50,863 nucleotides of DNA, from NCBI GenBank assembly GCA_027618565.1, contig JAQCEQ010000021.1:1-50863 (forward strand). The letters are read 5' to 3'. How positions within the stretch are numbered: position 1 is the first letter of the stretch; the number at the start of each line of letters is the position of its first letter. Positions 1 to 50,863 of the stretch are shown one piece after another. The notes under the pieces were generated by a model that worked only from the letters and a program-made list of their open reading frames with translations, did not search any database and was not told the origin of the DNA. A program made the translations under genes and the position numbers. The stretch is from Planctomycetota bacterium. Its GTDB lineage: Bacteria > Planctomycetota > Phycisphaerae > Phycisphaerales > SM1A02.

Positions 1-650
1 CCTCGGCCGCCGCCGCCGCCGAACCCGCCTCGCGGGCCGCCACGGCCACCACGGCCGCCTCGGCGATCGTCACCGACGGTGTTTACGGGTGCGGCCATCT
101 TCTCGCCCGTCGAGCGTCGCGGCGACGACGCCGCACCACGCTGGATGGCCACCTCGACGGCCGTCTCGGGAATCTCGACGCCACGCAGCTGCTGCACCTT
201 CGCGCGCGTGCGAAGCTGGTTCAGCGCATCGAACACGGCCTTGGAGAGGTTCCTGGGGTTGGAATTGCCGTACACCTTGGTCAGGCAGTCCTGCACGCCG
301 AACATGTCCAGGATGTTGCGGACCGTCGCGCCGGCGATGACGCCGGTGCCGGGTGCCGCGGGAATTATGCGGACGATGGTGGCGCCGAACCGACCCTCCA
401 CCTGGTGGGGAATGGTGCGACCCTGGAGCGGGAACGGACGAAGCTTGCGGCCAGCCTCGCGCTGTGCCTTCTCGACGGCCATCGGGACCTGCGCGCTCTT
501 CTGGTAGCCGATGCCGACGCTGCCATTGCGGTCGCCAGAGACGACCAGCGCTGCAAAGCTGAAGCGACGGCCACCCTTCACGGTGGTCGAGGTCCGGAAG
601 ACCTTGATCGTCACGGATTCGACGGAGGAGTCAGTGGGATAGTTCGACAT
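1..650 (-). CDS. rpsE: 30S ribosomal protein S5, C-terminus beyond window
   Basis: Small-subunit protein S5, which helps hold decoding accuracy and mRNA unwinding at the mRNA entry site. The start is the ATG at 650 (MSNYPTDSSV), with an AAGGA Shine-Dalgarno about nine bases upstream. The N-terminal dsRBD-like half has KGGRRFSFAALVVSGD at about residues 25-40. The C-terminal half has APGTGVIAGATVRNIL, the usual S5 fold-2 motif, and GNSNPRNLSKAVFDAL. After about residue 180 the frame continues into a Gly/Arg-rich, RGG-like tail, which is still open at the window edge. Ordinary S5 is about 165-175 residues, so this one is extended. It is the last spc gene visible; rplO and secY would be expected further left. 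Confidence 0.95.
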   Translation of the reverse strand, partial: MSNYPTDSSVESVTIKVFRTSTTVKGGRRFSFAALVVSGDRNGSVGIGYQKSAQVPMAVEKAQREAGRKLRPFPLQGRTIPHQVEGRFGATIVRIIPAAPGTGVIAGATVRNILDMFGVQDCLTKVYGNSNPRNLSKAVFDALNQLRTRAKVQQLRGVEIPETAVEVAIQRGAASSPRRSTGEKMAAPVNTVGDDRRGGRGGRGGPRGGFGGGGGR

Positions 651-701
651 GCTGTGTTCCTTGCGTGGTGGCAGTGGCTTGGCGCAGTGGGTGGCGAGGA
701 C

Positions 702-1061
702 TCAGAACTGGAGCCCACCCTCGCGCGCGGCGGCGGCCAGGGCCTTCACGCGGCCGTGGTAGCGGAAACCGTTGCGATCGAAGACGATCTTGGAGAAACC
801 CGCCTGCTTGGCGCGATCGGCGATGACCTTGCCAACCTGCGCTGCGGCAGCGACATTGCCCGTGGTCGCCAGATCCTTGATATCGCGCGAGGAGGCGCTG
901 GCCAGCGTGCGGCCAGCGAGGTCGTCGATGACCTGCGCGTACATGTGGTTGAGCGACCGGTACACCGAGAGGCGCGGGCGGTCGGGAGTGCCCAGGACAC
1001 GCTTGCGGAGGCCCTTCTTCCGACGGGCGCGCTGCTGGGACTTGATGATGTTCTTGTCCAT
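702..1061 (-). CDS. rplR: 50S ribosomal protein L18
   Basis: 5S rRNA-binding protein of the large-subunit central protuberance. At 119 residues it has the family length. The basic N-terminus ([14 protein letters not shown]) leads into [20 protein letters not shown], the typical L18 core. The C-terminus holds the conserved [21 protein letters not shown] block. The ATG follows a GAGGAA ribosome-binding site and lies 20 bases after the rplF stop, so it is co-transcribed in the spc operon between L6 and S5. Nothing odd is seen. Confidence 0.97.
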
Positions 1062-1081
1062 GCCGATTGTTCCTCAGACCA

Positions 1082-1645
1082 TCAGGAGCCGAATGCCTTG
1101 CCTTGCTTGCGGGTGATCTGCTCGCCCACGTACTTGATGCCCTTGCCGTTGTAGGGCTCGGGCTTCCTCTTGGACCGAATGAGCGATGCCATCGCACCGA
1201 CCTTCTGGCGATCACTCCCAGAGATGGTGACATTGGTGTTCTGGTCCACCGCGACCGTCACGCCCTCGGGGATGGGGAGCTCGATGAGGTTGGCGAACCC
1301 CAGCGCCAGCACCACCTTCTTGCCCTGGACCTTGGCGTTGTAGCCGACGCCGACGATCTCCAGCTTCTTCTCGTACCCCTTCTCGACGCCCTCCACCATG
1401 TTGCGGATGATGGCGCGCGTCGTGCCCCAGTAGGCGCGATTGCTCCCCACGCCCAGCGCTGCCGCGTCCTTCGGGCTGCAGGTGATGGCGCGGGTGCCCT
1501 CGTCCCAGGCGACGATGACCTCGGGACGGTGGACGAACGAGAGCGAACCCTTCGGGCCTTGCACGCTCACCTGCCGCGCGGCGGCGTTGAGCGTGACCTT
1601 GACGGCCGAGGGAACGGCGATGGGCTTCTTTCCGATGAGTGACAT
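1082..1645 (-). CDS. rplF: 50S ribosomal protein L6
   Basis: Large-subunit protein near the factor-binding site and sarcin-ricin loop. The 187-residue length is normal for L6, which has two tandem repeats. It starts MSLIGKKPIAVPSAVKV, includes VQGPKGSL, and ends in the C-terminal signature KPEPYNGKGIKYVGEQITRK. It sits between S8 and L18 in the canonical spc order, with 17-20 base gaps on either side, which argues for one polycistronic mRNA. Confidence 0.97.
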   Translation of the reverse strand: MSLIGKKPIAVPSAVKVTLNAAARQVSVQGPKGSLSFVHRPEVIVAWDEGTRAITCSPKDAAALGVGSNRAYWGTTRAIIRNMVEGVEKGYEKKLEIVGVGYNAKVQGKKVVLALGFANLIELPIPEGVTVAVDQNTNVTISGSDRQKVGAMASLIRSKRKPEPYNGKGIKYVGEQITRKQGKAFGS

Positions 1646-1662
1646 GGTGCTGTACTCGATAC

Positions 1663-2061
1663 TCAGGAGACGGTGCAGACCAACTCGCCGCCAACATGGA
1701 GCTCGCGCGCCTTGCGGTCGCTGACGACGCCGTGGCTGGTGGAGACGATGCAGATGCCCATGCCCGACACCGGGCGCGGCAACTCATCCGCCGCCTTGTA
1801 GACGCGGCACCCGGTGTGCGACACGCGGTCGATCCGGTTGATGAGGTTCTCGCCGCGCGTGCCGTACTTGAGCGCGATGCGCAGGACGCCTTGACGGCCG
1901 TCCTGGACGAACTCGAAGTTGTCGATGTAGCCCTCCTCCTGGAGGACTCCGGCGACGCCGCGGTTGAGCTTGTTGTTGAGCACGATGACGCTCTTGGAGC
2001 GGTTCCGCACGGCATTGCGGATCCGTGTGAGCATGTCGGCGGTCAGGTCTTGGAGTGACAT
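1663..2061 (-). CDS. rpsH: 30S ribosomal protein S8
   Basis: Primary 16S rRNA-binding protein of the platform, and the classic translational repressor of the spc operon in enterobacteria (family knowledge, not shown here). The 132-residue length is normal. It begins MSLQDLTADMLTRIRNAVRN and ends with the family pattern SGMGICIVSTSHGVVSDRKARE followed by GGELVCTVS. An AAGGA site precedes the ATG. It is preceded by S14 and followed by L6. Confidence 0.97.
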   Translation of the reverse strand: MSLQDLTADMLTRIRNAVRNRSKSVIVLNNKLNRGVAGVLQEEGYIDNFEFVQDGRQGVLRIALKYGTRGENLINRIDRVSHTGCRVYKAADELPRPVSGMGICIVSTSHGVVSDRKARELHVGGELVCTVS

Positions 2062-2101
2062 GAGGTGTTCCTTCGCTGGTGGGGTGGCTGAACGGGTGGG
2101 T

Positions 2102-2287
2102 TCACCACGATGCCTTGCGCATACCCGGGATCACTCCCTGGAGCGCCAGCTCGCGGAGCATGATTCGGCTGATGCGGAACTTCCGGTAGTAGCCGCGCGC
2201 GCGGCCGGTGAGCTCGCAGCGGTTGCGCTTGCGCGTCGAGAACTTCTCGGTGCGGGTCATGCGGGCGAATGTTCGCTTGCTTGCCAT
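2102..2287 (-). CDS. rpsN: 30S ribosomal protein S14, short form without the zinc cysteines
   Basis: Small-subunit head protein, 61 residues, the length of the short (type Z) S14. [10 protein letters not shown] and [18 protein letters not shown] are the family signature. Short S14 normally binds zinc through two CxxC pairs. Here only Cys24 remains; the other positions are Thr27, Ser40 and Met43, so a zinc site cannot form. It lies in the standard place between L5 and S8, so it is the housekeeping copy by position, not an obviously zinc-regulated paralogue. The start is supported by length and operon spacing. Confidence 0.95.
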
Positions 2288-2357
2288 GGGGTGTTTCCTT
2301 GATCAGCGGGGGGGGGCTGTGCAGTGTGGCTCGGTGGTCAGGTTCGGCGTTCCGGGC

Positions 2358-2963
2358 TCACTTGCCCTTTTGGGTTCTGGGGGCGTCGTCCGGCTTCTGG
2401 AACGGCATCCCAAGTTCGGCCAGCAATGCGCGGCTCATCTTCGGGTTGCTGTTGGAGAAGACCAGGTTGATGTTCATGCCGTGGGTGTGGTTCACTTCGG
2501 CCATGTTGATCTCAGGCCAGACGGCCTGCTCGGTGAGGCCGACGGAATAGTTTCCAGACTGGTCAAAGTTGCGGTCCGAGACGCCGCGAAAGTCCTTGAT
2601 GCGGGGCATCGCCAGGTTCATGAGCCGCTCGAGGAACGACCACATGCGGTCGCGCCGGAGGGTCACCATGAAGCCGCTCGGCGCGCCCTCGCGGACCTTG
2701 AAGTTGGACACGCTCTTCTTGGCCAGGACCATGACCGGCCTCTGGCCGGAAATCTTGGAGAGTGTCGAGACCACCGCGTCGCGGTACTCAGGCTTGAGCT
2801 TCTGGTTCTCCAGCTGCTTGCCGACTCCGACATTGATCACGATCTTCGTCAGGCGCGGCAGCGCGTTGGCGTTGGCGATCCCGAACTCCTTCTGGAGGTG
2901 CGGCATGACGCGCTCCTTGAAGGCGGTCTCGATCTGCGAGGTTGAGGTCTTGGTCGCGACCAT
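2358..2963 (-). CDS. rplE: 50S ribosomal protein L5
   Basis: 5S rRNA- and P-site tRNA-contacting protein of the central protuberance. Conserved blocks are LPRLTKIVINVGVGKQLEN, GQRPVMVLAKKSVSNFKVR and MWSFLERLMNLAMPRIKDFR, followed by the VGLTEQAVWPEI region. I chose the ATG at 2963 because a GAGGA box lies seven bases upstream. An in-frame ATG at 2993, sharing one base with the rplX stop (TGATG), would add ten residues and is a plausible coupled start. Homology to other L5 proteins begins only after about residue 20 of the longer form. The C-terminal tail is about 15-20 residues longer than usual. Confidence 0.95.
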   Translation of the reverse strand: MVATKTSTSQIETAFKERVMPHLQKEFGIANANALPRLTKIVINVGVGKQLENQKLKPEYRDAVVSTLSKISGQRPVMVLAKKSVSNFKVREGAPSGFMVTLRRDRMWSFLERLMNLAMPRIKDFRGVSDRNFDQSGNYSVGLTEQAVWPEINMAEVNHTHGMNINLVFSNSNPKMSRALLAELGMPFQKPDDAPRTQKGK

Positions 2964-2992
2964 GGTGGTGTCCTCTTTGACGCCCTCTGGCA

Positions 2993-3340
2993 TCAGGCCT
3001 TCTTGGCGCCCGTGCGGGGGCCGTGCAGGGTGTGGAGTTCGGCGCCGTTGCGGACGGCCACGCGAACCTTGGAACCGTCCGGCTTCGTGACGAAGCGGAC
3101 GCGCGTGGGCTTGCCGTCGGCGACGGGGCTCACATTGGAAATGTGGATGGCGAGTTCCTTCTCGATGATGGCGCCCTTGGGGCGCGCCTGCGAGGGCTTC
3201 AGATGCCGCTTGTGCACATTGATGCCCTTCACGACGACGCGCCCTGTCTCCAGGTCGATGGCGACGATCTCGCCTGTGCGACCCTTGTCGCTTCCGGCGG
3301 TGACGATGACGGTGTCACCCTTCTTGACATGCGCTGGCAT
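2993..3340 (-). CDS. rplX: 50S ribosomal protein L24
   Basis: Assembly-initiating 23S rRNA-binding protein. The KOW motif is at the N-terminus (KKGDTVIVTAGSDKGRTGEI), followed by VVVKGINVHKRHLKPSQ. The protein is 115 residues, slightly longer than the usual 103-105 because of a C-terminal extension ending GPRTGAKKA. Its ATG shares one base with the rplN stop (TGATG), pointing to translational coupling. Its own stop touches the alternative upstream start of rplE. Confidence 0.97.
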   Translation of the reverse strand: MPAHVKKGDTVIVTAGSDKGRTGEIVAIDLETGRVVVKGINVHKRHLKPSQARPKGAIIEKELAIHISNVSPVADGKPTRVRFVTKPDGSKVRVAVRNGAELHTLHGPRTGAKKA

Positions 3341-3726
3341 CAGACGACCTCCGAGGCAAGGGAGACGATCTTCATGTAGTTCTTCTCGCGAAGCTCGCGG
3401 GCCACGGCACCGAAGATGCGAGTTCCCTTGGGGTTCCCGTCGGCGTCCACGAGCACGCAGGCGTTGGAGTCGAAACGGACGTACGAGCCGTCACTGCGGC
3501 GGACCGGGTACTTCGCCCGGACGATGATGGCCTGGACCTTGTCGCCAGCCTTCACGTCCCCGTTGGGGAGCGCACGCTTGACGGAACAGACGATGCGGTC
3601 GCCCACGGAGAACGTGAGGCGACGGAAGCGGCCGCGCGCGGTGGACGCGCCCAGCACGCCGATCACCATCGCCTCCTTGGCGCCACTGTTGTCGCAGACT
3701 TCGAGTCGTGATTCTTTTTGGATCAT
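3340..3726 (-). CDS. rplN: 50S ribosomal protein L14
   Basis: Large-subunit protein at the subunit interface and the bridge region to h14 of 16S rRNA. The start [20 protein letters not shown] is the classic L14 N-terminus, and [20 protein letters not shown] near the end is equally diagnostic. The 128 residues slightly exceed the usual 122 because of a short insert around [13 protein letters not shown]. One-base overlap with rplX downstream; a 22-base gap from rpsQ upstream. Confidence 0.97.
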
Positions 3727-3748
3727 GGCTGGCCTCGATGCAGGGCGA

Positions 3749-4030
3749 TCAGACGGTCGGCTCCGGGGCCTTCTCGATCACGCGAACGAGGGCCCAGGAC
3801 TTGGTGCGGGAGAGCGGACGGCACTCGGCGATCTCCACCTTGTCCCCGAGGCGCGACTCATTGCGCTCGTCGTGGACATGGAGGACGGTCCGGCGCTTGA
3901 TGAACTTGCCGTAACGGTCGTGCGGGGCGACATGCTCCGCCTTGACGCGGCGGGTCTTGTCACGGCGGTCGCTATCGACGACGCCGACGAGCCGGGGACT
4001 CTTCTCTGGAATGGTGACGGGGTTGCTCAC
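3749..4030 (-). CDS. rpsQ: 30S ribosomal protein S17
   Basis: 16S rRNA-binding protein of the body, 93 residues. The core [20 protein letters not shown] plus [20 protein letters not shown] and [18 protein letters not shown] is typical S17. The start codon is GTG at 4030-4028, inside the four-base GTGA overlap with the rpmC stop, so translation is probably coupled to L29. No competing ATG is available in the conserved region. Confidence 0.95.
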
Positions 4031-4224
4031 TTGGTGCTCCTCCGGGCGGTGGACTCGGTCAGCAGGCGCGCGACATTCTTGCGGATCTTGGGGAACTGCG
4101 CGGTGTCGGTCACCTTCTCTCCCACGACTTGCTGGGTGCGCAAATCGAAGAGGCGACGGCGTGCGGCGGCCAACTCGGCGGTGAGTTGCTCGTCGCTCAT
4201 CTTGCGGATGTCCTTGGTGTCCAT
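4027..4224 (-). CDS. rpmC: 50S ribosomal protein L29
   Basis: Small protein at the polypeptide exit tunnel rim, part of the docking site for trigger factor and SRP. The 65 residues form the usual two-helix hairpin: [20 protein letters not shown], then [12 protein letters not shown], then [14 protein letters not shown]. The start is the ATG at 4224, fixed by homology because the frame is open further upstream inside rplP. Its stop overlaps the rpsQ GTG start. Confidence 0.95.
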
Positions 4225-4255
4225 GGTTGGATCTTGGTGGTGGTTCGATGGGGCA

Positions 4256-4675
4256 TCAGACGGCGAGGCGGCGCCCCACCAGCCGGCACTTGACCGGCAT
4301 CTTGTGCGCGACGCGCGCGAGGGCCTGCTTGGCAAGATCCTCGGGAACGCCGGAAATCTCGAAGAGCATCGTGCCCGGCTTGACGCAGGCAGCCCAGTAG
4401 TCCACGTCGGCCTTGCCCGTGCCCATTCGGGTCTCGAGTGGCTTCTTGGAGATGGGCTTCGCGGGGAAAATGCGGATGTAGAGCTTGCCCTGGCGGCGCA
4501 GGAAATGCTGGGCGGCAATGCGGCCTGCCTCGATCTGGCGCCCGCTGATCCAGTGGGTGTCCAGGGACTGGAGGCCGTAGTCGCCGAACGCGACATAGTT
4601 GCCGCGCGTGGCGTTCCCCTTCATTTTGCCGCGCTGCTGCTTGCGCCACTTGACTCGCTTGGGCATCAATGCCAT
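4256..4675 (-). CDS. rplP: 50S ribosomal protein L16
   Basis: Protein near the A-site and peptidyl-transferase centre. The start MALMPKRVKWRKQQRGKMKG carries the conserved MPKRVK...RG element. GRQIEAGRIAAQHFLRRQGK, RIFPAKPISKKP and RMGTGKADVDYWAACVKPG follow, all diagnostic. Length 139 is normal. It sits between S3 and L29, with a 42-base gap from rpsC. Confidence 0.97.
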   Translation of the reverse strand: MALMPKRVKWRKQQRGKMKGNATRGNYVAFGDYGLQSLDTHWISGRQIEAGRIAAQHFLRRQGKLYIRIFPAKPISKKPLETRMGTGKADVDYWAACVKPGTMLFEISGVPEDLAKQALARVAHKMPVKCRLVGRRLAV

Positions 4676-4717
4676 TGGAAGGTTCTTTCGTGCTAACTCG
4701 TGTGGTTCGAGGCCCGC

Positions 4718-5425
4718 TCAGCGGCGACCTCGTGCGCGGGCGCGGCCACCGGCCGCACTGCTCTGGTACTCGTCATTCTGGGCCTCCGAGGAGAACATCC
4801 CCTTGAAGACCCAGACCTTGATGCCGATCACGCCATAGGTGGTCGTGGAATGGATCACCGCATAATCGACGTTGGCCTGCAGCGTGGAGAGCGGGATCGA
4901 TCCCAAGCGCGTGCTCTGGGTGCGAGCGATCTCGGCCCCGCCCAGACGACCGCTCACCTGGATGCGCACGCCCTTGGCGCCGGCAGCCATCGCGCTCTCG
5001 CAGCGCTGCTTGAGGACGCGGCGGAAATTGGCGCGCTTCTTGATCTGCTCGCCGAGGTTTTCCGCAATGAGGCGGGCGTCGCACTCGGGGTTGCGGACTT
5101 CGACGATCTGCACGATCACATTGCGGTGGGTCATCGCCTCCAGTTCATGCTGGAGCTGCTCGCGGCCCGCTCCCTTGAGCCCCTGCACCTGGCCCGGGCG
5201 GGCGGTCTTGATGATGACCTTCAATTCCTCGCGGGTGCGCTCGATGTGGATGTCGCTCACCGCGGAGAACGGCGGAGTGCGATTCAGCCGCTTGTCAAGG
5301 TGCTTACGGATCTTGTAGTCCTCGACCAGCAACTCGCCGAAGAGGGCCTTCGGGGCAAACCAACGGCTCTTGTGAGCCTCGGTGATGCCGACGCGGAAGC
5401 CGAATGGATGGGTCTTCTGTCCCAT
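4718..5425 (-). CDS. rpsC: 30S ribosomal protein S3
   Basis: Head protein that forms the mRNA entry channel with S4 and S5. It starts MGQKTHPFGFRVGITEAHKS, the hallmark of S3, and contains an N-terminal KH domain (around VIIKTARPGQVQGLKG) and the C-terminal domain ending in GVIGIKVWVFKGMF. A short basic, Ala/Arg-rich tail (GGRARARGRR) follows. The 235 residues are within the family range. Only one base separates the rplV stop from its ATG. Confidence 0.97.
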   Translation of the reverse strand: MGQKTHPFGFRVGITEAHKSRWFAPKALFGELLVEDYKIRKHLDKRLNRTPPFSAVSDIHIERTREELKVIIKTARPGQVQGLKGAGREQLQHELEAMTHRNVIVQIVEVRNPECDARLIAENLGEQIKKRANFRRVLKQRCESAMAAGAKGVRIQVSGRLGGAEIARTQSTRLGSIPLSTLQANVDYAVIHSTTTYGVIGIKVWVFKGMFSSEAQNDEYQSSAAGGRARARGRR

Positions 5426-5426
5426 G

Positions 5427-5768
5427 TCAGTTGTTCTCCTCGCGGATGTCGACGCCGATGCAGATGTGGCTGGTGCGCTTCATGATGGGGTGCGACCGGC
5501 CGCGGTCCTTCGGCTGGAATCGCTTGATGGTCGGGCCTTCGTCGATGCGAGACTCGCTGACAAAGAGGCGGCTGACATCGGCGTCGGCCTGCTCCGCGTT
5601 GGCGATGGCGCTCTGGAGGACGGTCTTGATGAACCACGCGCCGCGCTTGGGTGTGAACTCCAGAGCGGTTATCGCGACATCCACCCGCTGCCCGCGGATC
5701 AGGTCGGCGACGAGCCGCGCCTTGCGGGGCGAGATCCGTGCAAATCGATGGGTTGCCTTGTACGACAT
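5427..5768 (-). CDS. rplV: 50S ribosomal protein L22
   Basis: Protein lining the nascent-chain tunnel. It begins MSYKATHRFARISPRKARLV and shows VADLIRGQRVDVAITALEFT. The tunnel-loop/C-terminal segment RFQPKDRGRSHPIMKRTSHI is followed by CIGVDIREENN. The 113-residue length is normal. It is placed between S19 and S3 and is nearly abutted to rpsC, as in other S10 operons. Confidence 0.97.
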   Translation of the reverse strand: MSYKATHRFARISPRKARLVADLIRGQRVDVAITALEFTPKRGAWFIKTVLQSAIANAEQADADVSRLFVSESRIDEGPTIKRFQPKDRGRSHPIMKRTSHICIGVDIREENN

Positions 5769-5787
5769 GGGTCAGTGCATGCTCCGC

Positions 5788-6072
5788 TCACGCTGGCGCA
5801 GCGATGCCCTCCTTCTTGTTGGTGTGCCCGCGGAAGACTCGCGTGGCGGCAAACTCGCCGAGCTTGTGGCCCACCATGTCTTCGGTGCAGAAGACATCGA
5901 GGAATGTCCGGCCATTGTGCACCTGGAAGGTGTGGCCGATGAACTCTGGAACGATGGTGCAGGCGCGGCTCCAGGTCTTGATCGGCGTCTTGCGCGACAA
6001 CTCCGACTGAGCCTCCACCTTGCGGTAGAGACGCTCGTCGACGAATGGGCCCTTCTTGGTGGATCGTGACAT
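5788..6072 (-). CDS. rpsS: 30S ribosomal protein S19
   Basis: Head protein that, with S13, contacts the A-site finger. The 94 residues start [20 protein letters not shown], the family N-terminus. [39 protein letters not shown] and the K-rich end follow. The ATG at 6072 is chosen because all S19 homology begins exactly there; upstream in-frame sequence belongs to rplB. Twelve bases separate it from the rplB stop. Confidence 0.97.
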
Positions 6073-6083
6073 GTGCGTTGACC

Positions 6084-6938
6084 TCAGAGCTTGAGCTGAC
6101 CGTACCGGCGGCTGAACCGACGGCGGATGATGCGCTTGTCGCTGGACTTGCCGTGACCACGGGTGCGACCACCCTTGGCCTGCGTGCCGCTGGAGTTGGT
6201 CGGCTCCTGTCCGCCCTTGGAACGGCCTTCGCCGCCGCCGTGGGGGTGGGCATGGTGGCTCATCGCGACGCCACGCGTGCGCGGGCGGCGGCCAAGCCAG
6301 CGAGCGCGGCCGGCCTTGCCCAGCTTGACATTGCCGTGGTCGGGATTGCCCACCGCGCCGATCGTGGCGCGACACTCCAGGCTCACCTGCCGGATCTCGC
6401 CGGATGGCATCACGAGCGTGGCCCACCGACCTTCCTTGTTGGTCAGCCGCGCGGAGGTCCCGGCGGATCGCGCCAGCGTGCCACCGCGACCGGGCTCCAT
6501 CTCGATGTTGTGGACTTCCATGCCGGCGGGGATGTGCTTGAGCGGCACGCACACGCCGGGAGTGGGATCGACTGGGTTGGCGCTGCTGACCACCGTGTTG
6601 CCCGCGGTCAGCCCCTCCGGGGCCAGGATGTAGCGCAGCGTCCCGTCCTCGTACTTGAGGAGGGCGATGTGGCAGCTTCGGTTGGGGTCGTACTCGATGC
6701 CGACCACGAGGGCCGGCATGTCATCCTTCTGGCGCTTGAAGTCGATCAAGCGGTAGCGGCGCTTGTGGCCGCCGCCCTGCTGGATGACGGTGAGCTTGCC
6801 CTGGCTGTTGCGGCCGCCGGTCTTGTGCAGCGGGCGCAGCAGCGACTTCTCCGGGGTCTTCTTGGTGACCTCGGCATGCATGTTCACGGAGGCGTTGCGC
6901 CGCCCTGCCGTGGTTCGTTTGTAGACACGAATCGCCAT
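6084..6938 (-). CDS. rplB: 50S ribosomal protein L2
   Basis: Conserved protein required for subunit association and peptidyl-transferase function. It starts [20 protein letters not shown] and has the [20 protein letters not shown] and GRAGTSARL-type blocks ([20 protein letters not shown]). The C-terminal loop, normally [14 protein letters not shown], reads [15 protein letters not shown] here: the functionally important His and Gly stretch is kept, but NPVD is replaced by SHHA. The 284 residues are close to the usual 275. It sits between L23 and S19. Confidence 0.97.
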
Positions 6939-6955
6939 GGTGCTGGTCCTTCGGC

Positions 6956-7246
6956 TCAGATGAGCTCGATCTTGTCCTCGGAGTGGACGCGCACGAAGGC
7001 GCGCTTGACGGTTGGGAGCTGGACGACACCGTACTTGAAGCCGCGGTGCTCGCCCTTGCGGTTCGCGGTGCGGACGGCGACGACGCGGACATGGAACAAG
7101 GCCTGGATGGCGTGCTTGATCTGCGTCTTGGTGGCTCGACGGTCCACCTCGAACGAGTAGGTGTTGGCGACGTCAGACGACGCCGTGGCCTTCTCGGTCA
7201 CGATGGGCCGACGAATGACGGTGGTGGGTTCCATTGGCTGTGCCAT
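6956..7246 (-). CDS. rplW: 50S ribosomal protein L23
   Basis: Exit-tunnel protein and main docking point of trigger factor and SRP. At 96 residues it has the core TTVIRRPIVTEKATASSDVA, the family start motif. YSFEVDRRATKTQIKHAIQA and VVAVRTANRKGEHRG follow. Only two bases separate the rplD stop from its ATG, which suggests coupled translation. Nothing unusual. Confidence 0.96.
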   Translation of the reverse strand: MAQPMEPTTVIRRPIVTEKATASSDVANTYSFEVDRRATKTQIKHAIQALFHVRVVAVRTANRKGEHRGFKYGVVQLPTVKRAFVRVHSEDKIELI

Positions 7247-7248
7247 GA

Positions 7249-7908
7249 TCAGGCCACCTCCTTGGACTGGCTCTTGTCGTACACCGTGCCAGCGATGAAT
7301 GCCTCCAGCGACGCGCGGTCCACCACCAGGTAGCGGTGGTTGAGCAGGTCAAAGACATTCAGTTGGTCGATGCGGACCACATCGACTCCGCCGAGGTTTC
7401 GCGCCGAGAGACGCCCGTTGATATTGCCGAAGTCGATCGCGACGAGGCAGGTCCGGTCGATGCCGACCGCCTCGAGCATCTTGGAGAAGTCGCTGGTCTT
7501 GGGCTGCGAGAAGGAGAGCGAATCAAAGCACTTCACCTCGTTGTCCACCAGCTTCGCCAGGAGCGCATTGCGGTTGGCCAGGCGCTTCATGCGGGCCGGG
7601 AGCGCGCTGCGGAAGGCCTCGCGCGTGCGATCCTTCTTGAAGGCGACGCCGCCACCCTTGCGGTTGGGGACGCGGGCGGCACCCACCCGGGCGTTGCCCG
7701 TCCCCTTCTGCTTGTAAACCTTGCGGGTCGAGCCCTCGACGTCACCTCGCGACTTCGTGCGGGCCGAACCCTGGCGCTGATGCGTGTGCACGGCCACATA
7801 GGCCTGCTTGAGCAGCGCGGGGCGCACCTCGTTGCCGAGGGAGGCTGGGTCCACTTGCATGGAGCCGACCGTCTTTCCTGACTTGTCGAACACGGGTAGT
7901 TCGATCAT
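7249..7908 (-). CDS. rplD: 50S ribosomal protein L4
   Basis: Tunnel-wall protein; in E. coli it also represses the S10 operon (family knowledge only). The start is the ATG at 7908 (MIELPVFDKSGKTVGSMQVD). The longer upstream frame lacks homology, and an AAAGG box lies just upstream. The loop region HTHQRQGSARTKSRGDVEGS and KQKGTGNARVGAARVPNRKG is the family hallmark, and RSALPARMKRLANRNALLAK follows. The 219 residues are normal. A 177-base gap separates it from rplC, unlike its near-abutted neighbours. Confidence 0.96.
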   Translation of the reverse strand: MIELPVFDKSGKTVGSMQVDPASLGNEVRPALLKQAYVAVHTHQRQGSARTKSRGDVEGSTRKVYKQKGTGNARVGAARVPNRKGGGVAFKKDRTREAFRSALPARMKRLANRNALLAKLVDNEVKCFDSLSFSQPKTSDFSKMLEAVGIDRTCLVAIDFGNINGRLSARNLGGVDVVRIDQLNVFDLLNHRYLVVDRASLEAFIAGTVYDKSQSKEVA

Positions 7909-8085
7909 GGCTTGCCTTTCGACGGCTGTCCGTCCTGTTTCGCCTTGCCCTCCGCGCGCCGTCACTTCGTGGCACGAGGCAGGGATTGACTTAGGTCACT
8001 GAGGTGCGTGTTGTGGGACCGCGTGGTTCCGTGAAGCCGGGGTCTCCGGCGGACGGCCTTCGCGGCCATCCAGGCGCGGGGCGTG
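7909..8085 (-). other. Longest internal gap of the ribosomal operon (rplC-rplD)
   Basis: This 177-base spacer is much longer than the other gaps in this block. On the transcribed strand it holds two small GC-rich hairpin possibilities (GGCCGCGAAGGCC and GCCGG-5nt-CCGGC) and no clear ORF with family resemblance. No convincing -35/-10 pair was seen. It may be an RNA processing or attenuation region, but I cannot show that. Confidence 0.3.
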
Positions 8086-8787
8086 TCAGCCCTTCGCCTG
8101 AATGCGTGCCTTTGGCTTCCAGAGCCGTGTCGCGGCCCTGATGATGAGGTCTCCGTTGGTCGCGCCGGGGACCGCCCCCTTGACAACCAACATGTTCTTG
8201 GTGAGGTCGATGCTGACGATGTCCAGGCTCCGCATGGTGACGCGCTCGTCACCCATGTGGCCGGCCATCTTCTTGCCCTTCTTGATCTTGGCGCCGTGGC
8301 CTCGGTCCGTGCCGTGCGAGCCGATGGAGCCGGGGGCGCGATGCTTTCGCTCGGTGCCGTGGGAGGCGGTGAAGCCCTTGAACCCGTGGCGCACCATGCC
8401 GCCCTGGAATCCCTTGCCCTTCGAGGTGCCGATGACATCCACGAACTTCACCCCCTCGAGGATGCTCAGGTCGACGGTCTGGCCCAGCTCGAAGGCGCCG
8501 CTCTCGGCGTCGTTGTCGCAGCGCACTTCGCGATGGACGCGGTAGGTCTCGGTGCCGGCCTTCAGGTCATGGCCGATCACGGGCTGCGTGGAGTTGCGCG
8601 CCTTGAGCTCGTCAAAGGCCAACTGCACGGCCGCGTAGCCGTCGCTCTCCACCGTCTTCACCTGCGTCACGCGGCACGGGCCAGCCTGAATCACGGTGAC
8701 GGGGATGTTCTTCCCTTCCTCGGTGAACCAACGGGTCATGCCGATCTTCTTGCCGAGGATCGTCTGGCTCTTCTTGGTGGCTGGCAT
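8086..8787 (-). CDS. rplC: 50S ribosomal protein L3
   Basis: Assembly-initiating 23S rRNA-binding protein whose loop reaches the peptidyl-transferase centre. It starts MPATKKSQTILGKKIGMTRW; the ILGKKIGMT motif is universal in L3. The central loop GTSKGKGFQGGMVRHGFKGF and RAPGSIGSHGTDRGHGAKIKKGKKMAGHMG (split here across the loop) are conserved in type. VVKGAVPGATNGDLIIRAAT is the C-terminal signature. Length 233 is slightly above the bacterial norm. It lies second in the operon, after S10. Confidence 0.97.
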   Translation of the reverse strand: MPATKKSQTILGKKIGMTRWFTEEGKNIPVTVIQAGPCRVTQVKTVESDGYAAVQLAFDELKARNSTQPVIGHDLKAGTETYRVHREVRCDNDAESGAFELGQTVDLSILEGVKFVDVIGTSKGKGFQGGMVRHGFKGFTASHGTERKHRAPGSIGSHGTDRGHGAKIKKGKKMAGHMGDERVTMRSLDIVSIDLTKNMLVVKGAVPGATNGDLIIRAATRLWKPKARIQAKG

Positions 8788-8903
8788 CGGTGCTGTTTCT
8801 TGTGCCGTGCTGGCGCGTTGCGCGGGTGAAAGTCAGGGGTCGGTTGTGTTCGACGTGACCGGGACTGGGAATGCTCAGGTGAGCGGATACGAAAACGCCG
8901 GCA

Positions 8904-9218
<315 letters not shown>

Positions 9219-9357
9219 GGCGGATACGTGGGGAGGTCTTGCGAGAAAGGTCTTGGGGACGAATACTGTGGGTTCTGGCGCGAGAAATGAGCGTGCTGGA
9301 ACAATGACGACCCCCACCGCACACGCGGAAGCCGCCGTGCGAACAGGGGAATCGGGG

Positions 9358-9385
9358 AGGATACCGAAACCACCGTCACTGTCAA
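9358..9385 (-). promoter_or_regulatory. Probable sigma70-type promoter of the S10-spc operon
   Basis: On the minus strand a perfect TTGACA (-35, at 9385-9380) is followed after 16 bases by TATCCT (-10, at 9363-9358). Transcription would begin near 9350, leaving a leader of about 130 bases before rpsJ. This is the best -35/-10 pair in the 232-base divergent gap. The -10 matches the consensus at four of six positions. Confidence 0.6.
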
Positions 9386-9450
9386 GGCAGCGTCACACAG
9401 AGCGCCCCACCCGACCTACGATGGCACGCCCTCGATGAAGCACTGACCCC

Positions 9451-10944
9451 ATGAAGTACTTGCGAGACATGCACTTGGCGATCCGATACCGCGGTCGCTT
9501 GATCCTCGCCGCGTGGATCATGGTCATGCCCCCCATTGTGGATTCTTGGTGCGGTGGGGCTCAGGAGTCGGCGCCACAGGTCCCAGATGCCGATCAGAGC
9601 AAGGTTGATGGTGTGTTATCGGACGATCTTACGTCGCCGAGTGCCCTCCGAACCAGGATCGAGTCGCTCGGCTTCGACATCGACCTCCCGGCGGGCACCC
9701 GCTTGATCCGGGATGCCGTGGTCAACCGGCCGGGGTTCACCATCTTGGACGAGGGCACTCCGCCCCGATTCAGCATCCGCATTGACCCGATGGCCGTGGA
9801 TCGCTTGATCTCGACTCCGATGGAGCAGGTCGACCAACATGTGAGTCTCGCCGCAGGGGCCGACGGCGCGTGGACTGTCATTCGTCGCGATCCGCTGACC
9901 GTCGATGGGGTGGATGCCGCCGTCCTCTGGACGACTCGGACGCTCAAGGACGGCACCGTCGGCGTCATGGGGTGGGGCGTGGTTCAGTTTGGCCCAAGTT
10001 CGTTCGTGGTCTTCACCGCCACGACGATCGGTGCGCAGATGCCCGCGACGGAACGGGCGCTGGATGGCCTCTTGAAGTCGTTCCGTTTTGTCGATGCCAA
10101 GGAACTTCGAGAGACCAGCGGTCGTCGCCTGGTCGCTGGAGAGCGGTTGCTGGTCATGATTGCCTCCCAGCACCGGCTGGAATCGGTGGCCGACCATCGC
10201 GTCCATTGGTACCGGCTCTGGACGCTTGACCGAAATGGGAAGCAGGGTGAGATCGGCTACCTCCGGACGGAATCGATGGTCGCGCCGAGAAGTGCCGTGG
10301 GGATCAGCGCTTCGGGTGATCGCGCCGGGACGCGGACGGGCTTGCTGGTCCATCTGCAGAGCCGGACGCTGCTGTCTCCCGATGGGAAGGCCGTGTCTGA
10401 CACCGACGCAAAGTACTGGGTCGCACTCGATCGAAGCGAGGAACTTTGGAGCATCGTGGTGACCGACCGAGCTGGGGGCAAGCTGAAGTCCTGGGGACAG
10501 TCCGGCGTGCGGCCGCGAGTGACCTCCGGGGAACCGTTCCCAAGCCTGGTGGTCTCGGACTCCGACTCGCGAACGACGGCGGGAGATTCTCACCAGTGGA
10601 CCCCGCCGGTGGAGCGGTACCTCACACAGGCGGAGTCGCTCCAGCTTGGGCGTGTGCTGATGGCGATGGAATCGGCCGATGGCGACGCGACCTGGTTCTG
10701 TTTTGACCCGCGATTGAAGGCCGTCCCACTTCGACGCGACTCTTGGACGAAATCTGCCGCTGGCTGGGAAGTCCGAACACAGGCGTTCATCGACGCACCG
10801 CCAACGGTGAGCCGCTACGGTCCAGACGGGCACCTGCTGCGGCGTGAAGAGCCCGGCGGCGTGGTGACTGAGGCGACGACGCTGGAGGCGCTGGTGGCGC
10901 GCTGGCGATCGCTTGGTTTGCCTACCGGCGGGACCACACCATGA
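9451..10944 (+). CDS. Predicted exported protein of unknown function
   Basis: A 497-residue protein I do not recognise. The N-terminus has a basic stretch followed by a hydrophobic run (RLILAAWIMVMPPIV, about residues 17-31), consistent with a signal peptide or anchor. The remainder is soluble in character, rich in beta-prone Val/Thr/Trp, with no visible catalytic motif. The region around residues 150-200 (WTTRTLKDGTVGVMGWGVVQ) reads like a beta-sandwich or lipoprotein-type fold. No Shine-Dalgarno is obvious before the ATG. Its stop overlaps the next start as ATGA, so it is co-translated with the glycosyltransferase, which hints at an envelope role. Confidence 0.85.
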   Translation: MKYLRDMHLAIRYRGRLILAAWIMVMPPIVDSWCGGAQESAPQVPDADQSKVDGVLSDDLTSPSALRTRIESLGFDIDLPAGTRLIRDAVVNRPGFTILDEGTPPRFSIRIDPMAVDRLISTPMEQVDQHVSLAAGADGAWTVIRRDPLTVDGVDAAVLWTTRTLKDGTVGVMGWGVVQFGPSSFVVFTATTIGAQMPATERALDGLLKSFRFVDAKELRETSGRRLVAGERLLVMIASQHRLESVADHRVHWYRLWTLDRNGKQGEIGYLRTESMVAPRSAVGISASGDRAGTRTGLLVHLQSRTLLSPDGKAVSDTDAKYWVALDRSEELWSIVVTDRAGGKLKSWGQSGVRPRVTSGEPFPSLVVSDSDSRTTAGDSHQWTPPVERYLTQAESLQLGRVLMAMESADGDATWFCFDPRLKAVPLRRDSWTKSAAGWEVRTQAFIDAPPTVSRYGPDGHLLRREEPGGVVTEATTLEALVARWRSLGLPTGGTTP

Positions 10945-11723
10945 TTCTCCTCGCCATCCCCGTCTACAACGAGGCCGGGACCATCGCTCTGGTCATCCAC
11001 GCCGTGAGGGCGGCGGGGATGGAGCCGACGCTCTTTGACGATGGTTCGACCGACGGATCGAGGGGGGTCGCCACGGCTGCCGGGGCCACGGTGGTCCACG
11101 CACCTCGCAATCGCGGATACGGGGCGACGATGAAGTCGATCCTCCAGCATGCGCAGTCACACGGCGCAACCTGGGTCATCACGATGGACTGCGATGAGCA
11201 GCATGAGCCGGCGTCGCTCGCGGCGTTCCTGGAGGCCATTCGTCGCGACGATGCTGATGTCATCAGCGGGACGCGATACCTGTCAGCGTCGCTCCATGAC
11301 GACCTCCCTCCCGCCGATCGCCGGCACATCAACGCCGTGATGACGGCCGAGATCAATGCGGCGCTGGGCCTCTGCATCTCGGATGCCTTCTGCGGGTTCA
11401 AGGCGTACCGGGTGGCGGCGTGCGCTCCGTTGCGCCTCTCCTGCACCGGCTACGAGTTCCCGATGGAGTTCTGGGTCCGCGCCGCACGCGCAAGGCTCCG
11501 GATCACGGAACTCCCGATTCGCCGCATCTACACCGACGCGGTTCGCACCTTTGGCCAGGGGCTGGACGACCCCGACTCGCGCTTGGCCCACTACCGCCAG
11601 ACGATGCAACGCGCCATGTCGGAGCCGTGCGTGCCCACGGGCGAGCCTCGCCCGCATCGCCATGCGGCGGCGCGCGCCTGCGGCCGGCATCCCACCCTTC
11701 CATGCTCGAAATCGTCGGACTAG
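10941..11723 (+). CDS. Family 2 glycosyltransferase, DPM1-like
   Basis: Inverting GT-A glycosyltransferase that probably moves a sugar from a nucleotide donor to a polyprenyl phosphate or similar acceptor. It starts MILLAIPVYNEAGTIALVI (nucleotide-binding edge). It then has DDGSTDGS, NRGYGATMKSIL and MDCDEQHEP (the DxD-type metal site region), followed by SGTRY and a conserved CGFKAYR segment. The length of 260 residues with no membrane helices resembles the soluble dolichol-phosphate-mannose synthase group; donor and acceptor cannot be told. It overlaps its upstream neighbour by four bases and the next gene by 22. The last 35 residues are low-complexity and overlap the next reading frame. 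Confidence 0.88.
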   Translation: MILLAIPVYNEAGTIALVIHAVRAAGMEPTLFDDGSTDGSRGVATAAGATVVHAPRNRGYGATMKSILQHAQSHGATWVITMDCDEQHEPASLAAFLEAIRRDDADVISGTRYLSASLHDDLPPADRRHINAVMTAEINAALGLCISDAFCGFKAYRVAACAPLRLSCTGYEFPMEFWVRAARARLRITELPIRRIYTDAVRTFGQGLDDPDSRLAHYRQTMQRAMSEPCVPTGEPRPHRHAAARACGRHPTLPCSKSSD

Positions 11724-13081
11724 GTGTGCTCGCCGACCGCTCGGTTGGGCCACGCGCGTGCGCCGCGCTGCCTAGCGATGTTGTCGGGTGCGTGCGCGAG
11801 ACGCGCCAGCTGCTGGGGATTCCAGAGGCGAGCGCGTCCAGCGGCCACCAGCCGGGATTCTGGCATTGCGGCATCCTGGCCAAGCACCTCATCGCCGTGG
11901 CCGTAGCCGAGCGATGGCGCGGAAACGGATTCGGCAGGGCGCAGGCCATTCACTTCGTCGCCGACCACGACGCCAATGATGGCGGGCTCCTGGAGTGGCC
12001 GGAGCGGACCCCGCGCGGATGGGAAGCCCGCCGCGAACGAGTGCTCGCTGCGGATCCTGGGATTCCCTGGGCCACTCGCGAGTGGGGAGCGGCACGATCC
12101 CTGGAACCAAGCGCCCCCGGCCTGGAGTGGGGCACGGATCGCGGCGCCGTCCTCAACGAATCGATCTCCTCAGCTTCCGGCTCGCCAGCCCAGCGCGTTG
12201 CCGTGGCGAATCTCCGGGTGCTCGCGACGATCACCGGCGCGCCAGCGCTGGCGTCAGCGCGCGTGATCCCGATGTCGGCCTTGATGGACGCTCCGCTGGG
12301 TCAATGGCTGGCGGCCTCGCTGGTCCGCGACCCCGCACGCACCGTGCATCTCTGGAACGAGGCCGTGTCCCGGGCTCCGCGCGCCGCGCGAGCGCTTCCA
12401 GAGGATGGCTCGGCGCTCCCGCTCTGGTGCTGCGGCCCGCAGGCGCCGCGGCGGCGCGCCTCGGTGGATGAGGTGCGAGCGTGGCTGGCGGGAGATCGAT
12501 CGCTCCGCGTGCTTCCCTCGGCTCTGGTGGCCTCCTCGCTGACGCGCCTCGTCTCGGGGCTCTGGATCCACGGGACAGGCGGTCGTCACTACGAGGGCGC
12601 CGGGAATGCGTTCTGGGAGTCGATGCACGGCTGGCCGTTGCCTCACTTCGCAGTGGCCACGGCGACGGTGCGCCTGCCGATCGGCTCGGGGTGTCAGATG
12701 CGCGACCGTCCCGCGGGGGACCGGCACGCCGCGCATGCCGTGTCGCAGCTGGCTCGGAACCCAGAGTTGCTGCTGGGAACCTCGACCCGGAGCAAGCGAC
12801 TCCGGGCTGCGGAGGCCGTGCGCGCCGCCCCCCGCAACAGCGCGGAGCGCCGCCGGCGGTACGAAGTGCTGCGTGGAATCGTGCGCGGCCACTCGGTGGA
12901 CGCTTCGGACTTGCTTCGATCCGCGATTGATCGTGCTGAGGCAGGCGCGAAGGAGTCCGGCGAGATGGCTCGATCGGATGCCGTGGCCGGCTCCCGCGAA
13001 TGGGCTGCGTGGATCCACCCCGTCGATTCACTCCGTGCACTCACCGCCCAGGCCGACGACGCGGTGCGCGCGGCCCGATGA
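11702..13081 (+). CDS. BshC-like protein, divergent
   Basis: A 459-residue protein that I match only by motif pattern. SGHQPGFWHCGILAKHLIAV (about residues 47-66) parallels the GGQQAGLLTGPLYTIHK stretch of BshC, the putative cysteine-adding enzyme of bacillithiol synthesis. IHFVADHDAND (about 83-93) parallels the WVAGEDHD motif. GTGGRHYEGAGNAFWESMHG with PLPHF after it (about 291-315) parallels the BshC GGPGE...F..MG.PMPP block. The order of all three is kept, but the protein is shorter than the roughly 540-residue BshC and seems to lack the long coiled-coil end. The ATG at 11702 overlaps the glycosyltransferase; a GTG at 11723 is an alternative. No bshA or bshB is nearby, so its substrate is open. 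Confidence 0.7.
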   Translation: MLEIVGLGVLADRSVGPRACAALPSDVVGCVRETRQLLGIPEASASSGHQPGFWHCGILAKHLIAVAVAERWRGNGFGRAQAIHFVADHDANDGGLLEWPERTPRGWEARRERVLAADPGIPWATREWGAARSLEPSAPGLEWGTDRGAVLNESISSASGSPAQRVAVANLRVLATITGAPALASARVIPMSALMDAPLGQWLAASLVRDPARTVHLWNEAVSRAPRAARALPEDGSALPLWCCGPQAPRRRASVDEVRAWLAGDRSLRVLPSALVASSLTRLVSGLWIHGTGGRHYEGAGNAFWESMHGWPLPHFAVATATVRLPIGSGCQMRDRPAGDRHAAHAVSQLARNPELLLGTSTRSKRLRAAEAVRAAPRNSAERRRRYEVLRGIVRGHSVDASDLLRSAIDRAEAGAKESGEMARSDAVAGSREWAAWIHPVDSLRALTAQADDAVRAAR

Positions 13082-13097
13082 GCCGAGGCTCTCGCGA

Positions 13098-14090
13098 TCA
13101 CGGCTCCGACTGGAGCGGGTCCGGGCGGTAGAGCTTGGTCCCAAGCGCCCAGACCTTCTCCGTGAAGGCCGGTGCACCAGGACCCATGCGATCTCGCTCG
13201 ACAGCCGCAAGAACGATGCCCATCTTGGCATCGAGGTTGTCCAGGAGCGCGACGAACATCGCCTCGGGTGTCGCCGGCTGTTTGGCAGCGCCAAACTCCA
13301 GTCGCTCGTGATGACTGAGGATGATGTGCTGGAGGCAACGCACGGCACTGGGTGAGAGCCGCGGGCCCGCCTTCGCCGCCACGGCCGCCTTCACCTGAAG
13401 ATTGATCGCGCCGCGCACGATGTGCCCGATGAGGTTGCCATCTTCCGTGTAATCAAATCCGCGGGCCCAAGTGAGTTCCTGGGTTTTCCCCATGTCGTGG
13501 AGGAAGAGCCCCATGAGCACCAGGTCGCGATTGACCTGCGGGTACAGGGGCAGCAGGCGCTCGGCACCCTCAAGGAGGTTCAGAGTGTGCTCCAGCAGGC
13601 CGCCAATGAACGCGTGGTGGACATTCATCGCCGCCGGCGCCGTGCGAAATTCATCCATCAGCGGAGCATCACCGAGATAGGCGTCCGCCAGCGCCCGCAT
13701 CCCGGGGTGCTCCAGCGTTCCCAGGATCGACTTGACACGGTTGAACATCCCGTCGATGTCGCGCGAGGTGACGGGCAGGAGGTGTTGAAGGTCAGACGCC
13801 TCGACTTCCACGGACTGGATCGTGTCCACCAAGATCTGGATGGAACCGTTGTAGTCCTCGGTTCGTCCGGTCACCCACACGAAGCCGGTCGCCGCGACTT
13901 GCCCGATGCGCGATTCATCAAAGGACCACTGCCGGATCGGCACTTCGCCGCTGGCGTCCTTGAGCAATCCCTTCAGGTACGACTTGCCCTGGCGGGTGGA
14001 ACCCACCTGCGGGTTTACGATGGCGTAGACGCCATCCAGCGCGACATTCGCGGGAAGGGTCCGGAGTTTCTGGTGAGGTCGATCGGACAT
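13098..14090 (-). CDS. HD-domain 3'-5' exoribonuclease, YhaM-like
   Basis: Predicted single-strand RNA/DNA exonuclease of the YhaM/CBF1 family. The N-terminal 120 residues look like an OB fold (DGVYAIVNPQVGSTRQGKSY, then IRQWSFDESRIGQV). The C-terminal half is an HD phosphohydrolase domain. Its metal-binding residues are seen as HHAFIGGLLEHTLNLLEGAE, then LVLMGLFLHDMGKTQEL, then HIILSHHERLEFG. The start at 14090 (MSDRPHQKLR) was chosen because the frame upstream is Arg-rich junk. The 330 residues match the family. It ends tail-to-tail with the BshC-like gene. Confidence 0.88.
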   Translation of the reverse strand: MSDRPHQKLRTLPANVALDGVYAIVNPQVGSTRQGKSYLKGLLKDASGEVPIRQWSFDESRIGQVAATGFVWVTGRTEDYNGSIQILVDTIQSVEVEASDLQHLLPVTSRDIDGMFNRVKSILGTLEHPGMRALADAYLGDAPLMDEFRTAPAAMNVHHAFIGGLLEHTLNLLEGAERLLPLYPQVNRDLVLMGLFLHDMGKTQELTWARGFDYTEDGNLIGHIVRGAINLQVKAAVAAKAGPRLSPSAVRCLQHIILSHHERLEFGAAKQPATPEAMFVALLDNLDAKMGIVLAAVERDRMGPGAPAFTEKVWALGTKLYRPDPLQSEP

Positions 14091-14119
14091 GGGGTGGAGA
14101 GAGTACCCGCGGAATCGCA

Positions 14120-15097
14120 CTACTCTGGAAATGGGGCGGAAGAGGCAGCGCACCATCCGTGCCGGCGGACGGACTCCAGCGCGGCAGGAATCGCGTCCAC
14201 CAGGTCGCGGGCGAGCATGCCTGCGGGACCCTGGCGCCGTGTCCATCGGCGCGCGGCCAAGCCATGAAGCGCCACTCCGATGCGCGCGCAGTCGACCAGC
14301 GTGAGCCCCGATGCGGCGTGGAACTGCGCCACGCAGGACGCGATGACCCCGGTCAGCACGTCGCCGCTCCCGCCGGTCGCCAGCGCGGCCGTTCCGGCGT
14401 GCAGTTGCCAGGGCTGGATCGCGTCAGCGACGGTGGTGAGCGAACCCTTGAGGACCACGACACAGCCGAGCCGTGCCGCCAGGCGAGTGGCGGCCTGCGC
14501 GAGCTCCTGCGGTCCTGCGTCTGAGCTCAGCGCGGGCAATCCCAGCGCGCCGCACAGTCGAGCGAACTCTCCCGGGTGCGGCGTCAGGATCGCTGGTGCC
14601 TTGAAGTCGTGGGCAAACTCGCGCGTGCGCGACAGGCCGTTGAGCGCGTCGGCATCCACGACCAACGGCACGGGTGCGTTGGCGATGAGCCGGAGCACCA
14701 GCTGCGCCGCTTGATCGCTGGTGCCCAGCGCGGGACCGACGGCACAGCACTGCACGCGGGGCAGTCGCGCATCGATCGCCTCGGCTGCGGCGCTTGGCCG
14801 GATGGTGTCCGTCTCGTCCACGGGGAGCGCGATGCCGGTGGCCTCGGGCACCACCTCCAGCGCACTCGCGAGGATGGGCCGCGGAAGCGCCAGCCAGGCC
14901 AGCCCGCATCCCGTTCGCAGCGCGGCCAGTGCCGTAAGGGCGGGGCCGCCCAGCATGACCTCGCCACCATCGCAGTGCCCACCGACCACCATGACGGTGC
15001 CAAAGGTTCCCTTGTGGCCATCGGGCTGTCGCGGCGGGATCGCTGGAAGAGTTGCGAGCGCGGGATTGAGTCCCGCACCGTCGCCCTCACCGGACAT
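14120..15097 (-). CDS. nnrD: ADP/ATP-dependent NAD(P)H-hydrate dehydratase
   Basis: Repairs hydrated NADH and NADPH using a nucleotide triphosphate or ADP (ribokinase-like fold). KGTFGTVMVVGGHCDGGEVM near residue 30 is the YjeF C-terminal signature. VDADALNGL, LTPHPGEFARL, VVLKGSLTTV and GTAALATGGSGDVLTGVIAS follow, with the catalytic Asp in GGSGD. The 325-residue protein carries only the dehydratase domain, so the NnrE epimerase is not fused. The start overlaps the end of the upstream transglutaminase-like gene by 11 bases, indicating a shared transcript. Confidence 0.92.
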   Translation of the reverse strand: MSGEGDGAGLNPALATLPAIPPRQPDGHKGTFGTVMVVGGHCDGGEVMLGGPALTALAALRTGCGLAWLALPRPILASALEVVPEATGIALPVDETDTIRPSAAAEAIDARLPRVQCCAVGPALGTSDQAAQLVLRLIANAPVPLVVDADALNGLSRTREFAHDFKAPAILTPHPGEFARLCGALGLPALSSDAGPQELAQAATRLAARLGCVVVLKGSLTTVADAIQPWQLHAGTAALATGGSGDVLTGVIASCVAQFHAASGLTLVDCARIGVALHGLAARRWTRRQGPAGMLARDLVDAIPAALESVRRHGWCAASSAPFPE

Positions 15098-16613
15098 CCA
15101 CCACCTCGATCTTGAGGCTGCCGATTATCGCGGTCAGCTCGACGATCGCGGGATCCATCACGCCACCCGAGAGTGGCGTCACAGAACAGAGGATGTGTCC
15201 GGGGTGGAAGGCTCGGTCGGGAAGCGTGGCGTCCAGGTCCACCCACCGGCCATCGATCCACGCCTGTGTCCACATGTGCCACGCGAAGACATCGCGCTGG
15301 CCAGCGAAGGACTCCGCGGACACCACGCCGCACGCCACTCGAGACGGGATGCCGTCGGCACGAAGCATGGCGGCCAGGAGCACGGCGTGCTCCGTGCAGT
15401 CTCCCGCGCGGGACACGATGGCGTCGGAGGCGCTCGCAAGTGCCGATGCAAGGTCCTTGCGGCGCAAGATGGCGTACACCGACCGCCTCAGCAACTCCGC
15501 GCGGTGCGCGGTGTTGTCCGGGGGAGCTCCCTCGAGGGTCTTCGTCGTCGCTCGGCGAACTCGCTCGTCGTCGCAGTCGATGAGGGCCGTGGACTCAAGG
15601 CATGCGGCTCGAGCTTCTTCGGTGAGCGTGGGAACGGGCTGGAGATCCTTCGCGAGTGGCGCCGTGGCGCGCACGTTGATGCGCCACGTAGAGCCATCGT
15701 TGGCCACGACCTGCTGGTGCGATGAGCCCGGAACTGCCTTGGAGACGAGGTAGGTGGCCTCTGACGATTGCGCGATCGCGCGCGCACTGGACCCCACGAT
15801 CGGCGTCAGGCTTCGCAGGAGGAGGTCCGGCGCAGTCGAAGAGGAGACTTGGCGAAGGACGGATTCCTTGGTGGATCGCGTCATGATGATCTCGCCAATC
15901 TCCATCGGGAGCTTGGACTGGACCAGCGTTCCATCGGGACCGAAGGCCTCGCTGAGGGCGAATGAATTGAGGTCGCTGGTTGTGGTCCACCACGTGACCG
16001 GGACCGCCGCACCGCTGAGGACGATTTCCCCGGCTGCCACGCGTTTGCTGGTGAGCGTGGCCACCCTCAGCCCGGCTTCAAAGTCCAGGGTCTTCACAGT
16101 GATTGACTCAGCACCCGCAGCTCGCTGCGATTCCGCAGTCATCTGCGCGGCACCGGGCGGAAGCCACTCTCCCAAAGGGACCGCGCTCTCGCGCTGGCCC
16201 TTGCGCCGGACGGCATCGACCCGTTCCAACACTTTGTCGCCGGCAAAGGTCCAGGTGGTCACCATGGGCGTTCCGCCCAATTCTGCCTCCATGTGTGCAG
16301 AGACCATGAGCGCTGAGCTGGCGTGCTGTTCGCCGGCAAACCGCTCACGCGAGGTCTGCTTCGTCCGGACGGTGACCGTCTCTCCAGCCCGCCCCATACG
16401 CATCAACACCTCCTGACCGATCTCCAAGAGCGCCGGCTGGTCACCGTGCGGTGCGATCTCCGACTGCCACGCATGCATGAACCCGCACGGCTGCCCGGCC
16501 AGCGTCACCAGGTACCAGTCGTCGCTCGGGCCGCTGGCTATGGCCTGAAGCGCGAGCGCCAGGACGGCAGCCGTGGCACACACGAACAGTCTCAGCGAAC
16601 GAGGTGACCGCAT
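15087..16613 (-). CDS. Exported transglutaminase-like cysteine protein
   Basis: A 508-residue protein with an N-terminal signal peptide (RLFVCATAAVLALALQAIAS). The C-terminal third is a transglutaminase-like fold with an intact triad: Cys in RAGDCTEHAVLLAAML, His in FAWHMWTQAWIDG and Asp in WVDLDATLPD. The central portion is beta-rich (VRTKQTSRERFAGEQ and similar). Such domains in bacteria are usually proteases or peptide-modifying enzymes, not crosslinkers; the substrate cannot be judged. It probably acts in the periplasm or outside. It overlaps nnrD and lies about 50 bases downstream of lysS. Confidence 0.85.
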   Translation of the reverse strand: MRSPRSLRLFVCATAAVLALALQAIASGPSDDWYLVTLAGQPCGFMHAWQSEIAPHGDQPALLEIGQEVLMRMGRAGETVTVRTKQTSRERFAGEQHASSALMVSAHMEAELGGTPMVTTWTFAGDKVLERVDAVRRKGQRESAVPLGEWLPPGAAQMTAESQRAAGAESITVKTLDFEAGLRVATLTSKRVAAGEIVLSGAAVPVTWWTTTSDLNSFALSEAFGPDGTLVQSKLPMEIGEIIMTRSTKESVLRQVSSSTAPDLLLRSLTPIVGSSARAIAQSSEATYLVSKAVPGSSHQQVVANDGSTWRINVRATAPLAKDLQPVPTLTEEARAACLESTALIDCDDERVRRATTKTLEGAPPDNTAHRAELLRRSVYAILRRKDLASALASASDAIVSRAGDCTEHAVLLAAMLRADGIPSRVACGVVSAESFAGQRDVFAWHMWTQAWIDGRWVDLDATLPDRAFHPGHILCSVTPLSGGVMDPAIVELTAIIGSLKIEVVDVR

Positions 16614-16664
16614 GGCGCCATCGTAGGTTGAATCGTGCCGACCACCCTGCTCTGGGAGCGCGCT

Positions 16665-18287
16665 CTACTGCTTGCGCAGGAGCGGGAAGAGGATGACATC
16701 CCGAATGGTCGGCGAGTTCGTGAGCAGCATCACGATTCGGTCAATCCCCAGCCCCAGCCCGCCCGCGGGCGGCATGCCGACGCGGAGCGAGGTGAGGAAA
16801 TCCTCGTCGAGCGAGCGGAAGGTGTCCGCCTCGTCGTCGGCGCCCGCTCGCTGCTCGGTGAACTTGGCCAGCTGGATGTCGGGGTCGTTGAGCTCCGTGT
16901 AGGCGGGACCCAGCTCCATGCCGGCGACGAAGAGGTCCCATCGCTCGGCGATCTCGGGCTGCGCCCGCGATGGCCGCGTGAGCGGGCTCACGGCGCTGGG
17001 GTAATCCATCACGAAGGTCGGTCGCGCCGGATCGATGAGTTCCTCGGCCTTCTCCTCGAACAGCGCCTCCACCAGGAGCCAGTGGTCCTTCTTGGCGGCG
17101 CCGTCGATGTGGCCGGCCTTTGCGGCGGCGCGCACCTTGGCTTCGTCGCGCATGGGAAAGGCGAAGGCACGCTCGAAGAGTTCTTCAAAGCGCACTCGCA
17201 CGAAGGGCTTGGACCAGTTGATGGAGAGGTCGCCAAACGGGAGCACGGGGCCGTCGCTGCCGGCGGCGGAGGTGGCCGCATCACCGCCCCACCGCTCCGC
17301 AGCGCCCTGCACGGCCAGCTCGTGCAGCAGCGACTCCGTCAGCTCCATCATCGTCCCGTAGTCGCCAAAGGCCTCGTACACCTCCATTGCGGTGAACTCC
17401 GGATTGTGGGAGCGATCCACGCCTTCGTTGCGGAAGTTGCGGTTGATCTCAAAGACCCTCGGCATCCCGCCCACGAGGAGTCGCTTGAGGTAGAGCTCCG
17501 GCGCCACGCGCATGAAGAGCTGCATGTCCAGCGTGTTGTGGTGCGTGACAAATGGCCGAGCCGCCGCGCCGCCCGCGATGGGGTGCATCATCGGTGTCTC
17601 GACCTCCAGGAAATCTCGCGACTCCATGAAGCGCCGAATCGCGCTCACGATCTTGGACCGCGCCTGGAAGGTGCGAATCGTCTGCGGCGTGGCAAACATG
17701 TCCACATACCGGCGGCGGTAGCGAATCTCGGGGTCGGTCAAGCCGTGCCACTTGGATGGCGGCGGCTCCAGGCTCTTGCTCTGCATGGTGAGCCCATCGG
17801 CCCACACACAGATCTCGCCGCGGTTGGTCCGCCCGATGTGACCGGACGCCGACACCACATCGCCGTAGTCCAGCGCCTTGGCAATCTCAAAGGTGGTCGC
17901 ATCGACACCGGCCTTGGAGATCGACACCTGCAAGTCGCCAGTCGCGTCCCGCAACCAGACGAACACCAACTTGCCCAGGTCTCGATGCTGAACCACGCGA
18001 CCCGCCACCGTGGCGCGCGGCCGTGAGTCCGCGGGGGGTGGAGATCCTGCATCCTTGGACGCCTTCACGGCTTCTTCGTGGGCCAGATGCACGCCCTCAC
18101 TGAAGATCGCACGCACCGCGGCCAGAGTGGTGAGTCCATCGATGCGATGGCCGAAGGGCTCCACGCCAAGTTCGCGAAGCCGCGCCAGCTTGCCCCGTCG
18201 AGCCGCCTCCAGTTCGCGAATGCTCTCCGCAGTGGGAGCCTGCGTGTCGTCGGGAGTGGATGGTTGGCTGGCGGCGGGGTCGGTCAC
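16665..18287 (-). CDS. lysS: Lysyl-tRNA synthetase, class II
   Basis: Charges tRNA-Lys. The N-terminal OB-fold anticodon domain includes GHIGRTNRGEICVWADGL. The class II core starts with PEIRYRRRYVDM, then motif 1 around FMESRDFLEVETPMMH. Motif 2 is FEINRNFRNEGVDRSHNPEF, with TAMEVYEAF just after it. Motif 3 (GLGIDRIVMLLTN) is at the end. The 540 residues slightly exceed the bacterial norm because of an acidic N-terminal extension and an insert near residue 330 rich in Gly/Ala. No Shine-Dalgarno stands out before the ATG at 18287. Confidence 0.96.
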   Translation of the reverse strand: MTDPAASQPSTPDDTQAPTAESIRELEAARRGKLARLRELGVEPFGHRIDGLTTLAAVRAIFSEGVHLAHEEAVKASKDAGSPPPADSRPRATVAGRVVQHRDLGKLVFVWLRDATGDLQVSISKAGVDATTFEIAKALDYGDVVSASGHIGRTNRGEICVWADGLTMQSKSLEPPPSKWHGLTDPEIRYRRRYVDMFATPQTIRTFQARSKIVSAIRRFMESRDFLEVETPMMHPIAGGAAARPFVTHHNTLDMQLFMRVAPELYLKRLLVGGMPRVFEINRNFRNEGVDRSHNPEFTAMEVYEAFGDYGTMMELTESLLHELAVQGAAERWGGDAATSAAGSDGPVLPFGDLSINWSKPFVRVRFEELFERAFAFPMRDEAKVRAAAKAGHIDGAAKKDHWLLVEALFEEKAEELIDPARPTFVMDYPSAVSPLTRPSRAQPEIAERWDLFVAGMELGPAYTELNDPDIQLAKFTEQRAGADDEADTFRSLDEDFLTSLRVGMPPAGGLGLGIDRIVMLLTNSPTIRDVILFPLLRKQ

Positions 18288-18323
18288 GGCGTTTGGTCCT
18301 GCGATGCGGTGGCCATCTCGATG

Positions 18324-18355
18324 CCATCGCGATACCCATCGCGATACCCATCGCG
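18324..18355. repeat. 12-bp tandem repeat, 2.7 copies
   Basis: The unit CCATCGCGATAC is repeated twice exactly, with a third partial copy, in the 153-base gap between lysS and the phosphofructokinase gene. It lies upstream of both divergent genes. It could be replication slippage or a binding-site array; nothing shows which. Confidence 0.8.
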
Positions 18356-18440
18356 GTGCGCCGGATCGTACGGGTGAATGACGGATAGGATCGACGCTTC
18401 ACACGACGCGAACCAGCCTTGAGCCACGCCTGAACCCCAC

Positions 18441-19592
18441 ATGAGCCCCGAATCGATCCGACGCATTGGCGTGATGACCTCCGGCGGGGACTGCCCGGGA
18501 CTCAACGCCGTCATCCGAGCCGTGGCCAAGACCGCGATCTACCAGGCCAACATCGAGGTGCTGGGCATCGAAGATGGCTTCCAGGGACTGGTGGAAGATC
18601 GAGTCCGCCCGCTCACCGCCAAGGCGGTCTCGGGCATCTTGACTCGCGGCGGCACGATCCTGGGTTCCAACAATCGAGCCAACCCCCGCCGATACCACGT
18701 GGGGCGTGACGCGCAAGGCAAGCCGGTCTTTGAGGACAAGGTGGGCGCGTGCATGGACACGCTGCGGCGGCACTCGCTGGATGCCCTCATTGTGATCGGC
18801 GGCGACGGCAGCATGAGCGCCGCCGCTCCCTTGGTGGAAGCCGGGGCGAACATCATCGGCATTCCCAAGACCATCGACAACGACCTCGTTGGGACCGAGA
18901 TCACCTTTGGGTTCCTGACCGCCGTTGCCACGGCGACCGATGCGCTGGACCGCCTGCACTCCACCGCCGACAGCCATCACCGGGTGGTCGTCTGCGAGGT
19001 GATGGGCCGCAACGCCGGGTGGATCGCGCTGACCTCGGGCGTGGCCAGCGGTTCCGACGTGATCCTCATCCCCGAGATTCCCTTCGAAGTGGGCCACGTC
19101 GCGCAGTACATCAAGCAGCGCGTCAGCAAGGGTCCTGGCTTTGCCGTGGTCGTCGTGAGTGAAGGCGCCAAGATCAAGGGCGGCCACCAGATGGTCTCGC
19201 GGGTCGACGACCGGAGCGCCGACCCGATCAAGTTGGGCGGCATCGGCGACCACATCGCCCGCGAGATCGAGATGCACACCGGCGTCGAGACCCGAACCAC
19301 GGTGCTGGGCCATGTCCAGCGCGGCGGCACGCCGATCGCCGCCGACCGAATCCTCGCCACGCACTTTGGCTACCACGCGATCGCCACCCTGCTCTCGGGG
19401 AAGACCGGGCGCATGGTGGTGCGCGACAACAACACTTTTTCCGATGTTGATCTGCTCTTCGCCGCAGGCAAGCAGCGGCTGGTCCCGACCAATCACCCGC
19501 TGATCGCGGCGGCGCGCGCCCTGGGCACCAACTTTGGCGACGACGTGGCCTGGCACCACCCGCCGGATCACACACCGGTGGTGGTGGTGTGA
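18441..19592 (+). CDS. pfkA: 6-phosphofructokinase, phosphodonor uncertain (ATP or PPi)
   Basis: Phosphorylates fructose 6-phosphate in glycolysis. RRIGVMTSGGDCPGLNAVIR is the N-terminal nucleotide loop. GGDGS (residues 120-124) and PKTIDNDLVGTE (142-153) form the active site, with TIDND carrying the catalytic Asp. EVMGRNAGWIAL and VLGHVQRGGTPIAADRILAT follow. The Gly in GGDGS is the ATP-type residue (E. coli Gly104). The Lys in PKTIDND is the PPi-type residue (E. coli Gly124). This mixed pair marks the group III enzymes, which include both ATP- and PPi-users. The length of 383 exceeds the 320 of E. coli PfkA because of a C-terminal extension. Confidence 0.93.
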   Translation: MSPESIRRIGVMTSGGDCPGLNAVIRAVAKTAIYQANIEVLGIEDGFQGLVEDRVRPLTAKAVSGILTRGGTILGSNNRANPRRYHVGRDAQGKPVFEDKVGACMDTLRRHSLDALIVIGGDGSMSAAAPLVEAGANIIGIPKTIDNDLVGTEITFGFLTAVATATDALDRLHSTADSHHRVVVCEVMGRNAGWIALTSGVASGSDVILIPEIPFEVGHVAQYIKQRVSKGPGFAVVVVSEGAKIKGGHQMVSRVDDRSADPIKLGGIGDHIAREIEMHTGVETRTTVLGHVQRGGTPIAADRILATHFGYHAIATLLSGKTGRMVVRDNNTFSDVDLLFAAGKQRLVPTNHPLIAAARALGTNFGDDVAWHHPPDHTPVVVV

Positions 19593-19629
19593 CGGGGCAC
19601 GCGGGGCGAACGGACCTGGTCGAGACGAC

Positions 19630-20208
19630 ATGAAAACCGTCGCCCTCATCCCCGTTGATCCCGCGGCCTCCGGTGCCGACATCACGACTGCGCGCGCGCT
19701 CCTGGACGGCCACGACATGGCCACGCTGGTGGTGGATGGCTCGACGGCGAACGTGAGGTTCGACGCCGATTGGCTGGTAACCGATGATGCCGCCTGGGTG
19801 GCGGCGGCGGCCGATGCCACGCGAACGATCGTCGTCCATCAAGGCTCATTGCACTCGGACCTTGACCCCGACTTTGTCGCCGGCACCTTTGCCGACGCGG
19901 CGAGGCGCATCCTCCGCGCGGAGGCACTGGATGGCTCGCCGCGGTGGATGCCCGTCGGCGAGGCACACCTCGCGGCGCTCCACAAGGCGCTGGACGACCC
20001 CCGGCACCGAGCATTGATCGAGGCCAGCGCCACGGCGCTCGCCGAACGGACCGGCGTCTCACTGGTGGGGCTCTCCGTCGATGAGGGTGGCGTGACCGCG
20101 CGTGTCATCGGCAGCAACTTTGTCGCGATTGGGTTGCTGACCGAGTTGCGCCGCACGACGGCCGAGTGGGCTCGAAAGCATGGCGTGGGGCCATGGTGGC
20201 GCGAGTAA
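19630..20208 (+). CDS. Conserved-looking protein of unknown function
   Basis: A 192-residue soluble protein that I do not recognise. It starts MKTVALIPVDPAASGADITT; an in-frame stretch upstream carries no extra homology and lies in the pfkA 3' region. The mix of acidic helices and Gly/Val strands looks like an alpha/beta fold. It lies 38 bases after pfkA and 12 before plsY, so it probably sits in the same transcript. Catalytic motifs were not found, and I give no function. Confidence 0.75.
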   Translation: MKTVALIPVDPAASGADITTARALLDGHDMATLVVDGSTANVRFDADWLVTDDAAWVAAAADATRTIVVHQGSLHSDLDPDFVAGTFADAARRILRAEALDGSPRWMPVGEAHLAALHKALDDPRHRALIEASATALAERTGVSLVGLSVDEGGVTARVIGSNFVAIGLLTELRRTTAEWARKHGVGPWWRE

Positions 20209-20220
20209 CATCATCGTTCA

Positions 20221-20913
20221 ATGGCACCTGATGCCACCGCAGGCCTGCTCGCGATGCTCCACGTTGATGCGCCGGGGAACACGCTGCCATGGACGGTCGG
20301 CTGGATTGTCTCATTCGTCTGTGGCTCGATCCCTTTCGGGCTGCTCATTGCCCGCGCCAAGGGCATCGACATTCGGACCAGAGGCTCCGGCAACATCGGC
20401 GCCACCAATGTGGGTCGAGTCTTGGGCAAGCCGCTGGGATATCTCTGCTTCCTGCTTGATGCGCTGAAGGGAGCGCTGCCGGTGCTGTGGGTGGGTTCCA
20501 CCCACGGCGTGCTGGGCACCGCCCCGGCTGACATCACGCCGGAGGTGCAGCTCGCGTGGTTCGCGATGCCCGTCTGCGCCGTGCTTGGCCACATGTTCAC
20601 GCCGTTCGCGGGGTTCAAGGGCGGCAAGGGAGTCGCCACCGCATTCGGCGGATTGCTGACGATGTGGTCTATTGCCACGATTCCCGTCCTCGCGGCTGGC
20701 GTGGTCTTCGCCGTGGTCACCAAAGTGACGAGATATGCCTCGCTCGGGTCGATCGTCGCCAGCGTGGCGCTCCCGATCGCCGTGTTTGCGTGGGGTGGAG
20801 AGCCGGCGTGGCCAACCTCGGCGCTCTCGGCGCTGCTGGGCGCGGCCGTCATCTGGAAACACCGGAGCAACATCGCTCGCCTGCGCGCGGGCACTGAGAA
20901 CAGGATTAGCTGA
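20221..20913 (+). CDS. plsY: Acyl-phosphate glycerol-3-phosphate acyltransferase
   Basis: Membrane enzyme that transfers an acyl group from acyl-phosphate to glycerol 3-phosphate, the first step of phospholipid synthesis. Signature loops are intact: SIPFGLLIARAKGIDIRTRG with SGNIGATNVGRVLGK, DALKGALPV, GHMFTPFAGFKGGKGVATAF and the end HRSNIARLRAGTENRI. Several hydrophobic helices connect them. At 230 residues it is a little longer than the typical 200, from an N-terminal extension and a loop around GVLGTAPADIT. Its stop overlaps the purB start (TGATG). Confidence 0.94.
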   Translation: MAPDATAGLLAMLHVDAPGNTLPWTVGWIVSFVCGSIPFGLLIARAKGIDIRTRGSGNIGATNVGRVLGKPLGYLCFLLDALKGALPVLWVGSTHGVLGTAPADITPEVQLAWFAMPVCAVLGHMFTPFAGFKGGKGVATAFGGLLTMWSIATIPVLAAGVVFAVVTKVTRYASLGSIVASVALPIAVFAWGGEPAWPTSALSALLGAAVIWKHRSNIARLRAGTENRIS

Positions 20914-22406
20914 TGAGCAAGACCACTTCCACGGCGCCCGCCGTCAACGCCGTCATCGACCCATCCCGCACCGGTTACAAGAGCCCGCTGGAGTCGCGCA
21001 ATGCCAGCCGCGAGATGCGCGAGATTTGGAGCGACCAGCGCAAGTTCTCCACCTGGCGGCGGATATGGCACGCGCTGGCGAAGTCAGAGCACGAGTTGGG
21101 GTTTCCCGTGACCAAGGCACAGGTCGATGCCATCGGGGCGCACCTGAGCGACATTGATTTCGCCGCCGCGGACAGGTACGAAGCGACGCTTCGCCACGAT
21201 GTGATGGCGCATGTCCACACGCTTGGGGACGCCGCCCCCGAGGCCCGAGCGATCATTCACCTTGGCGCCACAAGTCAAGACGTCGTCTGCAACACCGATG
21301 TCCTCTTGCAGCACGACGCACTCTCGCTCATCGCACTCAAGTTGGCGCGCGTGGTGGATCGACTCGCGACGCTGGCCGCCGCGCATCGAGACCTCCCCTG
21401 CCTTGGGTTCACGCACTACCAGCCTGCCCAACCTGTGACCTTCGGCAAGCGCGCGATGCTCTGGGCGCAAGACTTTGCCGTCGCGCACTTCGAGGTGATG
21501 TCGGCGCAGGAGTCGCTGCGCCTGCGCGGGTTGCGCGGGGCGACGGGAACGCAAGCCTCGTACCTCGCCCTCCTCGGCGGTGACGGTGCCAAGGTGGACG
21601 CCCTCGAGGAGTCGTTCGCGAAGCACCTTGGGTGGAGCGGAAGTCGATGGCCCGGTTGCGCGCAGACCTACCCGCGCATCGCGGACGCCAAGTTGCTCAG
21701 CGCAATGGCGATTGCAGCATGCGCGGTGCACAAGACCTGCAACGACATTCGGCTCCTGTGCAACCTGCGCGAGGTGGACGAGCCATTCGAGAAGCACCAG
21801 GTCGGCTCCAGCGCGATGCCCTACAAGCGCAATCCGATGCGGTGCGAGCGAGCGACTGGGCTGGCGCGGTTTGTGCAGTCACTGGCGCACAACGCCTTTG
21901 ACACCGCCAGCACGCAGTGGCTGGAGCGGACGCTTGATGATTCGTCGAATCGACGGCTGTCCATTCCGGAATCCTTCCTCGCCCTCGACGGCGCGCTTGA
22001 CATCATGGTGAATGTCGCGGGCGGCCTGGTGGTGTACCCAAAGGTCTGCGCCGCCCGACTGGCGAACGAGATGCCCTTCCTGGCCACCGAGAACCTGATG
22101 ATGGCGGCGGTGCGCGCCGGGGCCGATCGCCAGGATGCCCATGAGGCCATACGGACGCATGCGATCGAGGCCGCGCGGCGAATGAAGGAAGAGGGAGCGC
22201 CCAATGACCTCTTGCAGCGGCTGGCGGGCGACCCGCTCATTCAGCGCGCCAAGATCGACATGAAGGCACTGGAGGCCACCCTCAACCCCGCGGACTTTGT
22301 CGGCCGCTCCGGGGAGCAGGTCGATTCCATGATCGCCGCGATCGTGGAACCGCTGCGAAAGCACCACGGCGAGGCACTTCGATCAGAAACCCAATTGCGC
22401 GTCTAG
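20913..22406 (+). CDS. purB: Adenylosuccinate lyase
   Basis: Catalyses fumarate release from SAICAR and from adenylosuccinate in purine synthesis. The 497-residue length is typical of the longer, eukaryote-like subgroup. LGATSQDVVCNTDVLLQHDA is the substrate loop, FTHYQPAQPVTFGKRAMLWA is the middle helix region, and GSSAMPYKRNPMRCE is the flexible signature loop with the catalytic Ser. The start shares one base with the plsY stop, so coupling is likely. A hairpin lies about 45 bases after the stop. Confidence 0.95.
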   Translation: MSKTTSTAPAVNAVIDPSRTGYKSPLESRNASREMREIWSDQRKFSTWRRIWHALAKSEHELGFPVTKAQVDAIGAHLSDIDFAAADRYEATLRHDVMAHVHTLGDAAPEARAIIHLGATSQDVVCNTDVLLQHDALSLIALKLARVVDRLATLAAAHRDLPCLGFTHYQPAQPVTFGKRAMLWAQDFAVAHFEVMSAQESLRLRGLRGATGTQASYLALLGGDGAKVDALEESFAKHLGWSGSRWPGCAQTYPRIADAKLLSAMAIAACAVHKTCNDIRLLCNLREVDEPFEKHQVGSSAMPYKRNPMRCERATGLARFVQSLAHNAFDTASTQWLERTLDDSSNRRLSIPESFLALDGALDIMVNVAGGLVVYPKVCAARLANEMPFLATENLMMAAVRAGADRQDAHEAIRTHAIEAARRMKEEGAPNDLLQRLAGDPLIQRAKIDMKALEATLNPADFVGRSGEQVDSMIAAIVEPLRKHHGEALRSETQLRV

Positions 22407-22449
22407 AACGGCTCGGCGCATCCACAATCGCACCCGTACAGAGAACTGG

Positions 22450-22485
22450 GGCTGGGAGGCCTGCGTCCAGGCCGATCCCAGCCCT
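22450..22485. terminator. Strong hairpin between converging purB and Hc1-like gene
   Basis: The left arm GGGCTGGGAGGCCT (22450-22463) pairs with AGGCC (22470-22474) and TCCCAGCCC (22477-22485), with a GA bulge and a GCGTCC loop. That makes about 14 GC-rich pairs. It is placed exactly between two convergent genes. No T-run follows on either strand, so it may be a rho-independent terminator without a U-tract or a 3'-end stabiliser. Confidence 0.6.
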
Positions 22486-22517
22486 TGGGTGCGTGGTTTC
22501 TGGCGAAAGAACTGGGG

Positions 22518-22706
22518 TCAGTTGCCTTCGCTGCTGCCCCGCGCCTGCAAAATCGCATCGCGGACGACTTTCGCCTGCTCTCGGATTTCCTGCATGGCCT
22601 TGCGTGCACGAGTGCCCGCCGCCTTGTTCCCGTCCGCCGCCTTCTCCATGTCGTCCTTGGCTGTCGTTGCCAGCGCTAGGAGCTTCTCATAGGCCTCCAT
22701 GATCAT
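22518..22706 (-). CDS. Small Hc1/histone H1-like protein
   Basis: A 62-residue protein. The segment DMEKAADGNKAAGTRARKAM with QEIREQAKVVRDAI after it closely follows the N-terminal domain of chlamydial Hc1 and its relatives (AEKGNKAAAQRVRTE...AKVYRKES), a nucleoid-condensing family. Unlike Hc1, it lacks the long Lys/Ala-rich tail and ends RGSSEGN, so it may dimerise or bind a partner more than compact DNA. The start is the ATG at 22706, with an excellent AAGGAGG box six bases upstream; an ATG two codons later is possible. Such a strong ribosome-binding site is rare in this window and suggests high expression. Confidence 0.8.
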   Translation of the reverse strand: MIMEAYEKLLALATTAKDDMEKAADGNKAAGTRARKAMQEIREQAKVVRDAILQARGSSEGN

Positions 22707-22875
22707 GGATGACCTCCTTTCTGGTTCTCCGAAGGGTAACTCCCCTCGGTAGGCTTCGCCAAGTGCGCTACCAAAGCGGATTCGCATTTTTTGCGATTTT
22801 CTCGGTTCTTGGTGATTGCGGGCGCTGGAGCCTTGGCAAAGACGCGTTAATTCACACCATTGAGGTCCTATAACC

Positions 22876-23349
22876 ATGGCATCGGAACCGCTCTTTGATC
22901 TTGGCTCGATCGACCTTTCCAAGTCGATCATGCGCGGCGCCGAGATCGATCCCTACCTCCCGCAGTGCGGTGACATGCGGATGCTGGACCGGGTGATCCA
23001 CTGTGAGGAACCACTGGATCTTCTGGTCGGCGCGAAACTTGCCCGTGCGGACGAGTTCTGGGTGCCGGGCCACATTCCAGGGCGCCCCCTCTTCCCCGGG
23101 GTCCTCATGATCGAGACCGCCGCGCAGGCCTCGTCCTTCTACATGAAGCGATACGTCGGGATCGAAGGCTTTCTTGGCTTCATCCGATGCACGGATGTCT
23201 CCTTCCGTGGCCAAGTCGTCCCCGGCGAGGAGTTCATCGTGATCAGCAAGCTGACCGCGCGAAACGCCCGCCGTTTCGTGAGCCTCAACCAGGGCTTTGT
23301 CAAGGGCAAGATGGTTTTCGAGGCCCAGATCACAGGGATGACGCTGTAG
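22876..23349 (+). CDS. FabZ/FabA-like hot-dog dehydratase
   Basis: Predicted beta-hydroxyacyl-ACP dehydratase. The hot-dog core has LPQCGDMRMLDRVIHCEEPL, then GHIPGRPLFPGVLMIETAAQ. That block contains the catalytic His of GHxPGRP and the Glu of IET. VSFRGQVVPGEEFIVISKL follows. Length 157 fits FabZ. The start has a GAGGT box nine bases upstream. It stands alone, away from other fab genes, so it might serve fatty acid synthesis or a specialised acyl pathway. The assignment to FabZ rather than another dehydratase of the fold is moderate. Confidence 0.85.
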   Translation: MASEPLFDLGSIDLSKSIMRGAEIDPYLPQCGDMRMLDRVIHCEEPLDLLVGAKLARADEFWVPGHIPGRPLFPGVLMIETAAQASSFYMKRYVGIEGFLGFIRCTDVSFRGQVVPGEEFIVISKLTARNARRFVSLNQGFVKGKMVFEAQITGMTL

Positions 23350-23355
23350 GCATCG

Positions 23356-23371
23356 CTCCCGGGCCCGGGAG
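23356..23371. terminator. Perfect 16-bp palindrome between converging genes
   Basis: CTCCCGGGCCCGGGAG lies between the FabZ-like stop and the end of the collagen-like gene. It can form a short, very GC-rich hairpin on either transcript. There is no T-run, so termination is only a guess from position. Confidence 0.4.
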
Positions 23372-23377
23372 GCAGAA

Positions 23378-24178
23378 CTACTTCCGCTTCGAAAACGCGA
23401 TGGCCAGCGAGACCACGCTTACCGCCATCGACATTCCCGCGAGCCACGCCCATGCGGTGGATGCCGCCTCGCCCTGCGAACCGACTGGGCCGACTGGACC
23501 GGTCGCGCCCTCGGGACCAACCGCACCTTCGGTTCCAACCAGACCCGGGGCGCCATGAGGACCATTCGCACCAATCGGCCCCTGCGGACCGACGGGTCCC
23601 ACTGGGCCTTCGGAACCGATGGGGCCGCGTGCGCCGACCGGGCCCATTGGTCCCACCACAGGCACGCGGCGCGGAGAGAGTTCCAGGTACTTGACTCGAA
23701 CCTCGCTCAGAGGGCTGGCGCATGCGTCGGCGGTGACATCGGGTCCGCCGGTGAATGCAACGGGAAGCGTGAATGACCGTGCCTTGGACACCAACGCGTT
23801 CCACATCGATGGGTCCAGGTCGAACGACTGCTCATAGGGTGGCGATGAGCAATCGCGCCCATTGAGTTCCATGAACTTGGTCGGGCATGCCCAGTCGCCG
23901 ATCTCAAGCCTGGCGAACTCACCCGTGGCGCCGAAGTCGCCGCTGAGGAAGACCGTCACGCGCACGGGAGTCGCGGACTGCGAAACGCCTTCCAGCGTGC
24001 CACGCGCCGGAGAGCGCGCACCGAACCCCCCAAGGTTTCCGGTGGCGATCTCGATCTCCTGCGCTTCGTCGGCGAGTGCCGCGTCCGACTGCGCGGAAGA
24101 CTCCCGCGAGTGTGCCGCCACGACCGAGGCCGCAGCAACGAGCAGCAAGGTGGCTGAGCGAGACAACGGACGATTCAT
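23378..24178 (-). CDS. Membrane-anchored collagen-like protein
   Basis: A 266-residue surface-type protein. A signal peptide ([17 protein letters not shown]) leads into a globular domain of about 130 residues with Cys residues ([16 protein letters not shown]) that may disulfide-bond. About 21 consecutive Gly-X-Y triplets follow ([20 protein letters not shown] and on), Pro-rich like animal collagen. A C-terminal helix ([18 protein letters not shown]) with a SKRK tail would anchor it in a membrane. It starts at 24178 with a GAGGAT box. Function is unknown; it may form a trimeric stalk. Confidence 0.85.
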
Positions 24179-24268
24179 CGTGAAATCCTCATGCGCGGGC
24201 GTGGTCCAACACAACCGAGGCAGGCTACCTCCCGTCGTCTCGCGCGGAGTGTGGGAAGATGGGTGCAG

Positions 24269-26946
<2,678 letters not shown>

Positions 26947-27299
26947 GTTCGAATGGCCGCGGGCCGATCCCGGCTGGTGGCGAGCTAGTTCCCCAACGCA
27001 TTCATCAATCGGCCGATCTCGTCATCGAGGTCGGCCTTTTCTATGCCCTCGTCCGCCAGCACCAGCGTGATGTAGGTGCGCAGGCGGCGCCTGGATTGGC
27101 ACCTCCGACAGGATGCCCGGATCCATCGTCGGGACGCGGCTGTCGCGTCGCCGCCCTGCACCGCGTCCAGAAGGTATCCGCTCTCAGTTGCGGGGAACAG
27201 GTCCGCGCGTGGCACGGATTGCTTGCTTGGTCGTGGTCGCTCGCCGGGCACGGCAGTTGTTGGCTCGAACCAATCCTATCGGTGGCATAGGCTCTCCGG
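26947..27299. other. 353-base stretch with no supported gene
   Basis: It holds the atpD terminator (27011-27040) and the promoter region of the peptidase gene. A minus-strand frame (about 26985-27251) ends in an acidic run (ADEGIEKADLDDEIGRLMNA) with high GC at third positions. The rest of that frame is Cys/Arg-rich, and it crosses the terminator hairpin, so I do not call it a gene. It could be a decayed remnant. Confidence 0.4.
27011..27040 (+). terminator. Intrinsic terminator after atpD
   Basis: GGCCGATCTCG (27011-27021) pairs with CGAGGTCGGCC (27026-27036) around a TCAT loop, giving 11 pairs with one U-G wobble. TTTT follows directly. It lies 65 bases after the atpD stop and is one of the two clearest intrinsic terminators in the window. 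Confidence 0.8.
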
Positions 27300-29297
27300 A
27301 TGACCGCTGCCCCTGCTGTCGCTGCTGCTTCTTCTGCTGCCGCCTCCACCTCCGGGAACGATGAGTTTCTCAAGGAGCTGGTGGCTCGATTCGGAGAGAG
27401 CCAGCGCCACCGACTGGAACGGGGCATCCGGCAGGTCAACGATGCGTGGACTCCTGCGGACGGCTCGGAGCAGGAGAAGTTGGACTTCATCGTCTCGCAC
27501 TTCGTGCCCGAAGGCGGTGACCTCAAGCGGTTGCGCCAGCGGCTGGAAACTGCTCTGGAACAGATCTCTGGACACCTCTACGAGATGCGCAGGACGCTGC
27601 GTCGCTGGAGCGACTTGCGCGGCGACGACATGCCGGGCATCGACGATATCTTGGCGATGTTCGACCCCGCGCCGGACTTGTCCGAGCAGGTGTACCAGCA
27701 GCGGCTGGCATTTCTGGCACTCCTGAACTTTCCCAAGCGGGACCTTGGGACGATGCTCGCCCAGGGCGGGAAGTGGACCGTCTCGGACTGGGTCGAGGCG
27801 CGCATCGTCCAGTCGTTCGGGCCACGGATCCCCAAGGCCCTTTCCGACAAGGCGCGAGCGGTCGGGCATCGAGCCAACCAGTTCGTGAATGGGTTCCATG
27901 TGCCCGTCGAAGCCGTGGTCGCAGACGGGAAGCGATGGTTGCCGGCCGGTCGCGCGCTCATCGCGCACTGGCTCATTCGTGAAGAGGTCAAGGCGCAGTA
28001 CGGCGATGCGCCGGCCATCGCACTCCCCCGCCAGCGCGCGCTGATGCATGTGATGCGACACCATATTGAGGGCACGGTTCCCGTGGCCGTGATGGATGGC
28101 ACCGACACGAGCAACTGGGATCCAGCGGCGAACTCCCTCGGCGGGGAGGCCGTGGCCGGCAGCGCGTGCTTCGGCCTCGCCCGGTACGAACGATGGCTGG
28201 AGCAATTCCACCTGGCGCGCGAGTTTGATCGCCATCATCCCGATCACCCCACCGCGATCGCCCGCAAGTTTGAACTGGCTCGCGAGGTCCCAGAGTCCGA
28301 GGTGGAGGCGCTGCTCGTCTCGTTGCTGGAGCACCCTGTGCGCCGCGAGCTGGCCTCGTTCCTTGCGCGCAAGATCGGCCGCCCCCTGGAGTCCTTCGAT
28401 GTCTACTTCGAGGACTTTGCCGAGGCTCGACCCGCAGCCGAAATGAACGCCGCGGTGACGGCTCGATTCCCCGACGAGAAATCGTTCCAGGCGGCGCTCC
28501 CGGCCGTCCTGCGCGGTCTCGGCTGGAGCGCGGACGACGCCGACTTCCTTGGGTCCCGTGTCCAGGTGGAGATCTGCAAGGGCGCGGGGCACGCCATGCG
28601 GCCCGCGATGGGACAGTTTGGGGCGTGGCTCCGGACCAGTCGGCTCCCCGAGTGCCTCGGCTGGGACGGCTTTGACACCGCGATGCACGAGCTGGGCCAC
28701 AACCTGGAGCAACTGTGCTCGTGCTACTACGCGCCAAGCCCCGCGCTGCGCGGCGTCCCCAACACGGCGTGCACCGAGGCATTCGCATTCCTCTACCAGT
28801 CACTCGGACGACGAGTGTTGGGGCTTGCGACCAGCGACGACGAGCAACGCGATTTTGACCTCGAGGCTGTCAACACCCTGCAGGCCACCGCGCAGATCGC
28901 CGGCCCGGGGCTCATGGAACTCCATGTGTGGCGTTGGCTCTACACACATCCCGACGCCAACGCCGACGCGCTGCGCGCTGAAGTGCTCCGGCTGGCCGAC
29001 GAGATCTGGGCTCGATACTTTGCACGCGACTTCGGGCCGGACCCGTATCGGCTCTCCGCGGCATACCAGCACATGATCGCGCACCCCTTGTACCTCCCCG
29101 ATTACGCGCTTGGCCACATCATCTCGCACCAGATCCGCTCGCACATGCGCGGCCGCGACCTGGCCACCGAGACCAAGCGGATCACCAGCCAGGGTCGATT
29201 GACTCCTGATGTGTGGATGCGCGGTGCGGTCGGCGCACCGATTTCGGTGATGGCGCTGTGCGACGATGCGGCCCGCGCGCTCGGCCGACTGGCCTAG
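27300..29297 (+). CDS. M3-like zinc oligopeptidase
   Basis: A 665-residue predicted gluzincin metallopeptidase. FDTAMHELGHNLEQL puts the HExxH zinc motif at residues 463-467, and the third ligand is likely Glu493 in ACTEAFAFLYQSL. The all-helical N-terminal part (EKLDFIVSHFVPEGGDLKRL with RQRLETALEQISGH after it) resembles oligopeptidases such as the M3 and PepF types. The usual M3 ending HExGHxLH is HELGHNLE here, so it is a divergent branch. No signal peptide; likely cytoplasmic, cutting short peptides. The Ala/Ser-rich first 15 residues are odd and could mean a later start. Confidence 0.82.
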   Translation: MTAAPAVAAASSAAASTSGNDEFLKELVARFGESQRHRLERGIRQVNDAWTPADGSEQEKLDFIVSHFVPEGGDLKRLRQRLETALEQISGHLYEMRRTLRRWSDLRGDDMPGIDDILAMFDPAPDLSEQVYQQRLAFLALLNFPKRDLGTMLAQGGKWTVSDWVEARIVQSFGPRIPKALSDKARAVGHRANQFVNGFHVPVEAVVADGKRWLPAGRALIAHWLIREEVKAQYGDAPAIALPRQRALMHVMRHHIEGTVPVAVMDGTDTSNWDPAANSLGGEAVAGSACFGLARYERWLEQFHLAREFDRHHPDHPTAIARKFELAREVPESEVEALLVSLLEHPVRRELASFLARKIGRPLESFDVYFEDFAEARPAAEMNAAVTARFPDEKSFQAALPAVLRGLGWSADDADFLGSRVQVEICKGAGHAMRPAMGQFGAWLRTSRLPECLGWDGFDTAMHELGHNLEQLCSCYYAPSPALRGVPNTACTEAFAFLYQSLGRRVLGLATSDDEQRDFDLEAVNTLQATAQIAGPGLMELHVWRWLYTHPDANADALRAEVLRLADEIWARYFARDFGPDPYRLSAAYQHMIAHPLYLPDYALGHIISHQIRSHMRGRDLATETKRITSQGRLTPDVWMRGAVGAPISVMALCDDAARALGRLA

Positions 29298-29357
29298 CAA
29301 CGGAGGGTGGGCGTCAGCGGGAGTCGGTGGGAACAGGCCCAACAGGCCGGAGACCGC

Positions 29358-30638
29358 TCAACTCGCCGCGCGGTTCTTGAGGTACTCCTCGAGCGGGATC
29401 GGCGCGCTGACATCGGTCCACTGACGGCCGGAGCCGGCGTGGGCATTCACGGCGCGCCGTGCATCGCCGCTCGGCTCCAGCTGTGGCTGAGGCGATGTGG
29501 AGTCGATCTCCTGGAGCTCCAGCGGTCGGGCCTCGGTCTCCGTGCGGGCGACAGCAACCGAAGTACCTGTCGATCCGGATGTATGTGCAGCGGCGTGCTG
29601 GTCCACCCGCCTCAGCAGGCTGGCCATGCCGCGAACCACATGTCGATCAGCGAGTTGGCAGGGCAAATCCAGCCATTCTCGGCTGTGTCCCTCCAAGCGA
29701 AGCACGAGCGACGGATACCGCATGCGCCCTGCCAGCAGGCAGGCGATCAGGGAGAGCGATGCGGCACATCCGAAAGCCACAGCCCCTTCGACCGCGGCAG
29801 GGAATGTCATCGGCGCGCGCGACAGGATCGCCCAGCCACCCAGGAGCAGCGCACCCATCGTGAGCGCCGACACCGTGCCGACGCGACGCCAGACAAGGCG
29901 ATGCTCAATGGCCACGCGAGAGACGCGGGCCAGCTCGATCGAGTGGCGCTCCATTCCAGCCCCGCGAGGGCGGCAGACCAGGAACCGCTTGTTGGTGGCG
30001 ATCACTGCGCCACGCCGGCGGCGCAAGAACGCGCCCCAACCGCAGACCAGAAGGTCCGTCGCATCCTGCGCGACGGTCCCCACCAGCCTCTCGCCTGGCT
30101 CCGGCGCTTCCCGCACGCCTTGGATTTCCATGGTCTGGCGGAGCAGTGAGTCGCGCGAGGCCTCGGGCGGCTGCATCGCACCATGGGACGGTGGATCCAT
30201 CGCGGGGCGACCAAGCGCGTCCTGAACGCCAAGGGTCTCCGCTTCCTCTCGAACCAGTCGAAGCGTGTGGTGCGTCGAGTGCTCCGCCGGAGCGCACCGG
30301 GGCATTCCCTCCGGACCCTCTTCCACCAAGCACTCCCCGACCAGCGCCTCGCCTGCGTGGTCGGTCGCCAGTAATGGAGGTGGCTCCAGTTCCATCCGTG
30401 TGAGTTCGTTGGTCGCCACGCCGACGGCGCACAGTCCCGCGGTTCCGTTCACGGCGGTGGCCTCCGGTCGCGACAACCCGAAGTCCGTGATTCGCCACGC
30501 GCGATACCAGCGAGTGGCACCTTCGGGCATGACTTCGTCGGTGGCCTTGATCCGCCCCGACTCTGCCAATCGACGAAGCAACGACGCAGGGTACGGACCC
30601 TTGGCGGCATCCTTGCCTCGCCGAATGAAGTAACCCAC
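29358..30638 (-). CDS. GYF-type domain and PH-like membrane protein
   Basis: A 426-residue membrane protein of unknown role. The N-terminus (VGYFIRRGKDAAKGPYPASL, then LAESGRIKATDEVMPEGATRW) is a GYF_2 (DUF4339-like) domain that binds proline-rich peptides in other proteins. A middle PH-like segment (GAVIATNKRFLVCRPRGAG) precedes two membrane helices (ALTMGALLLGGWAIL and AVAFGCAASLSLIACLLAG). The C-terminus is Pro/Glu-rich. I propose the GTG at 30638 because homology starts at that residue; the frame is open to 30755 but looks non-coding there. No Shine-Dalgarno is visible, so the start is uncertain. Confidence 0.72.
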   Translation of the reverse strand: MGYFIRRGKDAAKGPYPASLLRRLAESGRIKATDEVMPEGATRWYRAWRITDFGLSRPEATAVNGTAGLCAVGVATNELTRMELEPPPLLATDHAGEALVGECLVEEGPEGMPRCAPAEHSTHHTLRLVREEAETLGVQDALGRPAMDPPSHGAMQPPEASRDSLLRQTMEIQGVREAPEPGERLVGTVAQDATDLLVCGWGAFLRRRRGAVIATNKRFLVCRPRGAGMERHSIELARVSRVAIEHRLVWRRVGTVSALTMGALLLGGWAILSRAPMTFPAAVEGAVAFGCAASLSLIACLLAGRMRYPSLVLRLEGHSREWLDLPCQLADRHVVRGMASLLRRVDQHAAAHTSGSTGTSVAVARTETEARPLELQEIDSTSPQPQLEPSGDARRAVNAHAGSGRQWTDVSAPIPLEEYLKNRAAS

Positions 30639-30775
30639 GCGCGGAGCGTAACAAGGATTGGCGCGATTTCCTCGCGGGTTGGGCACGATGCCCGGATTTT
30701 CCCCAGGAACCAGCCCAGCGTGAGAGGCTGACACGATCCGCCAGTTTGTGCACACGCCGATAGGATCTCCACCCC

Positions 30776-31411
30776 ATGCGCGCCATCCTCGCCGAACTCA
30801 TCGGGACCTATTTCCTCGTCTTGGTGGTTGGCCTCGTGGCGGGAGGCATCGCCCCTGCCGAGTGGGCACCCATCGCGATCGCCAGCGTCCTCTGCGTCTG
30901 CGTCTGCGCGTTCGGGCACGCCAGTGGCGCCCACTTCAATCCGGCGGTTTCCGTGGCGGTGTGGCTCCGAAAGCGGATCGGCGTCGCCAGGCTCGTGGCC
31001 TACATCGTGGCGCAGCTGGCGGGTGCGTACCTGGCCGTCCTCACCTGCTCGCTCCTGGACGCCTGGTCGGCACCTGGTCCGCTGGCACTGGCGGGGTCCA
31101 GCCAGATCGTCCTCGCGGAGTCCCTGTTCACGTTCCTCCTGGTCACCGTCATCTTGAATGTCGCAGCCACGAAGGGAACGGAGGGGAATCAGTATTTCCC
31201 ATTCGCAATCGCCGGGACCGTCCTCGCGGGCGCGATCTGCGTCGGGTCTGTCTCCGGGGCGGTGTTCAACCCCGCCGTGGGGACGGGCTTGGTGGCGATG
31301 GGGGCCCTCCCAAGCGCAAAACTGATCCTGTTCATCGCCAGCCAACTCGTTGGCGCAATCGTCGCTGCTTGGGTGCACGGGGTCATGGAGACGACAGAAG
31401 TCGGCCGCTGA
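30776..31411 (+). CDS. Aquaporin-family channel (MIP)
   Basis: Six-helix MIP channel for water or small neutral solutes. The two asparagine boxes are GAHFNPAVSVAVW and GAVFNPAVGTGLV. In classical aquaporins and glyceroporins an Arg follows the second NPA and forms the selectivity filter; here that place is Val. Length 211 is close to AqpZ. Helices include LIGTYFLVLVVGLVAGGI and IVLAESLFTFLLVTVILNV. It stands alone, with an intrinsic terminator about 60 bases after its stop. Confidence 0.88.
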   Translation: MRAILAELIGTYFLVLVVGLVAGGIAPAEWAPIAIASVLCVCVCAFGHASGAHFNPAVSVAVWLRKRIGVARLVAYIVAQLAGAYLAVLTCSLLDAWSAPGPLALAGSSQIVLAESLFTFLLVTVILNVAATKGTEGNQYFPFAIAGTVLAGAICVGSVSGAVFNPAVGTGLVAMGALPSAKLILFIASQLVGAIVAAWVHGVMETTEVGR

Positions 31412-31428
31412 GCACGGTGGAGGCTCCG

Positions 31429-31452
31429 GCGTCAGCCGTCGCGTCAGCCGTC
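31429..31452. repeat. 12-bp perfect tandem duplication
   Basis: GCGTCAGCCGTC is present twice in direct succession, 18 bases after the aquaporin stop. Probably slippage; no function seen. Confidence 0.8.
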
Positions 31453-31469
31453 GTTGGAAAGATGGGAAT

Positions 31470-31491
31470 CGACCGTTTTTCGGTCGTTTTT
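31470..31491 (+). terminator. Intrinsic terminator after the aquaporin gene
   Basis: CGACCG (31470-31475) and CGGTCG (31481-31486) flank a TTTTT loop, and TTTTT follows the stem. This is a textbook rho-independent terminator on the plus strand. It faces the converging isc operon. Confidence 0.85.
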
Positions 31492-31516
31492 CATCGCGCC
31501 AACCGGGCAGGCCGGC

Positions 31517-31903
31517 CTATCCCGAGAAGGACGACCCGCATCCGCAGGTCGAGGTCGCGTTGGGGTTGTTGAAGACGAACCCACGACCCATGATCTCGTC
31601 CTTGAAGTCGACCGTCGTGCCATTGAGGTAGAGGTAGCTCTTGGGGTCGCAGACGAGGCGCACGCTGAACGGCTCGCCGATGGTGCCCTCGGGCGTGTCC
31701 TTGGCCGCGCGGCGGTGGTAGTCAAACTGCCAGAGCTCGTCGCTCTCCTTGGTCACCTCCGTGAGGTCCAGCAGGTACGAAAAACCAGAGCAACCACCGC
31801 CCTTGACGCCAACGCGCAGGGCAATCCTGGCACGATCCAACCCCTGCTGGCCAATGATGGTGTCGATCTCTCTGGCGGCGTTCTCGGTCACGGTCACGGG
31901 CAT
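31517..31903 (-). CDS. iscA: A-type iron-sulfur carrier protein
   Basis: Fe-S carrier that takes clusters from IscU to client proteins. The three conserved cysteines are in VKGGGCSGFSY and STCGCGSSF. FVFNNPNATSTCGCG is the typical C-terminal block. Length 128 is above the usual 107, mainly from an insert (YHRRAAKDTPEGTIG). It lies 20 bases after iscU and ends the iscSUA transcript. The gene could equally be named erpA; context favours iscA. Confidence 0.92.
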   Translation of the reverse strand: MPVTVTENAAREIDTIIGQQGLDRARIALRVGVKGGGCSGFSYLLDLTEVTKESDELWQFDYHRRAAKDTPEGTIGEPFSVRLVCDPKSYLYLNGTTVDFKDEIMGRGFVFNNPNATSTCGCGSSFSG

Positions 31904-31923
31904 CGATTCGATCTCCTCGGTGG

Positions 31924-32367
31924 TCAGGCGGTGGTGGTGGTGGTGGGAGCAGTCGTTGCTGCATCAGCCGCACCAGGGTTCTTCTTCTTCCAGTCCTCAA
32001 TGGCAGCGCGGATCGAGTCCTCCGCCAGCACGGAACAGTGGATCTTCACCGGCGGAAGGGCCAGTTCCTCGACAATCTTGGTGTTCTTGATGGTCAACGC
32101 GTCATCGACGGTCCGGCCGCGAATCCACTCGGTAGCCAGGCTGCTGCTGGCGATCGCCGAACCGCAGCCGAAACACTTGAACTTGGCCTCCTCAATGCGT
32201 CCCTCTGAACTCACCCGGATCTGGAGCTGCATGACATCCCCGCACTCCGGCGCTCCCACAATGCCAACGCCGATATCCTTGCGCTCCTTGACCTCGCCCG
32301 AAGTGCCGAATGCACCCACATTGCGCGGGTGCTTGTAGTGGTCGATGACTTTTTCGCTGTAGGCCAT
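31924..32367 (-). CDS. iscU: Iron-sulfur cluster scaffold protein
   Basis: Scaffold on which IscS builds [2Fe-2S] clusters. The three Cys and the Asp are present: GAPECGDVMQLQI, KFKCFGCGSAIASSSL and KIHCSVLAED. The start MAYSEKVIDHYKHPRNVGAF at 32367 has a GAGGAA box; the frame further upstream lacks homology. LPPVKIHCS matches the chaperone (HscA) recognition motif LPPVK, though no hscA or hscB is nearby. The tail is a short Thr/Ala run (TTAPTTTTTA). Length 147 compares with 128 in E. coli. Confidence 0.94.
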   Translation of the reverse strand: MAYSEKVIDHYKHPRNVGAFGTSGEVKERKDIGVGIVGAPECGDVMQLQIRVSSEGRIEEAKFKCFGCGSAIASSSLATEWIRGRTVDDALTIKNTKIVEELALPPVKIHCSVLAEDSIRAAIEDWKKKNPGAADAATTAPTTTTTA

Positions 32368-32425
32368 GGTGTGTTCCTCAGTCGTCGGGCTTGCGCCCCA
32401 AGGCCGCAAAATCGGCCGTGAATCT

Positions 32426-32500
32426 CTCAAGCGGGCGCAGTCCCGCGTGTCTCAAGCGGGCGCAGTCCCGCGTGTCTCAAGCGGGCGCAGTCCCGCGTGT
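32426..32500 (-). repeat. Three perfect 25-bp hairpin repeats between iscS and iscU
   Basis: The unit CTCAAGCGGGCGCAGTCCCG plus CGTGT occurs three times without a change, at 32426-32450, 32451-32475 and 32476-32500. Each copy contains GCGGG and CCCGC arms around a six-base loop, so the iscS-iscU transcript could form three consecutive hairpins. The array starts two bases after the iscS stop. The 135-base iscS-iscU gap is unusual for this operon. It is not a CRISPR array: there are no spacers. Confidence 0.9.
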
Positions 32501-32502
32501 GT

Positions 32503-33744
32503 CTAGTGCTGTTGCCACTCGATCTTGCTGATGTCGATGCCTTCCTTGTGCAGGTCGTAGAGCGGGCTCATCGCGCGGAGGTGATTCACCGCAGCGGTGA
32601 TGGACGTGATCGCGTGACCGACTTCCGCCTCGGTCGTCCATCGCCCAAACGAGAGCCGAAGCGAGGAGTGCGCAAGCTCATCGCCCACGCCGAGCCCCTT
32701 GAGCACATACGACGGCTCCAAGCTGGCGCTGGTGCAGGCGGATCCGCTGGAGCACGCGATCTCGGCGATGCCCATCATCAGGCTCTCGCCCTCGACGAAG
32801 CCGAAGGAGATGTTGCTGATGTGTGGCACGCGCTTGGTCGAGTGCCCATTCACCTGGACGACATCCATCGCGCTTGTCAAGCCGGCCTCCAGACGGTTGC
32901 GCAGACCCAGCAATCGCTGGCGCTCCGCATCCCCCCCGGCGGCACACAGTTCGCAGGCCTTGCCAAACCCGACGATGCCCGTCACATTCTGCGTGCCCGA
33001 GCGCATGCCGCGCTCCTGCCCGCCACCGTCCACCAGCGCCTCCAGTCGGACGCGCGGGCGTCGGCGGCGCACATAGAGCCCGCCCACCCCCTTGGGACCG
33101 TAGATCTTGTGGCTGCTCCACGAGAGAAGGTCGATGTGGTCGGCCTCGACATCGACCGGCATCTTGCCCGCCCATTGTGTCGCATCGGTATGGAAGATGA
33201 TGTCCCGCTCGTGGCAGAGTGCTCCGATCTGCGGCACTTCGTTGATGGTCCCGATCTCGTTGTTGGTCCACATCACCGTGACGAGAATCGTGTCGGGTCG
33301 CAGGGCGGCCTCGACCATCGCTCTGGTGATGATGCCGTCGGTCCCCGGTTCCAGGAAGGTGACCTCGAACCCCTCGCGCTGGAGCCGCTTGCACGGATCC
33401 AGCACCGCCTTGTGCTCGATGATGTCGGTGATGACGTGACCGCGGCCCGGCGATCCCGCAGGCGCCTTGGCGTAGAGGTTGGCGGTGCCGCGAATCGCCA
33501 GGTTGTTGCTCTCGGTGGCGCCCGAGGTGAAGATGACCTCCTTCGGCTGGGCACCCAGCAGCGCCGCGCACTGTTCACGCGCACGCTCGATCGCATCCTC
33601 GGACTCCCAGCCGAATCGATGGTTTCGACTCCCGGCGTTTCCGTACTGATCGCAGAAATAGGGGAGCATGGCCTCCAGCACCCGTGGATCGCAACGAGTC
33701 GTCGCTGCGTTGTCCAGATAGATCATGGCGGGTGGGACGGTCAT
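32503..33744 (-). CDS. iscS: Cysteine desulfurase
   Basis: PLP enzyme that delivers sulfur from cysteine to IscU and other acceptors. IYLDNAATTRCDPRVLEAML is the start of the fold, SGATESNNLAIRG and IIEHKAVLDPC hold cofactor contacts, SSHKIYGPKGVG has the PLP Lys, and CSSGSACTSASLEPSYVLKG has the catalytic Cys. The C-terminus (DLHKEGIDISKIEWQQH) matches classic IscS. MTVPPAM is used; Met7 is an alternative start. Length 413. It is the first gene of iscSUA; there is no IscR gene beside it. Confidence 0.96.
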   Translation of the reverse strand: MTVPPAMIYLDNAATTRCDPRVLEAMLPYFCDQYGNAGSRNHRFGWESEDAIERAREQCAALLGAQPKEVIFTSGATESNNLAIRGTANLYAKAPAGSPGRGHVITDIIEHKAVLDPCKRLQREGFEVTFLEPGTDGIITRAMVEAALRPDTILVTVMWTNNEIGTINEVPQIGALCHERDIIFHTDATQWAGKMPVDVEADHIDLLSWSSHKIYGPKGVGGLYVRRRRPRVRLEALVDGGGQERGMRSGTQNVTGIVGFGKACELCAAGGDAERQRLLGLRNRLEAGLTSAMDVVQVNGHSTKRVPHISNISFGFVEGESLMMGIAEIACSSGSACTSASLEPSYVLKGLGVGDELAHSSLRLSFGRWTTEAEVGHAITSITAAVNHLRAMSPLYDLHKEGIDISKIEWQQH

Positions 33745-33840
33745 GCTTGATCCAATCGATGTCGCCAGTCCAATAATCAGCGGGCAAGGTGTGGGCCTGC
33801 GATACTGACGCGCCGCAGGAGCCCCTCGAGAGCGCCCAGA

Positions 33841-33880
33841 AGTATAGGTGTTCCGTCCAGATATTGCGAACGATTCTCAA
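33841..33880 (-). promoter_or_regulatory. isc promoter with overlapping 17-bp palindrome
   Basis: On the minus strand TTCGCA (-35, 33870-33865) and TATACT (-10, 33846-33841) are 18 bases apart, about 90 bases before iscS. The palindrome TTGAGAATCGTTCGCAA (33864-33880) covers the -35; six of seven arm bases pair. A dyad at this spot is what an iron or Fe-S-sensing repressor would use. It has no clear match to a specific box I can name with certainty. Confidence 0.55.
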
Positions 33881-33912
33881 CGAAACTGCACCCGATTTCC
33901 CCCCTCTCACCC

Positions 33913-34773
33913 ATGCGACTCCTGAAATCCACCCACGATTGCCTGTCCGTCCACGGCTGCGCGCTGGTCCCCACGATGGGGGCTCTTCATGAGGGCCACC
34001 TCGCGCTGTGCCGCCATGCGGCCGAGACGGGACACCACGTAGTTGTGTCGATCTTCGTCAATCCCACCCAGTTTGGGCCGCGGGAAGACTTTCACCGGTA
34101 TCCGCGAACGCTGGAGGCCGACCTCACTGCCTTGCGTTCTCTTGGCACGCCTCCGGTGGCCGTCTTTCTGCCCGGCATTGAGACCGTGTATCCACGCGGG
34201 CTCGAAGCTGCGCGAGAAGAAGCCATGGCGCTCCTTCTTCCCCCCACCGCGACCCAGCCCGCACTGGAGGATCGATGCCGTCCGGGGCACCTGGCAGGAG
34301 TGATCCAGGTCGTCGGGCGACTCTTCGACCTCTGCCGCCCGGCCACCGCCGTGTTTGGCGAAAAGGACTTCCAACAACTTCGGGTGATCGAGGACATGGT
34401 CGCCGGAGATCCGGCACGGTTCGGCACGTTGCTCATTCACCGGAGCCCGACGGCTCGTGAACCCGATGGGCTGGCGATGAGCAGTCGCAATCGATTCCTC
34501 GACGCGTCGCAGCGAGAACGGGCGCGTGCGCTTTGGGACGCGCTGTGCCTTGCGAGGCACTCGCCGAACGTCACGCACGCCGAGGAATCCATGAGGGACA
34601 CGCTCCTGCAGCACGGCCTGGAACCCGAATACGCCGTCGCCCGGCCGGCCACCTCGCTCCTCGCGGCATGCGACATCGATCCGGTTGGCCCCTGCCGTGC
34701 CCTCATCGCCGCCCGCCTGGGGTCCGTACGCTTGATTGACAACGCCGCGTGGTCCCCCTCCGCAACCGCCTAA
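33913..34773 (+). CDS. panC: Pantothenate synthetase
   Basis: Joins pantoate and beta-alanine with ATP in the coenzyme A pathway. PTMGALHEGHLALCRHA carries the HxGH motif, and VNPTQFGPREDFHRYPRTLE, VFGEKDFQQLRVIEDMV and REPDGLAMSSRNRFLD carry the ATP- and pantoate-binding residues. Length 286 is normal. It is divergent from the isc operon and only nine bases before the next gene, so the two may share a transcript. No strong Shine-Dalgarno precedes the ATG. Confidence 0.95.
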   Translation: MRLLKSTHDCLSVHGCALVPTMGALHEGHLALCRHAAETGHHVVVSIFVNPTQFGPREDFHRYPRTLEADLTALRSLGTPPVAVFLPGIETVYPRGLEAAREEAMALLLPPTATQPALEDRCRPGHLAGVIQVVGRLFDLCRPATAVFGEKDFQQLRVIEDMVAGDPARFGTLLIHRSPTAREPDGLAMSSRNRFLDASQRERARALWDALCLARHSPNVTHAEESMRDTLLQHGLEPEYAVARPATSLLAACDIDPVGPCRALIAARLGSVRLIDNAAWSPSATA

Positions 34774-34782
34774 ACTGGCCCA

Positions 34783-36033
34783 ATGCGATCCATGGCTCGA
34801 TTTTCCGTTGCCCTCGTCGTGGGACTCACGGTGAACTTCGTGGTTGCCCGAGTCGCCGAGAGCGCGCCGCAGTACGCGGACCCGCGCCAACCCGACCGTA
34901 CGGCGAGCAAGGCGCCATCGCCGCAAGCGAAGCCGACCGTGGACCTGTCGGCATCTTGCAAAGATCTGGACACCTCGGTCTTGGACGCCAAGTTGGCAGC
35001 CGAGGAGCGAGCCGCGACCAATTGGCTGGTTGGATTCGAACTGTCGCCTCCGCCCGCCTCGGTGGACTGGCTGGAGGTGGTGCAGCCGGGCGCCTCGCTC
35101 TTCCAGGGGAAGGTTGTGCTGCTGGCGAACACCGCGTCGGGCGGGAAGTCTCGAACCCAGTTCAAGAAGCTCCAGGAGTCTCTGGGAGAACTCGCCACCG
35201 ATCCAAACCTCATGCTCGTCGCGCTGCATACGCCGGATGGGGCGAAGGCCGCGCGCAATAGCATCGAGAAACAGCCCTGGGGATGCGCGGTGGCCATCGA
35301 TGCGGAGGGCCAGTGGTGCGATGGTCTGGGCCTCTACAAGGAGTCGGTCATCCTGGCGGTCGACAAGCGCGGAGATGTCCGAGCGGTGGGGCTCAGCGTG
35401 GAAGGTGCGGTGTCGGCAGCCAAGACTCTGCTTGCCGAACCCTTCGACGCTGCCACCGACAAGCCAACGGTGCGTCCGGTCCCAAAGCCCGCCGACGCAC
35501 TCACCATCCAGTTTCCAAGCCATGTGGGGCCGGAGTTCCGGATGGTGGGTCGCGATGCCCCGGAAATGTCCGTGGAACGATGGATCAAGGACCCCGTCGC
35601 GGACGCCAGCGGCAGGGTGGTCGTGCTGGATTTTTGGGAGCCGTGGTGTGGGCCGTGCCGAGCGTCCATTCCTCACATGAACGACCTGCAAGGCGCCTAC
35701 GCCAATGATGTGGTCTGCGTCGGCATCTCTGGCATGTCCAACCGCGATTTCGAGAAGGACTGCCTCAAGTACAAGCTCAAAGAGCGCGACTTCGCGTACG
35801 GGCTGGCGCTCTCGCCTGGACAGTCGATGCACCAAGCGCTCGGCGTCAAGGGGTATCCAACCGTTTTTGTCGTCAGCGGCGATTGGAAGGTGCGCTGGCA
35901 GGGCCACCCGATGTCTCTCAACGATGCGGTGCTTCGCCCCATCGTCGAAGCGAATCAGAAGTTGATGGAACTCACCAATCCCCAGGGAGCCAAACCAAGT
36001 CGCAAGGACACCTGGGCTTCCAGGCGGCGGTAG
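34783..36033 (+). CDS. Exported TlpA-like thioredoxin with two domains
   Basis: A 416-residue periplasmic protein. A signal peptide (FSVALVVGLTVNFVVARVA) precedes a first thioredoxin-like region (LFQGKVVLLANTASGGKSRT) that lacks a CxxC. The second region has VVVLDFWEPWCGPCRASIPH with an active CGPC, and its conserved cis-Pro is likely in GVKGYPTVFV. It is therefore a redox protein with one dead and one live module. Partners could be cytochrome maturation or secreted disulfide proteins. MRSMARF at 34783 was used; the Met at 34792 is also possible. Confidence 0.85.
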   Translation: MRSMARFSVALVVGLTVNFVVARVAESAPQYADPRQPDRTASKAPSPQAKPTVDLSASCKDLDTSVLDAKLAAEERAATNWLVGFELSPPPASVDWLEVVQPGASLFQGKVVLLANTASGGKSRTQFKKLQESLGELATDPNLMLVALHTPDGAKAARNSIEKQPWGCAVAIDAEGQWCDGLGLYKESVILAVDKRGDVRAVGLSVEGAVSAAKTLLAEPFDAATDKPTVRPVPKPADALTIQFPSHVGPEFRMVGRDAPEMSVERWIKDPVADASGRVVVLDFWEPWCGPCRASIPHMNDLQGAYANDVVCVGISGMSNRDFEKDCLKYKLKERDFAYGLALSPGQSMHQALGVKGYPTVFVVSGDWKVRWQGHPMSLNDAVLRPIVEANQKLMELTNPQGAKPSRKDTWASRRR

Positions 36034-36075
36034 TCGAACTCGCTCGCTGCGAGGACTGGCGCCAGCGGAGAGCTG

Positions 36076-37083
36076 TCACCGCGTGCGTTGAATTGCCTCC
36101 AGCGCCATCGCGTCGAGCAGGTCGCGTGCCTCGCTCGCGGGCAACCGACCCAACTCCGCGCGCGCGCGCTCCACATGATCCGTGGCCAACTGCCGCGCCG
36201 CCTCCAGGCCGCCGGAGCGCTTGACCAGTTCCAGGGTCGCCCCCCCATCGTGCGACTGGATCGCCCGGTCGAGGCTCGCTCGATCGGCGTTGCTCGCGCG
36301 AGCGCGCGCGAAGACCACGGGCATCGTCAGCTTTCCCTTGGCCAAGTCGCGGCCCACGGACTTGCCGACTGCCTCCTCGCTTCCCACCAGGTCCAGGACA
36401 TCGTCCTGCATCTGGAACGCGATGCCGACGCCCGTCCCGAATCGGTCCATCGCCTCCACGACCCCGTCGGATGCGCCGGCCTCCCGCGCGCCGGTCCGCG
36501 CCGCCGCGCCGATCAGGACACCCGTCTTGAGCCGCAAGATTTGCTCCAGTTCAGGCTCCGAGAGGTCCAGTCGATCACGCGCGGCTTGCTGCAGCAGCTC
36601 GCCCGCGCACAGGTCACTGGTCACGCGCCCCAGTTCCTCATTGAGCGAGGGCGTGCCGATCCTCGAACACAGGTGAAACGCGCTGGAGATGAGATAGTCA
36701 CCCAGCAGCACGGCAGCCTCGACACCATGTTCGGCATTGACGGTCGCGCCGCCCCGACGGACATCGGCATCATCCAGAATGTCGTCGTGCACCAGCGTGG
36801 CCATGTGGATGAGCTCTAGGACGGCGCCGAGCCGCTCGTGTCGAGCGCCCACCGCGTGGGACCCGCCCGCCGCGACGCCGCTCACGATCGCGATCGTGGG
36901 GCGCAACATCTTGCCGCGGTATCGCTCCACATGGCGGCACAGCCGCGAGACCGGTGCATGGGGGCTAGACAGTTCCGCCTCAAACTCCCGCACCACGCCC
37001 CGAAGCCGCTCGGCGATGAAGGGGTGCAGCGAGGAATCGGGAAGTGTGCCTGCTGGAATTCCTGTGGCCGACGCGACGCGCAC
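36076..37083 (-). CDS. Polyprenyl diphosphate synthase
   Basis: Trans-prenyltransferase that elongates farnesyl- or geranyl-type diphosphates with isopentenyl diphosphate. The first aspartate-rich motif is LVHDDILDDADVRRGG, and the second is AFQMQDDVLDLVGSEE. GKMLRPTIAI, LLGDYLISSAF and KSVGRDLAKGKLTMPVV are typical. Length 335 is within the ispA/ispB range. The aromatic residue pattern before the first motif (LELIHMATL) is small, which favours a long-chain (quinone) product over C15. It is directly after the methyltransferase gene start region on the same strand. Confidence 0.9.
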   Translation of the reverse strand: MRVASATGIPAGTLPDSSLHPFIAERLRGVVREFEAELSSPHAPVSRLCRHVERYRGKMLRPTIAIVSGVAAGGSHAVGARHERLGAVLELIHMATLVHDDILDDADVRRGGATVNAEHGVEAAVLLGDYLISSAFHLCSRIGTPSLNEELGRVTSDLCAGELLQQAARDRLDLSEPELEQILRLKTGVLIGAAARTGAREAGASDGVVEAMDRFGTGVGIAFQMQDDVLDLVGSEEAVGKSVGRDLAKGKLTMPVVFARARASNADRASLDRAIQSHDGGATLELVKRSGGLEAARQLATDHVERARAELGRLPASEARDLLDAMALEAIQRTR

Positions 37084-37108
37084 GATGGACTCATCCTATC
37101 GCGGCGCC

Positions 37109-37987
37109 TCACCGATCCGCGACGAGGTACGCAATCCAGCCTTCGCAGGCTTCCCCGCGCTCAGAGGGAACGAACTTCCCGTTGCCGGTGCCCGTGGCGC
37201 GCTCCGTGCCCTCCCAATACACCGTGGTCTCAGAAAACCCCGCATCGGACAGGGCATCGCGCAGTTCGGGGATCGACCAGAGTCGCCAGTCGTAGGTGAA
37301 CGCCTTTCGAAGCTGGCTGCCGTCGGGAAACCGGAAATGGATGTGGTTGATCACCCGACCCGTGATCGGGTTGCAATGCGACTGGTCCCACACATACGTG
37401 AAGCCATCCAGCTGCCTCTCTTCCTCGACCTCGGCGTGCGCCTCGCTGCCGCCGTAGCAGTCCAAGACCATGATCCCGCCCTTGGCGATTCGAGTCCGGG
37501 CGGTCCGAAAGTAGCGGACCAGCTCGGCTCTGGATTGGAACACGGCGTACGAGAAGTTCAATGCCGCGAGGACATCCACGCGCGGTGTGGAGGCGCTGAG
37601 CACATTGCCCCGCACCAGGCGCACGCGCGCGCGCTGACGCTTGGTGAGTGAGTCAAGGTGCCTCGTCGTCCCCCAGTCCAGGATGCGCGGGTCGAGGTCC
37701 ACACCGACGGCCCGGTTGCCCGTGCGACGCCGGATCCACGCGGCGCTCACGGCAGCGCTGCCGCAGAAGTCCTCACGCAGAGTGGCCGGAAGCCGGCCGC
37801 GACGCTCCCGATAGACACGATCGAAGAACTTGACCTCGGACGTGGGCTCCTGCACCGCCAGTTCATAGAGCTCGAAGGGATCGCTCGTGGCGGCGGTCCT
37901 CCACATGCCGCGGCGGGGCGGCTTCGCCCTTCCGTGCGATGGCGGGGAAGCCATGGAGTGGGTTCGAGCATCGATGGAACGCGACAT
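37109..37987 (-). CDS. SAM-dependent methyltransferase
   Basis: Class I Rossmann methyltransferase of about 290 residues. The SAM-binding motif is REDFCGSAAVSAAWI with the acidic loop AVGVDLDPRILDWG, then RGNVLSAS and VLAALNFSYAVFQSR. The C-terminal half (FTYVWDQSHCNPITGRVINH) may bind the substrate. It abuts a polyprenyl synthase, so methylation of a quinone or lipid is possible but unproven. The start at 37987 is not certain; Met at 37954 would be shorter and also fits. Confidence 0.82.
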   Translation of the reverse strand: MSRSIDARTHSMASPPSHGRAKPPRRGMWRTAATSDPFELYELAVQEPTSEVKFFDRVYRERRGRLPATLREDFCGSAAVSAAWIRRRTGNRAVGVDLDPRILDWGTTRHLDSLTKRQRARVRLVRGNVLSASTPRVDVLAALNFSYAVFQSRAELVRYFRTARTRIAKGGIMVLDCYGGSEAHAEVEEERQLDGFTYVWDQSHCNPITGRVINHIHFRFPDGSQLRKAFTYDWRLWSIPELRDALSDAGFSETTVYWEGTERATGTGNGKFVPSERGEACEGWIAYLVADR

Positions 37988-37997
37988 GGGGCGGGGA

Positions 37998-38027
37998 GTC
38001 TAACGATGTCTAACGATGTCTAACGAT
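37998..38027. repeat. 10-bp tandem repeat, three copies
   Basis: TCTAACGATG is repeated three times exactly, just upstream of the methyltransferase start on the minus strand. It may affect the leader length or simply be slippage. Confidence 0.8.
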
Positions 38028-38050
38028 GCCGCACCACGCTCATACCCACC

Positions 38051-38088
38051 GACGGCGGACCCCGCTTTCGCGGGGACCGCCATCCGTC
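38051..38088. repeat. REP-like palindromic element
   Basis: GGCGG-A-CCCCGC, TTTC loop, GCGGGG-A-CCGCC: an 11-pair hairpin with one A-A mismatch, with GACGG/CCGTC at the outside. It lies about 20 bases after the end of the secreted protein gene and would also act on the end of its transcript. It has the look of a scattered extragenic palindrome, though no second copy is in the window. Confidence 0.65.
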
Positions 38089-38108
38089 CCGGAGCGGAGG
38101 GTGTCTGT

Positions 38109-38753
38109 TCAGGCGCGCTGGCGGCGGCGCACGCATCCGAGGGCCACGGCCATCAACGCAGCGCCACCCGGCGCAGGAATAGCCGTGACCGTGAAACTGA
38201 ATCCGTCGATGGCACCGAGCTGCGTGGGTCCCCAGTCGCCAACGCGCAGGGTCCAGCCGCCGCTGGCATCCATGCCCTCGAAGGCGCCGGCGATGGAGAC
38301 GGGCGCGTCGTCCAGTCCGGTGGCGAGGTAGTCGCCCTGTGGAATGTTGTAGGACGACGATCCGCCGTTCGCGGCGGTCCACAGGTCCCCGGTGGCGCTG
38401 TCACTGAAGGTGTAGTCGCCGAGGAAGTTGCTGGAGTCCCCGAAGAACGACCCGTTGGTCCAGCCGACGCGATGAACCAGCGTCACGCCGATGCCGTTGT
38501 GGAGCAACTGGATCGACACATCGCCGCACCAGACATGGGCGAGGCCGTGGATGGTCACGCCTTGCAACTGGTCGATCGAGAACGAGTCCGTGACGTGGAT
38601 CGAATAGTCCGTGAAGGCGGGAACCGTATTGCTTGGGGCGTCGGCGATGGCCCCGCCGGGACCCGAGTAGGTGTAGGTCGCCCCGGCATGCGCGGCCAGC
38701 GCGGCACACGCCGTCAGCGCGAGCGGGACAAGATGGAGCGTGGTGCGAGTCAC
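38109..38753 (-). CDS. Secreted P-domain-like protein with PAPG-CTERM tail
   Basis: Exported protein of about 214 residues. Start GTG at 38753 (VTRTTLHLVPLALTACAALA) has a signal peptide; the longer frame overlaps the upstream gene. GGAIADAPSNTVPAFTDYSI, LQGVTIHGLAHVWCGDVSIQ and WTLRVGDWGPTQLGAIDGFS follow the proprotein-convertase P-domain (beta-jelly roll) pattern. The end IPAPGGAALMAVALGCVRRR is a PEP-CTERM-type sorting tail. It is the second of two tandem relatives and is likely bound or sorted at the cell surface by an exosortase-like system. Confidence 0.8.
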   Translation of the reverse strand: MTRTTLHLVPLALTACAALAAHAGATYTYSGPGGAIADAPSNTVPAFTDYSIHVTDSFSIDQLQGVTIHGLAHVWCGDVSIQLLHNGIGVTLVHRVGWTNGSFFGDSSNFLGDYTFSDSATGDLWTAANGGSSSYNIPQGDYLATGLDDAPVSIAGAFEGMDASGGWTLRVGDWGPTQLGAIDGFSFTVTAIPAPGGAALMAVALGCVRRRQRA

Positions 38754-38784
38754 GGTGCAGTGTTTCTCGAAGGGGTGCTTGGGC

Positions 38785-39456
38785 TCAACGCAGTGGGTCG
38801 CTCGACGAGCGGCGATCCCGCGCGCGACGCCGACCGCCCCACGCAAGGGCCCCCATCAGGCTGAGTGCGCCGGGGGCTGGAACGGTGGTGGACACGCTCA
38901 GTTGCCAACTGCCGAGTTGGCCGGATGTGTCTTGCTGGTAGTCGGTGATCACCAATTCCCAGGTGCCGGCTGCCTCCATCCCATCGAACGCGTGTTTGAA
39001 GTTGACTCGGATGCCGCCATCCCGCGAGGCGAAGTAGGCGCCGTTGGGAATCGGACTGGTGGCGCCCACTCCGGCAGCTGCGCTCCAGATGCTGGAGAAT
39101 GAACTGTCGGCGAAGGAGTAGGTGCCGAGGAAATCGCTGGAATCGCCGTAGATCCCGGAACTGGGATAGCCGATCCGCTCGAAGAGGTCGACCGAGACGG
39201 TCAGCCCTCCCGCCGTGTGCCTCAACTGCGCACCCAGGTCGCCGCAGTAGGCGTGCGAGAAGCCAACGAGCGACACGAAATCGATTCCGTCAACCGTGCC
39301 CGCGTCGTCGCCAATCGTGACGGTGAACACGGTGCTCGCCGGACTCCCAGCGGAGTCCGCGACCGCACCGCCACTCCCCGTGAAGACCTGGCTACCAGCC
39401 CATGCCGAAGTCGACGCGACGAGTGTCGCGGCGACCGCCAAAGACAACAACTTCAT
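38785..39456 (-). CDS. Secreted P-domain-like protein with PAPG-CTERM tail, paralogue
   Basis: A 223-residue relative of the neighbour. Signal peptide MKLLSLAVAATLVASTSAWA with an AAGGA box before the ATG at 39456. The domain has SLVGFSHAYCGDLGAQLRHT, then SGIYGDSSDFLGTYSFADSS, then GTWELVITDYQQDTSGQLGS; the neighbour has the same order (GDSSNFLGDYTFSDS, GGWTLRVGDW). The tail is VPAPGALSLMGALAWGGRRR. The overall identity looks moderate, so the duplication is old. It lies 31 bases upstream of the neighbour, on one transcript. Confidence 0.82.
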   Translation of the reverse strand: MKLLSLAVAATLVASTSAWAGSQVFTGSGGAVADSAGSPASTVFTVTIGDDAGTVDGIDFVSLVGFSHAYCGDLGAQLRHTAGGLTVSVDLFERIGYPSSGIYGDSSDFLGTYSFADSSFSSIWSAAAGVGATSPIPNGAYFASRDGGIRVNFKHAFDGMEAAGTWELVITDYQQDTSGQLGSWQLSVSTTVPAPGALSLMGALAWGGRRRARDRRSSSDPLR

Positions 39457-39597
39457 CTTCCTTTTCCTTCTGCTAGACCAAACATCGCGATCCCGTGGCG
39501 CTGGCCCCTCAACCAACGCGCCCTCTCAAATCCGAGACAACTCTAACCCGTCACGGAAGAAAGGCAAGAAAAACCGGGAAATCAAGTCGGAATACGA

Positions 39598-39615
39598 GCG
39601 AGGAGTGGTCCTCGC
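39598..39615 (-). terminator. Hairpin after ahcY
   Basis: GCGAGGA (39598-39604) and TCCTCGC (39609-39615) form a perfect seven-base stem with a four-base loop, six bases after the ahcY stop on the minus strand. No T-run follows at once, so termination is plausible but unproven. Confidence 0.4.
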
Positions 39616-39620
39616 GCCGA

Positions 39621-41123
39621 TCAATACCGGTAGTGGTCCGCCTTGTACGGCCCCTGCGTGGGGACGCCGATGTAGTCCGCCTGTGAGGTGGTGAGTTCGG
39701 TGAGCTTGGCACCCAGTTTCCCCAGGTGGAGCCGGGCCACTTCCTCGTCAAGGCGTTTGGGAAGAACATGCACGCCGGTGGCGTACTGGCCGGTTCGGGT
39801 GAACAACTCGATCTGTGCGATCACCTGGTTCGTGAACGAGTTGCTCATCACGAACGACGGGTGGCCCGTGGCGCAGCCCAGATTCAGGAGCCGGCCCTCT
39901 GCCAGGATGATGATGCTTCGGCCGTCCGCAAACACCCACTCGTCCACCTGCGGCTTGACATTCACGCGCTCCACGCCGGCGACCTTGGCCAGGCCGGCCA
40001 TGTCGATCTCGTTGTCAAAGTGGCCGATGTTGCCGATGATGCACTTGTCCTTGACGCGCTTCATGTGGTCGGCCGTCACGACATCCTTGTTCCCGGTCGC
40101 CGTCACGATGAGGTCCGCCTGGTCGAGGACATCCACCAGCCGCACGACCTCGTACCCCTCCATCGCCGCCTGCAGCGCACAGATGGGATCGATCTCCGTC
40201 ACCTTGATGCGGCAGCCCTGGCCTCGAAGGCTCTGGCAGCATCCCTTGCCGACATCGCCGTAGCCGCACACGATCGCCACCTTGCCCGCGAGCATGATGT
40301 CGGTGGCACGCATGATGCCGTCGACCAGCGAATGTCGGCAGCCGTAGAGGTTGTCAAACTTGCTCTTGGTCACCGAGTCGTTGACGTTGATCGCCGGGAA
40401 GAGGAGCTGCCCCGCCTCGTGCATCTGATAGAGGCGATGCACACCCGTGGTGGTTTCCTCGGTGACACCCTTGATCGCGGGGACGGTGCGGCCAAAGCAT
40501 CCGTGGTCCTCATCCTGGAGCGCCCGGCAGAGTTCCAGGATCACCTGCCACTCTTCCGAATCATCGGCCTTGGTGGCGGGCACACCCTTGGATTCCCACT
40601 CCAGTCCCTTGTGGACCAAGAGCGTCATGTCGCCGCCGTCGTCCAGGATCATGTTGGGTCCGGTGCCGTTCTCCCACGTGATCGCTTGCAGCGTGCACCA
40701 CCAGTATTCGGGAAGCGTTTCGCCCTTCCAGGCAAAGACTGGGATGCCCTGCGGCATGGTGGGTGTCCCGTTGGGGCCGACCGCCACCGCGGCGGCGGCG
40801 TGATCCTGCGTCGAAAAAATGTTGCAGCTGGCCCACCGGACTTCTGCGCCAAGGTGCACCAGCGTCTCGATCAGGACGGCCGTCTGGATCGTCATGTGAA
40901 GGCTGCCCGAGATGCGAGCGTCCTTGAGCGGCTTCGTGGCGCCGTATCGCGCCCGCAGCGCCATGAGTCCGGGCATCTCCACCTCCGCCAGCTGGATCTC
41001 CTTGCGACCCCAACGGACCGTCTCCGGTGAGAGATCTCGCACCTTGAACGCGAGGTCGGTGCGGAGCGGAAGGTTGGTGTCGAGAAATGGCTTGGATGGG
41101 GACGACATCGTGGCGCTGGACAT
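39621..41123 (-). CDS. ahcY: S-adenosylhomocysteinase
   Basis: Splits S-adenosylhomocysteine into adenosine and homocysteine and so relieves inhibition of SAM methyltransferases. [58 protein letters not shown] and the NAD-binding [20 protein letters not shown] are clear, as is the end [10 protein letters not shown]. The length of 500 is above the 430-470 of many bacteria because of an insert around [15 protein letters not shown]. The start at 41123 has no Shine-Dalgarno; Met6 is an alternative. Confidence 0.96.
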
Positions 41124-41141
41124 GCGAGGATTCTAGACATC

Positions 41142-41166
41142 TATCGCTTCATGCGGATATAGCGAT
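41142..41166. promoter_or_regulatory. Inverted repeat upstream of ahcY
   Basis: ATCGCT (41143-41148) and AGCGAT (41161-41166) are 12 bases apart; TATC (41142-41145) and GATA (41156-41159) form a nested dyad. It lies 19-43 bases before the ahcY start and about 85 before the divergent CxxC-protein gene. Such a site could bind the ArsR-type regulator encoded 1.7 kb away. This is a guess from position. Confidence 0.4.
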
Positions 41167-41250
41167 TCAGTGAATTCACAATGGTGTTATAGGGCTATTC
41201 ACCCGCCTTTCACCGCCGGTGTCATCCATCAACCCCTACACTTCCCACCC

Positions 41251-41949
41251 ATGAAGCACACCAAGGCTGTCGCCGCGCTTGCCACCGCGCTCGTCGTTGG
41301 ACTCTTTGCTGCCCAGAGCCAGACCGCACAGGGGCAAGACGCCACCAAGCGCATCGGCGACCCGTATCCGCTGGCCACCTGCCCAGTCTCGGGTCAACCG
41401 GTGGCGGATGCCTCCACGATCGCCACGGACGGGCGAGAGGTTAAGTTTTGCTGCCCCAACTGCGTTGCCACCTTCAATGCGGACCAGAAGCTCTATCTGG
41501 ACAAGATCGATGCCGCGATCATCGAAGACCAGCTGAAGGTCTATCCGCGGCATGCGACCTGCGTGGTGATGAACGACGAGGAGTTGAGCGACCCGCTCGG
41601 TCCCGACGCCGACGACGCCAAGCCGCTGGTGGTCGGCAACCGACTCTTCAGGATCTGCTGCAAAAAGTGCATCGCCAAGATCAAGAAGGACCCCGAGAAG
41701 TTCATTGCTGACCTGGACGCCCAGGTCATCGCCGCGCAGAAGGCGGACTATCCGCTGACCGTCTGCGTGGTCAGTGGCGAGAAGCTGGACGAGGGCGCCT
41801 ACGAGTTCGTGGTCGCCAACCGCTTGGTGCGCCTGTGCTGCAAGAAGTGCGCCGAAAAGGTCCGCGCCAACCCGCTGGACGCGATCAAGAAGGTCGACGC
41901 CGGGCGGGCCGCGAAGGCCTCGGCGGCGAAGTCGGCCTCGGCGAACTAA
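41251..41949 (+). CDS. Exported triple CxxC (TRASH/YHS-like) metal-binding protein
   Basis: A 232-residue protein with a signal peptide (AVAALATALVVGLFAAQSQ). It has three similar modules, each with a first Cys near YPLATCPVSGQ, YPRHATCVVMN or YPLTVCVVSGE and a later CCxxC: VKFCCPNCVATF, FRICCKKCIAKI, VRLCCKKCAEKV. This is the TRASH/YHS-type treble-clef pattern that binds metal. The protein may store or sense copper, zinc or similar outside the cytoplasm. The start at 41251 is chosen for the signal peptide. The last 65 bases overlap the ArsR-methyltransferase gene tail-to-tail. Confidence 0.84.
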   Translation: MKHTKAVAALATALVVGLFAAQSQTAQGQDATKRIGDPYPLATCPVSGQPVADASTIATDGREVKFCCPNCVATFNADQKLYLDKIDAAIIEDQLKVYPRHATCVVMNDEELSDPLGPDADDAKPLVVGNRLFRICCKKCIAKIKKDPEKFIADLDAQVIAAQKADYPLTVCVVSGEKLDEGAYEFVVANRLVRLCCKKCAEKVRANPLDAIKKVDAGRAAKASAAKSASAN

Positions 41950-42928
41950 CCGCACCGTCGGCGCCCCTCGCCTGCAGGAGTGCAGCGAAGAGCCCGGGCC
42001 CCTTCCCGTCGCGAGCCGGCGGGAGGCGTCGGTAGCGCAAGAGCGCGGCGCCACTGGACTTGGCGAACGCCCGCAGGTCGGCCTCGGAGAATCCCGGGTG
42101 CCGGTGGCCCATCGACCTCATGAGGTCCTCGTGTACATGCGGCACCATGTCCATGACAAGGAGCCGCCCACCCGGCTTAAGCACACGGAGCGCTTCGGAG
42201 ATGGCGCCCTCCGGATTGTCGATGTGGTGGAGCACCAGGCTGCACACGGCAAAGTCCGCCGAGGCGCTGGCGACGGGGAGTGCGTCCAGTTCCGCTTCCA
42301 CGAATTGGATGTTGCGATGCGCCTGGAGCCTCCGGCGCGCGGCCAGCAACATCGATGGCTCGCGATCCACCGCGACCACCTTGGCGACGACTGGCGCAAG
42401 CCGCTCCGCCCACTCGCCCGTGCCGCAGCCGAGGTCCACCACGGTCCACTCGGGATCCAGGATGTCCACCGATGCGGTCACTTCCGGGGCGAGCCCGAAG
42501 AGGTCTCGCCGGATGGAATCCCATTCGCTCCCGACTCGACCGAAGAACTCGCGGCTCGCGGTTCGCCTGGAAGCGATGACCGCAGCGGTGCGCTCGTCGT
42601 CGTCGGCCGCTGTCGGCGAGGTCTCCAGACCGGTGGCGATCGCCTGCCACGCGGCGGCGGCGGGGCCGGTGGGATCGGTCGCCACCCTGTAGATCGACGC
42701 GGTGCCCGCACCGCGGCGCGAGAGCAGCCCCGCCTGGTGCAGCGCCCTCAGGTGTCGGCTGGTGGACGATTGGGCAACCTGCACGATGCGCGCCACCTCG
42801 CCCACCGCCAGCTCATGCTTCGCCAGCGCGCGAAGCATTCGCAGCCGGACGGGGTCGCCCAAGACCTGCATCGATCGCGCGGTCTCCCCCAGCACGCCTC
42901 GGTCGGACTGTCGAGATCGCGTCGTCAT
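41885..42928 (-). CDS. ArsR-family regulator fused to a methyltransferase
   Basis: A 347-residue fusion. Residues 15-85 form a winged helix of the ArsR type (LGDPVRLRMLRALAKHELAV, EVARIVQVAQSSTSRHLRAL). Residues 120-320 form a class I methyltransferase with VVDLGCGTGEWAERLAPVVA, VAVDREPSMLLAARRRL and SLVLHHIDNPEGAISEALRV. In other bacteria this fusion includes regulators of SAM/SAH metabolism and of arsenic. The ArsR Cys metal ligands are not seen. It ends in a Pro/Arg-rich tail that overlaps the convergent metal-protein gene by 65 bases, so the tail may be non-essential. Confidence 0.88.
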   Translation of the reverse strand: MTTRSRQSDRGVLGETARSMQVLGDPVRLRMLRALAKHELAVGEVARIVQVAQSSTSRHLRALHQAGLLSRRGAGTASIYRVATDPTGPAAAAWQAIATGLETSPTAADDDERTAAVIASRRTASREFFGRVGSEWDSIRRDLFGLAPEVTASVDILDPEWTVVDLGCGTGEWAERLAPVVAKVVAVDREPSMLLAARRRLQAHRNIQFVEAELDALPVASASADFAVCSLVLHHIDNPEGAISEALRVLKPGGRLLVMDMVPHVHEDLMRSMGHRHPGFSEADLRAFAKSSGAALLRYRRLPPARDGKGPGLFAALLQARGADGAVSSPRPTSPPRPSRPARRRPS

Positions 42929-43008
42929 TGAGGGTGTCCTTGCGACTGCGTCGAGGCTGGCGTAGCGACTACGTCAGGGTCGTCGTGGCGACGGCGGCGA
43001 CCACCCGT

Positions 43009-43743
43009 TCACGCGCCCGGAGGCAAAGCCAGGCTTGGGCCGAGGACTTCACCCAGCGCGGACAACCGCTCGCACACCTGCTTGCTGTCGGGATCGATCC
43101 CGTACGCCTGCCGAAGTCGCCGACGCTCGTCGGCGGAGCTTCCATAGAGCGCTGCCAGTGTCGCCGCGCGGATGTAGGGAGCCGCGGACCGAGCCTGAAC
43201 GATGCCATCATCCACCTCAATGGCTAGGCGGGCAGCCGTCACCGCCATGTCGGGATCGTTGAGTTTCTGCGCGTACTCCGACAGGAGCAGGTACGCCGAC
43301 ACGCTGTGCATGTCAGAGCCCGCCGCCTTGAGTCGCCGGTAGAGCGCGTTGGCGTCACCCTGCCGGTACAGCACCTCGGCCAGCTCAAAGGTGATCTTGG
43401 CATCGCGCGGATTCCCCGCGAGCGCGCGCTCGAGGGCGTCCTGCGCCTTCTCCAGTTCACCCAAGTTGAGCAGCGCGTCCCCGTAGATGGCCTGGGCCTC
43501 CCAATCTCCTGGGTTCTCCTTCACGGTCGGGGCGATGGTGTTCGCCGCATCTTGCCAGCGGTCGTACTTGAGGTAGTACGCGGAACGCTCGACCGCCTGG
43601 TCACGGGGCATCGGCGTGTGGCAACCGGTGAGGGACACGAACGCGGCGAGCGCCGCAACCGCTGCACTGGCGACGACAGTCGTTCGGCCGAGAGCACCGC
43701 GAGGCGTCAACTGGAGGAGGCACGATGGGGAGTGAAGTCGCAT
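43009..43743 (-). CDS. TPR-repeat lipoprotein
   Basis: A 244-residue protein with an N-terminal signal of type II (VAALAAFVSLTGC, lipobox Cys41), so it should be anchored in a membrane by lipid. Tetratricopeptide repeats follow: AYYLKYDRWQDAANTIAPTV, AQAIYGDALLNLGELEKAQD, FELAEVLYRQGDANALYRRL. Such proteins often serve as assembly scaffolds. It lies 26 bases from a divergent gene and has no clear operon partner. Confidence 0.85.
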   Translation of the reverse strand: MRLHSPSCLLQLTPRGALGRTTVVASAAVAALAAFVSLTGCHTPMPRDQAVERSAYYLKYDRWQDAANTIAPTVKENPGDWEAQAIYGDALLNLGELEKAQDALERALAGNPRDAKITFELAEVLYRQGDANALYRRLKAAGSDMHSVSAYLLLSEYAQKLNDPDMAVTAARLAIEVDDGIVQARSAAPYIRAATLAALYGSSADERRRLRQAYGIDPDSKQVCERLSALGEVLGPSLALPPGA

Positions 43744-43769
43744 GGTGAGGCCGATCTGGTGGGTGCGGA

Positions 43770-44240
43770 ATGAATATACCCTTCACGCTGATGGCGACGC
43801 ACGAGGCACAGGATTCCCCCAGAGCGGCCTGTCCGGGCTTGGCCCGCGCGCGTGCGGCGTTGGTGCGACACGAGGCCCCGGCGGGGGCTGGTTGGGCGAC
43901 GCACCTGGACCTGTTCATAGAGCCTGGATTCGCCGGGGACGGTCGCGCCGACGGAAACGACGACGATCGGCTGGCGCTGGCGTGGCGGCTGTCGATCGAT
44001 CCTCGCGCCGACCTGCAGGCTGCGATCAGCGGCGCCAAGAGGATGTCGAACCACCGCCTGGCGTGGGCCCGGCTTCGGGCTGGCGAGGTGCGCTTGACCT
44101 CGTCCGGAGAGCGCTGCGAGTGCCTGGCATCGGGATCCGTGACATGCGTTTCATCGGAGCGCGCCGTTCGATTCTCCTTGGACTTCGGCAGCGGCGTGAT
44201 CGATTGGGCACCCGACCGCATCGAGGGGGCGCCTCGATGA
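43770..44240 (+). CDS. Hypothetical protein, co-transcribed with the DUF456 gene
   Basis: A 156-residue soluble protein that I do not recognise. It has an Ala/Arg-rich N-terminal third and two Cys in RCECLASGSV. WRLSIDPRADLQAAISGAKR is the most structured-looking part. The ATGA overlap with the next gene shows co-translation. A later Met at 43791 is an alternative start. Confidence 0.65.
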   Translation: MNIPFTLMATHEAQDSPRAACPGLARARAALVRHEAPAGAGWATHLDLFIEPGFAGDGRADGNDDDRLALAWRLSIDPRADLQAAISGAKRMSNHRLAWARLRAGEVRLTSSGERCECLASGSVTCVSSERAVRFSLDFGSGVIDWAPDRIEGAPR

Positions 44241-44794
44241 GCTGGACCCTTGTGGGCGGCTGGACGGAGCTGGTGGCCTTTGCCATCGTCGCCGCAGCAT
44301 GCGGCGCACTGGTGCTGGTGGGCATCCCCGGCATCTGGATCATGGTGCTGCTGGCGGTGGTCATTGATGTCGCGCACCTGATATGGGCACCGAGTGAGGA
44401 AATGTTCTTTGGCGTGTGGCCTCTGGCGATCTCCGTCGTGCTCGCGCTCGGTGCCGAGGGCGTGGAACTATTGGCCGGCGGTGCTGGCGCCAAGGTTGGC
44501 GGTGCCCGCAAGGGTGGCATGCTTGGGGCGGTGGTCGGAAGCCTGATCGGAGCGCTCATCGGAACATGCGCGATCCCCCTCCCCGCATTCGGCACGCTGC
44601 TGGGCGCGGTTGGGGGTGCAGCGGTCGGCGCGATGGTCGGTGAAATGGTTGGCGCACGACGAAGTGTCAGGGAGTCCCTGGTGCCCGCGGCCGGAGCGGC
44701 GGCGGGGCGGATCCTGGGGTTCCTGGTGAAGGCGCCATTCGCGGTGGCGGTGTGGGTGGTGCTGGTGGTGGCCGCGGCGATGCAGCTGCTGTAG
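44237..44794 (+). CDS. DUF456-family membrane protein
   Basis: A 185-residue membrane protein. Helices at residues 10-40 (ELVAFAIVAAACGALVLVGI), 55-80, and a glycine-rich pair (GGMLGAVVGSLIGALIGTCA, LLGAVGGAAVGAMVGEMVGA) match the DUF456 pattern of small-residue-zippered helices. IPGIWIMVLLAVVIDV is the typical N-terminal pattern. Function of the family is not known. The four-base overlap with the gene before it fixes the start. Confidence 0.85.
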   Translation: MSWTLVGGWTELVAFAIVAAACGALVLVGIPGIWIMVLLAVVIDVAHLIWAPSEEMFFGVWPLAISVVLALGAEGVELLAGGAGAKVGGARKGGMLGAVVGSLIGALIGTCAIPLPAFGTLLGAVGGAAVGAMVGEMVGARRSVRESLVPAAGAAAGRILGFLVKAPFAVAVWVVLVVAAAMQLL

Positions 44795-44877
44795 CGCCGC
44801 TTCGGTGATGCCCCGCCCCCGAGGATCCCGTTCCCTTGCCCGTTTCACTTCTAGCAGTGGATTCCGCGAGGATTCCT

Positions 44878-46206
44878 TCAGAATCCCACCGCCCGGATGG
44901 GTGAGACGGCGAGAAGGAGCGTGGGGAGCTCAGTCAATGACACCGAGCGCTGGTCGCCAGATGCCAGGTCCTTGAGATCGACCGTCCCGGCGGCCAGACC
45001 GTCACCAAGGATCACCGCAAACCTCGCCCGCGACTTGCCGGCCTCACCGAGGAGTTTCCCGACATTGCGCGTGGACTTGTACGAGTGCCGCACATGGAGG
45101 CCGGCCCGCCGCAGGTCCGACACGATTCCTGGCAACTGCGCTGACGCCGCATCGTTCGCCGCAACGACAAACACATCGGGCTTGGGCAACAGCTCCGTGC
45201 CGTCCGTCGGCAGGAGTCCCTTGTCCCGGAGGAGATTGCCCAACACGACATCGCCCATGCCAAACCCCACCGCCGGTGTGCGGGGGCCGCCAAACAATTC
45301 CACCAGCCCGTCATAGCGACCGCCGCCGGCTACGGCGCGCTCGCCCGCGGCGTGAATCTCGAACACGACACCTGTGTAGTACGCCAACCCGCGCACGATG
45401 CCGCAGTCCCACTGGCACCACTCTTCGATTCCAGCCGCACGCAGCGCATCTCGCAGGAACTCCAGGGCGCCCAGCTCCGCGGCCGGCACGCCGACATCGG
45501 CAGCCAGCGCGTCCAGCCCTGACGACACAGGTGCCGTCGCGCGAGCGAGCTTGGCGATCGCTCCCCCGAGATCCCCCTTCGCCCCCAGCGCCGCCGCACG
45601 CTTGGCAAACTCCTCCGGCGGGAGCTTGTCCCGTCGATCCAAGAGCGCAAACGCCGCGCCCAGCTGTTCATCCGGGACACCGACCCCTCGCAACGCCCCC
45701 GCCACCGCACCTCGGTGCGAGAGCTTGACGGTGACATCGCCCGCACGCAGACCCAACGCCTCAAGTGCGGAGATCGCGGTGGCGATCACCTCGGCGTCCG
45801 CGCCGGGGGTGTCCACACCGAGCAAGTCGACATTCCACTGGAAGAACTCGCGAAGTCGGCCACGCTGCGGACGCTCAGCGCGGAAGAAGTTGGGGACCGC
45901 GAACCACTTTGTGGGGACCGGGAGCGCTGCGCCTCGAGCCGCCACCATGCGCGCGAGCGTCGGCGTGAACTCCGGTCGAAGCGCGTAGTCGTTCTCACCT
46001 CCGGCTCGACGGAACGAGAAGAGTTCGCTGACGATGCCTTCGCCCGACTTCACGGTGTAGAGGTCGAGGTGCTCAAAGGTCGGCCCGTCGATCTCGTCAA
46101 AGCCGTGCCGGACCGAGGCACCGCGCCACGCGGACTCAATGTGGCGACGAACCGCCATGTCGGCGGGATAGAAGTCGCGAGTTCCCTTCGGCGCCTGGTG
46201 TGTCAC
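44878..46206 (-). CDS. hisS: Histidyl-tRNA synthetase
   Basis: Class II synthetase that charges tRNA-His. PKGTRDFYPADMAVRRHIES is the N-terminus, LRPEFTPTLARMVAARGAAL is motif 2 area, and REFFQWNVDLLGVDTPGADA precedes the catalytic insert. AVAGGGRYDGLVELFGG and TPAVGFGMGDVVL are the HisA and motif 3 elements. Length 442 is normal. The start is GTG at 46206, overlapping the upstream stop (GTGA), which points to coupling with the membrane-protein gene. Confidence 0.95.
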   Translation of the reverse strand: MTHQAPKGTRDFYPADMAVRRHIESAWRGASVRHGFDEIDGPTFEHLDLYTVKSGEGIVSELFSFRRAGGENDYALRPEFTPTLARMVAARGAALPVPTKWFAVPNFFRAERPQRGRLREFFQWNVDLLGVDTPGADAEVIATAISALEALGLRAGDVTVKLSHRGAVAGALRGVGVPDEQLGAAFALLDRRDKLPPEEFAKRAAALGAKGDLGGAIAKLARATAPVSSGLDALAADVGVPAAELGALEFLRDALRAAGIEEWCQWDCGIVRGLAYYTGVVFEIHAAGERAVAGGGRYDGLVELFGGPRTPAVGFGMGDVVLGNLLRDKGLLPTDGTELLPKPDVFVVAANDAASAQLPGIVSDLRRAGLHVRHSYKSTRNVGKLLGEAGKSRARFAVILGDGLAAGTVDLKDLASGDQRSVSLTELPTLLLAVSPIRAVGF

Positions 46207-46865
46207 GGCCTGGCGCAGACCTTCGTGCAGCGCGTCAGGATGATGGCCATTGGCATGGTGGCGATGCCCCACGCGGTCCACATCTCCATGAAGCCGGTGA
46301 CGGCAACGACGGTCGGCGTACCGAACCAGTTCCATTGATTGACATGCACGGCCGCGAGCCCGGCCGTGACGGCGATGACCCCCACACGCCACCGACGCAG
46401 CCACAGGTAGGGCTCCGACTTGTTCTCGGTGGGCCAGGTGTAACCCACTTGGGCCATCACCCATGACAGGCAGAGTGCAATCAGGAGATCGATCGCAATG
46501 CCGTAGCCGAAGACGGATGGCGGCATGGGCTCGCTGCCTTGCATGCGCACGATCACCATCGCGGTCGGTCCCGCGCGGTGGCGGACGGCGTACTCCTCCT
46601 CGAAGGCTTCCAGCTCCGCTGACGGACCGGCAGCCTGGAGCTCCTTCCATCGCTCGTCGTCCATGCCGGGGACGAAGTACGCACCATCGCCTGGAAGTTG
46701 CCTCAGCGGGGTGGCGAAGTCAATCCCTGGAGGCGCACTGCTGTAGGCGCCGTCCCACAGCGGGAAGACCATCCAGGTGATCGCGCCGTAGACAAATGCA
46801 ACAATGGCGCCGACGATGGCTGCCTTGACGACGGGTGGTTTGGTAACGCAGATGAGTCCGCTCAT
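46203..46865 (-). CDS. Membrane protein of unknown function
   Basis: A 220-residue protein with about four membrane helices: VVKAAIVGAIVAFVYGAITW, DLLIALCLSWVMAQVGYTW, VGVIAVTAGLAAVHVNQWNW and a final one near WTAWGIATMPMAIIL. A soluble acidic loop (MDDERWKELQAAGPSAELEA) lies after the first helix. It is not recognised. It sits directly upstream of hisS (GTGA overlap) and one base from the small gene before it. A loose similarity to that neighbour around the loop suggests the two work together. Confidence 0.78.
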   Translation of the reverse strand: MSGLICVTKPPVVKAAIVGAIVAFVYGAITWMVFPLWDGAYSSAPPGIDFATPLRQLPGDGAYFVPGMDDERWKELQAAGPSAELEAFEEEYAVRHRAGPTAMVIVRMQGSEPMPPSVFGYGIAIDLLIALCLSWVMAQVGYTWPTENKSEPYLWLRRWRVGVIAVTAGLAAVHVNQWNWFGTPTVVAVTGFMEMWTAWGIATMPMAIILTRCTKVCARP

Positions 46866-46866
46866 G

Positions 46867-47205
46867 TCAGCACTCCTGGCACTGGTGGCCGCCGATGGTG
46901 AATGGCTCAGCACCTGCGTGTGTGTGCGTGTGCTTGCCGGGCTTGACGATAGCCGCGACGACGGCTGAAGTGATGGCGACATACCCGAACGGTCCGGCCT
47001 TGGTCTGCTCGTCCCAGCTCGCGAGCATCGCGTTCTGTTGGGCCTCGTCCATCGAATCCATCGCGTGCAGATCGAAGGGTGGGAACGAGTACACCCCGGG
47101 CTCCGGCATCGACGCCTTGAGCACCGGCATGATCGCATCAGCATGCGGCATCGGCGTGACGGCGCCAACAACCGTTCCGATGATGGGTCGAAGGCATCCA
47201 CACAT
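46867..47205 (-). CDS. Small membrane-associated His/Cys-rich protein
   Basis: A 112-residue unknown. It starts MCGCLRPIIGTVVGAVTPMP at 47205; the upstream frame is Arg/Pro-rich and not coding-like. A hydrophobic segment (FGYVAITSAVVAAIV) is followed by a metal-ligand-rich tail: KHTHTHAGAEPFTIGGHQCQ plus EC. Four His and three Cys suggest metal binding. It stands in one cluster with the membrane protein that follows it, separated by one base. I give no function. Confidence 0.72.
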   Translation of the reverse strand: MCGCLRPIIGTVVGAVTPMPHADAIMPVLKASMPEPGVYSFPPFDLHAMDSMDEAQQNAMLASWDEQTKAGPFGYVAITSAVVAAIVKPGKHTHTHAGAEPFTIGGHQCQEC

Positions 47206-47272
47206 GGTGCGCGAAGCGTAGCCGGGGGGGCGGGAGGGCGTGGGCCGAGGAGCCTGCCACGGCACCGACCCG

Positions 47273-47464
47273 CTAGTAGGCCGGCGACCTCGGCATGACG
47301 ATCCACAGGATGATGTAGAGCAGGATGCCGGGGAACGCAGCGGAGAAAATCGAGGCAAGGACATAGAGAATTCGGACAACCGTTGGGTCCCAGCCCAGCC
47401 AGTCAGCGATGCCGCCGCACACGCCCGCGATCATCCGGTGCCGATTGCTCAGTTCAAGCGGCAT
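47273..47464 (-). CDS. PspC-domain protein
   Basis: A 63-residue protein almost wholly made of a PspC domain: RHRMIAGVCGGIADWLGWDP then VRILYVLASIFSAAFPGIL. PspC proteins sit in the inner membrane and take part in stress or phage-shock type signalling. The start at 47464 (MPLELSNRHR) was chosen because the domain begins there; upstream in-frame sequence is not conserved-looking. No pspA is nearby. Confidence 0.85.
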   Translation of the reverse strand: MPLELSNRHRMIAGVCGGIADWLGWDPTVVRILYVLASIFSAAFPGILLYIILWIVMPRSPAY

Positions 47465-47507
47465 ACGCGAGTTCCATTTTGCCGACCACCACTCCGCCAC
47501 TGCGCCG

Positions 47508-49232
47508 TCACCACTCCGGCCCGCCGGAGTAGCGGCCATAGACATCGGCCATCGCCTGGACCATTTCACCCAGCGTGCAGCGGGCGAGCGCGCCGTCCAC
47601 CAACGCGGGCATGACGTTCCCGCCGGCTTTGGCGGTGGTGCGGATGGCGGCCAGAGCGCGCGTCACATCATCGTTGCTGCGTGCGGCGCGGAACGCCCTG
47701 AGCCGCTCATTCTGCTTGACCTCCACATCATGCGAAATCTGGAGGATCTCCACCTGGCGATCGTCGTTGCCGTCGGTGTAGGCGTTGACGCCCACGACGA
47801 CTCGATCCCCCGCCTCCATCTCCTGGCCGACTCGATAGCTGGCCTCGGCAATGGCGCGACGGAAGTACCCCTTGTGGATGCCCGGCACCACGCCGCCCAT
47901 CTCGTCGACTGCCTTGATGATGTCGTTGGCGTCCGACTCCATCTGGTCGGTAAGCGCCTCCACAAACCACGATCCACCGAGCGGATCGACTGTTCGATGG
48001 ACGCCGGTCTCGTGGGCCAGGATCTGCTGCGTGCGCAACGCGACTCGAACGGCCGTCTCTGTGGGGAGGCCAAGCGTCTCGTCCATCGAGTCCGTGTGCA
48101 GGCTCTGGCACCCGCCCAATACGCCCGCCATCGCCTGGAAGGCCACGCGCACGATGTTGTTGAGCGGCTGTTGTTCCGTCAGCGAACAACCCGCGGTCTG
48201 CACATGCGTGCGCATGAGCCAGGAACGCTCGTTCTTGGCGCCGAAGCGGTCGCGCATCGCGTGCGCCCAGATGCGACGCGCCGCGCGGAGCTTGCAGATC
48301 TCTTCGAAGAACTCGTTGTGGCTGTTGAAGAAGAAGGAGAGCCTTGGGGCGAAGGAGTCGATGTCCAGCCCGCGCTTCAGGCACCACTCCACATACTCCA
48401 TGCCATCGCGCAGCGTGAACGCCAGCTCTTGCGTGGCCGTGGAGCCAGCCTCGCGAATGTGGTAGCCGCTGATGGAGACGGAATTCCACTTGGGCAGGTG
48501 CTGCGACGCAAACTCAATCGTGTCCACCACCAGCTTGACGCTGGCCTCGGGCGGATAGATGAATTCATTCTGGGAATGAAACTCCTTGAGGATGTCGTTT
48601 TGCAGCGTGCCACCCACCGAGGTCCAGGGGATCCCACGCTCCTTGGCGTGCGCCAGGTACATCGCCCAGATGACGCAGGCGGGGCCGTTGATGGTCTGGC
48701 TCACCGTGACATCGCCCACCGGGATATCCGCGTACAGACGATGCATGTCGTCAATGGTGGAGATCGCCACGCCGCAGCGGCCGACCTCGCCCTCTGAAAG
48801 TGGGTCGTCGGAATCGCGGCCCATCAGCGTGGGGAGGTCAAACGCGGTGGAGAGTCCAGTGTTGGCCTTGGTGCCCTTCGCGTTCTCGAGGAGGTACTTG
48901 AATCGCTTGTTCGTATCGTCGGCGGAGCCAAAGCCGGCGAACTGGCGCATGGTCCAGAGTCGCGATCGATACATCGACGAGTGCACCCCACGCGTGAATG
49001 GGAACTTGCCGGGAGATCCGATGCGAGCGTCGGTCAACTGCGGGTGGGTTGGATCGATGGACTGGCCCTGCCGAGGGTCGTAGACCTCGTCCACCTCGTA
49101 CCCGGACAGCGTGACGGTTTCGGGGTCCACCTTGGGCGCGCCTGGCCCGGTACCGCGGGCGGCAGGCGTCGTGGTCAGGTGCGACTTGGTGGCCTCGGAG
49201 GCGTGCGAAGCGTGCTCGGCGCGGGAACTCAT
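47508..49232 (-). CDS. Acyl-CoA mutase large subunit, isobutyryl-CoA-mutase-like
   Basis: Coenzyme B12-dependent carbon-skeleton mutase, substrate domain only. SSMYRSRLWTMRQFAGFGSA and GGTLQNDILKEFHSQNEFIY are the substrate walls, and SISGYHIREAGSTATQELAF carries the conserved His. Methylmalonyl-CoA mutase has Tyr89 and Arg207 at two contacts; here the positions are Phe98 and Gln221, the pair known from isobutyryl-CoA mutase. The 574 residues lack the C-terminal B12-binding domain (DxHxxG), so a separate small subunit is needed and is not in the window. The hydroxybutyryl-CoA dehydrogenase next to it supports butyryl-CoA chemistry. Annotators would often call it MutA. Confidence 0.88.
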   Translation of the reverse strand: MSSRAEHASHASEATKSHLTTTPAARGTGPGAPKVDPETVTLSGYEVDEVYDPRQGQSIDPTHPQLTDARIGSPGKFPFTRGVHSSMYRSRLWTMRQFAGFGSADDTNKRFKYLLENAKGTKANTGLSTAFDLPTLMGRDSDDPLSEGEVGRCGVAISTIDDMHRLYADIPVGDVTVSQTINGPACVIWAMYLAHAKERGIPWTSVGGTLQNDILKEFHSQNEFIYPPEASVKLVVDTIEFASQHLPKWNSVSISGYHIREAGSTATQELAFTLRDGMEYVEWCLKRGLDIDSFAPRLSFFFNSHNEFFEEICKLRAARRIWAHAMRDRFGAKNERSWLMRTHVQTAGCSLTEQQPLNNIVRVAFQAMAGVLGGCQSLHTDSMDETLGLPTETAVRVALRTQQILAHETGVHRTVDPLGGSWFVEALTDQMESDANDIIKAVDEMGGVVPGIHKGYFRRAIAEASYRVGQEMEAGDRVVVGVNAYTDGNDDRQVEILQISHDVEVKQNERLRAFRAARSNDDVTRALAAIRTTAKAGGNVMPALVDGALARCTLGEMVQAMADVYGRYSGGPEW

Positions 49233-49283
49233 GGCGCGGGCAGTCTACGGCGCGGGGGCAGGAACCCGTACATTCCGGTGGGC

Positions 49284-49790
49284 ATGAGCAAGCACACCAC
49301 CCCCCCATCCACCGGCGTGCTCGCAACGCTGCTGGATCGACGCGACGCGCTTCGGCGGCGATTGGGCGTGATGGCCCGATTCGTGGAGTTCTGCACCGTG
49401 GGGCTGGTGGGCGCGACGGTCTATCTCATCGTGATCTCCCTGCTGGAGCCCCACCTGTGGCTGGGCACCGCGGCCTTTGTCGGCGGCCTGGTTGGTCTGG
49501 TCGCGGTCTACTCGATCAATCGCTACACCACCTTCGGCGACCGCGATCGGCGCGGCTGGTGGCGGCAGTTCGGCGAGTACGCCCTGGTGAATGCGGCGGG
49601 ATTTGCCGTCAACTGGGGACTGACCACTTGGCTTGGGACGAAGTGGGCCGACTCCATCCTCTGGGGCTGGCCCGTCGGCGTCCAGGCCGCCGCGTGCATC
49701 GGCATCGTCGCCGGCGCGTTCTTCAACTTCACCGCGGCGTGGGTGTTTGTGTTTCGCAAGCGGCGCCTTGAACACTCGGACAGTCATTAG
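49284..49790 (+). CDS. GtrA-family membrane protein
   Basis: A 168-residue protein with four helices: FVEFCTVGLVGATVYLIVIS, GTAAFVGGLVGLVAVYSINR, EYALVNAAGFAVNWGLTTW and AACIGIVAGAFFNFTAAWVF. GtrA proteins are proposed to flip lipid-linked sugars. NRYTTFGDRDR is the family loop, with the closing aromatic WVFVFRKR. The start at 49284 (MSKHTTPPS) was chosen from the homology limit. It is divergent from the mutase gene and convergent with hbd. Confidence 0.88.
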   Translation: MSKHTTPPSTGVLATLLDRRDALRRRLGVMARFVEFCTVGLVGATVYLIVISLLEPHLWLGTAAFVGGLVGLVAVYSINRYTTFGDRDRRGWWRQFGEYALVNAAGFAVNWGLTTWLGTKWADSILWGWPVGVQAAACIGIVAGAFFNFTAAWVFVFRKRRLEHSDSH

Positions 49791-49809
49791 GCCAGCGCGG
49801 GCGCTGGCC
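49790..49809. terminator. GC-rich hairpin after the GtrA gene
   Basis: GGCCAGCG (49790-49797) and CGCTGGCC (49802-49809) form an eight-base stem with a CGGG loop. It starts on the last base of the GtrA stop and lies between two converging genes, so it may end both. No T-run follows. Confidence 0.5.
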
Positions 49810-49859
49810 CGGCACGCGCAGCTCAAACGCCGCGCCAGTACCTGCGACCGACCGGCGGC

Positions 49860-50759
49860 TCACCCCTTCGCCGAGTAGTCGAACACTCCGCGCCCCGACT
49901 TGTCACCCAGTCGACCCGACTGGACCAGTTGCCGTAAGAGCGGGCAAGGGAAAAACTTCGGGTTCCCCAATTCGCGGTGGAGCACCATCATGATGTCGTG
50001 GCAGACATCCAGTCCAATGAAGTCAGCCAGCCGCAACGGCCCCATCGGGAAGTTGCAGCCAAGTTTCATGATTTCATCGATGTGCGCGGGTTCGGCGACC
50101 CCCTCCATCCAGGCGTAGAAGGCCTCGTTGATGAGCGGCATGAGCACGCGGTTGGACACGAATCCAGCGCGGTCGTTGGCTGGCACGGGTGTCTTGCCCA
50201 TCGCCTGCGCCAACGCAAACGTGCGCGCGGTTGTCTCTTCCGAAGTGGCGAGCCCCTTGATGACTTCCACCAGCTTCATGACCGGCACCGGATTGAAGAA
50301 GTGCATTCCGATCACGCGGTGGGCGTCGGGGCCGATCGCCGACGCCAGGTCCGTGATGGAGATGCTGCTGGTGTTGGTGGCAAGGACCGCCTCGCTGGAG
50401 AAGGTGTCTCGCATCGCCACGAACAACTTTTTCTTGACGTCGACCTGCTCGGTGGCCGCCTCCACCACCCAGCCGGCGCCAGCGGCGGCCTTCATCTCCC
50501 CGACATATTCGATGCGGGACAGGGCGGCGTCGGCCTCCGCCTGCGTCAGCTTCTGCTTGGACACCGCCCGGTCGAGCGTCTTCTGGTGGTACGCCTTGGC
50601 CCGATCCAGTTGGTCCGCGCTGATGTCCACCTGGAATGCCTTGATCCCCTGCTGCGCGGCAGTGAGCGCGATGCCTGAGCCCATCGTGCCGGCGCCGATG
50701 ACGGCAATCGAGGTGACGGGGGAATTCGACGCAGACGACGAAGCTGACGAGGAGGCCAT
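49860..50759 (-). CDS. 3-hydroxybutyryl-CoA dehydrogenase
   Basis: NAD(P)-dependent dehydrogenase of the 3-hydroxyacyl-CoA family. IAVIGAGTMGSGIALTAAQQ is the Rossmann motif. ATNTSSISITDLASAI, GMHFFNPVPVMKLVEVIKG (catalytic His) and GFVSNRVLMPLINEAF follow, with FPMGPLRLADFIGLDVCHDI at the end. The 299 residues fit a stand-alone enzyme and not the FadB fusion. The start at 50759 is after a low-complexity Ser/Ala stretch (ASSSASSSASNS). It lies near an isobutyryl-CoA-type mutase, and together they fit butyryl-CoA metabolism. Confidence 0.93.
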   Translation of the reverse strand: MASSSASSSASNSPVTSIAVIGAGTMGSGIALTAAQQGIKAFQVDISADQLDRAKAYHQKTLDRAVSKQKLTQAEADAALSRIEYVGEMKAAAGAGWVVEAATEQVDVKKKLFVAMRDTFSSEAVLATNTSSISITDLASAIGPDAHRVIGMHFFNPVPVMKLVEVIKGLATSEETTARTFALAQAMGKTPVPANDRAGFVSNRVLMPLINEAFYAWMEGVAEPAHIDEIMKLGCNFPMGPLRLADFIGLDVCHDIMMVLHRELGNPKFFPCPLLRQLVQSGRLGDKSGRGVFDYSAKG

Positions 50760-50805
50760 GGGGAAGGGATCGTAACGGTCGGCCCGGCGGGAGGTCGATA
50801 TCCCC

Positions 50806-50853
50806 GAAGTTGGTGGGAATCGGCCCCTTAAGGGGCCGATTCCCACCAACTTC
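50806..50853. repeat. Perfect 48-bp palindrome near the window edge
   Basis: The 24-base arm GAAGTTGGTGGGAATCGGCC plus CCTT is followed by its exact complement, with the centre between 50829 and 50830 (CCCCTTAAGGGG). It starts 47 bases before the hydroxybutyryl-CoA dehydrogenase start. It may be a terminator of a gene beyond the edge, a mobile-element-like palindrome, or an assembly fold-back. Confidence 0.9.
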
Positions 50854-50863
50854 CCCGCGATTA

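Follow-up and report, generated by a model that had tools for sequence, protein, structure and literature searches.

Here we report an analysis of a short tandem repeat inside an isc operon of a Planctomycetota bacterium from the order Phycisphaerales. The window, that is, the whole stretch of DNA that was analysed, comprises 50,863 nucleotides of contig JAQCEQ010000021.1 (assembly GCA_027618565.1). On its minus strand it encodes iscS, iscU and an iscA/erpA-type gene, and the 135-nt gap between the first two (iscS end 32503, iscU start 32367) carries the following features, given with their neighbouring genes from 5' to 3' of the coding strand.

32503..33744, minus strand: iscS, cysteine desulfurase, first gene (NF010611, over cut-off)
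32475..32499, minus strand: repeat unit 1, CACGCGGGACTGCGCCCGCTTGAGA, hairpin GCGGG/CCCGC, closest to the iscS stop (repeat finder, copy search and skeleton scan)
32450..32474, minus strand: repeat unit 2, identical to unit 1 (repeat finder, copy search and skeleton scan)
32425..32449, minus strand: repeat unit 3, identical to unit 1 (repeat finder, copy search and skeleton scan)
32401..32420, minus strand: putative divergent fourth copy, CACG-GCCG-ATTTTG-CGGC-CT(TGGGG) (skeleton scan)
32387..32398, minus strand: fifth small hairpin, GGGC-GCAA-GCCC (span-limited fold; absent from the unrestricted fold)
32375..32379, minus strand: possible Shine-Dalgarno sequence GAGGA of iscU, downstream of all hairpins (read from the sequence)
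31924..32367, minus strand: iscU, Fe-S scaffold, second gene (TIGR01999, over cut-off; start set by homology)
31517..31903, minus strand: iscA/erpA-type gene, third gene (TIGR00049, over cut-off)

The ORF picker extended iscU to an earlier TTG, and the hairpin at 32401-32420 was therefore marked as coding; we use the homology-based start at 32367. The four nearest named IscS contigs (71-75% identity) are three MAGs of Phycisphaerae/Phycisphaerales and one uncultured bacterium. In 25 of 30 loci of relatives, window included, iscU lies 3' of iscS on the same strand, and the other five are without an iscU match. The only promoter-like site in the region 31300-34000 lies above iscS, and none falls within the iscS-iscU gap.

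Tandem Repeats Finder called 32425-32500 as an array of period 25 with 3.0 copies, 100% match and a score of 152, the top score among nine tandem arrays of the window. This is the array that the initial annotation had given, one base shifted, as three unchanged copies at 32426-32500, and its placement there, just past the iscS stop and before iscU, also held: the IscS and IscU proteins both exceed their NCBIfam cut-offs, the array begins 3 bases past the stop codon, and the first hairpin begins 6 bases past it. With up to three mismatches allowed, the window contains exactly three copies of the 25-bp unit, a number reached in none of 100 dinucleotide shuffles, and a search of the whole genome (2,256,831 bases in 62 contigs) found these copies at this one site and nowhere else at that tolerance. 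The three copies can each fold into a GCGGG/CCCGC hairpin. The GCGGG-6-CCCGC hairpin alone is not rare for the composition, with 8 occurrences at one mismatch or fewer versus 13 expected from shuffling; the unusual feature of this gap is the exact tandem repetition. All three hairpins named initially are present, but that list was incomplete, and we added those at 32401-32420 and 32387-32398. The former has the base, loop frame and closing C of the unit but other bases on both sides of the three middle stem pairs, and it looks like an old fourth copy. The units are followed by TTGAGA, no T-run occurs after any copy, and a terminator scan of the gap returned nothing terminator-like. No Rfam family matched the window at its gathering score; at E-values up to 10 the only match was isrK, on the opposite strand and at chance level (11.7 bits versus the 50 needed). 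A plasmid collection searched with the iscS-iscU gap gave no match.

Comparison with relatives showed that copy number at this site varies within the genus. The sister species (G001; IscS 92% identical) carries CACGCGGGCCTGCGCCCGCCTGAGA once, followed by CACGCGGGA, which is cut off before the iscU Shine-Dalgarno sequence, and thus has one full unit and a truncated second one at the same place; in a third species of the genus (G002) the gap is 39 nt long and holds neither unit. The copy number at iscS-iscU thus changes fast, and the recent expansion suggested by the initial annotation gains support. Among the 25 iscS-iscU gaps compared by eye, window included, the isc-type unit occurs in only the window genome (G000) and the sister species. 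Hairpins of other kinds are more widespread in this gap. In 10 of the group's 28 loci the best single hairpin beat shuffled sequences (p<=0.05), versus 1.4 expected at 5% (median p 0.22), although these loci are not independent, two of them (L011 and L038) being probably one genome and several coming from species of one genus; the hairpins that beat shuffles in other gaps of the group are unrelated to the window unit. A weaker excess was found in bacteria outside the group (10 of 68 loci versus 3.4 expected; median p 0.56), and the same test applied to the iscU-iscA gap was positive in 3 of 26 group loci and 16 of 58 other bacterial loci.

The folding of the gap depends on the span of pairing that is allowed. 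When pairs are limited to 30 nt, the minimum-energy fold is a ladder of hairpins (-50.4 kcal/mol), as had been proposed for the mRNA; in the unrestricted fold, however, the three copies pair with other partners, and a long-range structure is preferred (-58.1 versus -47.1 kcal/mol for the bare ladder). Because of this difference, the ladder is likely only if the hairpins form while the RNA emerges. The gap is more stable than its dinucleotide shuffles (z -3.3, 0 of 200), and a 163-nt stretch reaching 38 nt into iscS is less so (z -1.9, 10 of 200 shuffles). The gap stands out only as a whole, its best single hairpin giving a p of 0.49 because the stems are only 5 bp long. Over 24 iscS-iscU gaps (one of the 25 was omitted for length) the mean folding z was -0.59, with four gaps below -1.5. 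In the predicted folds, the isc unit, with 5 pairs, has the C below its stem in a 1x1 mismatch, and the 6-pair tmRNA units of the window genome and the sister species described below have it as a bulge.

Hairpins of the same skeleton lie downstream of the tmRNA gene. In the window genome, two hairpins CACG-GCGCG-ACTTTG-CGCGC-CTGG follow the tmRNA, which faces a TolC-like gene with convergent ends. The sister species has the same hairpin with the loop ACTTCG, three times to the end of each of two contigs; these contigs, G001:C55 and G001:C73 (L297 and L296), both end inside the hairpin array, which probably breaks the assembly. In a genome from another genus (G046), the identical 20-nt core occurs within a 32-bp tandem array directly after the tmRNA, which was recognized by Rfam RF00023 (108.4 bits), ARAGORN having found no tmRNA in that locus (L116). 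Besides the window genome, G046 is the only one with the identical core among 181 genomes of the family and 400 of the order (overlapping sets). A tmRNA over the cut-off was found in 14 of 19 genomes of the G046 genus; past the CCA end, ten of them carry one or more units of the form [CT]ACG-4-6-4-C, nine in tandem, and four carry none. In a set of 24 tmRNA loci, the repeat program called tandem repeats within 300 nt on the downstream side in 12 and on the upstream side in none. Two further loci lacked a located 3' end and were dropped; G008, which belongs to the 24, is covered for only 2 nt past the gene, the positive locus of G059 has a different repeat 220 nt away, and the program missed the tmRNA copies of G000 and G062. 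Tandem hairpin arrays with differing units were also seen right after tmRNA in several genera of the family (L206, L207, L144-L157, L211, L214), and in the array of G017 the arms seem, by eye, to change together (GATGATTT/AAATCATC and GATAATTT/AAATTATC). The arrays of G046, G056 and G058 contain degenerate partial copies and mosaics.

A third site lies between a rhodanese-like gene and atpG, which converge. In the window genome the gap opens 3 bases past the stop codon with CACG-CTCG-ACTGCG-CGGG-CTGG and includes an array of three 26-bp units (G000:C8 36201-36278); the sister species has two such units, and its first hairpin is mispaired. The succession of a skeleton hairpin and 26-bp hairpin units was located at L252:16176-16278 (G000:C8) and at L295 about 1716-1805 (G001:C25). 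The rarity of such sites was assessed in a sample of 753,328 bases of the window genome (40 stretches and the window), where greedy ORF picks called 93% of the sequence coding and probably overcall. Repeats with a period of 16-110 gave 40 rows, some overlapping, and only three lay mostly outside called genes: one in L240, which is without a hairpin, the window array, and the array next to the rhodanese-like gene. A skeleton scan of the same sample yielded eight hits, seven of them 3' of genes (four at iscS, two at tmRNA, one at the rhodanese-like gene) and one intragenic; the script itself flagged six of the eight as non-coding, the fourth isc copy having been miscounted via the extended iscU ORF.

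Across the whole window genome, a loose version of the skeleton matched 44 times, at 42 distinct places, versus 14 matches of the reversed control. A perfect stem of at least 5 bp was found at seven of these 42 places, all on the sense strand just 3' of iscS, tmRNA or the rhodanese-like gene, a result that tests absence elsewhere and is not an independent discovery, as the isc and tmRNA copies had served to define the skeleton and the rhodanese copy was already known. In the sister species, perfect stems occur at seven of 43 places, one at isc and six at tmRNA on the two contig ends; the stem filter covered these two genomes. Loose matches versus reversed controls were 47 and 16 in the sister species, 29 and 12 in G060, 14 and 10 in the third species of the genus, 9 and 10 in G003, and 10 and 13 in G046.

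Searches of larger genome sets gave less specific results. With up to three mismatches, the 25-mer matched 18 of 181 family genomes, those besides G001 and G046 at two or three mismatches. At one mismatch or fewer, the 20-nt core was found in three of 400 order genomes (G000, G046, and G364 with one single-mismatch place). Two GCGGG-6-CCCGC hairpins within 30 nt were present in three of the 181 genomes (G000, G046 and G005) versus two for the reversed control. A strict tandem skeleton, too narrow in that it misses the window genome's own tmRNA hairpins, matched 7 of 17 chosen genomes versus none for the control, and 12 of the 400 order genomes, namely the window genome, eight genomes of genus g36, in each of which the match adjoins tmRNA, and G104, G111 and G349. 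The last three were set aside, as their strings look repetitive and are probably coding. The reversed strict skeleton matches seven of the same 400 genomes, so the count by itself says little, and it is position that carries the argument.

The stems of the collected units covary, imperfectly. The set comprised 24 distinct 20-nt units from two genera, with the longer-stemmed tmRNA units of G000 and G001 omitted; the collecting pattern fixed the base letters and part of the loop but not the stem letters, and relatedness among the units inflates the significance given by the shuffles. In the five-pair stem, 82.5% of cells were paired versus 70.4 in shuffles, 14 cells were changed on both sides versus 6.3, and the covariation score was 0.292 versus 0.130, each value being reached in 0 of 500 shuffles; controls slid along the sequence scored at most 0.112. 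Two of the five measures were weaker: pairs changed on both sides numbered 4 versus 2.8 (28 of 500), and further pair types 7 versus 4.8 (33 of 500). In 11 of the 24 units the stem contains one or two mispairs, chiefly CTCG/CTCG, amounting to 21 of 120 cells.

Occurrence of the same skeleton after tmRNA and the rhodanese-like gene points to an element of RNA 3' ends and not to an isc-specific one, and a hairpin family with a putative 3'-end function appears to be common to the tmRNA, iscS and rhodanese-like gene ends of this lineage. A terminator is expected at convergent gene ends, and two of the three sites are of this kind; with the third inside an operon, this fits a module of RNA 3' ends. 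We give roughly even chances to the explanation that the iscS-iscU array is a local multi-copy version of a hairpin that in this lineage immediately follows a few transcript 3' ends (those of iscS, tmRNA and the rhodanese-like gene). Each unit would fold while the RNA emerges, with a CA/TG pair at its base, a C that is unpaired or mismatched, a stem of 5-6 bp and a 6-nt loop. At true transcript ends, the run of hairpins would itself form the 3' end: it would promote termination where no U-tract is present, stop 3'-to-5' exonucleases, or do both. Between iscS and iscU, such a run would be a leaky end, where some transcripts stop or are trimmed back, leaving iscS RNA more stable than iscU-iscA RNA, while read-through transcripts would still express iscU from its own Shine-Dalgarno sequence below the array. 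The array probably favours iscS over iscU-iscA. The effects proposed in the initial annotation, protection of iscS mRNA or lower iscU expression, are plausible and would agree with this layout. The first hairpin would often be covered by the terminating ribosome because it starts six bases past the iscS stop, and the second and third copies would be free, which could explain a benefit of having more than one copy. Copies may be gained or lost by slippage or recombination, and in this way the strength of the element would be tuned.

In the E. coli iscRSUA operon, an intercistronic 3' stabiliser hairpin reportedly favours the upstream gene, as described by Desnoyers in 2009. A comparable case is described in PMC5927463, where a 3' structure between malE and malF stabilises malE; as there, the hairpins reported here lie between genes of one operon and would favour the upstream gene. 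Cotranscription of iscS and iscU is presumed from their common strand, the 135-nt gap and the order kept in relatives. Unlike the malE-malF and iscRSUA stabilisers, the array is built from one unit repeated exactly in tandem, occupies the iscS-iscU gap, and has a predicted effect.

Evidence counted in favour of a 3'-end module includes the position at gene ends, the downstream bias of tmRNA repeats (12/24 versus 0/24), the covariation, the copy-number change and the hairpin excess in iscS-iscU gaps. Counted against it were the unrestricted fold, the p of 0.49 for the window gap, the modest mean folding z over 24 gaps, the mispaired units, the two weaker covariation measures, the weaker hairpin excess outside the group, and the restriction of the unit to the G000 and G001 gaps, together with the ordinary terminators of the window genome and a general rise of hairpins that extends to divergent gaps. 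U-run terminators were found in 13 of 132 same-strand gaps versus 2.4 in shuffles, in 4 of 52 convergent gaps versus 1.1, and in 0 of 67 divergent gaps versus 0.8, and hairpins of at least 6 bp are mildly raised in all gap types (same-strand 60 versus 43.1, convergent 25 versus 18.9, divergent 31/67 versus 24.9).

The mispaired stems in 11 of 24 units, the exact identity of the copies combined with fast copy-number change at both isc and rhodanese/atpG, and the partial copies and mosaics of the G046, G056 and G058 arrays would also be expected from neutral expansion, in which a hairpin-forming stretch slipped and multiplied in a tolerant gap and its RNA structure has no selected role. We hold this account to be possible but rather unlikely: the same skeleton stands at three unrelated gene ends and, within the searched pattern, nowhere else with a perfect stem, the covariation exceeds both shuffles and slid controls, and the tandem repeats called near tmRNA are all on the downstream side.

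The hairpins might alternatively constitute a cluster-type intrinsic terminator that ends most iscS transcripts, with iscU-iscA expressed mainly from another start. Gupta and Pal (2021) described, in the sections of PMC8355165 on hairpin clusters, groups of several small, closely spaced hairpins soon past the stop codon that match RNA-seq ends without needing a U-tract. The array resembles these clusters in that its hairpins are spaced by less than 15 nt and lie no farther than 80 nt from the stop (the stems are 9 nt apart, and the third hairpin ends 72 nt past the iscS stop), and the related arrays sit where tmRNA should terminate. It differs in that the array lies inside an operon, and in that those sections do not present the clusters as a family of related sequences or as one unit repeated identically in tandem. 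A rule quoted in the same source places terminator hairpins at least 30 nt from the stop, and the first copy breaks it. A canonical intrinsic terminator is not seen either, with no immediate U-run after the hairpins and nothing from the terminator scan of the gap. Since the sole promoter-like site is above iscS and iscU follows iscS in all relatives with an iscU match, we judge this alternative improbable.

A binding site for a dedicated RNA-binding protein, such as a site for an aconitase resembling the iron-responsive element (IRE), with copies giving cooperativity, is very improbable in our estimate. It would explain the unpaired or mismatched C under a stem of 5-6 bp and the similar 6-nt loops at the isc, tmRNA and rhodanese sites; however, the collecting pattern itself partly accounts for the uniform base and for several shared loop letters of the 24 units, no Rfam family matched at gathering score, and tmRNA is not an iron gene. 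The IRE features listed in PMC8466369 are a C14-G18 pair, AGU at positions 15-17 and a pyrimidine at position 19. The isc unit shares with the IRE a C under a five-pair upper stem and a six-base loop, but its loop ACUGCG has no C14-G18 pair, no AGU, and a G at position 19, and membership in the IRE family was rejected on these loop features. An IRE has a bulged C at position 8, to be compared with the mismatched C of the isc unit and the bulged C of the tmRNA units. A mobile REP/BIME-type palindrome spread by a RAYT transposase is hardly credible and largely refuted for this genome: the short GC-rich palindromes do lie outside genes, in tandem, at several loci and also in another genus, and show paired stem changes like the REPs treated in PMC2817692, but they occupy three loci only and not a high copy number, are without the GT(A/G)G head described there 5' of the palindrome (by eye), run head to tail in one orientation where BIMEs alternate, and come with no Y1_Tnp match in G000, G001, G002 and G046, which are incomplete drafts.

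Intergenic tandem repeats of bacteria are commonly regarded as typing markers. In the group studied here, known in this analysis mostly from draft genomes, one such repeat can be traced across species at a single site, its stems covary, and matching arrays follow tmRNA. If its copies tune 3'-end formation, these genomes would supply natural variants with 0, 1, 2, 3 or more hairpins as a dose series, which would show the share of each hairpin in RNA protection or in termination without a U-tract. A bolder form of the 3'-end module, to which we attach little credence, is a new family of small 3'-end hairpins in Phycisphaerales-like bacteria, sharing an unpaired basal C and a similar loop, that is read by a dedicated factor and labels the ends of a few transcripts (tmRNA, iscS and the rhodanese-like gene), copy number being a fast-evolving dial on 3'-end formation; sulfur transfer and ribosome rescue would then share one RNA 3'-end code. 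Among the titles listed by literature searches, none describes identical tandem hairpins at these genes, the nearest being PMC8355165.

Several further repeats and a possible insertion were noted. The iscS-iscU gap of L012 (G038) measures 705 nt, and reading frames may have been inserted there into the isc operon. In G005 (L140, L011, L174-L177), tandem GCGGGGCTTGCCCCGC hairpins accompany a palindrome-rich iscS-iscU gap, and four Y1_Tnp matches, two of them over the cut-off, possibly belong to a REP/RAYT system. In the window itself, Tandem Repeats Finder called GTCTAACGAT at 37998-38028, repeated 3.1 times without change, and a degenerate 23-bp repeat with 2.7 copies at 42930-42992 contains the small inverted repeat GTAGCGACTAC.
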